64,000 bases of DNA, taken from the NCBI RefSeq assembly GCF_016950255.1, contig NZ_JACGFN010000002.1, positions 310,001 through 374,000 on the forward strand, written 5' to 3'. The translations under genes and the position numbers were made by a program. The stretch comes from Pectobacterium brasiliense (GTDB lineage Bacteria > Pseudomonadota > Gammaproteobacteria > Enterobacterales > Enterobacteriaceae). Position 1 is the stretch's first letter. Each line of letters begins with the position of its first letter. Below the pieces are notes generated by a model that was not told the origin of the DNA, did not search any database, and saw only the letters and a list, made by a program, of their open reading frames with translations. This document shows, piece by piece, positions 1 to 64,000 of this stretch.

Positions 1-340
1 CTGAAACCACCATGGGCTCCCCGTCTGGGGAATATTCGAAGCACAGCTTCGCCCAGGTGCTCTCATCGACCCGCAAGAGCAGCACACCCGCGTCAAAGGT
101 GGCTCCGAACTCGACGTGTACTGTGGCACTGAATTGAAAGTCACCGGCCGGAATGCGAGTCATCAACGTCGCCGCATTGTGACGGCTGGCAGACGACACT
201 ACGGATCCAGCGCGGCCCGGATCTATGAAGATGTCGCTATGCCCGGGTGCGGTGGTGGTCACGCGACCGCTGTTGTTGTCAACCTTCCAGTCAGACCCTT
301 GCGAAGCAACGAAGTCGTAAGGGACGTTGTGTAGTTTCAT
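1..340 (-). CDS. DUF1349 family protein (C-terminus outside window)
   Basis: The minus-strand reading begins MKLHNVPYDF and stays open to the window edge, giving about 113 codons. The segment TFDAGVLLLRVDESTWAKL followed by CFEYSPDGEP is the conserved core of DUF1349, a concanavalin-like beta-sandwich family of about 190-200 residues found in small cytoplasmic proteins of unproven function. The ATG at 338-340 has a GGAG Shine-Dalgarno seven bases upstream. It is the last visible member of a minus-strand set after the UvrA2-like and MFS genes, with a 147-bp gap before it. The family call is good; no specific role can be given. Confidence 0.75.
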   Translation of the reverse strand, partial: MKLHNVPYDFVASQGSDWKVDNNSGRVTTTAPGHSDIFIDPGRAGSVVSSASRHNAATLMTRIPAGDFQFSATVHVEFGATFDAGVLLLRVDESTWAKLCFEYSPDGEPMVVS

Positions 341-487
341 GACGCTCTCCAGTTCTAGGTTGGCAGAAAGAATCCGCGCGTATTGAAAGTGTCTGATCAG
401 CGTGTGATGACGCGAACCAGCCATGGTGAAACTATGTCGCTCGCGTGCCTAGTGCGGGCTCAAGGTTTTGAAGAATCCTGTGAAGGC

Positions 488-1669
488 TCATGAACTACGC
501 CTTTGCAAAGTGGTTGCCAACAGCAATGGCAGAGCCAATAGAGCCATGACAAATAGCATCGTGAGCCGTAGGCCTATGTGCTCGCCGATGAAGCCGAGTA
601 GCGGAGGGCCGACAAGAAAGGCCGTGTAGCCGATCGTGGCCAGAACCGCGATGCGCGCGGATGGATCATGTCCAACTGAGGCACCGGCTGACATCGCTAC
701 AGGAAAGCCCAGTGATGCACCGATTCCCCAAAGAAATACGCCGATACCTGCCACAGACAAGGTTGGGGCCAGAACTACTATTAGTATTCCGACTGCGCCG
801 ATAAGCGCACTGGCGCGAATTACGTTGACGGGTCCGAAACGGCTCAGCACCCCGGTTCCCAAGAACCGTCCCAATGTCATCGTCGCAGCGAAAGCGACGA
901 ACAGAAGCGAACCAATGGCTTCAGAGGTTTCGTGCGCGTCCACAATCAGCAGTGGTAGCCAGTCGTTGGCGGAGCCTTCGGCCAGCGCCACAGCCAGCAC
1001 AATTGCACCGATGAGGATGAGCTTCGGATCATCCTTGATGGTCGTGATGAAGCCTCGCTTATTTGCGGAATCAGTCGCGCGTGCGCCGTGTGATCCGACC
1101 ACACCGTAGGCGACATAGACCAGCATCGGACACAGCAGCGCACAGACGACGAGCATGTGCGAGGTAACGGACAAGCCTTTTGCAACCAGTAGCAGACCAC
1201 ACACGGCACCGAGCGTCGTACCCAGGCTGAAGCAGCCGTGTACCAGCGTTAGCACGGGTCGCCCCAGCCCACGTTCCACATGCGCCCCCAACACGTTGAC
1301 GGCCACTTCGGCCTGGGCCATTCCAAAACCAACCAGGCCCAAGCCAAAGCCTGTCATCCAAGCCAAAGCGAGGTGAGTACCGCTCGACAGCACGATCAGG
1401 CCCGCCAGAGCGAGCGTCATGCCAGCGCAGACTGCACGATCTGCACCAATACGGGCCACGATGTTGCCGGCCAGCAGAATCCCGCCCATCGAGCCAAGCG
1501 AGAACCCGAAAAGGATCAGACCCATCTCTGCTGTGGATGCGCTCAGAGCGTCGCGGATAGAGGGCGTGCGCACGATCCAGGAGGCCATGACAAAGCCGAG
1601 CACGAGGAAACATCCGAACAATGCCCGGCGCGTTTTGAGCAATCTTGCGTTTTCAGTATTCACATTCAT
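488..1669 (-). CDS. MFS transporter (YbjJ-like, 12 TM)
   Basis: A 393-aa protein with about twelve hydrophobic segments, the usual size of a major facilitator superfamily inner-membrane carrier. The N-half has a short cytoplasmic head, then GFVMASWIVRTPSIRDAL, and the loop-2 type segment NIVARIGADRAV between TM2 and TM3. The overall pattern resembles the YbjJ/fucose-permease-like branch rather than the AraJ-like MFS encoded at 4720. Its start lies only 18 bp after the stop of the UvrA2-like gene and lacks a clear Shine-Dalgarno, so translational coupling within one operon is likely. The substrate is unknown; pairing with a UvrA2 protein suggests toxin or drug export, but this is inference. 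Confidence 0.8.
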   Translation of the reverse strand: MNVNTENARLLKTRRALFGCFLVLGFVMASWIVRTPSIRDALSASTAEMGLILFGFSLGSMGGILLAGNIVARIGADRAVCAGMTLALAGLIVLSSGTHLALAWMTGFGLGLVGFGMAQAEVAVNVLGAHVERGLGRPVLTLVHGCFSLGTTLGAVCGLLLVAKGLSVTSHMLVVCALLCPMLVYVAYGVVGSHGARATDSANKRGFITTIKDDPKLILIGAIVLAVALAEGSANDWLPLLIVDAHETSEAIGSLLFVAFAATMTLGRFLGTGVLSRFGPVNVIRASALIGAVGILIVVLAPTLSVAGIGVFLWGIGASLGFPVAMSAGASVGHDPSARIAVLATIGYTAFLVGPPLLGFIGEHIGLRLTMLFVMALLALPLLLATTLQRRSS

Positions 1670-1687
1670 TCTTGGTTGCAGGAGGCC

Positions 1688-4381
1688 TTAGGCCTTGCTG
1701 GTTGATCTGACGAAGCAAGCCGTTTGTTTGCCTACCAGTTCATTGGAGAGATAAGGCGCTGTCCGGCTTGCCTTTACGGCAGCCACTACCTCTGGAGGCC
1801 CACTGACCACCACTCGGCCTCCCGAATTGCCAGCCCCTGGTCCCATGTCGATGACCCAATCACACGCCGCGACCACGCGCATGTCGTGCTCGACCACCAC
1901 AACTGTGTTGCCTGCCTGGACCAATCCATCGAGTTGCAGGAGCAAGCGATCGACATCCGCCGGGTGCAGTCCAGTGGTGGGCTCGTCCAGCACGTAAAGG
2001 GTGTTGCCATGCTGCAGCCGCTGCAACTCGGTGACGAGCTTGATGCGTTGCGCCTCACCCCCGCTCAACTCGGTCGCAGGCTGCCCCAGTCGCAGATAGC
2101 CCAGGCCGATGTCGTGCAACAGCATCAGTGGTCGCAGTACGGCAGGCTCATCCGAAAACACCTCGCAGGCATCCTTCACTGTGAGGTCAAGCACCTGCGC
2201 AATCGTCAGATCCTTCCACTTGATCTCAAGCGTTGCCGGGTTGTAACGAGCACCGTGGCATTCCGGGCACGGTGCGTACACGCTCGGGAGGAACAGCAAC
2301 TCCACGCTCACAAAGCCTTCGCCTTCGCACTTTGGGCATCGTCCCTGTGCGACGTTGAAGGAAAAACGCCCTGGCCCATAGCGGCGCCGCTGTGCTGCAG
2401 GTGTGGCCGCGAACAGCTTGCGTACGCCGTCGAACAAGCCGGTGTAAGTTGCCAGGTTGGACCGTGGCGTGCGGCCGATGGGCTTTTGATCAACCCGAAC
2501 CAGTCGTTTGATACCGACCAATCCCGCCAAGCGGCCCGCCGTCACGACGCCTGCACTATTGCTGGCAGCACCCGGATCATCGTCTTGCAGGTCGCTGAAG
2601 GATTGCGCGCTACTGGGCGAGCTATCGCCATCGTTGTGCTCGGCGTCAACCAAAGGCGTGCCGAGCTCCTGCGCTACAAGTTCGACCAGTGCATGACTGA
2701 CCAGACTCGACTTCCCAGAGCCAGAAATTCCGGTCACCGCCGTCAGACACCCCGTCGGAAACGCGGCGTCCACATTTTTAAGGTTATGGCGCACAACGCC
2801 TTCAAGGCGTAGCCACTCAAGGGCATCCCGGCGAACTTGAACCTTTCTGTCGCTCTTGGCCGGGAACAGGTAGCGCGCCGTTTTGGATCGACTAACTTTC
2901 GCTAGCCCAGCAGGAGGGCCGCTATAGAGAACTTCTCCTCCATGGGCGCCAGCGTCGGGTCCGACGTCTACCAACCAGTCCGCTTCGCCCATGGTGGCCA
3001 GATCGTGCTCCACCACAAACAAGGAATTGCCAACTCTTTTGAGCCGATGCAGTGCAGCAATCAGTGCTTCGCCGTCTGCGGGGTGTAATCCTGCAGACGG
3101 TTCATCGAGTACGTACACGACTCCGAAAAGCTGTGATACCAGTTGCGTGGCCAGACGCAGGCGTTGCAGCTCGCCCGAGGACAGCGATGGCGTCGCGCGG
3201 TCGAGCCACAGATACCCAAGCCCGAGCTGTGTCATCGCGCTGATGCGCGAGGTAATTTCCTGGGCTAATCGCTGGGCAGCAAGCACCTGCTCCTGGGCAT
3301 ATTCAGGTACGGGCTTTGTCGTCGATCCCGAGCGGCGTTTACCGCCAGCCGTGGTGGGAAGACCCGCATGAATGCTGGCTGCTGGGATCTCCTGTCCGAG
3401 CCTGCCTTCGGCCGCCGGAGTAAGGAGCACTGCCATCTCGTCGAGCGTCAACCGCCCGAGCTCAACGATGTCGAGACCCGAGAAGGTGACCGTCAAAGCC
3501 TCAGGCTTGATGCGCTTTCCACCACAAACATGGCAGTCGCTACTGACCATGAATGCCGCGGCCCGCTCGCGCATACGCGCGCTCTTGCTGTGTGCGTAGG
3601 TGTGCAAGACATGCCGCTTCGCACTGCTGAATGTGCCCATGTAGCTTGGCGACAAACCAGTCTTTTGCGCGGCCTTGGCTTCCTCATGGCTGGCTCCGGC
3701 ATACACCGGGACGGTAGGCTGCTCTTCAGTAAAAAGAATCCAGTCGCGCAATTTCTTGGGAAGCTTTCGCCATGGCACATCGACGTCGTGTCCCAGCATG
3801 ACGAGGATGTCCCGCAGATTCTGCCCACCCCACGCAGTGGGCCAGGCCGCTACAGCGCGCTCGCGAATCGTCAGGCCGTCATTCGGAACCATCGACTGTT
3901 CGGTAACTTCATAGACTTTGCCCATGCCGTGGCAATGCGGGCATGCACCTTCCGGTGTGTTGGGCGAAAAGTCTTCCGCATACAGCATGGGGTGCCCCAC
4001 GGGATACCGGCCCGCACGGGAGTAAAGGAGCCGCACCAAATTGGAAATGCCGCTCAGACTCCCAATAGAGGACCGAGCGGTAGGTGTACCCCGACGCTGT
4101 TGCAGCGCCACGGCGGGTGGCAGACCGTCGATAGCGTCCACATCCGGCGTACCCGCTTGGTCGATCAGCCGACGTGCATAAGGCGCAACTGATTCCAAGT
4201 AGCGACGCTGCGACTCGGCATATAAGGTGCCGAAAGCCAAGGACGACTTGCCCGAACCCGAGATACCCGTGAAGACCACCAGCGAATCACGGGGAATCTC
4301 AACGTCAATGTTCTTTAGGTTGTTTTCCCGTGCCCCGCGAATACTCACAAACCCGTGATTTTTAGATATTTCGTTCTTCAT
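1688..4381 (-). CDS. UvrA2-type excinuclease subunit A paralogue
   Basis: An 897-aa duplicated ABC ATPase of the UvrA family. Visible motifs are two Walker A motifs (GISGSGKSS near residues 40 and 555), two signatures (LSSGELQR and LSGGEAQR), two Walker B motifs ([13 protein letters not shown] and [13 protein letters not shown]), and zinc-module cysteines ([33 protein letters not shown]). In canonical UvrA about 110 residues of UvrB-binding domain separate the ARVG-like strand from the first zinc module. Here [10 protein letters not shown] runs almost directly into the CPHCHG module, so that domain is missing. This is the hallmark of class II UvrA (UvrA2, DrrC-like), linked to tolerance of DNA-binding drugs rather than normal excision repair. 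It is probably co-transcribed with the downstream MFS gene. Confidence 0.9.
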
Positions 4382-4719
4382 AATGTCGACTGATATCGTG
4401 GTTTCTTCCGAATTTGCAGGAGCGCAAAATGCTGTGCCCCCGCAATGATTCCGTTGCCTCCGTATTGCGTTGCTACACCCATTGAGGCCACAGCATCCAC
4501 ATCACAGCATTTGCATACGTTGGATTCGGACGACTTGCCACAGGTGCGTTCTCCGTTTTTCCTAAAGTCCGGGCAACGCCGCACTGCGCTTACGCTGCCC
4601 AAGACGAATCAGTTGCTCCCAGCAGCCGTAACAATATCAACCGAGCTATAAGCCAGTACCAGCCTCAGTTCTAATTTTTAGCTGGTTTCTGACTGTATAC
4701 ATGACTAAGCAATAAAGGA
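4382..4719. other. Intergenic stretch, no convincing gene
   Basis: These 338 bp separate the UvrA2-like gene from the second MFS gene. A 74-codon minus-strand ORF rich in Cys and Lys overlaps the uvrA2 start by a few bases, but I recognise no family in it. The segment probably contains the promoter of the UvrA2-MFS operon. No clear terminator or repeat was found. Confidence 0.4.
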
Positions 4720-5904
4720 TCAGCATTCCGATAAATGACCAGCTCGCTTTCTTCTATCGAGAAAGCCCGCCCATACTGTCAGAGCGAATGCCAAAAATAC
4801 GAATATTGCAGCGATCAAAGGTGTGGATGTCAAACTTCCCCTTGCCACGATCATCCCCCCTATAGAAGCGCCTCCGGCGATCCCCAAATTGAATGCCGCG
4901 ATATTCAGCCCGGAAGCGACATCCACGGCAGACGGCACATAACGCTCGGCTTGTTTAACGGCATAAAACTGAAGACCAGGAACGTTTCCGAAGGCGACTG
5001 CACCCCATATCAGAACGGTGATGAGCATCATCCATTTGCTTGATGCAGTGAATGCCAATGCGATAAGGACAACTGTCAATGCCAAGAATATCGAACGAAG
5101 CGCGGGCACAGCACCGTAGCGATCTACAAGCTTTCCACCATACAGATTTCCAACTGCAACAGACACGCCATACAAAAGCATCACGCCACTCACTGCTGCT
5201 GCCGAGAAGCCCGTGATTTCTTCAAGAATTGGCGCGAGGTAGGTAAAGGCTACGAAAGACCCACCGTAGCCAATAGCGGTAATTGCATAGGCCAGTATCA
5301 GGCGTGGGTGCGTTAGCACGCTGGCAAGTTGCCGCAATGTTGCAGGCTTGCTACTGGGGATGTTGCTAGGAACGAACAAAAGTGTTCCCAATATTGCGAT
5401 TGCTCCCAAAGTAGCCACAACGAGGAAGGTCGAGCGCCAACCAAAAATCTGCCCAATAAAGGTTCCAATCGGCACACCAGTGACAAGTGCTACGGTCAGC
5501 CCTGTAAACATTATCGCAATAGCGCTGGCGGCTTTTTCCTTTGGAACAAGCCCTGCGGCAATGATGGTCGCGATTGAGTAAAAGACTCCGTGAGCTAGTC
5601 CTGTTAACACCCGAGCTGCGACTAGTGTCTCAAAACTCGGTGATGCCCATGCCAATATGTTGCTCGCAGTGAAAATCGCCATCAATGAGATAAGCAGAAT
5701 CTTCCGGTGGACTTTCCCCGTGGCCGCGGTAAGCAAAGGGGCGCCGACCGCGACGCCCATTGCATAAAGGCTGACGAGCAGGCCTGCGGATGGCAGGCTA
5801 ACGCCCAGGTCCGTTGCTACGATTGGAATCAATCCCACAATGACAAATTCGGCAGTGCCGATTGCAAAAGAACATATCGTTAGGGCAAACAATGCAATTG
5901 GCAT
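4720..5904 (-). CDS. MFS efflux transporter, AraJ/YdhP-like (DHA1)
   Basis: A 394-aa, twelve-TM carrier starting MPIALFALTICSFAIGTAEF. The TAEF segment in TM1 and a GLTVALVTGVPIGTFIGQ stretch, corresponding to the proline-glycine antiporter motif C of TM5, are typical of the AraJ/YdhP/chloramphenicol-exporter branch of drug:H+ antiporters. This branch exports amphipathic drugs, nucleosides or sugars from the inner membrane. It stands alone on the minus strand, upstream of the UvrA2-MFS pair and downstream of the azoreductase gene, with about 300 bp on either side. Codon use is less GC-rich than the ICE backbone, consistent with cargo. The substrate cannot be deduced. Confidence 0.85.
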   Translation of the reverse strand: MPIALFALTICSFAIGTAEFVIVGLIPIVATDLGVSLPSAGLLVSLYAMGVAVGAPLLTAATGKVHRKILLISLMAIFTASNILAWASPSFETLVAARVLTGLAHGVFYSIATIIAAGLVPKEKAASAIAIMFTGLTVALVTGVPIGTFIGQIFGWRSTFLVVATLGAIAILGTLLFVPSNIPSSKPATLRQLASVLTHPRLILAYAITAIGYGGSFVAFTYLAPILEEITGFSAAAVSGVMLLYGVSVAVGNLYGGKLVDRYGAVPALRSIFLALTVVLIALAFTASSKWMMLITVLIWGAVAFGNVPGLQFYAVKQAERYVPSAVDVASGLNIAAFNLGIAGGASIGGMIVARGSLTSTPLIAAIFVFLAFALTVWAGFLDRRKRAGHLSEC

Positions 5905-6221
5905 CAGATCCTCTTAAATCATCAAAGAAAAAGCTCCCTGCAAAACCAAGGAAGTGGACTTTCCTAAGTCAACCCTGTCACTATGCTCGCACTGAGGGGC
6001 ACCCAGGAAACAATTTGGGTTGTTTGAATAGGCCGCCTCAATTACCGAAAATGTGATTGCAGCCAAATCGAGCCTTACGCTAGTGGTTTTAGTCAACCGG
6101 TGTTTCCAAGCGCTAACAGAATTAAAAATGAAAATATGGGGACTAGACACTCACTGTTAGAAAGTAGTGTATAGCTCCGTTCGTGGATCAGTGACCGCCG
6201 AAAGTCCCAATATGCCAGTGC
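5905..6221. other. Intergenic stretch, AT-rich, promoter region
   Basis: These 317 bp lie between the start of the AraJ-like MFS gene and the stop of azoR, so they should carry the MFS promoter and possibly an azoR terminator. A 78-codon minus-strand ORF is present but has no recognisable domain or good Shine-Dalgarno. No repeat stands out. Confidence 0.35.
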
Positions 6222-6926
6222 TTATTTTTTGGAACTAAGGCTTTCCTGAGTATTAGCCCAGCCGGTCAGATTCTCGACCAGGTTATCAACAGCCAACTCG
6301 GCCTTCTCAATAGACTCGACGACTCGCGCATCCCTAAACTCATCGAACTCGATAGCGATCGAATCGAAGTCCTTGATTCCGATATAGCGCAGAGCGGCCA
6401 TTACGCCACCCTCGACATGGTTGTCAGCAGACAGACGTCCCCCTGCGTCGTAGCCGTAGTCTCCGCGCGAACTCAGGAGTACAGCCCGACGACCTTGGTC
6501 GGCCAAGAGCGGCCAATACGGTACTTCACCACGAGTCAGATCAAAACCGAATGTACGACCCACGCGGATGAGGTTATCGAGCCAAGCTTTCACCTGCGTT
6601 GGCACGCCAAAGTTGTACATGGGCACACCGAGCACTATCAAATCGCTTCGCAGAAGTTCGTCAATCAATGCGTCGCTCTCAGCAAGTCGCTCAACCATCC
6701 AAGGCTCTCGCTGCTCAGCTGGTGTAAATGCGGCATGAATCCACGCCGCGTCAACTTGGGCCGGAGGAGCTTTTCCAAGATCTCGGTAAACGACAGAATC
6801 TTGGGGCCGGATGCCCTGCCATTTAGACACGAAGCGCGACGTCAACCGCCTGGTATGCGAGCCGTGAGCTTGCTCAGCGGAGGAGCCAGGGCGGGCGCTT
6901 CCATCCAGGTAAAGAACATTAAGCAT
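6222..6926 (-). CDS. azoR: FMN-dependent NADH-azoreductase
   Basis: A 234-aa flavodoxin-like quinone/azo reductase. The N-terminal phosphate-binding loop is LYLDGSARPGSSAEQAHGS. The FMN ring-binding segment PMYNFGVPTQVKAWLDNLIR is diagnostic for the AzoR family, and SSRGDYGYD follows in the third loop. These cytosolic dimers use NAD(P)H for two-electron reduction of azo bonds and quinones, often as part of thiol or quinone stress protection. The gene is divergent from a LysR regulator over a 112-bp gap, the usual arrangement for control by that regulator. It is slightly longer than the ~200-aa E. coli enzyme. Confidence 0.9.
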   Translation of the reverse strand: MLNVLYLDGSARPGSSAEQAHGSHTRRLTSRFVSKWQGIRPQDSVVYRDLGKAPPAQVDAAWIHAAFTPAEQREPWMVERLAESDALIDELLRSDLIVLGVPMYNFGVPTQVKAWLDNLIRVGRTFGFDLTRGEVPYWPLLADQGRRAVLLSSRGDYGYDAGGRLSADNHVEGGVMAALRYIGIKDFDSIAIEFDEFRDARVVESIEKAELAVDNLVENLTGWANTQESLSSKK

Positions 6927-7038
6927 AATTCATCTATCCTTCTCAAATGTAGGCATGGAACTGCCGATAAGCGTATGATCTACGGGAGTAGACTTCACGA
7001 CAAACGATCTTTTCTCAGTCGATAGGTGAGATAACTTC
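6927..7038. promoter_or_regulatory. Divergent azoR/lysR-type promoter region
   Basis: The 112-bp gap between azoR (minus) and the LysR gene (plus) must hold both promoters and presumably the LysR operator. An AAGGAT Shine-Dalgarno is visible for azoR. I could not assign a T-N11-A box with confidence. Confidence 0.45.
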
Positions 7039-7962
7039 ATGCATCAGCACATCCTCGGGAACATACCTCTTAGCGCGCTACGCGCTTTTGAGGCAGCGGC
7101 ACGCCTGCAGAGCTTCAAGGAAGCTGCTACAGAGTTGTCGATCACTCCAACAGCGGTAAGTCATCGCATCAAACAGTTAGAGGATGCTCTTGATATCCGG
7201 TTATTCGCGCGTGAGGTACGCAGCGTCAGCCTCTCCGATGCTGGCCAACTTTTGTATCCTGCTGTCCACACTGCGTTTACCGGCATTGTGGGTGCGATCG
7301 AAGAACTGCAACGTCGAGACCGCAGGCCATCCGTTACATTAAGCACAACCTGCGGTTTTGCCGCTCGTTGGCTTTTGCCTCGTCTGCCTGCCCTCGCGGC
7401 GGCTATTCCTAACGTCGATTTGCACCTACATTCTTCTGATTCGCCAGTTCAAATTAAAGCTGGCAGTGCAGACCTTGCTATTAGATTTTGCACACCACCA
7501 GATTCAAGTGTTGAAAGCGAGGTATTGCTTCCTGGCAGATATGTGCCAGTTTGCGCTCCCTCACTTAATGCCGAAAATCGCGACGATTTCTCCAATATTG
7601 CGAGATTGCGTTTCCGTTCGAGTAAAAATGACGACTGCATTCCGGATTGGCCGCAATGGCTAGCCACTTCAACCATGGATGGAAAGCCGTCTGGACCAGA
7701 AATCGGCTTTTCTGACGAAGCACATACCATTCAAGCCGCAATTGCGGGTCAAGGAGTTGCACTTTCAAGTGTTGCCCTTGTTGCGGATGCTCTCGACGAA
7801 GGATTGCTTCGCGTGCCTTTCGGCCCGACAGTGGATGGTCGTGATTTCTATCTGCTCTCAGCCTTAGGTTCTTGTGAACATCCCGCAGTCGTGATGGTAA
7901 AAAATTGGCTTAGGGAAGAAGCGCGATTATTCGTGGCCAAACATTCAAATTATTTTTCATAG
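7039..7962 (+). CDS. LysR-family transcriptional regulator (GcvA-like)
   Basis: A 307-aa LysR-type regulator. Residues 8-67 form the winged helix-turn-helix: IPLSALRAFEAAARLQSFKE, then AATELSITPTAVSHRIKQLE, then the LFAREVRSVSLSDAG wing. Residues about 95-300 form the periplasmic-binding-like effector domain, with a WLLPRLPAL segment typical of the GcvA/AmpR branch. Family members bind small effectors and usually activate a divergent target while repressing themselves. The divergent azoR gene at 112 bp is the obvious candidate target. The ligand is unknown, possibly a quinone or azo compound given the neighbour. Confidence 0.9.
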   Translation: MHQHILGNIPLSALRAFEAAARLQSFKEAATELSITPTAVSHRIKQLEDALDIRLFAREVRSVSLSDAGQLLYPAVHTAFTGIVGAIEELQRRDRRPSVTLSTTCGFAARWLLPRLPALAAAIPNVDLHLHSSDSPVQIKAGSADLAIRFCTPPDSSVESEVLLPGRYVPVCAPSLNAENRDDFSNIARLRFRSSKNDDCIPDWPQWLATSTMDGKPSGPEIGFSDEAHTIQAAIAGQGVALSSVALVADALDEGLLRVPFGPTVDGRDFYLLSALGSCEHPAVVMVKNWLREEARLFVAKHSNYFS

Positions 7963-8113
7963 GATGCCCCTAAGACTAGAGATTAAATCTGTCAGCTCAA
8001 AAATAGTTCTGCTCATAGCTCGCGTCATGTGTACAAGGCGGTTATGAATTCATCTCCAATGATGGTGTCTTGCTCGCCAAAAGAATTATTTCGTGGTGCC
8101 TACTCTATCCAAT

Positions 8114-10102
8114 TCACAGGCCGCGTTGTTTTCTGAAATCCCACGCGACCCCGTTCCCATGCACTGTCGCAGCAATCTGCTGCCCTAGCCGCTGTTCGAT
8201 TACTGGCCGCCACGGCACTAGACTGAATTCCTTGCCATGGTCCAGGAGCGCGTAGCGGCCACTCACAAGCATCAAGGAGCGCCGGTAGATGCCGACCACC
8301 CTTTGCCCATCCGCAATCGGACGATGCTCCAGGCCGGTTGCAATGGCAATTCCTTCGGCAGCTTGCGCCATCTCCCGATTGCGCAGCGTGCTCAGCAGGT
8401 TGCGTGCGAGGATGACACGCCGCCCACGCCGCTGCGCCAGTCCCTGTTCTTCGAGGAAGTCGATGCGCTGCTGCAAGGCCTGCTTGGCGTCACCGCCAAA
8501 GCCGAGGTCGCCCATCCCACGGCCGCCGCCGATCAGTTGCTGGTCCAGCCAGGTGGCCCCAATCACGCGGGCCTGACGCTCAATTGCAAGATGCGATTTC
8601 AGTTGCACCGCCACGTCGCCCAGCCGCTGCGCGTCGTACTGGCGGCCACGCTCGGCCAGGTCGTCCGGCACCTTCCAGAGTCCATCGGCCACGCGCTCCA
8701 CGATGCCGGCGCGGCGCAGGGCCTCCAGCCGGCGGACATGGGCAGCGACAACCTCCTGCGGATCGCGTCCGGCCTTGGCCCGGCCCTGTTCGATGGCCAG
8801 GTGATGGTCGGCGCGGTACAGGCCATCGCTCGCCAGCGCGGCGATGTTCTTGTCGGCCGCGCGTATGTTGGCCGAATCCTTCACTTCCACCACCGCGCCG
8901 GTGGGATAGTTCGCCAGCTCGTCGCGGGCGTTCAGTGCGACGTAGTGGGCCTTGCCATCCACACCGTCGATGACCAGATAGCCACGGTCGTGCAGCTCGT
9001 CGGCCAGCCCCTTCGCAGCCACGCGGCCGAGGATGCTGCGGCCACCTCCATCATCATTCTGGCTCGGCTCGAACACTGCCAGCTCGCGCTGCTGGCCGCT
9101 CATGGCGCGCTGCATAGTGCGGATGATGTCGCCACGCTCGCCCAAGGCGCGCAAGGTCTTCTCAGCATCGGCATGGACGGCCCAGATGCCGGGCTGCATT
9201 TCGTCGGCCAGGCCCAGCCGTTGTAAGCGTTGCAGCCGGCCGATCAGCAACAGACGCTGGCGTTGCAGCACCGGTGCGTTGAACTGTTCGATCTGCACTC
9301 GGCCATCGTCGCCGGCTTCGCGTTGCAGGGTGCGATCCAGGTTCGTCCACCGCTCCTGTTCCACCTCGCGCCCCAACGTCTGCTGGATCTCCAGTTCGGT
9401 GCGCGGCCCCAGCCATTCGGTCGCCAGTTCGGCGGCCCGGTGGCGGAAGCCGTGGGCGATGTAGTCGCCGGCGATGATGAGGTCTTTGCCGGTGTCGTCG
9501 CGCCCGCGCACGATCAGATGGGTGTGCGGGTTGTCGGTGTTCCAGTGATCGACCGCCACCCAATCCAGCCGCGTGCCCAGGTCGGCTTCCATGCGGTTCA
9601 CCAGATGCCGGGTATAGGTGCGCAGGTCGTCCAGTTCCGCGCCGTCTTCCGGGGAAACGATGAAGCGGAAATGGTGCCGGTCGTCCTGGCAGCGTTCCTT
9701 GAAGGCATCAAGGTCGGCTTCATCGGCCTGCGGCCCGTAGGCCCGGCCCGGTTCGCCATCGCGGCCCGCGCCATCGCGCTCGATATAGCGCAGATGTTTC
9801 GCCAGCGACTGTGGGCTGGCGTTGCGCTGGTTGACCAGCAGCGTCTTGATAGTCACGCGCCGCGACATGGGGGTCAGCTTCGCGCCTGCGAAGCGCGCCG
9901 CCGTATGGCCGCGCCCCAAGCGCGAGCCGGGCCGCTGGCCTTGGCCGCCGGACGCGGCGGAATGGCGCACCGCCGACTTCCCGCCGCTGGCCTTGCCCGT
10001 CTGCTTGAGCACCTTGGAAACGAAGCTCTGGCCTTGGCCGTTGCCCCGGTTCTTCGGGGCGCTCGGGCGCACCCGGAAATCGTCGTCGCGGCGGTCGGTC
10101 AT
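8114..10102 (-). CDS. rlxS: VirD2-like relaxase of Tn4371-type ICE (DUF3363)
   Basis: A 662-aa protein that should nick the ICE at oriT and lead the strand into the recipient. From the ATG at 10102, residues 1-80 are basic and low-complexity. Residues about 82-200 form the relaxase fold, with the three-histidine motif in DHWNTDNPHTHLIV (H186, H193, H195) and a candidate nucleophile tyrosine in KHLRYIERDG (Y107). The remaining ~450 residues match the DUF3363-type C-terminus. A reading frame continues upstream to 10477, but that part is low-complexity and the ATG at 10102 begins the conserved protein (MTDRRDDDF). The relaxase precedes cargo here, as is usual for the accessory site beside rlxS in this family. 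Confidence 0.88.
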   Translation of the reverse strand: MTDRRDDDFRVRPSAPKNRGNGQGQSFVSKVLKQTGKASGGKSAVRHSAASGGQGQRPGSRLGRGHTAARFAGAKLTPMSRRVTIKTLLVNQRNASPQSLAKHLRYIERDGAGRDGEPGRAYGPQADEADLDAFKERCQDDRHHFRFIVSPEDGAELDDLRTYTRHLVNRMEADLGTRLDWVAVDHWNTDNPHTHLIVRGRDDTGKDLIIAGDYIAHGFRHRAAELATEWLGPRTELEIQQTLGREVEQERWTNLDRTLQREAGDDGRVQIEQFNAPVLQRQRLLLIGRLQRLQRLGLADEMQPGIWAVHADAEKTLRALGERGDIIRTMQRAMSGQQRELAVFEPSQNDDGGGRSILGRVAAKGLADELHDRGYLVIDGVDGKAHYVALNARDELANYPTGAVVEVKDSANIRAADKNIAALASDGLYRADHHLAIEQGRAKAGRDPQEVVAAHVRRLEALRRAGIVERVADGLWKVPDDLAERGRQYDAQRLGDVAVQLKSHLAIERQARVIGATWLDQQLIGGGRGMGDLGFGGDAKQALQQRIDFLEEQGLAQRRGRRVILARNLLSTLRNREMAQAAEGIAIATGLEHRPIADGQRVVGIYRRSLMLVSGRYALLDHGKEFSLVPWRPVIEQRLGQQIAATVHGNGVAWDFRKQRGL

Positions 10103-10550
10103 GGCTGTGCTCGCTGCAAGCTCTGGCGTGTCCTGGCGTGCGAAGCACGCGGACATGCCTGCATTGGCGCGACCCTCGCGCCGAACGCGGCACGGCGGCG
10201 AAGCCGCACCGTGCCGCGCCACCCCCATGTGCAGACAGGCTTTCGATGCGGCCCAGTGCCGCGTCCTTTTGTCTTGCCTTCCGCCTTTGCCCTTCGCTGT
10301 CGCTCCAGGCGTCGGCGGCCCGGCGGCGCTGCGTTGCTTGCAGCCAGACCGCCGGCGAACACAACGACGACCGCAGGCCGGGCGCGTTCGAGGCAAGACG
10401 CCTGCACGTTGGACGGCTGCGCCGAAGGCAGCGCGAAGTGCGGTGCGAATGCACCCGCACTGCACGCGCGACGACACCGCGACGGCCAGCAGAACGACAT
10501 GCCCGATGGCACGATAAGATGCACGGCAACGTGCAGCGAATCGGCGGCCG
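10103..10550. other. Non-coding segment between traF and the relaxase gene
   Basis: These 448 very GC-rich bp lie upstream of the relaxase start. All frames give only low-complexity Arg/Ala/Pro translations, so I see no real gene. The segment contains a strong hairpin (listed separately) and probably the relaxase promoter or oriT. Confidence 0.5.
10186..10218. other. Hairpin, candidate oriT element
   Basis: CGCGGCACGG (10186-10195) is perfectly complementary to CCGTGCCGCG (10209-10218), with an inner CGGC/GCCG stem around GAA. A long inverted repeat about 85 bp from the relaxase start is what many oriT regions show. The oriT assignment is inference; no nick site was identified. Confidence 0.35.
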
Positions 10551-11150
10551 TCATGGGCGTGTCTCCAGCCAGACCGGATGCGCGACGCCGATCACGGCGG
10601 ATGCGCTGATCGGGCCGAAATAACGGCTGTCGAACGATGCCGGATTGGTCACGCTCAACAGGAACAGCTCGCCCGGTTCAAGGCGACGGCAAAGCTGCAA
10701 GGATGGCAGCGGCCGGCCCAGCCGGTCGGCGGGCAGCACGGCGGCCACCGGCACGCCGTCGATGCGTGCCTGACCGGCGACGATGCAAACGTGTTGTGGC
10801 GCGACTGCGCCCACACGTTTGAGCAGCGGAACGTGTGCCGGCAGGTAGCCGCGCTGCGTAGCGAGCGTGGCAACATCTGGCGGCAATGTGGTCAGGACGA
10901 CGCTGCCTACGGACAAGGGGCGTGGCAGCAAGCCGGTGTCGTGGCGCTGTGGATCGACGCGATACCAGCCGACCGGAACGCTGATGGACGGGTTGTGGAT
11001 CAGGCGCGGCAGCGGCTGCACGAAAGCCGCCCAGGCCAGCGCAGCGAGGCCGACGGCGGCGAAGCCGGTCAGCACGATGCGAGCTCGCAGGCGCGAGCGA
11101 GGAAGCGGCGCGGCTTTGGGTGTGCGTGCGGCGGTGGGATGGGCCGTCAT
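10551..11150 (-). CDS. traF: TraF-like S26 signal peptidase, conjugative transfer
   Basis: A 199-aa protein with an N-terminal TM segment (residues about 23-43), then NPSISVPVGWYRVDP, which carries the catalytic serine (about S57), and PLLKRVGAVAPQHVC, which carries the general-base lysine (about K111). This Ser-Lys arrangement defines TraF/S26 peptidases, which process pilin or transfer proteins at the periplasmic face of the inner membrane. The start overlaps the stop of the DUF2840 gene by four bases, so it is translationally coupled. Length fits the family. Confidence 0.88.
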   Translation of the reverse strand: MTAHPTAARTPKAAPLPRSRLRARIVLTGFAAVGLAALAWAAFVQPLPRLIHNPSISVPVGWYRVDPQRHDTGLLPRPLSVGSVVLTTLPPDVATLATQRGYLPAHVPLLKRVGAVAPQHVCIVAGQARIDGVPVAAVLPADRLGRPLPSLQLCRRLEPGELFLLSVTNPASFDSRYFGPISASAVIGVAHPVWLETRP

Positions 11151-11692
11151 GGCAGCGCCCTCCCGGCCAGCCAGGCGGCGTGCCGCTCGGCGGTGTATTC
11201 GGGCAGCGACAAATGCGCGGCGAGCCGGTTGGCGAGTGTGCGCCAGTACGCGGGCGACACGTCGATGGCAGCGATCCCCAGCGCCTCGATGCCGTCGATG
11301 CGTTCCAGCACGGCGCGCACACTGGCGTCACCTTCGGCATGCAGGAGAAGGCACGCGCCTGGCTGCACGCCGGGGATACGCTGCATGTCGTCCAGTGGCG
11401 TGGCAGCCTGCATCAGCATGAGCTGCCAGCGGATCGTGCCGTAGTCGTTGGCCTGCCAACGAACGCGGCAGAGGATTGCACCCGGCAGGAACATGGCGCA
11501 GCGCCGCCAGCGGTCGAGCTGGAGCGTGCGGGCTGGTTCGCCGAAGCGCAGATAGAGCTTGAAGCGCGGTTCAATGTAGGCGAGCGATACGCGCGTCAAC
11601 GGCGCGCTACCAGGCTGGCTGGACGGTGCAGCGTGCGCAGCCGTGACCGCAATGGCGTCAGGTGCGGCAGCAGACAATACGGATGTGGTCAT
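11147..11692 (-). CDS. DUF2840 domain protein of ICE backbone
   Basis: A 181-aa protein starting MTTSVLSAAAP at 11692; a longer reading frame upstream overlaps parA and is spurious. The core LTRVSLAYIEPRFKLYLRFG, then RTLQLDRWRRCAMFLPGAIL and CRVRWQANDYGTIRWQL, matches the conserved DUF2840 region seen between parA and traF in Tn4371-type ICEs. Function is unknown. Both ends overlap neighbours by four bases, giving a tightly coupled parA-RHH-DUF2840-traF operon. Confidence 0.85.
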   Translation of the reverse strand: MTTSVLSAAAPDAIAVTAAHAAPSSQPGSAPLTRVSLAYIEPRFKLYLRFGEPARTLQLDRWRRCAMFLPGAILCRVRWQANDYGTIRWQLMLMQAATPLDDMQRIPGVQPGACLLLHAEGDASVRAVLERIDGIEALGIAAIDVSPAYWRTLANRLAAHLSLPEYTAERHAAWLAGRALP

Positions 11693-11976
11693 GGCGTGTT
11701 CTCCCTGCGGTGTTCTGGAAACTCGCGCTCCAGCAAGCCGCGCAGCAGGTCGGCCACGGTCACGCCTTGCGTGAAGGCCGACACCTTGATGCGCGCCCGC
11801 ATGGCGGGCGTGATATCGAGGGTCAGGCGAGCGGTGTAGAGGTCGCCCTTGTTGAGCGCATCCGCGTCGCCCTTGCGAATCCACGCCTCGGCGTGCGGAT
11901 TGGCGGGCGGACGCGCGCCGATTCCGACCCGCTTGGCCGGGCGTTTGCCGTTGGGTAGGTTGCTGTTGTCGCTCAT
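11689..11976 (-). CDS. Small ribbon-helix-helix-like protein
   Basis: A 95-aa protein from the ATG at 11976 (MSDNSNLPNGK). After a basic, probably disordered N-terminus, residues about 50-88 read ARLTLDITPAMRARIKVSAF, then TQGVTVADLLRGLLEREF. A beta strand followed by two helices is the ribbon-helix-helix DNA-binding pattern. Its ATG overlaps the parA stop by four bases. ParA ATPases are often paired with a small RHH centromere-binding partner, so this is a candidate partition adaptor, although the ICE also encodes a separate ParB at 19125. Confidence 0.75.
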   Translation of the reverse strand: MSDNSNLPNGKRPAKRVGIGARPPANPHAEAWIRKGDADALNKGDLYTARLTLDITPAMRARIKVSAFTQGVTVADLLRGLLEREFPEHRRENTP

Positions 11977-12611
11977 GACGGCCACCGCAGCAGCTCATCG
12001 ACCAGCGCGGTGATTTCCTGCGCCGCTGCGCTATCGGGGGCTGTCTCCCGCGCCAATCGACCCGCAGCCACGCTGTCGGCAAAGACGATGCGCTGACGCA
12101 CCTCGCTGCGCAGCGCTGACAACGGCTGCTCGGCCAAGGCTTGCCGTGCTTCGCGCCCGATTACCGTGGTGCTGACGCGCCGGTTGATGACGAAGGCCGC
12201 GCGTAGCGCAGGCCGGAACACCTGGGCCTCACGGATCAGCGCCACCATCTCGGCGCTGGCCCACAGGTCGTAGGGGCTGGGTTGTACCGGGATCAGCACC
12301 CGTTCGGCTGCCAGCAGTGCAGAACGCGCCAAGGCGGCGATCCTGGGTGGCCCGTCGATGATGACGTGATCGGCTCGCCTGGCGAGTTCTGGGGCTTCCT
12401 GGTGCAGTGTTTCGCGTGCCAGGCCCACCGCGCTGAACAGCCGTGGCAAGCCTTGTTGGCTTCTGCGCTGCGTCCAGTCCAGCGATGAACCCTGCGGGTC
12501 GGCGTCGAGCAGGACGACGTGCTGACCGCGCAGCGCCAGTTCGCCCGCGATGTGCGTGGCGAGTGTGGTCTTGCCGACACCGCCTTTCTGGTTGAGCAAG
12601 GCGACGATCAT
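11973..12611 (-). CDS. parA: ParA-family partitioning ATPase
   Basis: A 212-aa P-loop ATPase beginning MIVALLNQKGGVGKTTLATH, a deviant Walker A (KGGVGKTT) at residues 9-16. The Walker A' motif LLDADPQGSSLDW and the Walker B-type VIIDGPPR follow. The short length with no N-terminal HTH fits ParA/Soj-like proteins of small plasmids and ICEs. It moves or stabilises the excised circular form during segregation. The longer reading frame up to 12716 runs into the origin-like segment; the ATG at 12611 starts the conserved fold. Confidence 0.92.
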   Translation of the reverse strand: MIVALLNQKGGVGKTTLATHIAGELALRGQHVVLLDADPQGSSLDWTQRRSQQGLPRLFSAVGLARETLHQEAPELARRADHVIIDGPPRIAALARSALLAAERVLIPVQPSPYDLWASAEMVALIREAQVFRPALRAAFVINRRVSTTVIGREARQALAEQPLSALRSEVRQRIVFADSVAAGRLARETAPDSAAAQEITALVDELLRWPS

Positions 12612-12739
12612 GGCGCGGCCCTCCAGCTTGGAAGACCGGACTGTTTTTGCCGTGCCGAACGGGGTGGTTTTTGGAGTTTTTGCTGGCTGTTTTTTCGGCC
12701 TGCGGCAGTTGTCCACCGCAATGCTGTTTCTCTATCAAT

Positions 12740-12905
12740 AGTTAGAGAATTTAAGTTAGTAATGTTAGAGGGATCGCAAACCCGCGCCGTTACTGGCTTT
12801 CCGGCGTTTTCGTACTCCTGATAGCACGATAGGCATACTCCTGATAGCACGACACCCCTTACTCCTGATAGCACGACCCCATCCACAGCTTGTCCCGCTG
12901 TTATC
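12740..12905. other. Iteron-bearing, origin-like region between repA and parA
   Basis: The segment combines an AT-rich patch with three near-identical GTTAG motifs (12740-12775), three 17-bp direct repeats (12813-12876), and sequences close to DnaA boxes (ATCCACA near 12882, TTATCCCCG at 12901). RepA is encoded immediately beside it. The layout is that of an iteron-type replication origin. This is inference from architecture. Confidence 0.5.
12813..12876 (+). repeat. Three 17-bp iterons, period 23-24 bp
   Basis: TACTCCTGATAGCACGA occurs identically at 12813-12829, 12836-12852 and 12860-12876, spaced 23 and 24 bp, about two helical turns. The array sits just past the 3' end of repA. Identical short direct repeats at helical phase suggest repeated binding of one protein on one face of the DNA, with RepA the obvious candidate. 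Confidence 0.85.
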
Positions 12906-13761
12906 CCCGTGCCGTCTGCGGCACGGGCCGAAAGGTCAGCAATTCCATGTCGTCCTCGGGAATCCGCACGATGCCCAGCTCGTATCCCGGCAGCGATTGC
13001 CGGGCGACCAGCGCCCGCAGGTCGTAGGCGAAATCCGAAAACCGCGTGCTGCTGCCCGACTTGCGGTGCAGATGCCGGAAGTCGAACTGCCAGCCGTATT
13101 CCTGCCTGCCGCCATGCTTGCGCACCAGGCGGTACAACCAGCGCTCGATGCCTCCCGTGAGTCGGAAGTACGTCGGGTCGATGGTCAGCACCAGGGCGGC
13201 GTCCAACACGCCCGCATAGAACCAGTCCGGCAGGATCAGCTCGATGCCCAGCGGCGTGCCGTTGGCATCGGCCAGTTCCTTCCATTCGTTGATCCACGAA
13301 AAGCGGTGCAAGCGCCTTCCCGTGGTTTCGCGGATGGACGTGGCCACCGTGGTCGATTGCAGCCGATCCAACGCGGCCTTGAGACGCTGGTAGTCGCGCA
13401 GCGACTTGCCGCGTCCGATGAAGCGCAGGATCTCGTAGGGCGTGGCCTGCATCCGCCGGGACGGCTGGATGCCCGAGTCCTTGGCTTCGACGATCTGGCT
13501 GGCGGCCCAGATCAGGATGTCGGCATCCCAGATGGTGGCAATACCATGCTCCTGCGTGCCTTCCACGCGGATGGTGATGTTGCCGCTGCGGAAGTCGATC
13601 GGCGCTGCGCGCCGCGACTTCGCCAGCGAGAAGAACGGATAGGCCATCAAGTCCTGGGCATCGCGCGGTGCCATGTCCTCGCCCGGCAGTGCGCGGAACA
13701 GGTCGAGCTGTTCGCGCTGCTGCAAGGCGTGCCCTGGTGGGCGGGACATGGCGATGGCCAC
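12901..13761 (-). CDS. repA: RepA-like replication initiator (RPA family)
   Basis: A 286-aa protein of the plasmid replication initiator RepA family (PF10134). Typical blocks are AQDLMAYPFFSLAKSRRAAP near residue 40, ITIRVEGTQEHGIATIWDAD, YEILRFIGRGKSLRDYQRLK, and IERWLYRLVRKHGGRQ. The start could be GTG 13761 or ATG 13749; neither has a strong Shine-Dalgarno. It lies between the AlpA-like gene and the iteron array that it may bind. In Tn4371-type elements RepA is thought to allow limited replication of the circular intermediate. Confidence 0.88.
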   Translation of the reverse strand: MAIAMSRPPGHALQQREQLDLFRALPGEDMAPRDAQDLMAYPFFSLAKSRRAAPIDFRSGNITIRVEGTQEHGIATIWDADILIWAASQIVEAKDSGIQPSRRMQATPYEILRFIGRGKSLRDYQRLKAALDRLQSTTVATSIRETTGRRLHRFSWINEWKELADANGTPLGIELILPDWFYAGVLDAALVLTIDPTYFRLTGGIERWLYRLVRKHGGRQEYGWQFDFRHLHRKSGSSTRFSDFAYDLRALVARQSLPGYELGIVRIPEDDMELLTFRPVPQTARG

Positions 13762-13775
13762 CGGCGATGCGCCGA

Positions 13776-14057
13776 TCAGCGCGCACGGCTGTCAGCCGAG
13801 TGGTGCTCGGCATATTCGGGGTCGGAAGTGGTCTCGAAGCTGCGCGTTTCCGCCCAGGCATCGAGGTCGGCCACGGCGTACATGACGCGGCGACCGAACT
13901 TGCGAAACTTCGGGCCACCGCCGATCACGCGCTGCTTCTCCAGCGTGCGCGGCGAAAGGCGCAGGTAGTCAGCGGCCTCGTCGTTGGTCAGATAGCGTTG
14001 GGGCTGCGCGGGCGCAGCGACAGCAGCGGCGGCAGGCCGCAAGGGAGCGGGTCGCAT
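13776..14057 (-). CDS. AlpA-family / excisionase-like HTH protein
   Basis: A 93-aa protein beginning MRPAPLRPAA, with a GGAGGT Shine-Dalgarno seven bases upstream. The core PQRYLTNDEAADYLRLSPRT, then LEKQRVIGGGPKFRKFGRRV and MYAVADLDAWAE, is the winged-helix MerR/AlpA fold used by excisionases and prophage activators. It is encoded directly before repA, with 14 bp between them, and could act as regulator of the rep operon or as recombination directionality factor. No experimental role can be given. Confidence 0.85.
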   Translation of the reverse strand: MRPAPLRPAAAAVAAPAQPQRYLTNDEAADYLRLSPRTLEKQRVIGGGPKFRKFGRRVMYAVADLDAWAETRSFETTSDPEYAEHHSADSRAR

Positions 14058-14132
14058 GGGAAGTACCTCCATCAAGCCCGGCCACACAGCGCAGCCGGAT
14101 GGAGGCAGTCTCAAGAAACTTGGGGCTCTTGC

Positions 14133-14939
14133 TCAGGGACGTTCTGCTGCGGATGCGAAACGTCCCCCCTCATGCGAAGTGACAGCCGGAAGCTGTGCCA
14201 GACGGCGATAACCGCCGCGCATCAGCCCATCGCCCCGGCGCACCAGCCGCCGCACGCGGGCGCGCAGAGCGCTGTCGGCGTGCCAGTCGGCGGTAACGGC
14301 ATCCACACCAAACAGCCCTTCGGCCACCTCCCGCAAGGACGCACCCGCCAGGGTCGCGTCCAGCGCCTGAAGCGTGTGCAGTTCCAGCAATGCGGACAGC
14401 GGCGGACGTGGCCGGACGGTCGCCGCAGGTACGGCACCGGCTGCTACGGCGATCTTGTTCAATTCGCTCGCCAGAGCCGCATAGCGTTCGCAAGGCGCGG
14501 CGCAGGCCCGGATGGCATAGGCGTAAGCCATGCCATCGGCCAAGCCTGGCGCGAGCACGAAGCGCAGGCAGCAGCCGGGCCAGCACGCCACCAGCACCAG
14601 GCGCTTGCCGTCATGGATCAGGTGTTTGTGGCCCGGCAGTTTCCAGAACTCAAAGCACAGCGCATCGGGCGGCGGATCGGCATCCGGGTAGAGCTGCACC
14701 ACGGCATCGTGATCAGGGAACCAGGCCGGGTGCGCGTCTCGCGCATCCAGGGCGGGATCTTCCAGCAGACGCAGCCCCCAAGGCCCGGCAACATCCGGTT
14801 GGCGACGACGACGCAGCCAGTCGTGACGATAGTCTGGATGACGGCGCAAGTACTCCCAGGCCAGCGCCGGGCCATCCAGGTGCAGAACGTAGAGATAGGC
14901 CGCCGTGGCATACCACGGCTCGGCACTGCGATCAGCCAT
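14133..14939 (-). CDS. DUF2285 domain protein of ICE backbone
   Basis: A 268-aa protein starting MADRSAEPWYATAAYLYVLH with a GGGAGGT ribosome-binding site. The N-terminal part has LAWEYLRRHPDYRHDWLRRR, a motif of regulator-like N-terminal domains in Tn4371-type ICEs. The C-terminal part (LLELHTLQALDATLAGASLR, then EVAEGLFGV) matches DUF2285. Function is unknown; a DNA-binding regulatory role is commonly assumed from the helical C-terminus. Confidence 0.85.
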   Translation of the reverse strand: MADRSAEPWYATAAYLYVLHLDGPALAWEYLRRHPDYRHDWLRRRRQPDVAGPWGLRLLEDPALDARDAHPAWFPDHDAVVQLYPDADPPPDALCFEFWKLPGHKHLIHDGKRLVLVACWPGCCLRFVLAPGLADGMAYAYAIRACAAPCERYAALASELNKIAVAAGAVPAATVRPRPPLSALLELHTLQALDATLAGASLREVAEGLFGVDAVTADWHADSALRARVRRLVRRGDGLMRGGYRRLAQLPAVTSHEGGRFASAAERP

Positions 14940-15260
14940 ACGGCAACCTCCCTGTGCTGGGGGTGCGTCGCCACGGCGAAACGGCGTGCTACGAGGCCAT
15001 CGTCAAAACGTCATGGGTGAAGCGTAAACTGGCAGTGTCAAGACCGATGAACTCCGATGCGTTGCTGAAATCGTCCGAGTGCGACGGCGGCAACGCACTC
15101 CAATGGCATGCCGCGTCGGTCAGCTTGCCGCAGCTCGCGCCAAGCATCATGACCGTTTCGATCAGGCACGCACCGCTTCGGTGCAACACTGCCGATTCAG
15201 ACCGAACGGGTCACAGACCAGACCGAAATAGACACAGTGCGCCTCGCTTTGCGGTGGCGC
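14940..15260. other. Intergenic stretch, no convincing gene
   Basis: These 321 bp lie between DUF2285 and DUF2958. A 66-codon minus-strand ORF (14989-15189) shows no recognisable family or good start signal. The segment probably carries the promoter of the DUF2285-AlpA-repA unit. No hairpin or repeat was evident. Confidence 0.35.
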
Positions 15261-15608
15261 TCAATCGGTGATCGAGCCGTTGTCTTCGGCCAGTCGCAGG
15301 TATTCCGACAGCCGCCGCACCGGCTGGAAGTAGCGATCCCTCATCACGGGCTGCTGGCGCGGCCCGACGATGGCGGCCAGGTCGGACAGCTTCACCGCTC
15401 CCAGTGCAGGCATGCCTATCCCCAAGTCGATCAGGCCGTGGGCGGTGTCGCCATCGGCGGGGTCGAGCGAAGCCAGCAGCCAGGTGGCATGCGCATCTGG
15501 CGTGAACAAGCGCACCACGGGCAACGGGTCGGTGTCCTGCCCGGCGGCGCGGACTTGGCCGTTGACCAGCAGGCGCGTGCGCTCGTCGGCGGTGATGAGC
15601 GAAGTCAT
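15261..15608 (-). CDS. DUF2958 domain protein
   Basis: A 115-aa protein from the ATG at 15608 (MTSLITADERTRLLVNG). The segment VVRLFTPDAHATWLLASLDP and the downstream DTAHGLIDLGIGMPALGAVK, then LSDLAAIVG, are the conserved core of DUF2958, small acidic proteins found on plasmids and ICEs. Function is unknown. The more upstream in-frame codons encode a Cys/Arg-rich stretch without conservation, so the inner ATG was chosen. Confidence 0.85.
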   Translation of the reverse strand: MTSLITADERTRLLVNGQVRAAGQDTDPLPVVRLFTPDAHATWLLASLDPADGDTAHGLIDLGIGMPALGAVKLSDLAAIVGPRQQPVMRDRYFQPVRRLSEYLRLAEDNGSITD

Positions 15609-15669
15609 GGCTGTACTCCCACGGATGTACGGAGCAGCAGAGACGCTTTGCCGCTTTCCCTCGAAAGCA

Positions 15670-15693
15670 CGGATGCGCAAGCCCACGCATCCG
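15670..15693. repeat. 8-bp inverted repeat upstream of DUF2958
   Basis: CGGATGCG (15670-15677) and CGCATCCG (15686-15693) form a perfect inverted repeat with an 8-nt loop. It lies between the divergent DUF2958 and XRE genes and could be a regulatory site. Confidence 0.4.
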
Positions 15694-15862
15694 CAGAAGC
15701 GTAGAAGCACGAAGGCACATGCACGGAAGTCAGGAAAGACACGGATCAGGCTCTCCGCTTTTGAAGCAAGCCGCCAATGCGGATTTCAGTAAAGGCACAA
15801 AAACAGGTGAGATTGGATGAATGAGTTAAATATAACGTGGTTTTAATTGTGCTGCGAATCGA

Positions 15863-15884
15863 CGCTTCTGTCTATGCAGAAGCG
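15863..15884 (+). promoter_or_regulatory. Inverted repeat spanning the XRE start codon
   Basis: CGCTTCTG (15863-15870) and CAGAAGCG (15877-15884) are perfectly complementary. The six-base loop TCTATG contains the ATG of the XRE gene. It may be an autoregulatory operator or an RNA hairpin limiting translation. GCAGAAGCG recurs at 15693-15701 in the same intergenic region, which favours a protein-binding motif. Confidence 0.5.
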
Positions 15885-16164
15885 AACCGTCCAGCGCGGC
15901 CGACCGGCCGGCTCTACCACCTTCGACGCCGAGCTGGCCCAGGCCTTCGGCGCGGCGGTGCGCGCACTGCGGGTCGAGCGAGGCGTGGCGCAGGAAACCT
16001 TGGCACATCAAGCCGGTATCGAGCGTTCTCACATGGGCAAGATTGAGCGCGGTGAACACATGCCCACGCTGGCGATTATTTTCAAGATCGCGCGTACGCT
16101 GGGGCTCAGCGTCGCCCACTTGATGGGGGCCGTTGAAGAAGTCCTGGGCGAAGTGCCTAATTGA
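15874..16164 (+). CDS. XRE-family transcriptional regulator
   Basis: A 96-aa single-domain regulator. Residues about 21-80 form the Cro/C1 helix-turn-helix: ALRVERGVAQETLAHQAGIE, then RSHMGKIERGEHMPTLAIIF, then KIARTLGLSVAHLM. The ATG at 15874 was chosen; a GTG at 15847 is possible. No clear Shine-Dalgarno is present, and the start sits inside an inverted repeat. It is one of two plus-strand genes in a minus-strand backbone and precedes an HNH-like gene by 52 bp, so the two may form a unit. It probably represses its own promoter. Confidence 0.85.
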   Translation: MQKRTVQRGRPAGSTTFDAELAQAFGAAVRALRVERGVAQETLAHQAGIERSHMGKIERGEHMPTLAIIFKIARTLGLSVAHLMGAVEEVLGEVPN

Positions 16165-16216
16165 CTCTGCATCGCATAGCTTCGCTTGGCGTGGTGCAAC
16201 TTTGGAAAGGAACTCA

Positions 16217-17728
16217 ATGGCGAAGACATGCATCGTGTGCGGACAGGCCGCAGGCTCTGGGGAGCACGTTTTTCCGGCGTCTCTTGGAGGCCGGCGGGTC
16301 AACTCCGGCATCTATTGCCCCAAGCACGACAACAGCTATTCGGGTCTCGTCAATGAGATTGCCGAGCAGCTCGACTTCCTCAATGCATACTTGGGCGTTC
16401 GGCCGGATCACTCCAAGCACCCCAAAACTGCCTATGGCGAGCACACGCTGACGGGAGAGACCGTTTCGATCTCTGCCAAGGAGATCAAATTCACGAAGCC
16501 CCGCGTCATCTCCCGCACCGCAGTTGGCGAAGGTGAAGAGTTGCATCTGGCATTTCCCAACCAGCAGTCCGTCAAACAGTTCGCAAAAAAGATGGAGGAC
16601 GATGGACACGAGTGGACACCCTTGTCGAAGCCCTCCGCTCGGCCGTATATCACCGGCTCCATTCACCATAAGCGCAAATTTGGCGGTGCCTGTGGTCTGG
16701 GCGCCATCGCGTACATGACGCAGACATTCTTCGCGCAGGAATTCCCAGAGCTCGCGCGATCAGGGACGCTTTCCAACTTCATCAACTACACGCAAGCCAT
16801 CGCCAAGGTCGCAGCGCTGGGCGGCTGCGAACAGCAGCCGGAAGAGCGCGAGGAATTGATCGAGGCACGCGCGGCGGTGACGGTTGCGCTGGAGCCCTTT
16901 GGAGGCACGGCACCGATCTGGTGGGATTTCAGCCCGCCCGCCGGAGCGCGCGCCAACAAGTTTGAATTTGGGCATCGAGTGACGGTTGGTATTGATGGCT
17001 TTGACGGCCAAATCTACGGCCGTGTCGCGCTGTTCTCCACTTTAACCTTTGCCGTACACCTGGGCACGGCACCGCAGGGTTCCGCCACGCGAGAAGTGAC
17101 CGTGGACATTGATCCTCTCGCGGAGCATCCGCCACACGATATCGACAAACATCAGGTGCTCTCAGCGCTAGGCCGCGTTCAAGTGCCAGAACACTCTACC
17201 GAAGGGCTTGCGAATGCGCTCGCCGACGGCACGCAACAGCGTGCATTCGCAAACCTGCTGGAACGCTTGGAAGAACATCAACTCCTCAAACTGGCTCGCA
17301 CCATGAGTATGGCGCTCGCGCCATGTTCCACCTTGTCGCCATTTGAAGCGCGAACACTGATCGAAAAGGAACTTGACCAACAACCACAGCAAATTTGGCG
17401 CTTGGTCACTTTTGTCGTTGAAGGCTTACGGGCGAAAATGGTCAAAGGCGGCATGGGAAGCATTACCCCAGTGCTAGATAACCTGATTGCGTATGACGCT
17501 CAATCAGCAAGCGGTCTATCGCAGCAGGCCGAGGCCACGTTAGCCCTGGCCAAATCCGCATTAGTTGCACAGATGGAGCAAGACTGCGCAGCAGGCGTAC
17601 TCCACGAGGAACGCATTGCGGAACTCATAGGCAGAGGCCCTGGCCTTTATGCCGTGGGGCAGTTGGTGCTGGCCCCTGTCTTGCAGGTGTTTAGTGAATC
17701 CGCTCACCCCAATGAAGTGAGCAGGTAA
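16217..17728 (+). CDS. HNH-like nuclease domain protein, unknown role
   Basis: A 503-aa protein with an AAGGAA ribosome-binding site before ATG 16217. The N-terminus MAKTCIVCGQAAGSGEHVFP, followed by ASLGGRRVNSGIYCPKHDN, follows the HNH_5 layout: a Cys-x2-Cys pair, an EH...P motif, an LGG turn and a second metal-ligand group (C-P-K-H). The remaining ~450 residues are soluble, mixed alpha/beta, and I recognise no family in them. It lies between DUF2958 and DUF736, where the ICE backbone normally has only small conserved genes, so it is probably cargo. A regulator plus nuclease pair suggests defence or plasmid competition; this is inference. Confidence 0.6.
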   Translation: MAKTCIVCGQAAGSGEHVFPASLGGRRVNSGIYCPKHDNSYSGLVNEIAEQLDFLNAYLGVRPDHSKHPKTAYGEHTLTGETVSISAKEIKFTKPRVISRTAVGEGEELHLAFPNQQSVKQFAKKMEDDGHEWTPLSKPSARPYITGSIHHKRKFGGACGLGAIAYMTQTFFAQEFPELARSGTLSNFINYTQAIAKVAALGGCEQQPEEREELIEARAAVTVALEPFGGTAPIWWDFSPPAGARANKFEFGHRVTVGIDGFDGQIYGRVALFSTLTFAVHLGTAPQGSATREVTVDIDPLAEHPPHDIDKHQVLSALGRVQVPEHSTEGLANALADGTQQRAFANLLERLEEHQLLKLARTMSMALAPCSTLSPFEARTLIEKELDQQPQQIWRLVTFVVEGLRAKMVKGGMGSITPVLDNLIAYDAQSASGLSQQAEATLALAKSALVAQMEQDCAAGVLHEERIAELIGRGPGLYAVGQLVLAPVLQVFSESAHPNEVSR

Positions 17729-17767
17729 GCCAAGCGCCTCGCCATAGTGGGCGAGGCGCTGAGGTGG

Positions 17768-18082
17768 TTACGCCGCCTTGGGCTTGCTGCGTGACCAGAT
17801 CAGGTCATGCGTGCCATCCTCGTTTTCGATCAGGCGGGCATAGACCGTTGCAGGGAACGAAGGATCGTCCAGGGTCACGGACACATAGGGGCGTCCGGCC
17901 TCGCTGGTCTTTTTCCACGCTGCGCCTATATCGTGGCCAGCCGCTTGCAGGCGGTAGTCTGGTGCGCTCTCGTTGTCACCCTTGTCGTTGGGAACCAGCT
18001 TGACCTTGACGTTGAGCGTCAGGGTGCGAAGCGTGCCGGTGAGGCCGTCTTTCTCTGCGGTGAAGGTGCCGATGTTAGCCAT
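17768..18082 (-). CDS. DUF736 family protein
   Basis: A 104-aa protein starting MANIGTFTAEKDGLTGTLRT, with a GGAGAAATC ribosome-binding site. The pattern LTLNVKVKLVPNDK, PDYRLQAAGHDIGAAWKKTS and YVSVTLDDPSFPATVYARL is textbook DUF736, a small protein found in plasmids, ICEs and rhizobial transfer regions; function unknown. It is convergent with the HNH-like gene. Confidence 0.92.
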   Translation of the reverse strand: MANIGTFTAEKDGLTGTLRTLTLNVKVKLVPNDKGDNESAPDYRLQAAGHDIGAAWKKTSEAGRPYVSVTLDDPSFPATVYARLIENEDGTHDLIWSRSKPKAA

Positions 18083-18192
18083 GATGATTTCTCCTTTCGG
18101 GTTGAACAAGGTCGCGCCAGTGCGTCCTTGTTGTGATCCGCCCGGCGGGGGATGGGCTGGCGGCACCGCTCAGCGGTCGCAACACCGTGGAG

Positions 18193-18266
18193 AACCTGGA
18201 GGCGAAAAGAATTTGTCCCGCGAGGAATGCGCGCAGCGCAGGGGAAATTGTTTTCGCCTCCAGGTT
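18193..18266. repeat. 16-bp perfect inverted repeat around a 42-nt loop
   Basis: AACCTGGAGGCGAAAA (18193-18208) pairs perfectly with TTTTCGCCTCCAGGTT (18251-18266). Inner bases AATTTGTCCC and GGGGAAATT extend the stem imperfectly. There is no T-run, so it is not a simple terminator. A recombination, transfer or replication site is possible. Confidence 0.8.
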
Positions 18267-18720
18267 GCAGTCATAAAGCCCAAGGCGCAGCCGCGCCAAC
18301 GCCAGGATTCACGACAAGCCAAGGACGCACGGGCCGCCTCTCCCGAATGGAGACATGACCGACTCGGCATCCTCGCATGGCAGCTTCACCGGCTTGCGCC
18401 CTAACGCGGCCAGGTCAATGCCGCAGCGACAAGGTACGAGCGCTCCTGCCACAACTTGCGACCACATGCTTGATGCGTGGCGTGGAAGCTCCACATAGAG
18501 GCCAGGTGGTGTGTCGGTGAACCGTCTTTCGTGACGTACAGGCAACGAACCGCCAGCGTCGAGCACGGCACGCATTCGTGCAACCTGCCGCAGCAAGCCG
18601 GGGCGTAGCCCCACAAGCGCCGCCCATTGCGGCGAGGTGCTGTCGGAATGTCGGCGGCGCGTGCGCCGCTGCACTTGCATGGCTTCAATGACTTTTGCGC
18701 ACAAGGCGACTGGTGCGCGG

Positions 18721-18754
18721 CCCCTTTGCCGCCTTCGGTAAGGCGGCAAAGGGG
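18721..18754. repeat. 15-bp perfect hairpin with CGGT loop
   Basis: CCCCTTTGCCGCCTT (18721-18735) pairs perfectly with AAGGCGGCAAAGGGG (18740-18754) around CGGT, followed by CGTTTT. It could act as an intrinsic terminator on the plus strand, though the T-tract is short. Confidence 0.75.
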
Positions 18755-18815
18755 CGTTTTGGCTTTGAGCCTTGAAACCGGGTGCGGCCACTGCAGCGCA
18801 CGGAGCTTTGGCATT

Positions 18816-18850
18816 CCCCGCGCCCAAGACGGAACGGCTTGGGCGCGGGG
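18816..18850. repeat. 13-bp perfect GC hairpin
   Basis: CCCCGCGCCCAAG (18816-18828) pairs perfectly with CTTGGGCGCGGGG (18838-18850) around a 9-nt loop. It begins eight bases beyond the stop of the 59-aa minus-strand ORF, so it may end that transcript, although no T-run follows. Confidence 0.75.
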
Positions 18851-18857
18851 TTGCTTC

Positions 18858-19037
18858 CTATTCTTTGGTTTCGATGATCCGCCACATGGCACGCGGCAAG
18901 GCGCGGCCCGTGATGGGGTGTAGGTCGGTCAGGTCGGCACGGGCTCTCCAGCCGCGAGGCGGACGGTAGCCGCGCACGTCGCTATCGCCATGCCAGCGGC
19001 GGGCGCGTATCGTGCCGGGGGCGTAAGTCGCGGCCAT
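18858..19037 (-). CDS. Small ICE hypothetical protein, 59 aa
   Basis: The minus strand encodes a 59-aa basic protein starting MAATYAPGTIRARRWHGDSD and ending RALPRAMWRIIETKE. It is rich in Arg and Trp and has a protein-like composition with no low-complexity runs. A 44-codon ORF in another frame (19061 to 18929, starting MSHDTTNR) has the better Shine-Dalgarno (GAGGA) and overlaps it, so start and frame use are uncertain. It lies just downstream of parB on the same strand and may be co-transcribed. No family recognised. Confidence 0.5.
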   Translation of the reverse strand: MAATYAPGTIRARRWHGDSDVRGYRPPRGWRARADLTDLHPITGRALPRAMWRIIETKE

Positions 19038-19124
19038 GCGCGGTTCGTGGTGTCGTGGCTCATGGGGGAATCCTCGACATGAAAGCGCCCCGACCGGAAC
19101 CGGGGCGCTATCTGTGGTGCGGGG

Positions 19125-21209
19125 TCAAGCGGCCAGTGCCTCGGCCTGCGTCTGTTCATCCGCCACGGCGGCGACTTCCTCCGGTGCTTCGGCTGCCTCG
19201 TCCGTCACCACCTCCTGCGCGGCCTGCTGCGTGACTTCGGCGGCGAAGATGGCAGGCATCCAACCGGTGCCATCGGCCAGCCGTTCGGCTTCGCTGGCAA
19301 TGTCGCCTTTTTTCAACTTCGCCAGCCGGGTGACGTGCTGCGGTGCGAATTCGCCCACGGCTTCCAGAATCGCGACCTTCGGCACATGCTGGAAATAGCC
19401 GTCTGCGGTCGGTTGCCACCATGCCGCCATCTCCAGCGCCACGGCCTGCGCCAGTTCGGCACCCGGCTGGCGCTGCGTGGCGCGGGGCGTCACCACATCG
19501 ACCGTGGATGCTACGAATACGGCCAGCAGGCGCACCAATTCATCCTGCGGCTTCGCCAGCAGTGCGGCGAACAGTTCGGCACTGTCCTCCGGCAAGGCCT
19601 CACCCGCTACCTGTTGCAGTGCGCGCAGAGCCACGGCGGCGGGCGATTCCGGCCAGTCCGGGGCCATGCCTTCCAGCCGATCTTGCTGGGTCAGCTTCAC
19701 GCCCAGCGGCAGATCGTGGCCGTAGTGGCTGCCTTGCAAGACAGTCTGCACCATGCCATGCACCAGTGCGGCCAGCGCCACCTGCGGATGCCGTGCGACT
19801 TCGATTTGCAGCGCGGCGGTACGGTGGGCACTCAAGCGTTGCGCCAGCCGGTCGGACATGGCGGCGGGCTTAGGGGCGTCGTCGGCTTCCTCGCCGGTGT
19901 CGTCGTTCCCGGCTTCGCCCTCGCTGCCGAAACCTTGCCGCAGCCGTTCCAGCGTGCGCAGTGCCTTGGCCTCGGCTTCGCGCAGCAGGCCACGATGAAT
20001 CACGGCCTCGCCGTTGCGGTCGATGGTGACGATGGCACCGGCGGCAGCTTTGGCGGCTTCCCCGTAGTCCTGCAAGCCATCTTCCAACGCCTGCAACTGT
20101 TCGCCCAGGTATTCGCCTTCCTGCTGCAAGACATCGGCCTTTTCTTCGTCGTCGGCGTCCAAGGCGGCATCCACGGCCTCGGCCAGCGCCTGCATCTTGG
20201 TTTGCAGCTTCTCGATGCGTTGGGCCTCGCGCTTGTTCGGGCTGCGGCGTTGCCTCGGGGCGCGCTGGAAGGCTTGCAGGTCGGCATGGGTCGTGCCGGG
20301 GGTGGCATCCACCCATGCCCAGCCTTCGGCCTTCACCTCGGCGGCAAGGCTGGCCAGCTTGTCCTGCGCCAGCCGTTCCAGCAGCGTGGCATCGGTCAGA
20401 TACACGCCGCTATCGGCTTCCGCGAACAGATCGCGGCGGGTGCCACCGCCTGCGGCCTCGTAAGCATCCAGTCCAACGAAGCGCACCAGCGGATGCCGGT
20501 GGGCATCAATCTCTCGCTCGGTCAGGCGGTCGCGCAAATTGTGCGGGCCGCGCTGCCATGTCGGCGCATCGTAGAACGCGGCTTCCTGTGCGGTGTGGTC
20601 GTCGGTGATGGCAAGGGCCATCAACTGGTCAAGGCTCACGGCCTCGGCCCGGTAGTCGGCCAGTAGGCGCGGCGACACGTTGGCGAGTTTCAAGCGGCGC
20701 TGCACCACCAGCGGCGTGACGCTGAAATCGGCGGCAATGTCCTCGATGGGTCGGCCTTCGGCCAGAAGCGCGGCGAATGCCTCGAACTGGTCAGCGGGGT
20801 GCATGGCTTCGCGCTGCACGTTCTCGGTCAGGCTGGCGGTGCGGGCGGTGCCATCGGCCACCAGCAGGCAAGGGACGTCCCATTCCTTGCTGATGCGGCG
20901 CTTATTCGCCAGCAGCTTGAGGGCGGCAAGGCGACGGCCTCCGGCCACGACTTCGTAACGCTCGCCGTCAGCGGTCGCGGTCACGATCAGGTTTTGCAGC
21001 AGGCCGACACGCTGGATGCTGGCGGCGAGTTCGGGAATCGACATGCGCGGGGTCTTGCGCACGTTGCGGCCCGTGGGGCGCGATACCAGCCGCGACAGCG
21101 ACACAAGAATCAGATTCTTGCTCGGGTCGGCGGCCTCCAGCAGCACGGCAGGCGCGGCGTTGGCCGTGCCGTGGATGGCTTGGGCTTCGGTGTGGTTGAT
21201 GGCGTTCAT
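19125..21209 (-). CDS. parB: ParB/RepB/Spo0J family partition protein
   Basis: A 694-aa ParB-family protein with an AAGGAG site before ATG 21209. Residues about 36-130 hold the ParB/Srx nuclease-like domain: SIPELAASIQRVGLLQNLIV, the box II-type GGRRLAALKLL, and TASLTENVQREAMHPADQFE. The HTH follows (IEDIAADFSVTPLVVQRRLK). The C-terminal ~450 residues are long and acidic, with a coiled-coil-like stretch near 330-380, and are specific to ICE/plasmid ParBs of this type. It should load on a parS-like site and work with ParA encoded at 11973. Its separation from parA by about 7 kb is normal for this family. Confidence 0.92.
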   Translation of the reverse strand: MNAINHTEAQAIHGTANAAPAVLLEAADPSKNLILVSLSRLVSRPTGRNVRKTPRMSIPELAASIQRVGLLQNLIVTATADGERYEVVAGGRRLAALKLLANKRRISKEWDVPCLLVADGTARTASLTENVQREAMHPADQFEAFAALLAEGRPIEDIAADFSVTPLVVQRRLKLANVSPRLLADYRAEAVSLDQLMALAITDDHTAQEAAFYDAPTWQRGPHNLRDRLTEREIDAHRHPLVRFVGLDAYEAAGGGTRRDLFAEADSGVYLTDATLLERLAQDKLASLAAEVKAEGWAWVDATPGTTHADLQAFQRAPRQRRSPNKREAQRIEKLQTKMQALAEAVDAALDADDEEKADVLQQEGEYLGEQLQALEDGLQDYGEAAKAAAGAIVTIDRNGEAVIHRGLLREAEAKALRTLERLRQGFGSEGEAGNDDTGEEADDAPKPAAMSDRLAQRLSAHRTAALQIEVARHPQVALAALVHGMVQTVLQGSHYGHDLPLGVKLTQQDRLEGMAPDWPESPAAVALRALQQVAGEALPEDSAELFAALLAKPQDELVRLLAVFVASTVDVVTPRATQRQPGAELAQAVALEMAAWWQPTADGYFQHVPKVAILEAVGEFAPQHVTRLAKLKKGDIASEAERLADGTGWMPAIFAAEVTQQAAQEVVTDEAAEAPEEVAAVADEQTQAEALAA

Positions 21210-21290
21210 GGTGAAAACTCCTTGCGATGATGGAATGCAGCAGCGAATGACGCGGCAAGGGTTGCTGCCTGCCCCTGCCGCGCAGGGAAA

Positions 21291-22118
21291 TCAGGCTTTC
21301 AACTGGCGCAGGCCATCGGCCAGCAGCCACAGGGCGCGATTGAGGCGAATATCCGAATCAATGCCCTGCACCGGGCGGGTCTGCTGGCGGCGTCCGTTGG
21401 CGCTGCGTCCAGACAAACCGCCTTTGGTCAGGTTCTCTTGGGTTCGGTTGAACACGCTCCACAAGTCCGGGCGGCGGTCGTCGAACCGGCGCGGCATCAG
21501 GATTTGCGATTCGGTGATGGGTGCGGGCTTGTCCGGGTCGTCGTACTTAAGCGACAGCGCGGCGCGGGCGAACACCTCGGCTTCGCCTTCGTCCAGCGTG
21601 ATGGCCTGCATGGACTCTCGGGATTCCAGCGCACGGTCAAAACCGTGTAGCACCTGATAGGCACCTTCGATCACTTGTCCGGCCACGTTGCCCTTATGCG
21701 GCACGCGCACATCGGCCACGGTATCGCCGCACACCAGCCCATTGCTGCACACGAAACGGAACATCCCGGCCAGCATCTGGTAGCTGCTGGTGCCATCGTG
21801 CGAGTTCAGCAGGATGATTTCGTTGGCCTCGCCTCGGGCGTTGATCTGGCTGGCGTGGCGTAGCCGGATCATGTGCTTGGTGTAGTCGCGGCGGTCTTGG
21901 TGGCGGGTGCGGGTCTGCGTCACCATGAAAGGCTGAAACCCTTCCTTGCGCAGTTCGGTCAGCACCGTGGCGGTGGGGATATAGGCGTAACGCTGGGAAC
22001 GGCTTTCGTGGGGCGCTTCCGCAAAGATAGACGGGGCCACGCGGTGAATCTGGTCGTCCGACAGCGGGGTATCGCTGCGCAGAACCGGGGAACGTGATGC
22101 GAAACGGGATGCAAGCAT
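21291..22118 (-). CDS. DUF932 domain protein
   Basis: A 275-aa protein starting MLASRFASRSPVLRSDTPLS, with a GGAGAAAG ribosome-binding site. Blocks such as HESRSQRYAYIPTATVLTEL, TRHQDRRDYTKHMIRLRHAS and MLAGMFRFVCSNGLVCGDTV are the conserved core of DUF932 (phage/plasmid-like protein, LGT_TIGR03299-like). It is encoded 81 bp before parB on the same strand and in Tn4371-type ICEs always accompanies it. Function unknown. Confidence 0.9.
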   Translation of the reverse strand: MLASRFASRSPVLRSDTPLSDDQIHRVAPSIFAEAPHESRSQRYAYIPTATVLTELRKEGFQPFMVTQTRTRHQDRRDYTKHMIRLRHASQINARGEANEIILLNSHDGTSSYQMLAGMFRFVCSNGLVCGDTVADVRVPHKGNVAGQVIEGAYQVLHGFDRALESRESMQAITLDEGEAEVFARAALSLKYDDPDKPAPITESQILMPRRFDDRRPDLWSVFNRTQENLTKGGLSGRSANGRRQQTRPVQGIDSDIRLNRALWLLADGLRQLKA

Positions 22119-22689
22119 GGTCTTTCTCCTGACGAAAAGGGTTTGCTGTTCAAACCGCACACCGGATTCCTAGATTCGGAGCCCAGCCTTTCGGCTGTTC
22201 GGTGCGGTTGGCACGAGGAACCCGGTTGGCCCTGTTGCCACCGTCTTTCCTGAGTTCATCGCCCGCGACGGTCAGGAGCCCACGGACGTGGGCCGTCAAG
22301 GAGAAAAGCGGCAGGTAGGTGCGGCCCGCAGGCGTAGCCGAGGACACGGCCTGGCGCGCCTTGACGGCACGCGGCCACGGGCTACAGTCGCGAGCAAGGT
22401 GATGGAGTCAGGAGAGACGGCTGGACATGGCAACGGCCGCCGTGATGTGCAAGCCGCAAGCAAGCGAAGCGCGCAGGCCCGAAGCTGGAAGCCGGGCCGT
22501 AGGCGTCAGGGATGTGGAAGGCTGGCGAATGCCAGTCCCGTCAGGGATGAGCGAAGAGCGAACCTGGAGCAGCGCGGTCCGCAAAGCGGAGACGCAAGGC
22601 TCTTCTTGGCTTATTATCTATTTGTAAGCACCTACAACGGAATAACTTCTTTCCAGTTCAGGAATCTCAAATATAAAAAGGATAGAGCC
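22119..22689. other. Non-coding junction between DUF932 and the defence cargo
   Basis: The first ~490 bp are GC-rich ICE DNA with a repeated CGTCAGGGATG (22504-22514 and 22539-22549) flanking a CTGGC-GAAT-GCCAG hairpin (22522-22535). At about 22605 the composition switches abruptly to AT-rich, marking the probable left edge of the inserted SIR2-HerA block. An open frame runs through from 22288 but its translation is low-complexity before 22690. Confidence 0.5.
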
Positions 22690-23703
22690 TTGTCTGATGT
22701 CAACTACGAAAAGCAAGCTCAGGACTACTACGGCAAGGCTCCCATTATTATTTTGGGTAGTGGAGCCTCGGCTGCCCATGGAATGTCTGGCATGTGGGGG
22801 CTTGCGCAGCATTTGATAAAGAATACTGACGTTTCAGGGCTCTCTGATGCTGAGATGGAGTCCTGGGGGATGTTCTGTCAGACACTGACAGAAGGCGTGG
22901 ATTTAGAGGCAGCTCTCCACCGAGTAGCAGTATCTGAAGTGCTGACGTGCAGAATCATAAATTCTACTTGGTTACTTATAAACCATGAAGACTGCGGCAT
23001 CTTCAAGAGTGGCTTGCAAAATAGCTCGATGTTCCCGCTGAGCCGTCTGCTTGAACATATGTTCAAAACAAGCCTAAGAAAAATAAATATCATCACTACA
23101 AATTATGATCGTTTGGCAGAGTACGCATGCGAGCAAAGCAGGCTCCATCACTACACTGGTTTCACACACGGTTTTTTCCGTCAATTGGCCACGCCCGATG
23201 AACTGACCTGCTCGCGCAGAGTGAATATTTGGAAAGTACATGGCTCTCTAGACTGGTTCCAGTCCCCACTAGAGGACACTGTCGCAATTTCGGGCTCACA
23301 AGAAATACCTGAAAACTACAGCCCCCAGATTGTCACGCCTGGCACGCAAAAGTATCAGAAGACGCATCTTGAGCCATTTCGCTCAATTATAAATAATGCA
23401 GACGTAGCCATTAACGAGGCCGGATCATATTTGTGCGTCGGATATGGATTCAATGATGAACATATCCAGCCAAAACTTATGGCCAAATGTCAGCGGCATG
23501 GCGCACCAGTCACCATCATTACATACGCGCTTTCGGAGTCAGCTAAGAGACTTATCCTTGGCGGCAAAGCACAAAATTATTTAGCCATAGAGCGAGGAGA
23601 AACAGACAATCAGTCTATTGTCTACTCCTCCCTTAGCAGTTCTGCAGTTACAGTAGAGAAAAACATCTGGAGCCTTGAGGGCTACTTATCACTCATCATG
23701 TAG
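22690..23703 (+). CDS. SIR2-family NADase-like protein of a SIR2-HerA system
   Basis: A 337-aa protein read from a TTG start at 22690, preceded by AAGGA at seven-base spacing. The frame stays open to 22288, but the upstream part is GC-rich, low-complexity ICE sequence. SIR2-like motifs are IIILGSGASAAHGMSGMW (the nucleotide loop, residues 19-36), IITTNYDRLAE (TNYD, residues 137-140), and WKVHGSLDWF (catalytic-type H184). A GYGFNDEHIQPKL segment near the C-terminus is typical of SIR2_2 proteins in phage defence. In known SIR2-HerA systems this subunit depletes NAD+ when phage is sensed. The herA gene follows after 9 bp. Confidence 0.88.
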   Translation: MSDVNYEKQAQDYYGKAPIIILGSGASAAHGMSGMWGLAQHLIKNTDVSGLSDAEMESWGMFCQTLTEGVDLEAALHRVAVSEVLTCRIINSTWLLINHEDCGIFKSGLQNSSMFPLSRLLEHMFKTSLRKINIITTNYDRLAEYACEQSRLHHYTGFTHGFFRQLATPDELTCSRRVNIWKVHGSLDWFQSPLEDTVAISGSQEIPENYSPQIVTPGTQKYQKTHLEPFRSIINNADVAINEAGSYLCVGYGFNDEHIQPKLMAKCQRHGAPVTIITYALSESAKRLILGGKAQNYLAIERGETDNQSIVYSSLSSSAVTVEKNIWSLEGYLSLIM

Positions 23704-23712
23704 AGAGGACAT

Positions 23713-25440
23713 ATGCCAATATTCAACTTTAGGGATGAAGAAGCGCTCGGGAAGGTTGCCTCGGTTGACACCACGAATGTCATCGTGGACGTCGAGAATG
23801 TGTCTCATCTGAAGAGGCTTCAGGTTAATCACCTCGCTGTACTCCAGAGTAGCAAGCCAGGACAGCACCTGATTGGTCTTATTACGCAAGTGACAAGAAA
23901 GCGCGGCATTGAGAATCTTTCTGATGACGGAATCGTAGATCAGAATTCAGAGTTGAATCTGTGCCGCATTGCATTAATTGGAACCATGCTGGATCGCGAT
24001 GGCTCCAAGGAGAACGTTTTCCGTCGAACACTCGAAAGTGTTCCTGAAATAGATGCAAACTGCTTCGCTCTCGAAGGCGAGAACCTCACTGGATTTATGC
24101 GCACGCTCTCCAGTGTTTCAGCCGACGGCAATGCATTGACTCTCGGCAAATACACTCTGGATGACAATGCAGTAGCCTACCTTAATGGAAATAAATTCTT
24201 CCAGCGCCATGCCTTTATTGGAGGGAGCACAGGGTCTGGGAAGTCTTGGACAACGGCCAAAATTATTGAGCAGATGTCAGGGCTTTCTACAGCGAACGCC
24301 ATTGTCTTCGACCTCCACGGAGAATATGCGCCATTGACGGGGCCTGGCATTCAGCACTTCAAGGTTGCTGGGCCTGCAGATGTTGAAGCCCAACGCACTA
24401 TTTCTGATGGTGTGCTTTACCTGCCTTATTGGCTACTTTCTTATGAGGCGCTAGTTTCCATGTTTGTGGATCGCAGCGACCAAAATGCCCCGAACCAAGC
24501 CATGATTATGGCTCGCGAGATCAATCAGGCCAAGAGGAAGTACCTTGAAGACAATGGACAACAGGACTTGCTTAAGCATTTTACTGTAGATAGCCCTGTG
24601 CCATTTGATCTTAACTTCCTGATGTCGCGACTAAATGAAATAAACATCGAAATGGTTCCTGGTTCGCGCGGCGACAAGCAAGGCGACTTCTTCGGAAAGC
24701 TCGCACGCATGATTTCTCGCCTTGAGAACAAAATTTCCGATCGACGCCTCGGATTTATGTTTAATGGCGGCGGAGATATTCTTGATTTCACTTGGCTTGA
24801 GAAATTTGCCAGCGCTGCTCTTGGGAGCACTGCGGAGAACGGGAAAGCAGGAATCAAGATCATCAACTTCTCCGAGGTTCCCTCGGACGTCTTGCCCCTA
24901 ATCGTATCCCTCGTTGCACGAGTTACGTTCTCAGTCCAACAGTGGACGCCATCAGAGCTTCGCCACCCTATTGCGCTTCTTTGTGATGAAGCGCACCTAT
25001 ATATGCCGCAGCGCAATATGGCAGATTCTGCCGACGATATTTCACTGGATATATTCGAGCGCATCGCCAAAGAGGGGCGAAAATATGGCGTTAGCTTGGT
25101 TGTAATCAGCCAACGTCCATCCGAAGTAAACAAAACACTGCTTAGCCAGTGCAGTAACTTTGTATCTATGCGTCTAACCAATGCTGAAGATCAAGGAGTT
25201 ATTAAACGTCTACTTCCTGATAGCCTCGGCGGCTTCAGCGATATCCTTCCTACGCTCGACACTGGCGAGGCTTTGGTTGTTGGTGATGCCAGTTTATTGC
25301 CAAGCCGCATCAGAATCGACGAGCCACAAAATAAGCCGAATAGCGGGACTGTTAATTTTTGGGATGAATGGCAGATCCCAGTCGAAGAGAATCGACTAAT
25401 GATCGCTGTTGACAACTGGCGAAAGCAAAATATCCAATAA
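23713..25440 (+). CDS. herA: HerA-type hexameric ATPase/translocase of SIR2-HerA system
   Basis: A 575-aa protein with an AGAGGA site before ATG 23713. An N-terminal HAS-barrel-like domain (residues 1-110) is followed by the RecA-like motor. Motifs are Walker A GSTGSGKS (171-178), VFDLHGEYAPL (near 200), Walker B ALLCDEAH (421-428), and the C-terminal arm with SLVVISQRPSEVNKTLLSQC, then SNFVSMRLTN, typical of HerA/DUF87 proteins. HerA forms hexamers that translocate DNA; in bacterial defence systems it assembles with SIR2 or nuclease partners. Nine bases separate it from the SIR2 gene, so the two are one operon. Confidence 0.92.
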   Translation: MPIFNFRDEEALGKVASVDTTNVIVDVENVSHLKRLQVNHLAVLQSSKPGQHLIGLITQVTRKRGIENLSDDGIVDQNSELNLCRIALIGTMLDRDGSKENVFRRTLESVPEIDANCFALEGENLTGFMRTLSSVSADGNALTLGKYTLDDNAVAYLNGNKFFQRHAFIGGSTGSGKSWTTAKIIEQMSGLSTANAIVFDLHGEYAPLTGPGIQHFKVAGPADVEAQRTISDGVLYLPYWLLSYEALVSMFVDRSDQNAPNQAMIMAREINQAKRKYLEDNGQQDLLKHFTVDSPVPFDLNFLMSRLNEINIEMVPGSRGDKQGDFFGKLARMISRLENKISDRRLGFMFNGGGDILDFTWLEKFASAALGSTAENGKAGIKIINFSEVPSDVLPLIVSLVARVTFSVQQWTPSELRHPIALLCDEAHLYMPQRNMADSADDISLDIFERIAKEGRKYGVSLVVISQRPSEVNKTLLSQCSNFVSMRLTNAEDQGVIKRLLPDSLGGFSDILPTLDTGEALVVGDASLLPSRIRIDEPQNKPNSGTVNFWDEWQIPVEENRLMIAVDNWRKQNIQ

Positions 25441-25476
25441 TGAACCCTGCATTAAAGCGGGTGCTATTTTAATTAG

Positions 25477-25519
25477 GTTATTGCTTCCCACTACTCGGAA
25501 GAAAAATCGAGGCAATAAC
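25477..25519 (+). promoter_or_regulatory. Inverted repeat between herA and the nuclease gene
   Basis: GTTATTGC (25477-25484) and GCAATAAC (25512-25519) are perfect complements, with an inner TTCC/GGAA stem. The AT-rich 148-bp gap after herA may act as attenuator, operator or separate promoter for the nuclease. Confidence 0.4.
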
Positions 25520-25588
25520 TTTTTAAATTTACATTTCCAATGCCTGGTTGGTTTTTTGCACATGCAGGTAGTTTTCTGGAGTAGACGG

Positions 25589-26455
25589 ATGAGGGATGTA
25601 TTCAAGGATCTCAACGATGAAGATTGGGAGAATTTTGCTCAAGATGTTCTATTCCATCTTGGCTATACAATAGCTCTCGGGCCATCTGTGGGGCGCGATG
25701 ATGGCGTGGATCTTCTTGTCGAGAAAGGTGGACAGAGATTTGTTGTAAGTTGCAAACACCATCAGAAGGCTATTGGTGTTTCGCAGGAAAAAGACATTCG
25801 AGATCGCATGGAGCTTAATTCATGCTCGGGATTTATAGCATTCTACTCGTCATCAGTAACTTCAGGCCTGAAAAAAAAGTTTGGCAAGCTTCGCGAGCTT
25901 GATTTTAAAGTGGTCGAGTACTACAAAACAAACATCTTAGACATAATCCCTACAATGATGGGATTTGTTCTGGAAAAGTACTTCAAGCAAGTGCACGACC
26001 TATATCACCATGTGAACACAAACATGGTATACAAGCCACTACCTTGTGTAATGAGGTGTGGATGTAATGATATTTTATCAAAAGAGAATCTCCCTCGCTC
26101 AATGGTTACCCTTGTAAAAAAGGGTAATAAGCTATGTTTCGAATACGGCTGCAAAAAATGTCTCAGGGATTATCCTGAACACAACCTGGACTGCTTCGAC
26201 CCCGAAATAATAGGAGGATTCGATCTCATCGAAATATACTGGATGGAGATATCGCAGATTCGTTTTTTTGAGGAGTACTTCAAGTGGCGAGACTTAATTG
26301 ATTTATGCCTGGAGAATCTCGAGGTTGTCCCTGATGACGATTTCTACAAGAACTTATCCATATTTAACATGGCGCTAATGCAAGTTATGGTTCCGCAAGG
26401 ATGGGGGGTATGGCTGCCTGAAGAGTATGAAATCACCACGATTCGATTGATGTGA
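25589..26455 (+). CDS. Mrr-like PD-(D/E)XK restriction endonuclease with Cys cluster
   Basis: A 288-aa protein. GGAG at seven-base spacing supports ATG 25589 over more upstream starts, which overlap herA. Residues 1-100 are an Mrr/type IV-like nuclease: LNDEDWENFAQDVLFHLGY, then VGRDDGVDLLVEKGGQRFVV and SCKHHQKAIGV, giving the D41...S-C-K56 catalytic pattern (the usual form is D...QxK). The mid-region carries a Cys-rich module (CVMRCGC, then CFEYGCKKC) that looks like a zinc ribbon. The C-terminal ~100 residues are unassigned. It follows SIR2-HerA on the same strand with matching AT-rich codon use, so it likely belongs to the same cargo. Confidence 0.78.
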   Translation: MRDVFKDLNDEDWENFAQDVLFHLGYTIALGPSVGRDDGVDLLVEKGGQRFVVSCKHHQKAIGVSQEKDIRDRMELNSCSGFIAFYSSSVTSGLKKKFGKLRELDFKVVEYYKTNILDIIPTMMGFVLEKYFKQVHDLYHHVNTNMVYKPLPCVMRCGCNDILSKENLPRSMVTLVKKGNKLCFEYGCKKCLRDYPEHNLDCFDPEIIGGFDLIEIYWMEISQIRFFEEYFKWRDLIDLCLENLEVVPDDDFYKNLSIFNMALMQVMVPQGWGVWLPEEYEITTIRLM

Positions 26456-26597
26456 ATTTTGCAATTTATTTCTGAGCGATCAGATTAACTCTAAGGACTC
26501 TCTCGGTTAGGGCTTAAGAATTGATACGTCATATCTTCATGAGGGTATGCTGTTTAAAAAAACTTCGACAGTGCGACACACAACTTTGCTTTTTTCT

Positions 26598-27660
26598 TCA
26601 CGAAGTTTTAGTTGGCGTTTTGATGTGCAATTGTGCCCGTTGAGTTGCCTGCTTTAACTTCTCACTTAGCACTGCGCGCGGCGGCAAGCTTGTCAGGTAC
26701 TCGGCGACGTGGATGCCCGACTTGTCTAGTTCCAGCAACTCAATCTGTTCGCGCTTCTTGCCGGTGCAAAGGATGATCCCCAGCGGCGAGGCTTCCGCCA
26801 GCTCCCGCTCGTTCTTGTCCAGCCAGCGCAAGTAAAGCTCCATCTGCCCTTTGTAGGCCGCCTTGAACTCGCCGATCTTCAACTCCACCGCCACCAGCCG
26901 CCGCAACTTGCGGTTGTAGAACAGTAGGTCAAGGTGGAAATCCTCATCGTCGATCTGGATGCGCTTCTGTCGGGCGACGAAGGAGAAGCCCGCACCCAGC
27001 TCCAGCAGGAAGGATTCCATTTCACGGATGATGGCCGCCTCTAGGTCACTTTCCTGCCAGCTATCTCGCATTCCCAGAAAGTCGAGGATGTACGGGTCGC
27101 GCATCACGAGCGCCGGTGTCATGCGTTGCGCGTCGCGCAAGGTCGCCAGCTCCCGCTCGATGGTTTCTTTCGGCTTTTGCGACAACGCCGTGCGCTCGTA
27201 CAGCATCGAGTCAATGCGCTCGCGCAGAGTTCGCACGCTCCAGCGTTCAGCACCTGCAATCTGCGCGTAGTAGTCCCGCTGGAGCGGTTCCTTGAGTGCC
27301 AGCAGCAGGACAAAATGCGACCAGCTCAATTGTCGCGACAGTGTCGCGACAATTTGTTCTTCTGGGAACGTGGCGGCGAATTTGACCATCCGACGCAGAT
27401 TCTTCTCCCCAAAGCCGCGCCCATAGTCGCGGGCAAGCTGCTCGGCCAGAGTCGGCAAGATTTCCTCGCCGTACCCGGCCCGCTGCCCGGAAAGCACCTC
27501 CGTATGGATGCGCTGGCCAATCTGCCAGAATAGCAGGGTCAGTTCGGCATTGATCGTTGAGGCGACGCGCTGCTTCGATGTCTCGATCAGTGCCCGAATG
27601 TCCCCCAGCAGCGCCGTCGGTTCTGCTGGTGACGTGATGGATACCCTTTCGCCTGGTCAT
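26598..27660 (-). pseudogene. DUF1016 (YhcG-like) PD-(D/E)XK nuclease, 5' frameshift
   Basis: The intact part (GTG 27497 to 26598, 299 aa) is a DUF1016 protein with the nuclease core DEDFHLDLLFYNRKL followed by VAVELKIGEF (D and ExK). The reading frame continues upstream of 27497 with convincing family sequence (SPAEPTALLGDIRALIETSK, then AELTLLFWQIGQRIH), but no start codon lies in that frame before a stop at 27657. The natural ATG at 27660, which overlaps the int stop as ATGA, is one frame off. A small indel near codon 7 therefore disrupts the N-terminus. The gene could still be expressed from the internal GTG. DUF1016 proteins often accompany restriction or defence islands. Confidence 0.65.
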
Positions 27661-28859
27661 GCTGTCACCTCCGCAGGTGATTGCTTGACACAGGTTAGCG
27701 CTTTGCGCCGGTTCGCCACCAACTCGGCGGCCTCCCGCACGGGCTTGTCTTCGGTGTGGACGTAGCGCATGAACATCGCCACGGTCTTGTGCGCCGTCAG
27801 CGCCATACCGACCTTCACTGGGATGCCCGAATTGGCAATGTCCGTCGCCGAACGGTGGCGGATGCCGTGCGTACCCACATGCGTTACACCAGCGGCTTTC
27901 AGAGTGCGAGTCCAACCGCTGTAATACTCGCCATCGCTCAGGTGCCGATCTGGATGCCGTGGAGAGGGCAGCACATGGGGCTTCATAGCATTGCGGGCGG
28001 CTGTTGAAAGAAGCCGATAGGCTTCTTCGCTCATGGGCTTGGACATACCCCCTGTCTTGCTGTCAGGCCACACCACGCGCCGGTTTTCCAGATCAATCCA
28101 ATCCCATTGAAGCTCAATGATTTCGGAGCGACGAGCGGCAAACTCGAATTGCAGGCGGATGGCCAGCGGGATCACTGCATGCTCCAGGCCTTCCGCCTCC
28201 AATTGGTCAAGGTAGCGAAACAACTTGCCCATTTCCTCGTCGCTGATGAGGTGAGTCGCCTTGCCGTTCGGGTACATGGGCACATGGCGGCATGGGTTAG
28301 TGCCGTCAGGGCGATAGCCCCATACCTCAGCCAAGTTGAACATCTTGCGCATCACGCTGAACGTGCGGTTCGCATCGGCGGGTTTGTGCGCCATCTTCTT
28401 CATCATCGAAGCCACGTCAGGCCGCTTCAGATCCTGCACCTTCATGCGACCAAGCATCGGGATGATGTTGCGGTCAATGACGCTCTGGTAGCCTTCCTGC
28501 GTGCTAGGCTTGTTACGCTGGCTGGAGTAGTCTTCCATGAACTTGATGCACAGCTCCTTGACCGTGGGTGCCTGACGCGCTGCAGCCTTCTCTGCAGCAG
28601 GGTCGCCACCTCGGCGCACTTGCGCCAGCCACTCCTGCGCCAGCGACCGAGCCTGTTCGACGGTCAGTTCTCCATAGAGCCCCAAGGCAGGTTTGCGCCG
28701 CTCTCCGGCATTCGTGCGGTACTGGAGCATGAACACCTTGCGGCCTGCCGGGGTGATCTTGCACAGGAAGCCGGGAACCAGGGTATCGCGCAGTTCGACT
28801 GGCTGCGCTTGGGCTTGTGCCGCATCGACTGCGGACTTGGTGAGTTTGATTTTCGCCAT
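27657..28859 (-). CDS. int: Tyrosine integrase of Tn4371-type ICE
   Basis: A 400-aa P4-type tyrosine recombinase. The N-terminal arm-binding domain (DTLVPGFLCKITPAGRKVFM, then LQYRTNAGERRK) is followed by the SAM-like core-binding domain. The catalytic domain shows FAARRSEIIELQWDWID (first Arg, about 243), GTHGIRHRSATD (H331, R334), a TAHKT box (H357) and MRYVH (Y366). It integrates the circular ICE into a short T-rich attB and excises it. Its start is about 175 bp from the right end at 29041. The stop overlaps the DUF1016 ATG by four bases. Confidence 0.95.
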   Translation of the reverse strand: MAKIKLTKSAVDAAQAQAQPVELRDTLVPGFLCKITPAGRKVFMLQYRTNAGERRKPALGLYGELTVEQARSLAQEWLAQVRRGGDPAAEKAAARQAPTVKELCIKFMEDYSSQRNKPSTQEGYQSVIDRNIIPMLGRMKVQDLKRPDVASMMKKMAHKPADANRTFSVMRKMFNLAEVWGYRPDGTNPCRHVPMYPNGKATHLISDEEMGKLFRYLDQLEAEGLEHAVIPLAIRLQFEFAARRSEIIELQWDWIDLENRRVVWPDSKTGGMSKPMSEEAYRLLSTAARNAMKPHVLPSPRHPDRHLSDGEYYSGWTRTLKAAGVTHVGTHGIRHRSATDIANSGIPVKVGMALTAHKTVAMFMRYVHTEDKPVREAAELVANRRKALTCVKQSPAEVTA

Positions 28860-29033
28860 GATGACTCCTCGGAAAGCCCGATTTCCAGGAGCCTGTTGGG
28901 AGCCAAGCGGGTGGAAGCCGGGTCAAGTTTCAGAAAGCACCGGCATATGATGAATCCGCCTAAGTTATTGATAAACCTGCTGTATCAGACTGTGGCGTAG
29001 TCCAGCGAAGTTCGGTGCTGGAATCATGGTGAA

Positions 29034-29041
29034 ATAAAAAA
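29034..29041. other. Putative att core at ICE end
   Basis: ATAAAAAA, read on the minus strand as TTTTTTAT, matches the short T-rich attachment core reported for Tn4371-family ICEs. It sits between the integrase promoter region and the ohr terminator stem. The second copy would be beyond the left edge of the window. Confidence 0.6.
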
Positions 29042-29070
29042 ACGGCAGTGCGAATCTTCGCAGCCACCGT
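29036..29070 (-). terminator. Intrinsic terminator of ohr, abutting the ICE
   Basis: Downstream of ohr on the minus strand the sequence folds as ACGG...TGCGAA-GA-TTCGCA...CCGT, followed by seven T residues and AT. The T-run is shared with the ICE end, so integration preserved the terminator. Confidence 0.65.
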
Positions 29071-29124
29071 TTTTATCAATCAATTGAGTTCCTCAATCAA
29101 TCATGTGCTTGCTTCAAGCCAGGC

Positions 29125-29550
29125 TTAGACGATAGTCAGGGTCACATCGATGTTGCCGCGCGTTGCATTGGAGTATGGGCAAACGATATGGGCTTTCTGC
29201 ACCAGATCTTCAGCCACGGCGCGATCCAGACCCGGCAGGGAAATCTTCAGTTCAACTTCAATACCAAATCCCGTCGGGATAGCCCCGATGCCTACGCTAC
29301 CGTTTACCGTAGTATCAGCAGGGACAGCGATTTTCTCACGCGCACCGACAAATTTCATCGCACCAAGGAAACAAGCAGAATAGCCCGCGGCAAACAGCTG
29401 CTCTGGGTTCGTCCCTTCACCGCCTGCACCGCCCAGTTCACGTGGGGTCGTCAATTTAATATCAACCGCTTTATCGGAAGACACCGCACGACCATCACGA
29501 CCACCGGTAGCTTGAGCATGGGCAACGTATAATACTTTTTCAATAGACAT
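29125..29550 (-). CDS. ohr: Organic hydroperoxide resistance protein Ohr
   Basis: A 141-aa OsmC/Ohr-family peroxidase. The two catalytic cysteines are in [13 protein letters not shown] (C60) and [13 protein letters not shown] (C124). The conserved [19 protein letters not shown] loop is present. Ohr reduces organic hydroperoxides in the cytosol using dihydrolipoamide-linked thiols. The ohrR repressor gene lies 187 bp upstream on the same strand. The length is exact for Ohr. A terminator follows, and then the ICE. Confidence 0.96.
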
Positions 29551-29737
29551 AATGTGACTCCAGATAGTTAGGGAATGGCCTAAGGCAATATAGATGCTGC
29601 TCAGGCTTTAATTACATAGTAAAAAATTAAATCGCGAACTACTTATTTGCGTAAAGAAAATCACGTAAAAACAGACTACTTAACAAATATAATGCTGTCT
29701 GAGGAGCTGCGGATGCACAAGGCAACCGCCACTATCT
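29551..29737. promoter_or_regulatory. ohr promoter region, probable OhrR operator
   Basis: The 187-bp gap upstream of ohr is AT-rich and contains the near-palindrome TTTAATTACATAGTAAAAAA followed by TTAAA (about 29607-29631). OhrR binds AT-rich dyads in such positions, but the exact operator is not certain. Confidence 0.4.
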
Positions 29738-30187
29738 TCAAAGATGCCCAATCAGATTCTTACGCAGCGTTTCTAAATCTTTTTTGATCGTCTGTAGCTG
29801 GTCAAGATGGCATTCCGTCGCGCAAAACACGCTTTCAGGAATCGCTTTCGCCTGTTGCTGAAGTGCTCGCCCTGCTTCGGTTAAACCAACCAGCACCTGG
29901 CGCTCATCCTCTGTTCCCCGGTTACGCACGACTAAGCCTGCGCTTTGTAACCGCTTGAGCAACGGCGTTAGCGTTGCGGAATCGAGATACAGACGCTCAC
30001 CCAGTTCAGACACCGTCAGCCCCTCACGCTCCCACAACACCAGCATGACCAGATATTGGGGATAGGTCAGGTTCAGCTCAGACAGCAAACGACGATACAG
30101 TTTATTCATCGCCAGATTGGCTGAATACAGTGCGAAGCACAGCTGTCCATCCAGTTTGTAAGCGTTGTCGTTCATCGTTTCTGCCAT
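29738..30187 (-). CDS. ohrR: MarR-family organic peroxide sensor OhrR
   Basis: A 149-aa winged-helix repressor. [20 protein letters not shown] contains the sensing cysteine conserved in OhrR (C17). [20 protein letters not shown] is the MarR core, and the wing is [13 protein letters not shown]. Oxidation of the cysteine by organic hydroperoxides releases the repressor from the ohr promoter. A second ATG at 30175 is possible; neither has a clear Shine-Dalgarno. It is located upstream of ohr on the same strand. Confidence 0.95.
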
Positions 30188-30404
30188 TGGTATCGGTTAC
30201 GTTTCTGGAATTGAATATATATCGCCAAAAACTAAGTAGCAAGCGATTTAATAATTCATTAGATAAAAACCGCATCAAAAACGCGTCTGGGCACTATCGC
30301 ACACCTTTCAGACTGCGATTCGCCAGTAATCCTATTCTTAATCTACTGATTTTGCGCTACGTTTAATAAAACACGGATAAAAAACAGATCGAGCATAAAA
30401 CATT

Positions 30405-31883
30405 ATGTCGAGTGTAAAAAAACTTACCGACCTCCGTCGCCGTATCTCCCTTCTGCTGTTGGAAAACAAAGAACTGGTTGAAGACATTATCAACCGGCAA
30501 CCGCGCGTTACGGAACGCGATGACGCCTCGTTGGACGACAGCGCTGCATTAAATAACAAAATCAGACTGCGTGAAAAAAGCATCCTGCTCGATCAAACCG
30601 CAGAAATCAGCGAGCTCATCATCGGGCTGCATGCCGCTGACCTTGCCGACATGCTGGAATCTTTACCGCAGGATGAACGGCTGGCGCTCTGGCGGCTTAT
30701 TCCTGTAGAGAAGCGCGGCCGCGTATTGATTGAGGCCTCTGACAGCATTTCTGACGATCTGATCGGCGACATGCAGGACAAGGAAATCCTGAGAGCGGTG
30801 AGGATTCTGGATGTTGATGAGCAGGCTCAGCTGTCTCGCCTCGTCCCCCGCCATCTGCTGGGCAGAATACTGACCTCGCTTGAGCCGAAGCAGCGCGCGC
30901 AGCTACGTGCCGCCATCAATTACGATGAAGACTGCCTCGGCCACATGATGGATTTCAAGCTCATCACCGTGCGCGCCGATGTCACACTCGCGACCGTACA
31001 GCGCTATCTGCGCTACCGTAAAACCATCCCCAATTCCACCGACAAACTGTTCGTTACCGATCGCAAAAATACGCTGATCGGCGAGCTGTCACTGGCCAGC
31101 ATTCTGCTCCACTCGCCTCAGGCTCTGGTTAATGACGTCATGGACGATCAGCCGTTGAGATTCCAGCCTGAAGATAAAGTCGAAGAAGCCGCAGGGGCTT
31201 TTGAACGTTACGACTTAATTTCCAGCGCCGTGGTCGATAGCAAAGGGAAACTCATGGGACGCCTGACGATTGAGGATATCCTCGACGTCGTGAACCGAGA
31301 GAGCGACAGCAGTCTGCGGCGTTCAGGGGGGTTAACGCCTTCTGAAGACGTCTACGCGCCCGTGTATAAATCGTTTCGCAATCGCTGGGCATGGCTGGCG
31401 ATCAATCTTTGTACGGCGCTTATAGCTTCGCGGGTTATCGGCCTGTTTGAGAATACATTATCCCATTTGGTGGCGCTGGCGACGCTCATGCCGATTGTCG
31501 CCGGAATTGGCGGGAATACGGGTAACCAGACGATTACGATGATCGTGCGTGCACTGGCGTTGCATCAACTTGAACACGGCAAAAAATCGTACCTGTTGCT
31601 TAAAGAATTAGGTGTTGCGCTGGTCAACGGGGTGATATGGGGCACGATTATGGGCGTGGTGACCTTCCTGCTCTATGGTAATGCCGCGATGGGTGGCGTA
31701 ATGATGCTGGCGATTCTGCTGAATTTGCTGCTCGCCGCGCTGATGGGGGTCGCTATCCCACTGATCATGATGAAACTCGGCCGCGATCCGGCCATCGGCT
31801 CCAGCGTAATGATTACGGCCATTACCGATACTGGCGGCTTCTTTATTTTCCTCGGGCTGGCAACGCTGTTCCTGCTGCCTTAA
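30405..31883 (+). CDS. mgtE: Magnesium transporter MgtE
   Basis: A 492-aa protein with the complete MgtE layout: the MgtE N-domain (residues about 60-165, HAADLADMLESLPQDERLAL), two CBS domains (about 170-300), the linker helix (VYKSFRNRWAWLAIN) and five C-terminal TM helices, including the pore-lining segment GIGGNTGNQTITMIVRALAL. It is a homodimeric inner-membrane Mg2+ channel gated by cytosolic Mg2+ through the N and CBS domains. No leader riboswitch was recognised. It is convergent with galK. Confidence 0.94.
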   Translation: MSSVKKLTDLRRRISLLLLENKELVEDIINRQPRVTERDDASLDDSAALNNKIRLREKSILLDQTAEISELIIGLHAADLADMLESLPQDERLALWRLIPVEKRGRVLIEASDSISDDLIGDMQDKEILRAVRILDVDEQAQLSRLVPRHLLGRILTSLEPKQRAQLRAAINYDEDCLGHMMDFKLITVRADVTLATVQRYLRYRKTIPNSTDKLFVTDRKNTLIGELSLASILLHSPQALVNDVMDDQPLRFQPEDKVEEAAGAFERYDLISSAVVDSKGKLMGRLTIEDILDVVNRESDSSLRRSGGLTPSEDVYAPVYKSFRNRWAWLAINLCTALIASRVIGLFENTLSHLVALATLMPIVAGIGGNTGNQTITMIVRALALHQLEHGKKSYLLLKELGVALVNGVIWGTIMGVVTFLLYGNAAMGGVMMLAILLNLLLAALMGVAIPLIMMKLGRDPAIGSSVMITAITDTGGFFIFLGLATLFLLP

Positions 31884-31913
31884 ACATATGCAATGTAAAA
31901 CACATGAAATGTA

Positions 31914-31939
31914 AAAAGGGCTTTAACCAAAGCCCTTTT
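31914..31939. terminator. Bidirectional intrinsic terminator between mgtE and galK
   Basis: AAAAGGGCTTT (31914-31924) pairs with AAAGCCCTTTT (31929-31939) around AACC. The A/T flanks give a U-tract in both directions, fitting its place between convergent genes. Confidence 0.9.
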
Positions 31940-31962
31940 CGCTCACCTTTCCCAGCCTGAAC

Positions 31963-33126
31963 TTAACTCACGCGACCCGCACCGCCGGATGCCTGGCACA
32001 GATAGATGGATGGCTGAAGGCCGGTACGCGCCGGATATTCCCGTTCGATCACCTGTTTGACTTCATCCGTCAACGCCGAGGGAATAAGGGCGACAATACA
32101 GCCACCAAAACCGCCACCGGTCATACGCACACCGCCCCGCTCACCGACATACTCCTGAATCAGATCCACCAGCACATCGATCGGCGGCACGGTAATTTCA
32201 AAATCGTCACGCATGGAGACATGCGATTCTGCCATCAGCGTAAACAAACGGTGCGCATCTTGACGCGCCAGCGCATCGGCCGCTTCCAGTGTACGACGGT
32301 TCTCGGTAATAACGTGTCGCGCACGGCGTACCGCTACCGGATCCAGCCCCTCGATTCCCGCTTCAAACTGTGCCAGTGAAACATCACGCAGCGCCTTGAC
32401 GTTAAAGTGACGCGCCGCCGCTTCACACTGCTGGCGTCGCGTATTGTATTCGCTGTCCACCAGCCCACGGCGCACGTTAGAGTTCACGATCAGGACGTCA
32501 ACGCCGTCGAGCATACGCACAGCGCGCCCTTCAAGAGAACGGCAGTCGATCAACAGCGCCTGACCGACACGCCCTTGAGCGGAAATAAACTGATCCATAA
32601 TGCCGCAGCTACAGCCGACAAAATCGTTTTCCGCCTGCTGGCCGTTCAACGCCACATCCAACTGGCTGATATCCAGATTATTCAACTCTTTGAACGTCTG
32701 CCCGATCGCCACTTCCAGCGAAGCCGAAGAACTTAGCCCTGCGCCAGAAGGCACATTACCGGAGACCACCATATCCATACCAGTGAGCGGCAGGCCACGT
32801 GCCTGCAAAAACTTCACCGTTCCACGGATATAGTTCGCCCAGGTGTAGTCCGGGTGAGGCACGATCGCTTTGGCAAGATCGAATTCATCCTGCTGGTTGT
32901 CAAAGTCCACCGCGACCACCCGCACGATGCCATCCTGACGTACCGCTGCGCTGACAACCGTCTGGTAATCGATAGCACAAGGCAAGACAAAGCCATCGTT
33001 ATAGTCGGTGTGCTCGCCAATCAGGTTGACCCGACCGGGAGCCTGAATAGCCGCGTGCGGCGCATAGCCAAATAATCGGACAAAAACAGACTCGGTTAAC
33101 TGACGTAGAGAATCAATACGGCTCAT
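31963..33126 (-). CDS. galK: Galactokinase
   Basis: A 387-aa GHMP-family kinase that phosphorylates galactose to galactose-1-phosphate in the cytosol. The signature [15 protein letters not shown] lies near residue 30, the ATP-loop segment [16 protein letters not shown] near 125, and the C-terminal GHMP motif is [13 protein letters not shown]. It lies 9 bp after galT in the same transcript. Here it supplies the last step for galactose released by GanB. galM does not follow. Confidence 0.96.
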
Positions 33127-33135
33127 AAAATGACC

Positions 33136-34176
33136 TCAAATTTGCTCACGAAAATGGATATCACTCACGCTGCGTAAACGTTCAGCGGCCTGCTCTGCCG
33201 TCAGATCACGCTGTGTCTCAGCCAGCATTTCATAGCCGACCATAAATTTGCGCACGCTGGCGGAACGTAATAACGGGGGATAAAAATGGGCATGCAGCTG
33301 CCAGTGTGCGATGTCATCGCCCTTAAACGGCGCGCCATGCCACCCCATCGAATAGGGGAAGGAACACTGGAACAGGTTGTCATAACGGCTGGTCAGCTTT
33401 TTCAGGATCAGCGCCAGATCGTCACGCTGACCGTCATTGAGCTGTGGTAATCGCTGCACGGCGAACTTAGGCAGGACCAGCGTTTCAAACGGCCACGACG
33501 CCCAGTAAGGGACAACCGCTAGCCAGTGCTCCGTTTCCACCACAATGCGCGATCCGTCAGCCTGCTCGCGGCGAACATAGTCCAGCAGGAGTGGCGAACC
33601 GTGGCGGGAGAAATAATCACGTTGCTGCTCATCCTCACGCTGTACTTCGTTCGGCAGAAAATCGTTAGCCCAAACCTGCCCGTGCGGATGGGGATTGGAG
33701 CACCCCATCATCGTCCCTTTATTCTCAAAAACTTGAACCCACGGATACCGTTTGCCCAGTTCTTCAGTCTGATCGCTCCACGTATCGATCACCGCTTTCA
33801 GCGCTGGCAGCGAAAGCTGTGGCAGACTTTTACTGTGATCGGGAGAAAAACAGATGACACGGCTAACGCCACGGGCTTGCTGCACGCGAAAAAGCTCGTC
33901 GTCGCCCGATGGTGCATCCGGCGTGTCCTCCATCAGAGCCGAAAAGTCATTCGTAAAAACAAAGGTGCCCTGATAGTGCGGGTTGATATCGCCAGTAATG
34001 CGTTTATTGCCCGCACACAGATAGCAGGTCGGATCGTAAGGCGGTGGCGTGGCGCGATCCGGTTCATCCTGCTGCCCCTGCCAGGGGCGCTTGGCACGAT
34101 GCGGAGAAACCAGAATCCATTCGCCTTTCAGCGGGTTAAAACGGCGATGCGGATGTTCAGTCGGCTCAAACTGCAT
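33136..34176 (-). CDS. galT: Galactose-1-phosphate uridylyltransferase
   Basis: A 346-aa class I GalT, exactly the enterobacterial length. The active-site HPHPHGQVW lies after GCSN near residue 160, and the zinc-ligand cysteines are in CYLCAGNKR (near 55). It exchanges UDP between UDP-glucose and galactose-1-phosphate. It is first gene of the galT-galK unit, divergent from the GalR-type gene. The canonical galE, which would regenerate UDP-glucose, is absent from this cluster. Confidence 0.96.
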
Positions 34177-34402
34177 AAGCTATTCCTCAATACAAAACAC
34201 AAATTCGGTACAACCGCGGCACCATCCGCAACCCATTGTATGGCGCTAACAGTCCGTCAGAGATCTCGGAGAGGCATCAGGTCAGTCTGTAAACTCAGCC
34301 AGAAAAACCCCTTAATGTAATCAGTTTCACTATATGGCATGGATAAAACAGCTGTAGCAATGCTGAATAACGATAGTCAGCTATCGTTTAACCATCATAT
34401 AA

Positions 34403-34418
34403 GTGTAATCGGTTACCC
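34403..34418. promoter_or_regulatory. GalR/GalS-type operator upstream of galT
   Basis: GTGTAATCGGTTACCC matches the GalR consensus GTGTAANCGNTTACAC at all but two outer positions. It lies in the galT/galR divergent region. Confidence 0.7.
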
Positions 34419-34469
34419 TAAATTTAAACCTCAGCATGGTATTTTGGAAGAGAGAAATGGTCGATGATT

Positions 34470-34485
34470 GTTGATAGCGATCACA
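34470..34485. promoter_or_regulatory. CRP-like site in the galT/galR region
   Basis: GTTGA-TAGCGA-TCACA; on the minus strand TGTGA-TCGCTA-TCAAC. One half matches CRP perfectly and the spacing is correct at six. The rest of the 464-bp region (34177-34640) holds the promoters and no gene. Confidence 0.4.
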
Positions 34486-34640
34486 TAAGTACGGTCTGGA
34501 TCAAAAAGGCAAGGTGGTCGGATAGGTAACATCCCCCAAAAACCTGTACATTTATAAATATAAGTAATCGATTTTTTCTTTTAACTTGCGAGTTGGGCTG
34601 CGTTCCGCCTCACCACGCATTTGACCGCTCAGGAATGCCA

Positions 34641-35651
34641 ATGGCCACAATAAAGGATGTTGCTCGTCTATCAGGTGTATCAGTCGCTACGGTTTCGCGC
34701 GTGATTAATAACTCACCCAAAGCCAGTACCGCCTCAAGGGAAGCCGTACACAAGGCCATGGCGGAGCTGCAATATCATCCAAACGCCAATGCCAGAGCGC
34801 TCGCGCACCAAAGTGCGGAGACCATGGGGTTGGTTGTCGCGGATGTGTCCGATCCCTTTTTCGGGACAATGGTGAAATCTGTCGAACAAATTGCCCAGGC
34901 AACCGGCAACTTTTTGCTCATTGGTAACGGCTATCACAATGCCGAGCAGGAAAAGAAAGCCATTGAGCAGCTAATTCGCCACCGCTGCGCGGGGCTGATC
35001 GTGCATGCAAAAATGCTTTCAGATGAGGAACTGGCGGCGCTAATGAGCCACATTCCTGACATGGTGCTCATCAACCGTACGTTACCCGGTTATGAAAACC
35101 GCTGCGTTGCACTCGACGATCGCTATGGCTCCTGGCTGGCAACGCGCCATTTAATTCAGGAAGGGCATCAGCGAATCGGCTTTCTCTGTTCTAATCACCA
35201 AATTTCTGACTCCGCCGACCGCCTGCAAGGCTATGTGGATGCGCTGCAAGAGCACGGCATCGCACGGGATGAACGCCTCATTGCCCGCGCCTCACCGGAC
35301 GAAGTGGGCGGTGAATCCGCCATGATGGAATTGCTGAGTCGGGGCGGCAACATGACGGCGGTGGTGTGTTACAACGATTCCATGGCCGCAGGTGCCCTTT
35401 CTGTCCTGAGCGATAACAGCATCAGCGTACCGCAAGATATGTCGGTAGTTGGGTTTGATGACGTATTGATCGCCCGCTACCTTCGTCCTCGCCTGACGAC
35501 CGTACACTATCCAGTTTCCGCTATGGCAATTCAGGCGGCAGAATTAGCCATCGCGTTATCCCACGGCAAACAGCTCAGTGAAACCACGAACATGTTTAGC
35601 CCGACGCTGGTACGCCGCCATTCTGTCAGCCCCCCAGCCCGTAAGAAATAA
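34641..35651 (+). CDS. galR: GalR/GalS-type LacI-family repressor (GanR equivalent)
   Basis: A 336-aa LacI-family regulator. The HTH ATIKDVARLSGVSVATVSRV, followed by INNSPKAST, is nearly identical to E. coli GalR as I recall it, as is the effector domain (FFGTMVKSVEQIA, FLLIGNGYHN, IRHRCAGLIVHAKM, FSPTLVRRHSV). It should bind galactose and repress gal and gan promoters. ATG 34641 with AGGA at six-base spacing was preferred. Its position between galTK and ganL corresponds to the ganR repressor of the Dickeya gan locus, so the two names may refer to the same gene. Confidence 0.88.
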   Translation: MATIKDVARLSGVSVATVSRVINNSPKASTASREAVHKAMAELQYHPNANARALAHQSAETMGLVVADVSDPFFGTMVKSVEQIAQATGNFLLIGNGYHNAEQEKKAIEQLIRHRCAGLIVHAKMLSDEELAALMSHIPDMVLINRTLPGYENRCVALDDRYGSWLATRHLIQEGHQRIGFLCSNHQISDSADRLQGYVDALQEHGIARDERLIARASPDEVGGESAMMELLSRGGNMTAVVCYNDSMAAGALSVLSDNSISVPQDMSVVGFDDVLIARYLRPRLTTVHYPVSAMAIQAAELAIALSHGKQLSETTNMFSPTLVRRHSVSPPARKK

Positions 35652-35668
35652 CCGCCTTTTATCATTCA

Positions 35669-35705
35669 GCTTGCCCGATGCGTTGCTCTTTCGCATCAGG
35701 CAAGC
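35669..35705 (+). terminator. Hairpin after galR
   Basis: GCTTGCC-GATGCG (35669-35682) pairs with CGCATC-GGCAAGC (35692-35705) around a 9-nt loop, 17 bp after the galR stop. No strong T-run follows, so termination activity is uncertain. Confidence 0.55.
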
Positions 35706-35884
35706 ACGACATCATTGTCCCTTTCCGCACTTGCACGTCCTGTTCTGTATTTCTCTTCCGCAGACTCTCTTTCACTATTTTTCTGAAATGTTTCCTACTC
35801 GGCATCGCATCATGCCTTTTATGTAACGTCACCGATTCTGACATAAAAAATTTTTATGCTGCATTTTAACCGTACAGGCAAAAT

Positions 35885-35900
35885 GTGTAACCAGTTACAC
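35885..35900. promoter_or_regulatory. GalR-type operator upstream of ganL
   Basis: GTGTAACCAGTTACAC has perfect outer arms of the GalR operator with a CCAG centre instead of NCGN. Related dyads follow at 35957-35971 (TGTAATATCGTTACA) and 35975-35993. The region 35652-36138 is AT-rich and has no gene. Confidence 0.65.
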
Positions 35901-36138
35901 ATCATTACACAGCAAATAACACCTAGATAGTTCTGATAAATAATCAAAATACCCTCTGTAATATCGTTACATCAGTGTAAATATCGGTGTAACTATTTTG
36001 TATTTTGTGAGAACAATCATGTCACGCACCATTTTATTCCCCCATAATCCTTCGCCATGAGTGGAAGCGTTTTACCTCCGTTCACGTCATGTTATTTGGA
36101 ACATCCACATTCTTACCCGAATAAGCGAAAGGTATATT

Positions 36139-37446
36139 ATGAAAAGAAAACTGCTGACAACATCCATTGCGCTGAGTTTGGCAATGCTGGCAAGCCCTTC
36201 TTATTCTGTTGATTTTTCAGGGTACTTCCGTTCTGGCGTGGGGGCTTCAAACCACGGGAAACAACAGGCAGCCGATAAAAACTATGTAGGAAGATTAGGT
36301 AACGAAGATGACACCTACGGTGAAATCCAATTAGGGCAGCAGCTGTATAACGAAAATGGGAAAACGTTTTACTTTGATAGCATGATTTCCATGTTCTCTA
36401 ACGGCTCGAACGATAATGAAACGACAAAAAATGACGATGCCGAGTTTGGTTTGCGCCAGTTGAACCTTCAGGCAAAAGGCTTTGTGCCTGGCCTGCCGGA
36501 TGCCACAGTATGGGCGGGGAAACGCTACTATCAGCGTCATGACTTGCACATCATCGATACCAAATACTGGAATATCTCCGGTGCGGGTGCCGGGATCGAA
36601 AACGTCAAAGCCGGTGAAGGTGCATTCTCGTTTGCCTGGATCCGTGCCGATGCTGAAAACATGAACGTCGACTGTGGCAACAGCATTAACAGTCAGGAAT
36701 GTCAAACCAGAACAGATACCTACGACGATCTGAATATCAACTATCTGGACGCACGCTATGCGGGCTGGAAGCCGTGGGACGGTGCGTGGACGGAGTTCGG
36801 TATCTCCTACGCGATGCCAAATGAAGCGGACACACAGAAAAATATCTTCCTCGCGGAAGGGCAAAAATTCGATCCTAAAAACTCGATGATGATCACGGGC
36901 GAGCTCAGCCACTACTTCTCTGGCCTCAAATCCAACCAGAAACTGGTGCTGCAATATGCCGACAAAGGGCTGGCACACAACATGGTCGATCAGGGCGGCG
37001 GCTGGTATGACGTCTGGAGCATTAACGACAGTGCTAAAGGCTACCGCGTCATTCAGGCCGGTGATCTGCCGATCACGGATAATATTTCTCTTAGCCATGT
37101 CCTGACCTACGGTAAAGCGGATGAAATCAGCCGCTGGCGCGACAGCACAGAGTTATTATCTGCGGTAGGTCGCGGCCAATACGCCTGGACCAAGAACCAG
37201 AAAACCTATCTGGAAGTGGGTGCATATCAGAAAAAAGATAGCTGGAAAGCGGGTACAGAAACCAAATACAGTGGTGAGAAATACACGCTGGCACACGCCT
37301 TCAGCGCTGATATTCCCATGATGACACGCCCGGAACTGCGCTTCTTCGTGTCTTACCAAAACCGCGGAAATGAAAACCGCAACACCTTCAACGACGCTCG
37401 CAGCAATGCCGTGAACTTCGGTATTCAGGCAGAAGCCTGGTGGTAA
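36139..37446 (+). CDS. ganL: Oligogalactan porin, LamB family
   Basis: A 435-aa maltoporin-type outer-membrane protein. The signal peptide [20 protein letters not shown]...YS is followed by [15 protein letters not shown], the LamB family opening. [20 protein letters not shown] is a diagnostic loop-strand segment, and the protein ends in aromatic ...EAWW, the outer-membrane insertion signal. In the gan locus it admits oligogalactans released from pectin side chains. It is transcribed on its own from the region with GalR-type operators and is closed by a strong terminator. Confidence 0.93.
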
Positions 37447-37499
37447 TACCGCACTAACCCTCAGCTCGACGGGTCCATCATTCCCGTCGGGTATTTCCC

Positions 37500-37526
37500 A
37501 AAAGGCCTTCTACCGAAGGCCTTTTT
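37500..37526 (+). terminator. Intrinsic terminator of ganL
   Basis: AAAGGCCTTC pairs with GAAGGCCTTT around TACC, followed by a T-run. Confidence 0.88.
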
Positions 37527-37626
37527 CTATTGCGAGTAACACTCGCTATCAAATTTTCACTGCATCATATGCGGTAGTACGAAAGTTTCGTGCGTGTTAA
37601 CTACCGAGTAAATCTGTGATGTCATC

Positions 37627-37830
37627 ACACGCCCGACAAGGCGCGCTCAATCGCCGCAGCGCCTTGACCACTGGCTTTTCGGCGCTAATTGCGTCGCTAC
37701 GCGATACCTTCGGCGTGCGTATCCGCTATTCGGACCGTCTGCGACGCGTTCCTTACGCGGCGCAGATTTTCGCGGCGTCCATGCCGCTCATCCGGCGGCC
37801 ACGCCCACCTCAGCGCAATTTTTTACGCCT
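37627..37830. repeat. Dispersed intergenic repeat, copy B
   Basis: A GC-rich block starting CACGCCCGACAAGG and ending CAATTTTTTACGCC. Many blocks align with the longer copy before mdtD (59343-59682), such as CGCCCGAC-AAGG, CTGGCTT, TCGCTACGCG/CCGCTACGCG, GCGTCCATGCC and the common 3' end. No ORF or terminal inverted repeat typical of an IS is present, so it may be a non-autonomous repeat family of the host. Confidence 0.65.
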
Positions 37831-37886
37831 GGAACACACAGAGCAGCGACATATTTCGCAATAGAGGATTTATAAATATCAGAATT

Positions 37887-37905
37887 AGCGCCCGCTAAGG
37901 GCGCT
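37887..37905. terminator. Short GC hairpin downstream of ganK
   Basis: AGCGCCC-GCTAA-GGGCGCT followed by an AT-rich stretch, about 55 bp beyond the ganK stop. It may terminate the minus-strand ganK transcript or belong to the adjacent repeat. Confidence 0.45.
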
Positions 37906-37959
37906 GTTTATGTTTAGTAGGGATTTAGGCTATTGAGATTCAGCGATGCAGTCGCTTAA

Positions 37960-39042
37960 CTAGCCACTGATACGCAGGCCATCGGCGTTAAACACCAGAC
38001 AGTTATTGGGCGAGAAGAAAACCTCAATGTGTTCATACGGTTTGAAGGCGCTGTCGCCTGCCAGAAGAAGCTTGAAGTTATCAATGCCGCAGCATTGGCC
38101 GAACAGGTAGGTGCTGTTACCTAAACGCTCGACAACCTCGCAGCCGAATGACAGGCGAATCCCCTCACCTTCAGGTGACACGTGTTCCGGCCGCAGCCCC
38201 AGCGTGACCGTGCTGCCAACGCTCAATTCGCCAGTACGGATCGGTAGCTCAAGCTGTAGCTGCTCGGCAATATTCACCGTCAGGCTATCCGGCGTCCAAT
38301 CGATGACCTGCGCAGGCAGGAAATTCATTTTGGGCGAACCGATAAAGCCCGCGACAAACTGATTAACCGGATGATAGTAAAGCTCCATCGGCGATCCTAC
38401 CTGCTCGACTTTGCCGTAATTCATGACCACGATTTTATCGGCCAGCGTCATAGCTTCGACCTGATCGTGCGTCACGTAGATCATCGTCGTTTTCAATTCC
38501 TGATGCAGTTTGGCGATGTGCAACCGCATATCCACGCGCAGTTCCGCATCCAGGTTCGACAGCGGTTCGTCAAACAGGAACACTTTCGGGTTACGCACGA
38601 TGGCGCGTCCTATCGCCACACGCTGGCGCTGACCGCCGGATAGCTCTTTAGGTTTGCGCTCCAGCAGGTGAGACAGTTGCAGCGTCTTCGCCACCATCTC
38701 GATCTGGTGCTTAATCTGGTCTTTCGGGACACCATTCACGCGCAGGCCGTAGCCCATATTCTCAGCGACGGTCATGTGCGGGTACAGTGCATAAGACTGG
38801 AACACCATCGCCACGCCACGGTGAGCAGGGGCAACATCATTCACCACTGCCTCATCAATCATGATTTCACCGCCTGTGACATCTTCCAGCCCGGCAATCA
38901 TTCTCAGCAACGTCGACTTACCACAGCCTGACGGCCCAACAAAAACGGCGAACTCTCCATCGGCAATCGTCAGATTCACATCGTGAAGCGTAATCGTTTT
39001 GCCAAAATGCTTACTCACTCTATCCAACTGGATCGACGCCAT
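37960..39042 (-). CDS. ganK: ABC transporter ATPase for oligogalactans
   Basis: A 360-aa MalK/UgpC-type ATPase starting [20 protein letters not shown], with AGAGG eight bases upstream. Motifs are Walker [11 protein letters not shown]-loop region [14 protein letters not shown], signature [14 protein letters not shown] and Walker [18 protein letters not shown]-terminal OB-type regulatory domain (residues about 240-360) is typical of the MalK subgroup. It powers GanFG. It is divergent from ganE over a 489-bp control region. Confidence 0.93.
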
Positions 39043-39201
39043 AACGGTAACCTCTTGATAATTTTGCTTTTCAGGATATAAGCGCTGAGTCACAACGGCC
39101 CAGTGGTCGTCTACTCAAAATGGCTAGGTAGCCCTTCCAGACGCATTAGCATCCGGCCAGGTTTACCTGCACGCTGGTCATAATTGCAATATAACAGCAT
39201 G

Positions 39202-39217
39202 GTGTAACCGTTTGCAC
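39202..39217. promoter_or_regulatory. GalR-type operator between ganK and ganE
   Basis: GTGTAACCGTTTGCAC differs at one constrained position from GTGTAANCGNTTACAC. It lies in the divergent ganK/ganE control region (39043-39531), which has no gene. Confidence 0.72.
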
Positions 39218-39234
39218 AAACAGGGGGTTACTTT

Positions 39235-39250
39235 TGTGCATAAGATCACA
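39235..39250. promoter_or_regulatory. CRP-like site between ganK and ganE
   Basis: TGTGC-ATAAGA-TCACA matches the CRP consensus TGTGA-N6-TCACA with one mismatch, 18 bp from the operator. This predicts glucose repression of the transport genes. Confidence 0.68.
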
Positions 39251-39428
39251 GCCTTTACATGTTTCGCTGGCAGACGTGGCGCACTCTGCTTAATGTAATC
39301 GCCATTGGTGTAACCGTTATCCTAGTTTGTGGAAAACGCGTAATAAAGCGTCAAGCACCACACAGCGACGATCGCCAAACAACGTGTACTGTTAGATGCC
39401 TCATTCCCTGCGGTGTACTGCCGTGTGA

Positions 39429-39440
39429 TGTAACGTTACA
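39429..39440. promoter_or_regulatory. 12-bp palindrome TGTAACGTTACA upstream of ganE
   Basis: A perfect palindrome about 90 bp before ganE. It resembles the GalR operator arms with a shortened centre. A related GTGTAACCGTTATC is at 39308-39321. It may be a second operator for the same family of repressors. Confidence 0.45.
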
Positions 39441-39531
39441 CCCACATCGCACAGAGACAGCAAAAACGGCGAAAGCGGAAAGTACGCGACGATTTCCTAC
39501 CATGATGGGCCCACCAGGGCTTTGAGGACTA

Positions 39532-40767
39532 ATGATGAAAATGAAAACACTGACCACCGTCATTATGATTTCACTGGGTATCACCGGTGTACTCAGTAAA
39601 TCAGCGCTGGCAGCCGACAAAGAACTTCTGGTATGGGAAGATATCAAGAAATCCGACGGCATCGCCGACGCGATCAAAGCCTTTGAAAAACAGAATAATG
39701 TCAAAATCAAAGTGCTGGAAACGCCTTACGCACAGCAGATTGAGAAACTGCGTCTGGATGGCCCAGCAGGAATCGGTCCGGATGTAATCGTGATGCCACA
39801 CGATCAGGTCGGGACTGCCGTGGTTCAGGGATTGATCAGCGAACTGAAGCTGGATCAGACGTTCCTGTCGAGTTTCACCAAGCCAGCACTGGAAGCACAA
39901 ACCTATAACGGTAAGCTTTACGGCGTGCCGAAAGCCGTTGAAACCACCGTGCTGGTGTACAACAAAGATCTGATGCCACAGCCGCCGGAAAAATTCGACG
40001 ACCTGTTCACCTTCTCCAAGCAGCAACGTGCGGAAGGTCGTTACGGCCTGCTGGCGAAATTTGACGAAATTTATTACGCCTATGGCGTCATCGCCGGGAT
40101 GGGTGGCTACATTTTCGGGCAGAACAGCAACGGTTCACCGAACGTAAAAGACATCGGTCTGGATAAAAAAGCCACCATCGACGCCGTCAACTACATCAAG
40201 AAATTCTATGCCGATGGCCTGTTCCCACCGGGTATCGTCGGTGAAACCGGCGCTAACGCCATCGATTCCCTGTTTACCGAGAAAAAGGCCGCTGCCGTCA
40301 TTACCGGCCCGTGGGCATTCCAGCCGTATAAAAATGCAGGCGTAAACTATGGCGTCGCCCCACTGCCGCTGCTGCCAAACGGCGAGCATCCACGTTCGCT
40401 GCTGGGCGTGAAAGGCTATAGCATCTCCACCTACTCCAAAAACAAAGAGCTGGCGCAGAAATTCATTGAGTTCATCAATCAGCCTGAGTACGCCAAAGTC
40501 CGCTTCCAGTTAACCGGTGAAATCCCACCGATCGCGGCGCTGGTTGACGATCCGCTGATTAAGGACGATGAAAAATCCCGTGCTGTCGCGATCCAGTCTG
40601 GCTATGCCGTTCCTATGCCGAGCGTACCGGAAATGCAGGAAGTCTGGACGCCAGCGAACAGCGCGTTGCAACTGAGCGTGACCGGTAAGCAGGACACCAA
40701 AGCGGCACTGGAATCTGCCGTGAAGATTATCAAAATGCAGATCGAAGCTAACCACAGTAACCAGTAA
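39532..40767 (+). CDS. ganE: Periplasmic oligogalactan-binding protein
   Basis: A 411-aa MalE/CycB-type binding protein. The signal peptide MMKMKTLTTVIMISLGITGV...SALA is cleaved before ADKELLVWED. GIGPDVIVMPHDQVGTAVVQ and ITGPWAFQPYKNAGVNYGVA are typical type I sugar-binding segments. It delivers galactan oligomers (trimer to hexamer in Dickeya) to GanFG. It is first gene of the ganEFGAB transcript, with a terminator-like hairpin right after it. Confidence 0.93.
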   Translation: MMKMKTLTTVIMISLGITGVLSKSALAADKELLVWEDIKKSDGIADAIKAFEKQNNVKIKVLETPYAQQIEKLRLDGPAGIGPDVIVMPHDQVGTAVVQGLISELKLDQTFLSSFTKPALEAQTYNGKLYGVPKAVETTVLVYNKDLMPQPPEKFDDLFTFSKQQRAEGRYGLLAKFDEIYYAYGVIAGMGGYIFGQNSNGSPNVKDIGLDKKATIDAVNYIKKFYADGLFPPGIVGETGANAIDSLFTEKKAAAVITGPWAFQPYKNAGVNYGVAPLPLLPNGEHPRSLLGVKGYSISTYSKNKELAQKFIEFINQPEYAKVRFQLTGEIPPIAALVDDPLIKDDEKSRAVAIQSGYAVPMPSVPEMQEVWTPANSALQLSVTGKQDTKAALESAVKIIKMQIEANHSNQ

Positions 40768-40790
40768 TCCCCCGCACCACCGTGGGTCAA

Positions 40791-40848
40791 CATGGGATCC
40801 CTTGTCATCCCCAATCGATTTCGGGATGTAAGGGATACCCATGTTTTT
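40791..40848 (+). terminator. Hairpin with U-tract between ganE and ganF (attenuator-like)
   Basis: CATGGGATCCCTTGTCATCC (from 40791) pairs almost fully with GGATGTAAGGGATACCCATG (to 40843) and is followed by TTTTTAA. This is the form of an intrinsic terminator inside the operon. The arm also covers the upstream ATG at 40841. Confidence 0.75.
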
Positions 40849-40867
40849 AAGAAAAATGGAGGTAGAT

Positions 40868-42172
40868 GTGACCGTCAACGCCAGCGGCCTTACGCCACAA
40901 GAAAGAGGATGTCGCCACGCCAGAACGGCTGTATTGCTGGCGCTCGTCCCCGGACTCGGACAGATTTATAATCGCCAGTTCGTCAAAGGTGCGCTTTTCT
41001 TTATCGTCATGGCCTGCTTCATCGGCATATTCCATGATTTCCTGCGAAACGGTGCCTGGGGGCTCATCACGCTGGGCACCGAGCTGCCGCGCGATCACTC
41101 TATTTTTCTGCTGGCAAAAGGCATTATCAGCGTGATCGTCGCCGCTTTTGGCGTCGGCGTTTACTATCTCAGCCTGCGCGATGCTTACGTGTGCGGTGCC
41201 AGACGCGATAAAGGCCTGCCGTTGAACAGCGTGAAGAAGCAATATCAGATGCTGCTGAGCGAAGGCTTCCCTTATCTGATGATCACGCCCGGCTTCATCC
41301 TGCTGGTCTTTGTCGTGGTTTTCCCGATTATTTTCGGTTTTTCCATCGCCTTTACCAATTACAACCTCTATCACACGCCGCCCGCCAAGCTGGTCGACTG
41401 GGTGGGGATGACGAATTTTATCAACATTTTCCGGCTCGATCTCTGGCGTTCGACGTTCTTTGACGTGCTGCAATGGACGGTGATTTGGACGCTGATTGCG
41501 ACCACACTTCAGTGCGCCGTAGGTATTCTGCTGGCGATTTTGGTAAACCAGAAAGGCCTGCGCTTTAAGCCGCTGATCCGCACCATCCTGATTCTGCCGT
41601 GGGCGGTGCCGGGTTTCGTCACTATTCTGGTTTTCGCAGGGATGTTTAACGAAACGTTTGGCGTGATTAATAACGGCATTCTGGCCGCATTAGGGATTGA
41701 GCCTAAAGCGTGGATGACCGATCCGTTTTGGACCAAGACCGCGCTGATTCTGATGCAAACCTGGTTAGGCTTCCCGTTTGTGTTCGCCATGACGACGGGC
41801 GTATTGCAGGCGATTCCTGACGATTTGTACGAAGCCGCGACGATTGACGGAGCCAGCAGCTGGTACAAGCTCACCACTATCACGCTGCCGCTGGTGCTCT
41901 ACTCCATTGCGCCCATCATCATCACGCAGTACACGTTCAACTTTAATAATTTCAACATCATCTATCTGTTCAACAACGGTGGACCGGCGGTGATCGGCTC
42001 CAACGCGGGCGGGACGGATATTCTGGTGTCCTGGATTTATAAACTGACCATGTCTTCTTCCCAATATGCGATCGCAGCCAGCATCACCATTCTGCTGTCG
42101 ATTTTTGTCGTCGGCGTCGCGCTGTGGCAGTTCCGCGCCACCAATTCCTTCAAACAAGACAACATGGCATAG
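40868..42172 (+). CDS. ganF: ABC transporter permease, MalF type
   Basis: A 434-aa inner-membrane permease. GGAGG at 40858-40862 favours GTG 40868 (MTVNASGLTPQERG); the ATG at 40841 lies in a stem. After a soluble N-terminus come about eight TM segments, LVPGLGQIYNRQFVKGALFF at the start and the EAA coupling loop EAATIDGASSWYKLTTITLP near the C-terminus. It pairs with GanG and the GanK dimer to import oligogalactans. The ganG start follows after 12 bp. Confidence 0.92.
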   Translation: MTVNASGLTPQERGCRHARTAVLLALVPGLGQIYNRQFVKGALFFIVMACFIGIFHDFLRNGAWGLITLGTELPRDHSIFLLAKGIISVIVAAFGVGVYYLSLRDAYVCGARRDKGLPLNSVKKQYQMLLSEGFPYLMITPGFILLVFVVVFPIIFGFSIAFTNYNLYHTPPAKLVDWVGMTNFINIFRLDLWRSTFFDVLQWTVIWTLIATTLQCAVGILLAILVNQKGLRFKPLIRTILILPWAVPGFVTILVFAGMFNETFGVINNGILAALGIEPKAWMTDPFWTKTALILMQTWLGFPFVFAMTTGVLQAIPDDLYEAATIDGASSWYKLTTITLPLVLYSIAPIIITQYTFNFNNFNIIYLFNNGGPAVIGSNAGGTDILVSWIYKLTMSSSQYAIAASITILLSIFVVGVALWQFRATNSFKQDNMA

Positions 42173-42184
42173 GAAAGCGCGCAG

Positions 42185-43033
42185 ATGAAAAAACACAGCG
42201 TTAAACGCCAGAATTTTATCAAACTCGGCCTGACCTACCTGTTGCTGACGATCGTGGCGGTCATCATTATTTATCCGCTGATCTGGACGGTAGGCGCGTC
42301 GCTGAACCCCGGCAACAGCCTGCTCAACACCTCGATCATCCCGGATAACTTCTCCTTCATTCACTATGAGGAGCTGTTTAACGGCCAGATTGACTACGCC
42401 GCGTGGTACTGGAACTCGATGAAAATCAGCTTCCTGACCATGATTCTGACGCTCATCAGCGTCAGTTTCACCGCGTATTCCTTCTCTCGCTTCCGCTTTC
42501 GCGGCCGCCAGAACGGGCTGATGCTGTTTCTGCTGCTGCAGATGATTCCGCAGTTCTCTGCCCTGATCGCCATTTTCGTACTGGCGCAGATGCTGGGACT
42601 GGTGAACAGCCATATCGCGCTGGTGCTGGTTTACGTTGGCGGCATGATCCCGATGAACACCTATCTGATGAAAGGCTATCTGGACGCCATTCCGAAAGAT
42701 CTGGATGAGTCCGCGCGTATGGACGGCGCGGGTAACTTCCGCATCTTTATCGAGATCATTATGCCGCTGTCCAAACCAATCATCGCGGTGATCGCCCTGT
42801 TCTCGTTTACCGGTCCGCTGGGTGATTTCATTCTCTCCAGCACCATCCTGCGCACGCCAGATCAGTACACGCTGCCCATCGGGCTATACAACCTGGTCTC
42901 GCAGAAGATGGGCGCCAGCTACACCACCTACGCCGCAGGTGCCGTGCTGATCGCGGTGCCGGTCGCCATTCTTTATCTTTCATTGCAAAAGTACTTTGTC
43001 TCCGGCCTGACCTCAGGCGGAACCAAAGGGTAA
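42185..43033 (+). CDS. ganG: ABC transporter permease, MalG type
   Basis: A 282-aa permease with six TM helices, MalG length. The EAA loop is ESARMDGAGNFRIFIEIIMP, the docking site for GanK. It ends SGLTSGGTKG, as MalG-like proteins do. It lies between ganF and ganA in the same operon. Confidence 0.93.
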   Translation: MKKHSVKRQNFIKLGLTYLLLTIVAVIIIYPLIWTVGASLNPGNSLLNTSIIPDNFSFIHYEELFNGQIDYAAWYWNSMKISFLTMILTLISVSFTAYSFSRFRFRGRQNGLMLFLLLQMIPQFSALIAIFVLAQMLGLVNSHIALVLVYVGGMIPMNTYLMKGYLDAIPKDLDESARMDGAGNFRIFIEIIMPLSKPIIAVIALFSFTGPLGDFILSSTILRTPDQYTLPIGLYNLVSQKMGASYTTYAAGAVLIAVPVAILYLSLQKYFVSGLTSGGTKG

Positions 43034-43068
43034 TTACTCAACATCTGTACAAATTCCAGGAACGTAAA

Positions 43069-44283
43069 ATGAAAATGAAAAAACGCGTACTGATGGTCGC
43101 CATGCTCGCAACTGGCCTGCTGACCGTCTCCCTGCCGCAAACCCTGTATGCCGCAGAAAATGTGACGATCAACAAATTGACGAACGTCCCTGCCGACTTC
43201 ATTAAAGGCGCGGATATTTCCATGCTGAACGAGGTGGAAAAGCACGGCGGAAAATTTTATGACGAGAACGGCAAGCAGAAAGACGCCATGCTGATCCTGA
43301 AAGAAAACGGCATTAACTATATCCGTCTGCGCATCTGGAACGATCCGAAAGATGCGGCGGGCAATGGTTACGGCGGCGGTAACAACGATCTGGCGACCAC
43401 GCTAGCGCTGGCTAAACGCGCCAAAGCGAACGGCATGAAAGTGCTGCTGGATTTTCACTACAGCGATTTCTGGACCGATCCGGCTCACCAAAACAAGCCC
43501 AAAGCCTGGTCTGGACTCAACGTAGCGCAGCTCACGACTGCCGTACATGACTACACCAAAGCCACGATTAGCGAATTCCAGAAAGCGGGCGTGATGCCGG
43601 ATATGGTGCAGATCGGTAACGAACTGAACGGCGGGATGCTGTGGCCGGAAGGAAAAAGCTGGGGTCAAGGCGGCGGTGAATTCGATCGCCTCGCGGCACT
43701 GCTGAAAGCCGGTATTCAGGGCGTGAAGGACGTACAGGGCGCGAATAACGTCAAAATCATGCTACATCTGGCAGAAGGCACCAAAAACGACACCTTTATC
43801 TGGTGGTTCGATGAAATCGTCAAACGCAATGTCCCGTTTGATGTGATTGGCGCCTCGTTCTACACCTACTGGAACGGCCCTATCAGCGCGTTGCAGTACA
43901 ATATGAACGACGTCACCAAACGCTACAATAAAGACATCATTGTGGTTGAAGCCGCCTATGCCTACACGCTCGAAAACTGCGATAACGCGGAAAACAGCTT
44001 CCAGCAGAAAGAGCTGGATGCGGGCGGCTACCCGGCTTCCGTTCAGGGTCAGGCCAATTACCTGCACGATTTGATGCAAAGCGTCATCAACGTCCCCAAT
44101 CAGCGTGGCAAAGGCGTCTTCTATTGGGAGCCAATCTGGCTGCCCACTCCCGGCGCAACCTGGGCTACGAAAGCGGGCATGAAATACAACAACGACGAAT
44201 GGAAGGAAGGCAACGCGCGGGAAAATCAGGCGCTGTTCGACTGCAAAGGCAACGTCCTGCCTTCCATCAAAGTGTTTAAGTAA
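43069..44283 (+). CDS. ganA: Periplasmic arabinogalactan endo-1,4-beta-galactanase (GH53)
   Basis: A 404-aa GH53 enzyme. The signal peptide KKRVLMVAMLATGLLTVSLP...LYA is present. The family blocks FIKGADISML, GINYIRLRIWNDP and FHYSDFWTDP are followed by the acid/base Glu in QIGNELNGG (E185) and the nucleophile Glu in IIVVEAAYAYT (E294). It cuts beta-1,4-galactan of pectin ramified regions to oligomers in the periplasm. It is encoded 35 bp after ganG. Confidence 0.95.
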   Translation: MKMKKRVLMVAMLATGLLTVSLPQTLYAAENVTINKLTNVPADFIKGADISMLNEVEKHGGKFYDENGKQKDAMLILKENGINYIRLRIWNDPKDAAGNGYGGGNNDLATTLALAKRAKANGMKVLLDFHYSDFWTDPAHQNKPKAWSGLNVAQLTTAVHDYTKATISEFQKAGVMPDMVQIGNELNGGMLWPEGKSWGQGGGEFDRLAALLKAGIQGVKDVQGANNVKIMLHLAEGTKNDTFIWWFDEIVKRNVPFDVIGASFYTYWNGPISALQYNMNDVTKRYNKDIIVVEAAYAYTLENCDNAENSFQQKELDAGGYPASVQGQANYLHDLMQSVINVPNQRGKGVFYWEPIWLPTPGATWATKAGMKYNNDEWKEGNARENQALFDCKGNVLPSIKVFK

Positions 44284-44285
44284 GC

Positions 44286-44500
44286 CGCAAACCGTATTCA
44301 ACACGTGACAATCCGTTTAACTGACACAAGAGCAGCGATAATGGGATAGAAGAGTAAAGCGTTTGCGCCATGGATGGCGCAACTCGAGCGTACAGGGATG
44401 TATTCACCGCGTCTTTACGATCTACCCATCATCGCCGTGTAAGCACATTGCAGCTATCTCGAACGCGCAAACCGTATTCAACACGTTGACAACCCGTTTA
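44286..44500 (+). repeat. 34-bp direct repeats flanking a palindromic insert before ganB
   Basis: GCAAACCGTATTCAACACG with following TGACAA-CCGTTTA occurs at 44286-44319 and again at 44466-44500 (one extra T). Between them is about 146 bp containing the perfect palindrome TTGCGCCAT-GG-ATGGCGCAA (44363-44382). It looks like a small element inserted with duplication of the ganA-ganB junction. The second copy supplies the context of the ganB ribosome-binding site. Confidence 0.75.
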
Positions 44501-44510
44501 GGAGAGAACG

Positions 44511-46571
44511 ATGTTCAAATTCCCCCCATTAAGCAGCAAGGTGCCTGTTCTGCTGCACGGCGCAGACTATAACCCTGACCAATGGTTGGACGATCCAGAG
44601 GTGCTGGAAAAAGACATTGAGATGATGAAGCAGACCCAGTGCAACGTCATGTCCGTGGGCATTTTCAGCTGGTCCGGGATTGAACCGGAAGAAGGTCGCT
44701 ATGAATTTGGCTGGCTGGACGGCATCCTCAACACGCTGTATGCCAATGGGATATTCGTTTTTCTGGCAACCCCGAGCGGGGCGCGCCCAGCCTGGCTATC
44801 GCAGAAATACCCTGACGTGCTGCGTGTGGGTAGCAACCGCGTGCGGGCGCTGCACGGCGGTCGCCATAACCACTGCCTGAGCTCGCCGAATTATCGCGAA
44901 AAAGTAAAACAAATGAATACCCAGTTGGCAAAACGCTACTCGCACCATCCTGCGGTGATCGGCTGGCATATTTCCAACGAATACAGCGGCGAGTGCCACT
45001 GTGATACCTGCCGCGGCACCTTCCAGAGCTGGCTAAAAGCGCGCTACGGCACGATAGACGCGTTGAATAAAGCGTGGTGGAGCACCTTCTGGAGCCACAC
45101 CTACACCGACTGGTCGCAGTTAGAACCTCCATCGCCCATCGGTGAAATGTCGATTCACGGCCTGAATCTGGACTGGAAGCGCTTTAACACCTCACAGGTT
45201 AGCGATTTCTGTGCGGCAGAAATTGCGCCTCTCAAAGCCGAAAACCCGTCTCTGCCAACGACGACGAACTTCATGGAATATTTCTATGATTATGACTACT
45301 GGCAGCTAGCGAAGGTCATCGACTTCATCTCCTGGGACAGCTACCCGCTGTGGCATAACGCGGAAGATGACTGCACGCTGGGTGCCTACACCGCGATGTA
45401 TCACGATCTGATGCGCTCGCTAAAAGGTGGAAAACCCTTCTACCTGATGGAGTCAACACCGAGCCTGACCAACTGGCAGCCGATCAGCAAACTGAAAAAG
45501 CCGGGCATGCATATCCTGTCTTCACTTCAGGCTGTCGCACACGGTTCCGATTCTGTGCAGTATTTCCAGTGGCGTAAAAGCCGCGGTTCCGTCGAGAAAT
45601 TCCACGGTGCCGTCGTCGATCATGTCGGACATATCGACACCCGCGTCGGGCGTGAAGTGCAGGAATTGGGTGACATACTCAACAAACTCGCACCGGTGGC
45701 AGGCAGTCGGGTTGACGCCAACGTCGCCATCATTTTCGACTGGGAAAGCCGCTGGGCGATGGACAACGCCCAAGGGCCGCGCAACGCGGGGCTGTTCTAT
45801 GAAAAAACCGTCACCGAGCATTACCGTACGTTCTGGGAACAGGGCGTGGCGGTGGATATCATCAACGCGGATGTCGACCTCAGCGGCTATCAGCTCGTCA
45901 TCGCCCCGATGCTCTACATGGTGCGTGATGGTTTTGCCGAACGCGTCGATGCCTTCGTCAAACAGGGCGGTCGCTTCGTCACCACCTACTGGTCTGGCGT
46001 CGTCAACGAAACCGATCTGTGCCACCAAAACGGCTTCCCCGGCCCGCTGCGCCCTATCATGGGGATCTGGGCGGAAGAAATCGACGGGCTGTACGATCAT
46101 GAAAGCAACAGCATCAGCGGTCTGGACGATAACGAGCAACGTCTGGTCGGCCCGTATCAGGTCACCCACCTGTGCGAGCTGATTCATCTTGAAGGCGCGC
46201 GGGCGCTGGCGACCTATGACAGCGATTTCTACGCTGGGCGTCCGGCCGTTACGGTCAATGATTACGGCAAGGGTCAAGCCTATTACATCGCATCGCGTAA
46301 CGATCTCGCTTTCCAGCGTGATTTCTTCACCACGCTGATACAGACGCTGGATCTACCACGTGCGCTGCCGACCGACCTGCCTTACGGCATTGTGGCTCAT
46401 CGCCGTGATGACGGGGAAAGTGAGTTTATCTTCGTACAGAATTACACGGCAACACCGCAGCAGATCACGCTGCCTGCCGTCTACGAAGAAATGACTACGG
46501 GCAGCACGCTTTCAGGGGTGCTCGACCTGTCAGGCTACGGCTGCCGGATCCTACGCCGCGCATTACAGTAA
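44511..46571 (+). CDS. ganB: Cytoplasmic beta-galactosidase / exo-galactanase (GH42)
   Basis: A 686-aa GH42 enzyme with GGAGAG before ATG 44511 and no signal peptide. The catalytic acid/base is in GWHISNEYSGECHCDTC (E157, followed by zinc-type cysteines), and the nucleophile is in YLMESTPSLTNW (E314). A trimerisation domain and a C-terminal beta domain follow. It releases galactose from imported oligogalactans, which then enters via GalK and GalT. It is the last gene of the gan operon. Confidence 0.95.
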   Translation: MFKFPPLSSKVPVLLHGADYNPDQWLDDPEVLEKDIEMMKQTQCNVMSVGIFSWSGIEPEEGRYEFGWLDGILNTLYANGIFVFLATPSGARPAWLSQKYPDVLRVGSNRVRALHGGRHNHCLSSPNYREKVKQMNTQLAKRYSHHPAVIGWHISNEYSGECHCDTCRGTFQSWLKARYGTIDALNKAWWSTFWSHTYTDWSQLEPPSPIGEMSIHGLNLDWKRFNTSQVSDFCAAEIAPLKAENPSLPTTTNFMEYFYDYDYWQLAKVIDFISWDSYPLWHNAEDDCTLGAYTAMYHDLMRSLKGGKPFYLMESTPSLTNWQPISKLKKPGMHILSSLQAVAHGSDSVQYFQWRKSRGSVEKFHGAVVDHVGHIDTRVGREVQELGDILNKLAPVAGSRVDANVAIIFDWESRWAMDNAQGPRNAGLFYEKTVTEHYRTFWEQGVAVDIINADVDLSGYQLVIAPMLYMVRDGFAERVDAFVKQGGRFVTTYWSGVVNETDLCHQNGFPGPLRPIMGIWAEEIDGLYDHESNSISGLDDNEQRLVGPYQVTHLCELIHLEGARALATYDSDFYAGRPAVTVNDYGKGQAYYIASRNDLAFQRDFFTTLIQTLDLPRALPTDLPYGIVAHRRDDGESEFIFVQNYTATPQQITLPAVYEEMTTGSTLSGVLDLSGYGCRILRRALQ

Positions 46572-46611
46572 GGCTCATGCTTATTGATTAAGCCTTACGA
46601 TACCGGGCGAG

Positions 46612-46648
46612 CACGGTGCAGAAGTTCCTACGGAACATCATCACCGTG
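46612..46648 (+). other. Two-tier hairpin between ganB and the EIIB gene
   Basis: Outer arms CACGGTG (46612-46618) and CACCGTG (46642-46648), inner arms GTTCC (46624-46628) and GGAAC (46632-46636) around TAC, form a symmetric structure without a T-run. An upstream TAAGGCT/AGCCTTA dyad (about 46569-46598) may form another stem. Confidence 0.55.
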
Positions 46649-46722
46649 TGTCGCCTAACAGTAATGTTACGTGAACGGCATTATCATACGCACGCTGATA
46701 AACAAACGAAGAGGTGACTACG

Positions 46723-47064
46723 ATGGGCAAGATTCACAATTTTCGGAAATTGTTCGCATCAATGTTGGGTAAGCAAATTACCGAGATTGAAATCGCTTCA
46801 CCGCTAGACAAAGAAAACTTGCAGCAGTTGGTAACCGCCTTTGGTGGCAAAGAAAATATCGTCAGTCTGGATGCCTGCATCACCCGCCTGCGGGTCGAGG
46901 TTCACAGCCTGCGGCTGGTCAACAGCGACAGCCTGCAAAAACTGGGGGCTATCGGCGTGATTATTGTCGGCCATCAGGTACAAGCCATCTTCGGCACTCA
47001 GTCGGATAACCTGCGCCGCGAACTGGCCGCCTGGTTTGAAGACGACGGCGCAGAGGCACACTAA
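46723..47064 (+). CDS. Stand-alone PTS EIIB domain, glucose family
   Basis: A 113-aa protein from ATG 46723, with GAGG at eight-base spacing (a GTG at 46714 is less likely). [20 protein letters not shown] followed by [12 protein letters not shown] is the EIIB fold of the glucose/sucrose superfamily, with phosphorylation cysteine C52. No EIIA or EIIC domain is fused or encoded nearby, so it must work with a permease elsewhere or act as a phospho-signalling protein. It follows ganB by about 150 bp on the same strand. Confidence 0.85.
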
Positions 47065-47106
47065 CGACACGTTTTCGTCCCGATCGGTGAAACGCATTGA
47101 GCCATC

Positions 47107-47137
47107 CCGCTAACGGACACAACACGCCCGTTAGCGG
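47107..47137. terminator. 10-bp hairpin between EIIB gene and dld
   Basis: CCGCTAACGG (47107-47116) pairs perfectly with CCGTTAGCGG (47128-47137). It sits between convergent genes. No U-tract is seen, so it may be Rho-independent only weakly. Confidence 0.55.
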
Positions 47138-47147
47138 CATCAGCTAT

Positions 47148-48905
47148 TTAATGGTTGGTGTGGTGCTCTTCACAGCCGGTACAGCCCCAGTTTTTCAGCT
47201 TGGTGGTTTTGCCTATTCCTGGGTTCAGGCTATTGGTAGGATCGCTGTTCTGATAAAACGCTTTTAGCTGGGGTTTAGCCTGATAGAGATGACCAACATT
47301 GTGCTCTGCCGGATATTCCGCCCCACGCTGATCGAGTAAGGCCAGCATTCTCTCTTTCAGTTCATGAACATCCACGCCTTTCTTCACAATATAATCCTGA
47401 TGGAAGACATGGCACATGAAGTGACCGTAATACAACCGATGTACCAGCATATCGCTAATATCCGCCGGTAAATGCTCGAACCATTCACGGTCGTTACGCC
47501 GCAGAGCGATGTCCAGCGCCAGGATATTTTCCACATCCTTGCTGTGTACCGCATGATAACGGATCGCGGCTCCCGCTGCTGCGAAGCGATGCAGAAAGGC
47601 CTTCGCACCTTCTTCCGGCGTACAGACAAAAAACTCGCCGTCGGCATCATGAAAATACTGCTCTAGCCAACGATGTGCTTCATCAATGCCGTCGCCCGAC
47701 ATTTTCACCATCAAATGATGTTCAAAACGGTCACGATACGTTTTCATCCGCACCGGTAGATGAGAAGGCAGCAGGCGGCTGAGAAACTGCATGGTACGAT
47801 CAACGAGATGCGACGGTAGGAAAGGCACTTTGCTAAAGATCGCGTCCATCCGCCCTTTCAGATTGAAAAATAGGGGCAATTTATCCGTACCCAGTTTATC
47901 GATCATCATAAACGTATCTTTGCCGTATATTTCGGCGATATCGAATATATCGCGGTGCATATACTCACCCGCCACCGGCAGATTTTTAAAATCTGCGAGC
48001 ATATGACGGCGTAATTCCGTCAATACCTGCGGCTGATTAGTCCCAATATAAAAAACCTGTTGGGATTTTTCCGCCGGAAACGTATCCAGACGCACAGCAA
48101 AAACCGACAGTTTTCCTGCGCAGCCAGCGGCCTCAAATAAGCGGCGTTCATCGGCGTTAAAGCGCGACGGCGTGTCTGCATCCACATCCCGCACGCGTTC
48201 AATATAGTCGTGGTCGGATGCCTGACGCTCGTCATAAACCACATCTTTCGCATCATATTGTTGCGATTCCAGACGGGTCAGGATCGCTTCCGGCGTATCA
48301 CCCAAATTGATCCCCAGATGGTTGATCAGCTCCACCTGACCTTGCTCGTTAACCCGGCCGTAAAGTGCCATTTCGGTATACGCCGGGCCACGATGAACCA
48401 AAGAACCACCGGAGTTATTACAAATTCCCCCAATCACCGATGCCCCAATACACGAAGAGCCGATCACAGAATGCGGTTCACGCCCCAGCGGTTTCAATAC
48501 GCGCTCAAGATGCCACAGAGTACTTCCCGGCAGCGCCACAACCTGTCGTCCTTCATCCAGCAGTTGAACGCTATCCAAACGCAGGGTATTGATGATCACG
48601 ATTTCCCGATCGTAATCATTACCACTCGGGGTGGAACCCTCAGTTAAACCCGTATTAGCGGCCTGCATCAGCACGATACAACCCGCTTCAATACTGGCTT
48701 TAAATACCTGCCACTGCTCAAGTAGCGAAGCGGGAAAAGCCACCGCCAGTGCCTCCCCGCTACCGGAACGAAAGCCTTTGCGATAACGCTCTGTTTTATT
48801 TTTATCGGTTAAGATGTGGGGCTTACCGACAATGCGGGTTAGCGTTTTGATAAGATCGTGAGAATCAATGGAAATGCGACTTTCTGAGGTGATATCGTCC
48901 TTCAT
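47148..48905 (-). CDS. dld: Quinone-dependent D-lactate dehydrogenase
   Basis: A 585-aa FAD enzyme. The N-terminal PCMH-type FAD domain has LMQAANTGLTEGSTPSGNDY and SVIGSSCIGASVIGGICNNS, then GGSLVHRGPAYTE. The C-terminal membrane-binding domain is as in E. coli Dld (571 aa). It oxidises D-lactate to pyruvate at the inner face of the membrane and feeds electrons to quinone. It is a single gene; AGGA precedes the ATG. Confidence 0.95.
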   Translation of the reverse strand: MKDDITSESRISIDSHDLIKTLTRIVGKPHILTDKNKTERYRKGFRSGSGEALAVAFPASLLEQWQVFKASIEAGCIVLMQAANTGLTEGSTPSGNDYDREIVIINTLRLDSVQLLDEGRQVVALPGSTLWHLERVLKPLGREPHSVIGSSCIGASVIGGICNNSGGSLVHRGPAYTEMALYGRVNEQGQVELINHLGINLGDTPEAILTRLESQQYDAKDVVYDERQASDHDYIERVRDVDADTPSRFNADERRLFEAAGCAGKLSVFAVRLDTFPAEKSQQVFYIGTNQPQVLTELRRHMLADFKNLPVAGEYMHRDIFDIAEIYGKDTFMMIDKLGTDKLPLFFNLKGRMDAIFSKVPFLPSHLVDRTMQFLSRLLPSHLPVRMKTYRDRFEHHLMVKMSGDGIDEAHRWLEQYFHDADGEFFVCTPEEGAKAFLHRFAAAGAAIRYHAVHSKDVENILALDIALRRNDREWFEHLPADISDMLVHRLYYGHFMCHVFHQDYIVKKGVDVHELKERMLALLDQRGAEYPAEHNVGHLYQAKPQLKAFYQNSDPTNSLNPGIGKTTKLKNWGCTGCEEHHTNH

Positions 48906-48975
48906 AGCTGTCTGTCCTGTTAATTAATTTAACAAGTACGATAAAAAGACTCGTATTCAAAAAACTCTCTATTTA

Positions 48976-49944
48976 TTAGTAACGACTCGCACGGTTCAGC
49001 AGCTCAATATCTTCAGCCAGCAGCACCAGCCGCGTCGCGCCCACGAGTTCAGCAACCTGCTCCAGCGATGTCGCACTGGCGATCGGGGCGGTGATACTCG
49101 GACGGGCGATCAACCAGGCCAGCGCAACCTGCGACGGCGTCGTCTGATGCGCATTCGCCACGCTATCCAATGCTTCCAAAATGGTGCGGCCGCGCTCATT
49201 CAGGTATTTTTCCACCACGCCCTGTCCGCGGGCGCTTTTCGACGCGTCTTTTGGCTGGCGATACTTGCCTGACAGAAATCCGCTAGCCAACGAATAGTAG
49301 CTAATAACCCCAATGCCTTGTTCGCGCACCAGCGGTTCTAGCGCAGCCTCATAACCCTGTCGATCGTACAAATTGTATTCCGGTTGCAGTGTTTCATACC
49401 GCGCCAGATGGTTAGCTTTACTGACTTTCAGCGCCTCAGCCAGACGCGCTGCGCTGTAGTTAGACGCACCAATAGCCCGAACTTTACCCTCTTTAATCAG
49501 CGCATCAAACGTAGCCAGCGTTTCTTCCAGCGGCGTGTCTTTGTCATCAGCATGAGCCTGATAAAGATCGATATAGTCAGTTTGCAAACGCTGTAATGAA
49601 GCCTCGACCGCTTGACGAATATAGCGAGGAGACAGCCCTTTCTTGCCATCGCCCAAATCCATCCCCACTTTGGTGGCGAGAATGACCTTGTCGCGCTGAC
49701 CGCTTTTTTTCAGCCAATTGCCGATGATGGTTTCAGATTCACCGCCCTGATTACCGGGTGCCCAACGCGAATAAACATCAGCGGTATCGATAAAATTCAG
49801 CCCGTGCGCCAGCAGCGCATCCAGCAGGCTGAACGATGTCGACTGATCGACCGTCCAGCCAAAGACATTACCGCCGAACGAGAACGGCGGCACCACGATT
49901 CCTGAACGTCCAAGCTCACGTGTGGTATTTGATACTGACATCAT
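48976..49944 (-). CDS. Aldo/keto reductase
   Basis: A protein of about 322 aa of the AKR family, Tas/YajO-type. The TIM-barrel tetrad is visible as DTADVYSRW (Asp, Tyr), LATKVGMD (Lys) and YQAHADD (His), with the C-terminal NADPH site GVISYYSLASGFLSGKYRQP. GGAG precedes two adjacent ATG codons at 49944 and 49941. It reduces aldehydes or ketones with NADPH; the substrate is unknown. Confidence 0.9.
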   Translation of the reverse strand: MMSVSNTTRELGRSGIVVPPFSFGGNVFGWTVDQSTSFSLLDALLAHGLNFIDTADVYSRWAPGNQGGESETIIGNWLKKSGQRDKVILATKVGMDLGDGKKGLSPRYIRQAVEASLQRLQTDYIDLYQAHADDKDTPLEETLATFDALIKEGKVRAIGASNYSAARLAEALKVSKANHLARYETLQPEYNLYDRQGYEAALEPLVREQGIGVISYYSLASGFLSGKYRQPKDASKSARGQGVVEKYLNERGRTILEALDSVANAHQTTPSQVALAWLIARPSITAPIASATSLEQVAELVGATRLVLLAEDIELLNRASRY

Positions 49945-50199
49945 CACTCTCCTTTTGAATCATGCAGAAAACATCATAAAAAAACCTCGCCAACCTGCAA
50001 TGCAAAACACGGCAGTGCCACTTTCTGTGTGGAATAAGAATAATGAATGAACAGAAAGACGCAAATAACGAGACGTAGCATTTAGTTTAGATAAAATCCC
50101 AAGGTATAATTGTTTTTTTGCGTCCTTCCTCTCATTTTTAATGCACGCGTTACATAAAATGACGTGGAAAATTAGGCCTGCCTCATATTTGGAGCACAC

Positions 50200-51396
50200 A
50201 TGTCCCTGTCCCATATCGCGCAATTTATTCTGGCGCTGGTTGTTGTTGCGGCGCTGGCGCTACTCGTCTGCCGCGATCGTAAAAGTATTCGTATTCGTTT
50301 TATTATTCAGTTACTCGTCATCGAAATTCTGCTCGCGTATTTCTTCTTGTACTCGGACATTGGATTAGGCGCAGTTAAAGGGGTCGCCGCGCTGTTCGAC
50401 AAACTACTCGGATTTGCAGGTCAAGGGACGGACTTCGTATTCGGTGACATGGTTAACAGTGAGAAGAACCTGATTTCCTTCTTCTTTAAAGTGCTCTGCC
50501 CTATCGTCTTCATTTCCGCGCTGATCGGTATCCTGCAACACATTAAAGTGCTGCCGATCGTCATCCGCGCGATTGGTACGGTTCTGTCCAAAGTGAACGG
50601 CATGGGTAAACTGGAATCCTTTAACGCAGTCAGTTCCCTGATTCTCGGTCAGTCCGAAAACTTTATTGCCTACAAAGACATTCTGGGCAAGATGTCCGAA
50701 AAACGCATGTACACCATGTCCGCGACCGCCATGTCGACCGTTTCGATGTCTATCGTCGGTGCGTACATGTCGATGCTGGATGCCAAATTCGTGGTTGCTG
50801 CGCTGATTCTGAACATGTTCAGTACCTTCATCGTGCTGTCGCTGATTAACCCTTACAAAGTCGGTGAAGAGCCGGAATTGCAGTTGGGGACTCTGCATGA
50901 AAATCAGAGCTTCTTTGAAATGCTGGGCGAATACATTCTGGCAGGCTTCAAAGTGGCCGTTATCGTTGCAGCGATGCTGATCGGCTTCATTGCACTGATT
51001 GCCGCGGTCAACGCCGTTTTCAGCGCCATTTTTGGCATCAGCTTCCAGGAAGTTCTCGGCTACGCGTTCTATCCGTTCGCCTGGATCATGGGTATTCCGT
51101 CTCACGAAGCCCTTCAGGTTGGTAGCATCATGGCAACCAAACTGGTTTCTAACGAATTTGTCGCGATGCTGGAACTGCAAAAAGTGGCTGGCGAACTGTC
51201 TCCACGTAGCGTGGGTATCCTGTCTGTGTTCCTGGTGTCCTTCGCCAACTTCTCGTCCATCGGTATTATTGCCGGTGCGATTAAAGGCCTGAACGAACAA
51301 CAGGGCAACGTGGTTTCCCGTTTCGGCCTGAAATTGGTTTACGGTTCTACGCTGGTGAGCATCCTTTCCGCTGCTATCGCGGGTCTGGTGCTGTAA
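50200..51396 (+). CDS. nupC: Concentrative nucleoside transporter NupC
   Basis: A 398-aa inner-membrane nucleoside:H+ symporter. [20 protein letters not shown] and [20 protein letters not shown] are the NupC core, and [20 protein letters not shown] lies near the C-terminus. The whole sequence closely follows E. coli NupC from memory. It imports pyrimidine and adenine nucleosides. The 240-bp upstream region should hold CRP/CytR control, but I could not locate a good site. Confidence 0.95.
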
Positions 51397-51429
51397 TCCT
51401 TCACCGCGTTACACCTTATTTATCCCTAT

Positions 51430-51457
51430 CCGGCAGCCTTGTGCTGCCGGCTCTTTT
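51430..51457 (+). terminator. Intrinsic terminator of nupC
   Basis: CCGGCAGC (51430-51437) pairs with GCTGCCGG (51443-51450) around CTTGT, followed by CTCTTTTT. Confidence 0.9.
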
Positions 51458-51494
51458 TCCTACAAACCCTGACATATCTTCCACATTTCCTTCA

Positions 51495-51512
51495 TTTTTC
51501 TCCGGCGCCTCC
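51495..51512 (+). promoter_or_regulatory. Candidate BaeR box upstream of mdtA
   Basis: TTTTTCTCC followed by GGCGCCTCC matches the first half of the E. coli BaeR box TTTTTCTCCATDATTGGC. It lies about 130 bp before mdtA, where BaeR would activate the efflux operon. Confidence 0.55.
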
Positions 51513-51640
51513 TGTTTAAACTAGTAAAATAAGGCTATTGGTCTACTAACGTGCTGGGTATGACAGCCAACGCACATGCAGCGTGAAGTATGCGGCTACG
51601 CCGTGCTTCCCGCGCAACCTGGAGAGAGTAATCCATCACT

Positions 51641-52876
51641 ATGAATGCCAAACGTATCCGAGGCCTGCTGGTACTTGCCGCCGTTATCGCTATTGCCGTA
51701 CTGATCTGGCGCCATTTTACCCAGACGTCGCCTGCCACCTCCGGTGCGGGCGAACAGCACGCCGCCCGTACGTCACATTCGGCAAGCAGCAGCAGTGGCG
51801 GTGGACGCCGTGCCGCTATGCGCACGCTGGCCCCCGTGCAGGCGGCACTGACGCAATCCGCTTCCGTGCCCTATTATCTGTCCGGTTTAGGCACCGTGAC
51901 GGCGGCCAATACCGTGACGCTACGCAGTCGGGTGAATGGTCAGTTGATGGCGTTGCACTTTCAGGAAGGGCAACAGGTTAAGGCTGGCGACTTACTGGCA
52001 GAAATCGACCCTCGTCCTTTTCAGGTTGAGCTGACGCAGGCACAGGGGCAACTGGCAAAAGATCAGGCTGCACTGGCTAATGCCCGACAGGATTTAGCGC
52101 GCTATCAGCAGTTGGTAAAAACCAACCTGATCTCCCGTCAGGAGTTAGATGCGCAGACCGCCGCTGTACGTCAGGCGGAAGGGACGCTAAAAGCCGATGA
52201 AGGTGCCGTAGCCAGCGCACAGCTCCAGTTGGATTACAGCAAAATCACCGCCCCGATCAGCGGTCGGATCGGCTTAAAGCAGGTCGATGTGGGGAATTAC
52301 ATCACCAGCGGCGACACCAATGGCATTGTCGTGATTACACAGACTTACCCTATCGATATCGTCTTTACCGTGCCAGAAGCGGAAATCTCCACGATTCTAA
52401 GTGCGCAGAAGTCCGGTCAGCCGCCCGTGGTGGAAGCCTGGGATCGCGCCAATCAAACGAAACTCTCACAAGGCATCCTGCTGAGTATGGACAACCAGAT
52501 CGACACCACCACGGGCACGATCAAGCTCAAGGCGCGTTTTGACAATCTGGATGATGCCCTGTTCCCGAACCAGTTCGTGAATATCCGTATGAAGGTCGAC
52601 ACGCTGAAAAACGCTGTCGTCGCACCGTCCGCCGCCGTACAAATGGGCAATGAAGGCCGCTTCGTCTGGATTCTGAATGATAAAAATGAAGTGAGTAAGC
52701 GTCAGGTTACCACCAGCATTCAGTACGGCCAGCTGGTTGTGGTGACTGCGGGGCTGGACGCCAATGTTCAGGTCGTGACTGACGGTATCGACCGCCTGAC
52801 CGAAGGCGCGAAAGTGGAAGTCGTGCCCTCAGCGCTGACGGAGAAAACGCCTGCCATCACCGGGGAGAAATCCTGA
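51641..52876 (+). CDS. mdtA: RND efflux membrane-fusion protein MdtA
   Basis: A 411-aa periplasmic adaptor. An N-terminal TM anchor ([16 protein letters not shown]) is followed by a Ser/Gly-rich linker. The lipoyl halves are [20 protein letters not shown], then [12 protein letters not shown], and [21 protein letters not shown] coiled-coil hairpin lies between them. It links MdtBC in the inner membrane to TolC. The stop overlaps the mdtB ATG (TGATG). Confidence 0.95.
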
Positions 52877-55800
52877 TGCAGGATACCGTTCCAGCCAGCG
52901 GCGGTGGGCCGTCACGCCTGTTTATTCTGCGTCCGGTCGCCACGACGCTGCTGATGATCGCTATTTTGCTGGCCGGTATTATCGGCTATCGGGCGCTGCC
53001 AGTTTCCGCCCTGCCAGAAGTCGATTACCCGACGATACAGGTTATTACCCTCTATCCCGGTGCCAGCCCCGACGTGGTGACGTCGGCGATTACCGCGCCG
53101 CTGGAGCGGCAGTTCGGCCAGATGTCCGGACTAAAACAGATGTCGACGCAGAGCGCAGGCGGCGCATCCGTCATTACGCTTCAATTCCAGCTTGAACTAT
53201 CGCTGGACGTCGCCGAACAGGACGTGCAGGCCGCCATCAATGCGGCCAGCAACCTGCTGCCTAACGATCTGCCCTACCCACCAACCTACAGCAAAGTGAA
53301 TCCGGCGGATCCGCCGATTATGACGCTGGCCGTCACCTCCAGCGCCATGTCGATGACACAAGTTCAGGACATGGTAGACAACCGTATCGCACAGAAAATC
53401 TCGCAGGTGGCGGGCGTCGGACTGGTGTCGTTAGCCGGTGGGCAACGTCCGGCGGTGCGGGTAAGGCTGAACGCGCCAGCGCTAGCTGCGTACGGCTTGA
53501 CCAGCGAATCGATCCGTACTGCGATTACCGCCGCCAACGTGAATTCCGCCAAGGGGAGTCTGGACGGTCCGACGCGCTCGGTCACGCTCTCCGCCAACGA
53601 TCAGATGAAATCCGTTGATGATTACCGCAAGCTGATTGTCGCGTGGAAGAATGGCGCGCCGGTGCGGCTTCAGGATGTCGCAACGATTGAGCAGGCCGCC
53701 GAGAACATTCATCTCGGTGCCTGGGCGAATCGGCAGCAGGCGATCATTATCAACGTTCAGCGCCAGCCGGGTGCCAACGTCATCACTACCACGGACAGCA
53801 TTAATAAGATGCTGCCCGCGTTAAAAGCCAGCCTGCCTAACTCCGTCGAGGTCACCACGCTGACCGACCGCACCACCAGCATTCGTGCCTCGGTGAAAGA
53901 CGTCCAGTTCGAGCTACTGTTAGCTATCGCGCTGGTCGTGATGGTGATTTACCTGTTCTTGCGTAACGCCGTCGCCACGCTGATCCCCAGCATTGCCGTG
54001 CCGCTGTCGCTGATTGGCACCTTTGCCGCCATGTATTTCCTCGGTTTCTCCATCAACAACCTGACGCTCATGGCGCTGACCATCGCCACTGGTTTCGTGG
54101 TGGATGATGCCATCGTGGTGATCGAAAACATCGCCCGCTATATCGAAAAAGGGGAAAAGCCGCTTAACGCGGCGCTGAAAGGCGCGGGGGAAATCGGCTT
54201 CACCATTATTTCCCTGACCTTCTCGCTCATCGCCGTGCTGATCCCACTGCTGTTTATGGGCGATATCGTTGGACGCCTGTTCCGCGAATTTGCCGTCACG
54301 CTGGCGGTATCTATCCTGATTTCCGCCGTCGTGTCGCTCACGCTAACGCCGATGATGTGCGCTCGAATGCTGAGCCATCAGTCGCTGCGTAAACAGAACC
54401 GTTTTACTCGTGCAAGCGAACGTTTCTTCACTCGCCTGATCGATGCCTACGGCGTCTGGCTGCGCAAGGTACTGAACCATCCGTGGCTGACGCTTAGCGT
54501 CGCGCTAGGTACGCTGCTACTGACGGTTCTGCTCTATATCTGGATCCCGAAAGGTTTCTTCCCGATACAGGATAACGGCATCATTCAGGGCACCGTACAA
54601 GCACCGCAGACGGTCTCGTTCAGCAATATGGCCGATCGCCAGCAGCGCGTTGCATCCATCATCATGAAAGATCCGGCGGTGGAGAGCGTATCCTCGTTCA
54701 TCGGCGTTGACGGCACGAATGCCGCGCTAAACAGCGGCCGACTGCAAATCAATCTGAAACCGCTGAGTGAACGCAGCGAACGTATTCCAGAGATCATTGA
54801 TCGTTTGCAACAGCAGACTGCGCAGATTCCCGGTATCCAGCTCTATCTGCAACCGGTACAGGATCTCACCATCGACACCCAAATCAGCCGCACGCAATAT
54901 CAGTTTACGTTGCAGGCAATGTCGCTGGACGAGCTGAGCCAGTGGGTGCCCAAGCTAATGACCGAGCTGAAAAAGCTGCCGCAGCTAGAAGATGTCAGCA
55001 GCGACTGGCAAGACGGCGCAGCGGTTGCCTACGTCAACGTGAACCGCGACAGCGCCAGCCGTCTGGGCATCACGATGTCACAGGTCGACAGCGCACTATA
55101 CAACGCCTTTGGTCAGCGTCTGGTTTCCACCATCTACACGCAGGCCAGCCAATATCGCGTGGTGCTGGAGCACGATACGACGAACAACACCGGTCTGGAC
55201 GCGCTGAACGACGTGCGCCTCATCAGCAGCGACGGCGGTACGATTCCGCTCAGCAGCATTGCCACCATTGAAGAGCGTCAGGGGCCGTTGGCGATCAACC
55301 ATATTGACCAGTTCCCGTCGACGACGATCTCCTTCAACGTCGCCGACGGCTATGCGCTGGGTGAAGCGGTTGATGCCATCACGCAGGCCGAGCAGCAGAT
55401 GAACCTGCCGGCGGATATCACTACCCGTTTTCAGGGCAGTACGCTGGCGTTTCAGTCGGCGCTGAGTAGCACCGTGTGGCTTATCGTGGCGGCGATTGTT
55501 GCGATGTACATTGTGCTCGGCGTGCTGTACGAAAGCTTTATTCACCCCATCACCATCCTGTCTACGCTGCCCACGGCGGGCGTCGGCGCACTGCTGGCGC
55601 TAATGATGGCGGGGAATGAACTGGATGTGATCGCCATTATCGGGATCATATTGCTCATCGGGATCGTAAAGAAAAACGCCATCATGATGATCGACTTCGC
55701 GCTGGCGGCGGAGCGAGAACAGGGCATGAAACCGTATGACGCGATTTATCAGGCCTGTCTGCTGCGTTTCCGGCCGATTCTGATGACCACCATGGCGGCG

Positions 55801-55998
55801 CTGCTCAGTGCGCTGCCGCTGATGCTGAGTACCGGCGTCGGCGCGGAGCTGCGCCAGCCGCTGGGGATCTGTATGGTCGGCGGCCTGATCATGAGCCAAA
55901 TCCTGACGCTGTTTACCACACCGGTGATCTACCTGCTGTTTGACCGTCTGGCGATGCGTTTCCGCCGCGCGCCGCGTCAGGAGGAAGAAGCCGAGTGA
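52876..55998 (+). CDS. mdtB: RND efflux pump subunit MdtB
   Basis: A 1040-aa RND transporter with twelve TM helices and two large periplasmic loops. [20 protein letters not shown] at the start and the TM4 proton-relay Asp-Asp in [20 protein letters not shown] are visible. It forms the heteromultimer MdtB2C that exports bile salts, novobiocin and similar compounds in E. coli. It overlaps mdtA by one base and mdtC by four. Confidence 0.95.
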
Positions 55999-58900
55999 AG
56001 TTCTTCGCCCTGTTCATCCACCGCCCCGTCGCCACCCTACTGCTGACGCTGGCTATCGCGCTCTGTGGCGCACTGGGTTTCCGCCTGTTGCCGGTGTCAC
56101 CGCTGCCGCAGGTGGATTTCCCGGTGATCTCGGTCAGCGCCTCGCTGCCCGGTGCCTCGCCGGAAACCATGGCTTCCGCTGTCGCCACGCCGCTGGAACG
56201 GGCACTCGGCAGGATCGCAGGCGTTAGCGAAATGACGTCAACCAGTTCGCTCGGCAGCACGCGCGTTATTCTGGTGTTTAATTTCGATCGCGATATCAAC
56301 GGTGCAGCGCGCGATGTACAGGCGGCCATTAACGCGGCACAGAATCTGCTGCCGTCAGGTATGTCCAGCCGCCCGACCTACCGCAAAGTCAATCCGTCCG
56401 ATGCCCCCGTCATGATCCTGACGCTAACCTCGGACACCTACAGTCAGGGACAGCTGTACGACTTTGCGTCTACCCAGCTGTCGCAGAAAATTTCGCAGAT
56501 GGAAGGCGTCGGCGATGTCTCCATCGGCGGCAGTTCGCTCCCCGCCGTACGTGTCGCGCTGAATCCGGTGGCACTGTTCAATCAGGGGATTTCCCTCGAT
56601 GAGGTACGGCAGGCCATCGCGCAGGCGAACGTACGTCAGCCGCTGGGGAATGTGGAAAACAGCCAGAAAAGCTGGCAGATACAAACCAACGATGAGCTAA
56701 AAACCGCCGATGCCTACGCACCACTGATTATCCACTACAACAACGGCGCCGCCGTCCGTCTGAGCGACGTCGCCACGGTGGAAGATTCCGTGCAAAATAC
56801 CCGCAACGCGGGGATGGTAAATTCAAAGCCCGCGATTCTGGTGATGATTCGCCGCGCGCCAGATGCCAACATTATTACCACGGTAGACAATATCCGCGCC
56901 GCCATGCCAGAGCTACGCGCTGGCCTACCCGCAGAAATACAGCTGGATATCGCCCAAGATCGTTCGCCCACCATTCGCGCCTCGCTGGCGGAAGTCGAGC
57001 AATCGCTGATTATCGCCGTCGCGCTGGTTATTTTAGTCGTCTTCCTGTTCCTGCGTTCAGCTCGAGCCACCGCCATTCCGGCATTGGCCGTCCCGGTATC
57101 GCTGATCGGCACCTTTGCGGCGATGTACCTGTGCGGCTTTAGCCTGAATAACCTGTCGCTGATGGCACTGACCATTGCCACCGGCTTCGTGGTGGATGAC
57201 GCCATCGTGGTACTGGAGAATATTTCCCGCCACATTGAAGCGGGCATGAAGCCGCTACAGGCATCGCTTCAGGGCGTGCGCGAAGTGGGGTTCACCGTCT
57301 TATCCATGAGTCTGTCACTGGTGGCGGTGTTCATCCCGCTGCTGCTGATGGACGGCTTGCCGGGGCGGCTATTCCGTGAATTCGCCGTCACGCTGTCGGT
57401 GGCGATCATGATTTCACTGCTGATCTCACTCACGCTCACGCCGATGCTGTGTGCACGACTGCTGCGTGCCGTGCCCAAACGCAGCCAGCCACGTAAGCGC
57501 GGTTTTAACCGCGTCCTGCTGGCGATGCAACAAGGCTATGGGCGCTCGCTGAAATGGGTGCTCAACCATGCACGCTGGGTGTTGCTGCTCCTGTTGGGCA
57601 CCATCGCGCTCAACGTCTGGCTGTATATCAGCATTCCGAAGACCTTCTTCCCTGAACAGGATACGGGTCGGCTGATGGGCTTCATTCAAGCCGACCAGAG
57701 CATTTCTTTTCAGGCCATGACGGTGAAACTCCAGAACTTCATGACCATTGTCAGCAGCGACCCGGCGGTGGATAACGTGAACGGGTTTACCGGCGGATCG
57801 CGCACCAACAGCGGGTCGATGTTTATTTCGCTCAAGCCGCTGTCCGAGCGCGATGTGTCGGCACAGCAGGTCATCAGCCGTCTGCGTGTCAAGCTGGCAA
57901 AAGAGCCCGGTGCCAACCTATTTTTAATGCCAGTGCAGGATATTCGCATCGGCGGGCGAGAATCGAGCGCTGGGTATCAGTACACGCTGCTGTCTGACGA
58001 TTTGAGCGAGCTGCGTATCTGGGAACCCAAGATTCGTGCGGCTTTCAGCAAACTGCCTGAGCTGGCTGACGTGAACTCCGATCAGCAGGATAAAGGGGCG
58101 GAAATGGCGCTCACCTACGACCGTGATGCGATGGCGCAACTGGGCATCAGCGTCTCTGCCGCTAACGCGCTGCTCAATAACGCCTTCGGACAGCGCCAGA
58201 TTTCGACCATTTATCAGCCGCTAAACCAATATAAGGTCGTGATGGAAGTGGATGACGCCTACACGCAGGATGTCAGTTCACTGAACAAAATGTTCGTGAT
58301 CAATAACGAAGGTAAGCCTATTCCGCTCTCTTACTTCGCCAGTTGGAAGCCGATCAACGCGCCGCTGTCGGTAAACCATCAGGGGCTGTCTGCCGCCTCG
58401 ACGATCTCGTTTAACCTGCCGGAAGGCACCGATCTGTCCAGCGCGACGGCGGCGATAGAAAGAACCATGACGTCGCTGGGCGTGCCGTCAGCGGTACGCG
58501 GCCAGTTCTCCGGTACGGCACAGGCGTTCCAGCAGTCGCAGTCTTCCCAGCTGTTGCTGATTCTGGCGGCGATTATCACCGTGTATATCGTACTCGGCGT
58601 GCTGTATGAGAGCTACGTGCATCCGCTGACGATCCTGTCCACCCTCCCCTCCGCGGGCGTGGGCGCACTGCTGGCGCTAGAGTGGTTCGGCGCGCCGTTT
58701 AGTCTGGTGGCGCTGATTGGCATCATGCTGTTGATTGGGATCGTGAAGAAGAACGCGATCATGATGGTGGATTTCGCGCTAGTGGCACAGCGCAGCGGTG
58801 GGTTGAGCGCGCAGGACGCCATTTTTCAGGCCTGCCTGCTGCGTTTCCGCCCGATAATGATGACCACGTTAGCCGCGCTGTTTGGCGCACTGCCGCTGGT

Positions 58901-59075
58901 GCTGACCAGCGGCGACGGTGCGGAGCTACGGCAACCGCTCGGCATCACGATTGTCGGCGGGCTGGTGATGAGCCAAATCCTCACGCTGTACACCACCCCG
59001 GTGGTGTATCTGTTTTTCGACAAACTGAGGAATATTCGGCGCAAAGCCCCGGAGAAGGATTTGTCACTGTCGTGA
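55995..59075 (+). CDS. mdtC: RND efflux pump subunit MdtC
   Basis: A 1026-aa RND protein starting with GTG inside the mdtB stop (GTGA). It opens [20 protein letters not shown] and contains [20 protein letters not shown] in TM4. The paralogue of MdtB; together they make the MdtBC trimer. Normally mdtD follows at once, but here 618 bp of repeats intervene. Confidence 0.95.
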
Positions 59076-59108
59076 CGGAATAGGATTAGCGTTAGCTATC
59101 TAATTAAT

Positions 59109-59428
59109 ATGCTATTTATGGGGATATTTCGTGCGCTTAACGTTCGCTGTTTTTCTGGTAGCGCCCCGAACGCGCCCGACCAAGGGCGGCTCAACGCGCC
59201 GAGACCAGAGAATAGGAACGCTTAACTCTCAACGTACCTCCACCTTGGCGTAAATGATGCTGAGGAGGAGATGATCTCTCGGATGAGCCGCAGGATCTGT
59301 CACTATCTGGCTGAACATGAGTAACGGTAAAGATCTAATAACATGCTATTCCAGGGGAGGTTTCGTGCGCTCAAGCTTCACCATTTTTCTGGTAGCGCCC
59401 CGAACGCGCCCGACCAAGGGCGGCTCAA
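59109..59428 (+). repeat. 86-bp direct repeats between mdtC and mdtD
   Basis: Copies at 59109-59194 and 59343-59428 have the same length and share long identical blocks (GTAGCGCCCCGAACGCGCCC, then GACCAAGGGCGGCTCAA). They are separated by 148 bp. Their ends lead into different DNA: the second copy runs into the longer repeat A. Confidence 0.8.
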
Positions 59429-59682
59429 TTGCCGTCGCCCTTGGAACCCTGGCTTGTGGCGCTAAATTGTACCGCTACGCGGTGCCTTCGCCAAAAGCAG
59501 TCTCTTTACGGGCCGCCAGTGACGCGTTTACTCGCCCCATAAATGGGGCTCGCCCTTCGGGCCAGCACAAGTGCTGTTCAAAAACGTCTCGACGTTTTTG
59601 TCCGGCGCGGCACTGTCTTTCGTGGCGTCCATGCCACTCACCCGTGAGCCAGCTTACGCCTCAGTACAATTTTTTACGCCAG
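59343..59682. repeat. Dispersed intergenic repeat, copy A
   Basis: A ~340-bp block related to copy B at 37627-37830, ending CAATTTTTTACGCC eleven bases before the mdtD ATG. It contains hairpins such as GCCCCATAAATGGGGC and AAAACGTC-TCGACGTTTT. An open frame runs through it into mdtD but its translation is not conserved MdtD sequence. Confidence 0.7.
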
Positions 59683-59693
59683 GGGCAACAACA

Positions 59694-61091
59694 ATGAATT
59701 CCGCCTCCGTCCGCTGGCAGCTCTGGATTGTTGCCTTTGGCTTTTTTATGCAGACGCTGGATACCACCATCGTGAATACCGCGCTGCCGTCAATGGCTGC
59801 GAGTCTGAATGAAAGCCCGCTGCATATGCATTCGGTGATTGTTTCCTATGTGCTGACCGTTGCGGTGATGCTGCCTGCCAGCGGGTGGCTAGCGGACCGT
59901 ATTGGTGTGAAGAATATCTTTTTCACCGCGATTCTGCTGTTTACGCTCGGATCGCTGCTGTGCGCCCGGTCGGAAACGCTGAATGAACTGCTGGCCTCGC
60001 GCGTTATTCAGGGGATCGGCGGTGCGATGATGGTGCCGGTCGGCCGGCTGACGGTGATGAAAATCGTCCCGCGCGATCAGTATATGGCGGCGATGACCTT
60101 CGTGACGCTGCCAGGCCAAATCGGTCCGTTAATGGGACCCGCACTCGGCGGTTTTCTGGTGGAATACGCCAGCTGGCACTGGATCTTCCTCATCAACCTG
60201 CCCGTTGGCCTTATCGGCGCGCTGGCCACCTGGTTCCTGATGCCCAATTACACCATGCGGACGCAGCGCTTTGACATCAGCGGCTTCCTCTGGCTTGCCG
60301 TCGGTATGGCCACGCTGACATTGGCGCTGGACGGCAACCGCAGTCTGGGCATTCCGCCGATTGCTATTTTTGCGTTAATCACCGTTGGTCTGATCGCATT
60401 ACTAAGCTATTGGCTGCACGCCCGTCATAACAAGCGGGCGCTGTTTAATTTGCATCTGTTCGACACGCCGACCTTCTCTATCGGCCTGAGCGGTGGGCTA
60501 TTGGCGCGCATCGGCAGCGGTATGTTACCGTTTATGACGCCGCTGTTTTTACAGCTGGGAATGGGCTTTTCTCCGTTCCATGCCGGGCTGATGATGGTGC
60601 CGATGGTGTTAGGCAGCATGGGAATGAAGCGGATCGTGGTGCAGGTCGTTAACCGATTCGGCTACCGCCGCGTGCTGATTATCTCCACGCTGCTGCTGGC
60701 ACTGGTCACGGCGCTGTTCGCTCTGGTCGCGCTGATGAAATGGATCTGGATGATCCCGATTGTGCTGTTCTTCCTCGGCACGGTGAACGCCGTTCGCTTT
60801 TCCACCATGAACACGCTAACCCTGAAGGATCTGCCGGATACGCTCGCCAGCGGCGGGAATAGCCTGCTATCGATGACCATGCAACTGTCCACCAGCCTCG
60901 GCGTCAGCATCGCAGGCATTCTGCTGGGCATGTTTTCCCAGCCGCACATGGCGGCGGGAAGCGGAGAAACACACATGGTGTTTATTTATACCTATCTCAG
61001 CATGATCGTCATCATCGCCCTGCCCGTGTTGATTTTTAACCGTGTCCCGACAGACAGCGTCAAGCAGTCAACGCTGCCGCGTAACTCGTGA
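59694..61091 (+). CDS. mdtD: MFS transporter MdtD (DHA2-type)
   Basis: A 465-aa, fourteen-TM EmrB-like carrier starting [20 protein letters not shown], then [15 protein letters not shown], as in E. coli Mdt[14 protein letters not shown] is the loop-2 motif, and motif C is the [16 protein letters not shown] segment. Earlier in-frame ATGs belong to repeat A. The substrate is uncertain; in E. coli it is not essential for MdtABC function. The baeS gene follows by 7 bp. Confidence 0.92.
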
Positions 61092-61098
61092 GGTCGTC

Positions 61099-62466
61099 AT
61101 GAAATTCGGAATCACTGCCAAACTGTTCCTCGCGATTTTCGCCACCTGCATGCTGGTGCTGATTACTATGCACTGGGGCGTGCGCGCCAGCTTCGAGCGC
61201 GGTTTTATCGACTACATTAAACGCGGCAACGAGCAGCGGGTCATGCAGCTACGCGATGCGCTGGCGGAGCAATATCAGCTGCACGGCGACTGGTCATTCC
61301 TGCGCAACAATGAGCGTCTGGTATTCAAAATGCTGCACTCGCTGGACCAGAACAACGACACTGACAACAGCATGCAGGGATTACGAGTGCGCCTGTGGGT
61401 GCTGGATACCAGCAAACGTAAGCTGTTCGGCTCTCCGGCACCAATCCCCAATGAAGGCACCTGGCAACCGATTCAGGTACAAAATCAGACGGTCGGCTGG
61501 GTTGTTGCTTCGCCCGTTGAGCGCCTGACCCGCAACGCCGACATCAGTTTCGACAGGCAGCAGCAGCGCACTAGTTGGCTGATTGTCGCGCTCTCGACGC
61601 TGCTCGCGATCATCGCCACCTGGCTGACCGCGCGTGGCCTGCTCGCGCCCGTCAAGCGGCTGGTCAGCGGCATGCACAGCTTGGCCTCGGGCGATTTCAG
61701 CACCCGTGTAACTGCCAGCTCGCACGATGAACTGGGCAGGCTGGCACAGGATTTCAATCAGCTTGCCATCACGCTGGAAAAAAACGAACAGTCCCGCCGC
61801 GCATTTATGGCCGATGTCTCCCACGAATTGCGCACGCCGCTGGCGGTGCTGCGTGGCGAACTGGAAGCCTTGCAGGATGGCGTGCGCAAGCCCGACTCGC
61901 ATTCTCTGCATTCGCTCCAGTCTGAGGTCACAACGCTCACCAAACTGGTGGACGACCTGCATCAACTCACCCTGTCCGATCGTGGGGCGCTGGCCTACCG
62001 CAAAGCGTCTGTAGACGTGGTGCAAATTCTGCATATTGCTATCGCCGCGTTTCATGAACGTTTCCAGAAAAAGCAGATTACGCTCACCACCGATTTACCC
62101 GCACAGGCGAGCGTCTTTGGCGATCCAGACCGGCTAAGTCAGCTGTTTAACAATTTGCTGGAAAACAGCCTGCGCTACACTGATGAGCAGGGGCAGTTGA
62201 CCATTGCGGTTATTCAGCAGCATAAACGCTGGGCGATTATCTGGCAGGACAGCGCCCCCGGCGTGACCGACGAGCAGCTCACGATGATTTTCGAACGTTT
62301 TTACCGTGCGGAAAGTTCGCGTAACCGTGCTAGCGGCGGCTCCGGGCTGGGGCTGGCAATCTGCAATAATATCGTTGAGGCACATAGCGGACGGCTGTAT
62401 GCTGAACATTCGCCATTAGGGGGCGTGATGATTACCATCGAGCTTCCCTTGCACGAACCTGATTAA
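61099..62466 (+). CDS. baeS: Envelope stress sensor kinase BaeS
   Basis: A 455-aa histidine kinase with TM1 (residues 7-28), a periplasmic sensor (30-155), TM2 (about 158-180), HAMP (180-232), HisKA with FMADVSHELRTPLAVLRGEL (H242) and the HATPase domain (DRLSQLFNNLLENSLRYTDE, GGSGLGLAICNNIV). It senses envelope damage such as indole or flavonoids and phosphorylates BaeR, which induces mdtABC. Confidence 0.95.
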   Translation: MKFGITAKLFLAIFATCMLVLITMHWGVRASFERGFIDYIKRGNEQRVMQLRDALAEQYQLHGDWSFLRNNERLVFKMLHSLDQNNDTDNSMQGLRVRLWVLDTSKRKLFGSPAPIPNEGTWQPIQVQNQTVGWVVASPVERLTRNADISFDRQQQRTSWLIVALSTLLAIIATWLTARGLLAPVKRLVSGMHSLASGDFSTRVTASSHDELGRLAQDFNQLAITLEKNEQSRRAFMADVSHELRTPLAVLRGELEALQDGVRKPDSHSLHSLQSEVTTLTKLVDDLHQLTLSDRGALAYRKASVDVVQILHIAIAAFHERFQKKQITLTTDLPAQASVFGDPDRLSQLFNNLLENSLRYTDEQGQLTIAVIQQHKRWAIIWQDSAPGVTDEQLTMIFERFYRAESSRNRASGGSGLGLAICNNIVEAHSGRLYAEHSPLGGVMITIELPLHEPD

Positions 62467-62491
62467 GATTCACATCTAAATAAGCAGAGCT

Positions 62492-63220
62492 ATGACAACC
62501 GTACCCGATTTCGCTATGGCGTCACCGATTCTCATCGTCGAAGACGAGCCCAAATTGGGGCAACTGCTGGTGGATTACCTTCAGGCAGCGGACTATGCCA
62601 CGCACTGGCTGCCCAACGGCAATGATGTCGTCGAGTGGGTGCGGCTGCATTCCCCTTCCCTCATTTTGCTGGATTTAATGCTACCGGGCTGCGACGGCCT
62701 GACGCTCTGCCGCACCATCCGCCAGTTTTCCAACGTGCCGATTATCATGGTCACCGCCCGTAGCGAAGAGATCGATCGCCTGCTGGGGCTGGAAATTGGG
62801 GCCGATGACTATATTTGTAAGCCCTTCAGCCCGCGCGAAGTGGTCGTGCGCGTTAGAACGCTGTTGCGCCGCTGCGGCTGGCAGAATGACGGGCTAAAAG
62901 CCGTCGAGAAAACCGAAACCGCTCTCTTGATCGATAAAAGCGGCTTTCAGGCCAGCTATCTGGGGCAGAATCTCGATCTCACGCCAGCGGAGTTTCGCCT
63001 GCTCAAGACACTCTCTGCCGAGCCGGGTAAGGTGTTTTCCCGCGAGGCGCTGCTGGATAAGCTCTACGACGATTACCGCGTCGTGACCGACCGCACCATC
63101 GATAGTCACATCAAAAATCTGCGTCGCAAGCTGGAACAACTGGACGAAGAGACCTCATTTATCCGCACGGTATACGGCATCGGCTATCGCTGGGAAGCCG
63201 CGCCCTGTAATGAGGTGTAA
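62492..63220 (+). CDS. baeR: Response regulator BaeR
   Basis: A 242-aa OmpR-type regulator. The receiver has [18 protein letters not shown] and the phospho-acceptor in [14 protein letters not shown] (D61); the trans-output winged helix is [14 protein letters not shown]...[15 protein letters not shown]. It activates mdtABCD and its own operon through BaeR boxes, one candidate of which lies before mdtA. It starts 25 bp after baeS. Confidence 0.95.
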
Positions 63221-63241
63221 CCCCCAGCGCCTTATGATGTT

Positions 63242-63895
63242 ATGGAGAGCATTTTGAACGGACCAGACCCTGATAACCGCTACCCCATGGCCGGTTTCCC
63301 CCAAGTGTGTTTCATCAAAAATATTGTCACCAACCCGAATATTGAAATTGGCGACTACACCTATTATGACGATCCCGATGGCGCGGAAAATTTCGAGCAA
63401 AATGTGCTCTATCACTATCCGTTTCTCGGCGATAAATTAATCATCGGTAAGTTTTGCGCTATCGCACGTGGCGCAAAATTTATCATGAACGGGGCCAACC
63501 ATCGGCTTTCCGGCTTGTCGACTTACCCATTTCAGATTTTTGGCAACGGCTGGGAAAAAGTGACGCCCAAGCCCGGCGATCTGCCTTACAAGGGTGACAC
63601 GCGCATCGGCAATGATGTCTGGATTGGCTATGACGCGCTGATCATGCCCGGCATCCGCATTGGAAACGGTGCCATCATTGCGTCACGCGCTGTGGTCACC
63701 GCCGATGTGCCCGCTTATACGGTCGTCGGCGGCAATCCGGCGAAAATCCTTAAAGCCCGTTTTGCGCCGGACGTCATCGAAGCACTGGAAACGCTGTGCT
63801 GGTGGGACTGGCCGATAGAAAAAATCACCCGTCATCTGGAAATCATCGCAGCGGGCGATATTGCGGCACTGCAAGCTGGCCATCTGTCCGAATAA
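63242..63895 (+). CDS. Xenobiotic acyltransferase, Vat/CatB-like left-handed beta helix
   Basis: A 217-aa hexapeptide-repeat acetyltransferase. [12 protein letters not shown], the active-site-type [18 protein letters not shown], and the repeats [20 protein letters not shown] and [20 protein letters not shown], ending VVGGNPAKI, define the XAT family. Members acetylate chloramphenicol or streptogramins, but most chromosomal ones have unknown substrates. It follows baeR by about 20 bp and could be co-transcribed. Confidence 0.9.
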
Positions 63896-63949
63896 CCGTC
63901 GCCCATTCCACACAAATTCATTACACACGAAAAAGAGGCTTTCACGATA

Positions 63950-64000
63950 ATGACTGCGCTATTTTCCGAAACCACCAAAATCGAGACTCCTCGCCTGCTG
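63950..64000 (+). CDS. GNAT acetyltransferase, RimJ/RimL type (N-terminus only)
   Basis: Only 17 codons are visible: MTALFSETTKIETPRLL. The ETPRLL opening is typical of RimJ/RimL-type GNAT enzymes. AAGAGG lies upstream of ATG 63950. The rest is outside the window. Confidence 0.6.
   Translation, partial: MTALFSETTKIETPRLL

Follow-up and report, generated by a model that had tools for sequence, protein, structure and literature searches.

Published relatives of the SIR2-HerA gene pair analyzed here are described, in the passages available from three reports, as assembling into a 12:6 complex, hydrolyzing NAD+, and having nuclease and helicase activity (PMC11263360; PMC12198126; PMC11559045), and a solved entry, 8uaf, is given as Sir2-HerA in a passage of one of them (PMC11263360). 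According to excerpts of the work on V. cholerae, immunity was lost when the SIR2 active site was mutated, and resistance to two ICP1 phages was retained when a whole island was deleted except for SIR2-herA; the gene map of the same island has an endonuclease after Nezha (PMC11559045). In the titles, abstract openings, and passages of the open-access literature that were searched, we found no description of SIR2-HerA and an Mrr nuclease as one system. Here we analyzed a window of 64,000 nucleotides of Pectobacterium brasiliense, i.e., the whole stretch of DNA under study, in which a SIR2-HerA pair is followed by an Mrr-type nuclease gene. We consider it likely that these genes are two adjoining, separable defense cargoes in one variable slot by the integrase end of a mobile element, namely a complete Nezha-type pair and a stand-alone Mrr-type nuclease.

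The placement of the three genes on one strand in an AT-rich slot of a mobile element was confirmed (Table 1). The initial annotation had described SIR2, starting at TTG 22690, and HerA as lying 9 bp apart with intact motifs, and the gene calls, motif positions, and protein families all agree with it. The SIR2 protein has GSGAS at residue 23, TNYD at 137–140, and H184, and HerA has the Walker A and B motifs GSTGSGKS at 171 and LLCDEAH at 422. The nuclease has GRDDGVD at 35 and SCK at 54, and the HerA stop codon occupies 25438–25440. Sequence comparison supports the TTG as the probable SIR2 start: at the DNA level, three of the five closest relatives read are homologous from 22691 onward, and 337 aa is the size of 108 of the best 120 of 3,101 SIR2 relatives. 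The Pfam matches were SIR2_2 (43.7 bits) and DUF87 (93 bits), and the PADLOC models, for which PADLOC states no cut-offs, scored 466.8 bits for SIR2 and 802.2 bits for HerA.

Table 1. Features of the gene block and of its surroundings, in positions of the window.
Feature	Position	Strand	Evidence
Left edge of variable cargo slot	22509..22617	.	Homology stops at 22509 (Klebsiella plasmid) and 22617 (Leclercia plasmid)
SIR2-like gene, 337 aa, TTG start, putative NADase subunit	22690..23703	+	ORF, SIR2_2, PADLOC
HerA-family ATPase gene, 575 aa, 9 bp after SIR2	23713..25440	+	DUF87, PADLOC
AT-rich spacer, 148 bp	25441..25588	+	SIR2-HerA homology stops at left edge
Mrr_cat nuclease gene, 288 aa, ATG 25589, with cysteine-rich, probably zinc-binding part	25589..26455	+	
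YhcG/DUF1016 PDDEXK gene adjoining integrase	26598..27497	-	
Tyrosine integrase of element	27657..28859	-	

The SIR2 and HerA genes look like a complete two-gene SIR2-HerA (Nezha-type) system. Their adjacency is conserved, in that the homology of each of the five closest relatives read (L023, L024, L025, L053, and L055) extends over both. The identity to the window in these relatives is 72–76% for SIR2 versus 88–90% for HerA, and judging from these values the SIR2 subunit is diverging faster than the ATPase in all five. The NCBIfam equivalog scores were below the cut-offs (SIR2_antiphage, 28.4 versus 500; HerA_antiphage_2, 290.7 versus 850). Against the PDB, SIR2 scored 23.5–44 bits to SIR2 chains, and HerA scored 113 bits to 8j4u_M and up to 233 bits to another HerA-type chain. 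Because the scores lie far under the NCBIfam cut-offs and the solved chains are distant, the pair is assigned to a SIR2-HerA subfamily outside the curated models and far from the solved structures. This subfamily, which is documented here, is frequent in sequence data, where SIR2 has 3,101 relatives at E 1e-30 or better. By analogy with the passages available of PMC11263360, N138 and H184 would be the catalytic residues of SIR2, and we infer from published relatives, as far as the same excerpts describe them, that the pair may form a 12:6 complex with NADase activity (PMC11263360; PMC11559045; PMC12198126).

The edges of the slot were defined by comparison with two plasmids. A Klebsiella pneumoniae plasmid (L015) matches the window up to 22509, a Leclercia plasmid (L049) matches it over 22514–22617, and homology with both resumes at 26622, inside the YhcG gene, i.e., at the right edge. 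The 2.4 kb right flank with YhcG and the integrase is common to both plasmids, and the left flank in common is about 1.1 kb for the former and about 0.1 kb for the latter. Between these flanks, the Klebsiella plasmid has an AraC regulator, a LysE translocator, and a hypothetical gene, and the Leclercia plasmid has an IS630-type insertion and two hypothetical genes. Since the two plasmids have the flanks in common and other cargo between them, the edges drawn in the initial annotation are right, and the region 22690–26455 sits in a cargo slot. The slot beside the YhcG-integrase pair thus holds different genes in different elements. In the SIR2 relative P0052 (96%), the N-terminus is extended by a stretch that by eye resembles the left flank of the window in another frame, which suggests a second element with a SIR2 gene in the same slot. 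Shedu nuclease and AAA ATPase genes were seen in the Leclercia plasmid near the slot but further out (389–4042 of L049), so the YhcG-integrase end may be a defense hotspot.

The genes to the left code for DUF932, ParB, DUF736, RPA, ParA-type, DUF2840, S26 peptidase, and DUF3363 proteins, the last having a domain known from relaxases. A TrbE/VirB4 match of 39 bits (cut-off 21) was found at G000:C2:302329, which is 7.4 kb left of the window. From the integrase, the DUF3363 protein, and the TrbE/VirB4 match, an integrative conjugative element is plausible. The window also has an HTH (XRE-type) gene with a 531-aa frame at 15847–17728; the frame shows an HNH-like cysteine/histidine pattern by eye and no Pfam match, and the two genes are possibly another cargo pair.

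The base composition agrees with these edges. The GC content is 0.663 over 22161–22605 and falls to 0.345 over 22606–22689; it is 0.466 in the SIR2 gene, 0.484 in the HerA gene, and 0.419 in the nuclease gene, versus 0.59–0.67 in the ParB, DUF932, YhcG, and integrase genes of the element. The edges of plasmid homology, and on the left the GC drop as well, match the composition switches that the initial annotation placed near 22605 and ahead of the DUF1016 gene, and the low GC content and the slot edges bear out the description of the block as AT-rich cargo carried by a mobile element. The initial annotation had further attributed the same AT-rich codon use to all three genes. Their mutual codon-usage distances (0.17–0.22) are consistent with this, against 0.26–0.42 to the ParB, DUF932, YhcG, and integrase genes and 0.25–0.36 to the chromosomal genes mgtE, galK, and galT; as a minor correction, the pair is less AT-rich than the nuclease gene. 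Over 22160–26800, the numbers of terminator-like sites (6, versus 4.5 with sd 2.0 in shuffles) and promoter-like sites (8, versus 4.8 with sd 2.5) were not informative. A weak terminator-like site lies at 25446–25461, in the spacer after HerA. No promoter-like site was found in the 148-bp spacer, 25441–25588, so co-transcription of HerA and the nuclease gene is possible. An Rfam scan of 8000–32000 gave zero matches.

A three-gene system as a general form was rejected on adjacency counts from both sides, and with it the general version of the initial annotation's proposal. A nuclease profile search found no nuclease near the pair in any of the 14 SIR2-HerA loci read (L023, L024, L025, L037–L041, L043, L044, L053, L054 with two loci, and L055). 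In the other direction, neither SIR2 nor HerA was found at E 1e-3 near the nuclease relatives at 13 loci (L016–L022, L034–L036, and L045–L047), with seven loci taken from the genome collection, three from other genomes, and three from plasmids. These 13 are distant relatives (28–46% over the segment that matched) and represent the wider family rather than the close subfamily; the tblastn match covered most of the nuclease in only four of them (L016, L017, L018, and L034). In the five closest relatives read, the stretch that is homologous at the DNA level runs from 22691–22709 to 25433–25442, i.e., over the two genes and nothing more. When the viral_contigs collection was scanned with HerA, a single locus came up; it has SIR2 but lacks the nuclease.

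The counts retain three weak SIR2-HerA loci, namely L041 (SIR2 25% over 163 residues), L043 (HerA in pieces), and L055 (only about 0.6 kb of sequence after HerA), and three nuclease loci in which one flank is cut by a contig end (L016, L017, and L022). They leave out L042 (HerA without a SIR2 match), L048 (1,500 bases), L003–L007, L027, L028, L029, and L050–L052 (the same places as longer counted stretches or L042), L030–L033 (the same places as L034–L036), and L008–L014, which are short loci of distant HerA matches with zero tblastn nuclease matches, three of them with weak SIR2 matches.

The neighbors differ at the other SIR2-HerA loci. In L040 (4957–7896, genome G473), HerA is directly followed on the same strand by a 978-aa frame that by eye resembles a type I restriction subunit. 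L054 (G975:C51:121000-140000) has two SIR2-HerA loci on opposite strands, which belong to different subfamilies (HerA 75% and 43% identical to that of the window) and whose HerA genes are about 5.4 kb apart. In L043 (G507:C1:36000-53000), HerA lies beside SIR2 at 7949–10905, split into three matching pieces with about 1.2 kb between two of them, and looks broken in this genome.

The abundance of the nuclease and HerA families also differed. A large protein set gave 50 nuclease entries (E 1e-3) versus at least 7,981 HerA entries (E 1e-100), in a search that needs common five-residue words and leaves very distant nuclease relatives uncounted. Even if all 50 lay beside HerA, they would amount to about 0.6% of the HerA entries, and because its family is this rare relative to HerA, the nuclease cannot be a regular part of the SIR2-HerA system. 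Among 72,556 plasmid records, at least 80% of HerA was found in one place in 99 and at least 80% of the nuclease in none; five records had a partial nuclease match (all but H25 and H26 were read). The nuclease alignment A1 (22 sequences) matched, at E 1e-10, three genomes among 246 in the family, two among 349 in the phylum, and one among 197 in the order, and at E 1e-15 one among 369 in the class, each count including the genome of the window itself. The corresponding numbers for HerA, again with this genome included, were 11 of 246 in the family at E 1e-20, and 4 of 369 in the class and 4 of 197 in the order at E 1e-100. No close nuclease relatives were found in viral_contigs with either the single nuclease protein or A1, and a single partial match came from tblastn against the phages collection.

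The third gene appears from its sequence to code for a stand-alone restriction-type (Mrr-type) nuclease. Its Mrr_cat domain scores 29.6 bits (Pfam cut-off 21). The canonical Mrr active site is D...[E/Q]xK. D41 and K56 are invariant in A1, and the E/Q position before the catalytic lysine is a serine (S54-C-K56) in 22 of 22 sequences. The structural model (pLDDT 79.5, pTM 0.51) has alternating helices and strands at its N-terminus, and this part is compatible with a PD-(D/E)xK fold. No PDB entry matched the model in a Foldseek search at E 0.001 or better; the best match was an FdxN-element excision factor (0.011), and from this and the weak ones, which include Hjc-type resolvases and Avs4, nothing was drawn. 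A PDB sequence search with A1 gave zero matches. The serine in place of the usual glutamate or glutamine and the lack of a Foldseek match at this threshold would fit a decaying or inactive passenger without a defense role. However, the frame is open and of full length, and D37, G39, D41, S54, C55, K56, C153, C188, and C191 are invariant in the 22 aligned sequences, which points to selection; we therefore consider this explanation very improbable. Among the distant relatives, two lie in tandem at 7728–9324 of L034 (G183:C1:150500-168000). Another, in the Sinorhizobium meliloti plasmid pAK76 (3923–7888 of L045), follows a TrlF-family AAA ATPase gene on the same strand by about 90 bp, with a caspase-family gene nearby.

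We also regard a more restricted version of the three-gene proposal as unlikely. It holds that, in a young, lineage-limited variant, one subclade of SIR2-HerA took up the nuclease as a third effector transcribed with the pair, with the nuclease cutting phage DNA and SIR2 depleting NAD+, i.e., that a narrow lineage (HerA about 98% or more) recently fixed the zinc-binding Mrr-type nuclease as a third gene in one cassette that moves between related elements. If true, NAD+ depletion would be combined with dedicated DNA cleavage in one cassette. The common strand, the distance of 148 bp with no promoter-like site in the spacer, and the similar codon use of the three genes fit this variant, as does a probable second lineage. 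The nuclease relative P0001 (91%), which stands for 11 sequences, occurs on 6 contigs, the longest of 295,615 bp, from the sources jgi, lgn, and ena, and the HerA relative P0174 (98%) has an identical contig count, longest contig, and sources. The two are thus very probably on the same contigs, and a second, closely related lineage probably carries both genes. As a control of this fingerprint, 18 of 120 SIR2 entries had a longest-contig value in common with a HerA entry. The other close nuclease relatives have 58–79% identity, and by longest contig only P0001 of the 50 nuclease entries matched a HerA entry and none matched a SIR2 entry among those listed, a weak test that drew on the best 120 of 3,101 SIR2 and the best 120 of at least 7,981 HerA entries. 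The probable sharing of contigs fits either of two histories, a young functional partnership or the recent inheritance of the block in its entirety. Against the variant stand the 0 of 14 and 0 of 13 adjacency counts and the end of the common homology block at the HerA stop codon. The suggestion in the initial annotation that the nuclease adds DNA cleavage to NAD+ depletion has the probable second lineage (P0001/P0174) on its side, and has both adjacency counts and the 50 versus at least 7,981 entries against it. Moreover, since passages of PMC12198126 and PMC11559045 ascribe nuclease activity to SIR2-HerA itself, adding DNA cleavage need not be new. In general, co-location in a defense island does not make one system.

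If, as we prefer, the pair and the nuclease are separable cargoes, SIR2 and HerA would form a large complex by analogy with solved members, and the sensing of phage infection would lead SIR2 (through N138 and H184) to hydrolyze NAD+ and so stop phage growth, as in published relatives. The 288-aa PD-(D/E)xK nuclease would most likely cut foreign or modified DNA independently of the pair. Pair and nuclease would have met in the slot, and their joint inheritance by at least one sister lineage may have followed.

Compared with known systems, the locus is like Nezha in that a SIR2-like gene adjoins a HerA-family gene on one strand and the NAD-binding and P-loop motifs are intact, and differs in that its SIR2 and HerA are distant in sequence from the solved members. 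The pairs on pF045_1 of Pseudomonas aeruginosa, pADAP of Serratia entomophila, and pCadTS8_1 of Catenovulum adriaticum are much closer (HerA 88–90% and SIR2 72–75% identical), with an annotated SIR2-HerA gap of 8–9 bp like the 9 bp of the window; in contrast to the window, a nuclease relative is absent from the 4–5 kb read on each side of them. The nuclease resembles single-gene Mrr_cat proteins such as ORF1 from the Z-region of a P2 prophage (P2-EC67), the sole gene of a 1.5-kb record (303 aa), which is 40% identical over residues 7–103 of the window's protein, its C-terminal part being unmatched in the pairwise search. The locus is also like HerA-DUF4297 in pairing a HerA ATPase with an effector. 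In the passages of PMC12198126 at hand, the effector of HerA-DUF4297 is a Cap4-like nuclease complexed with HerA, whereas in the window the partner of HerA is SIR2 and the Mrr_cat protein is separate.
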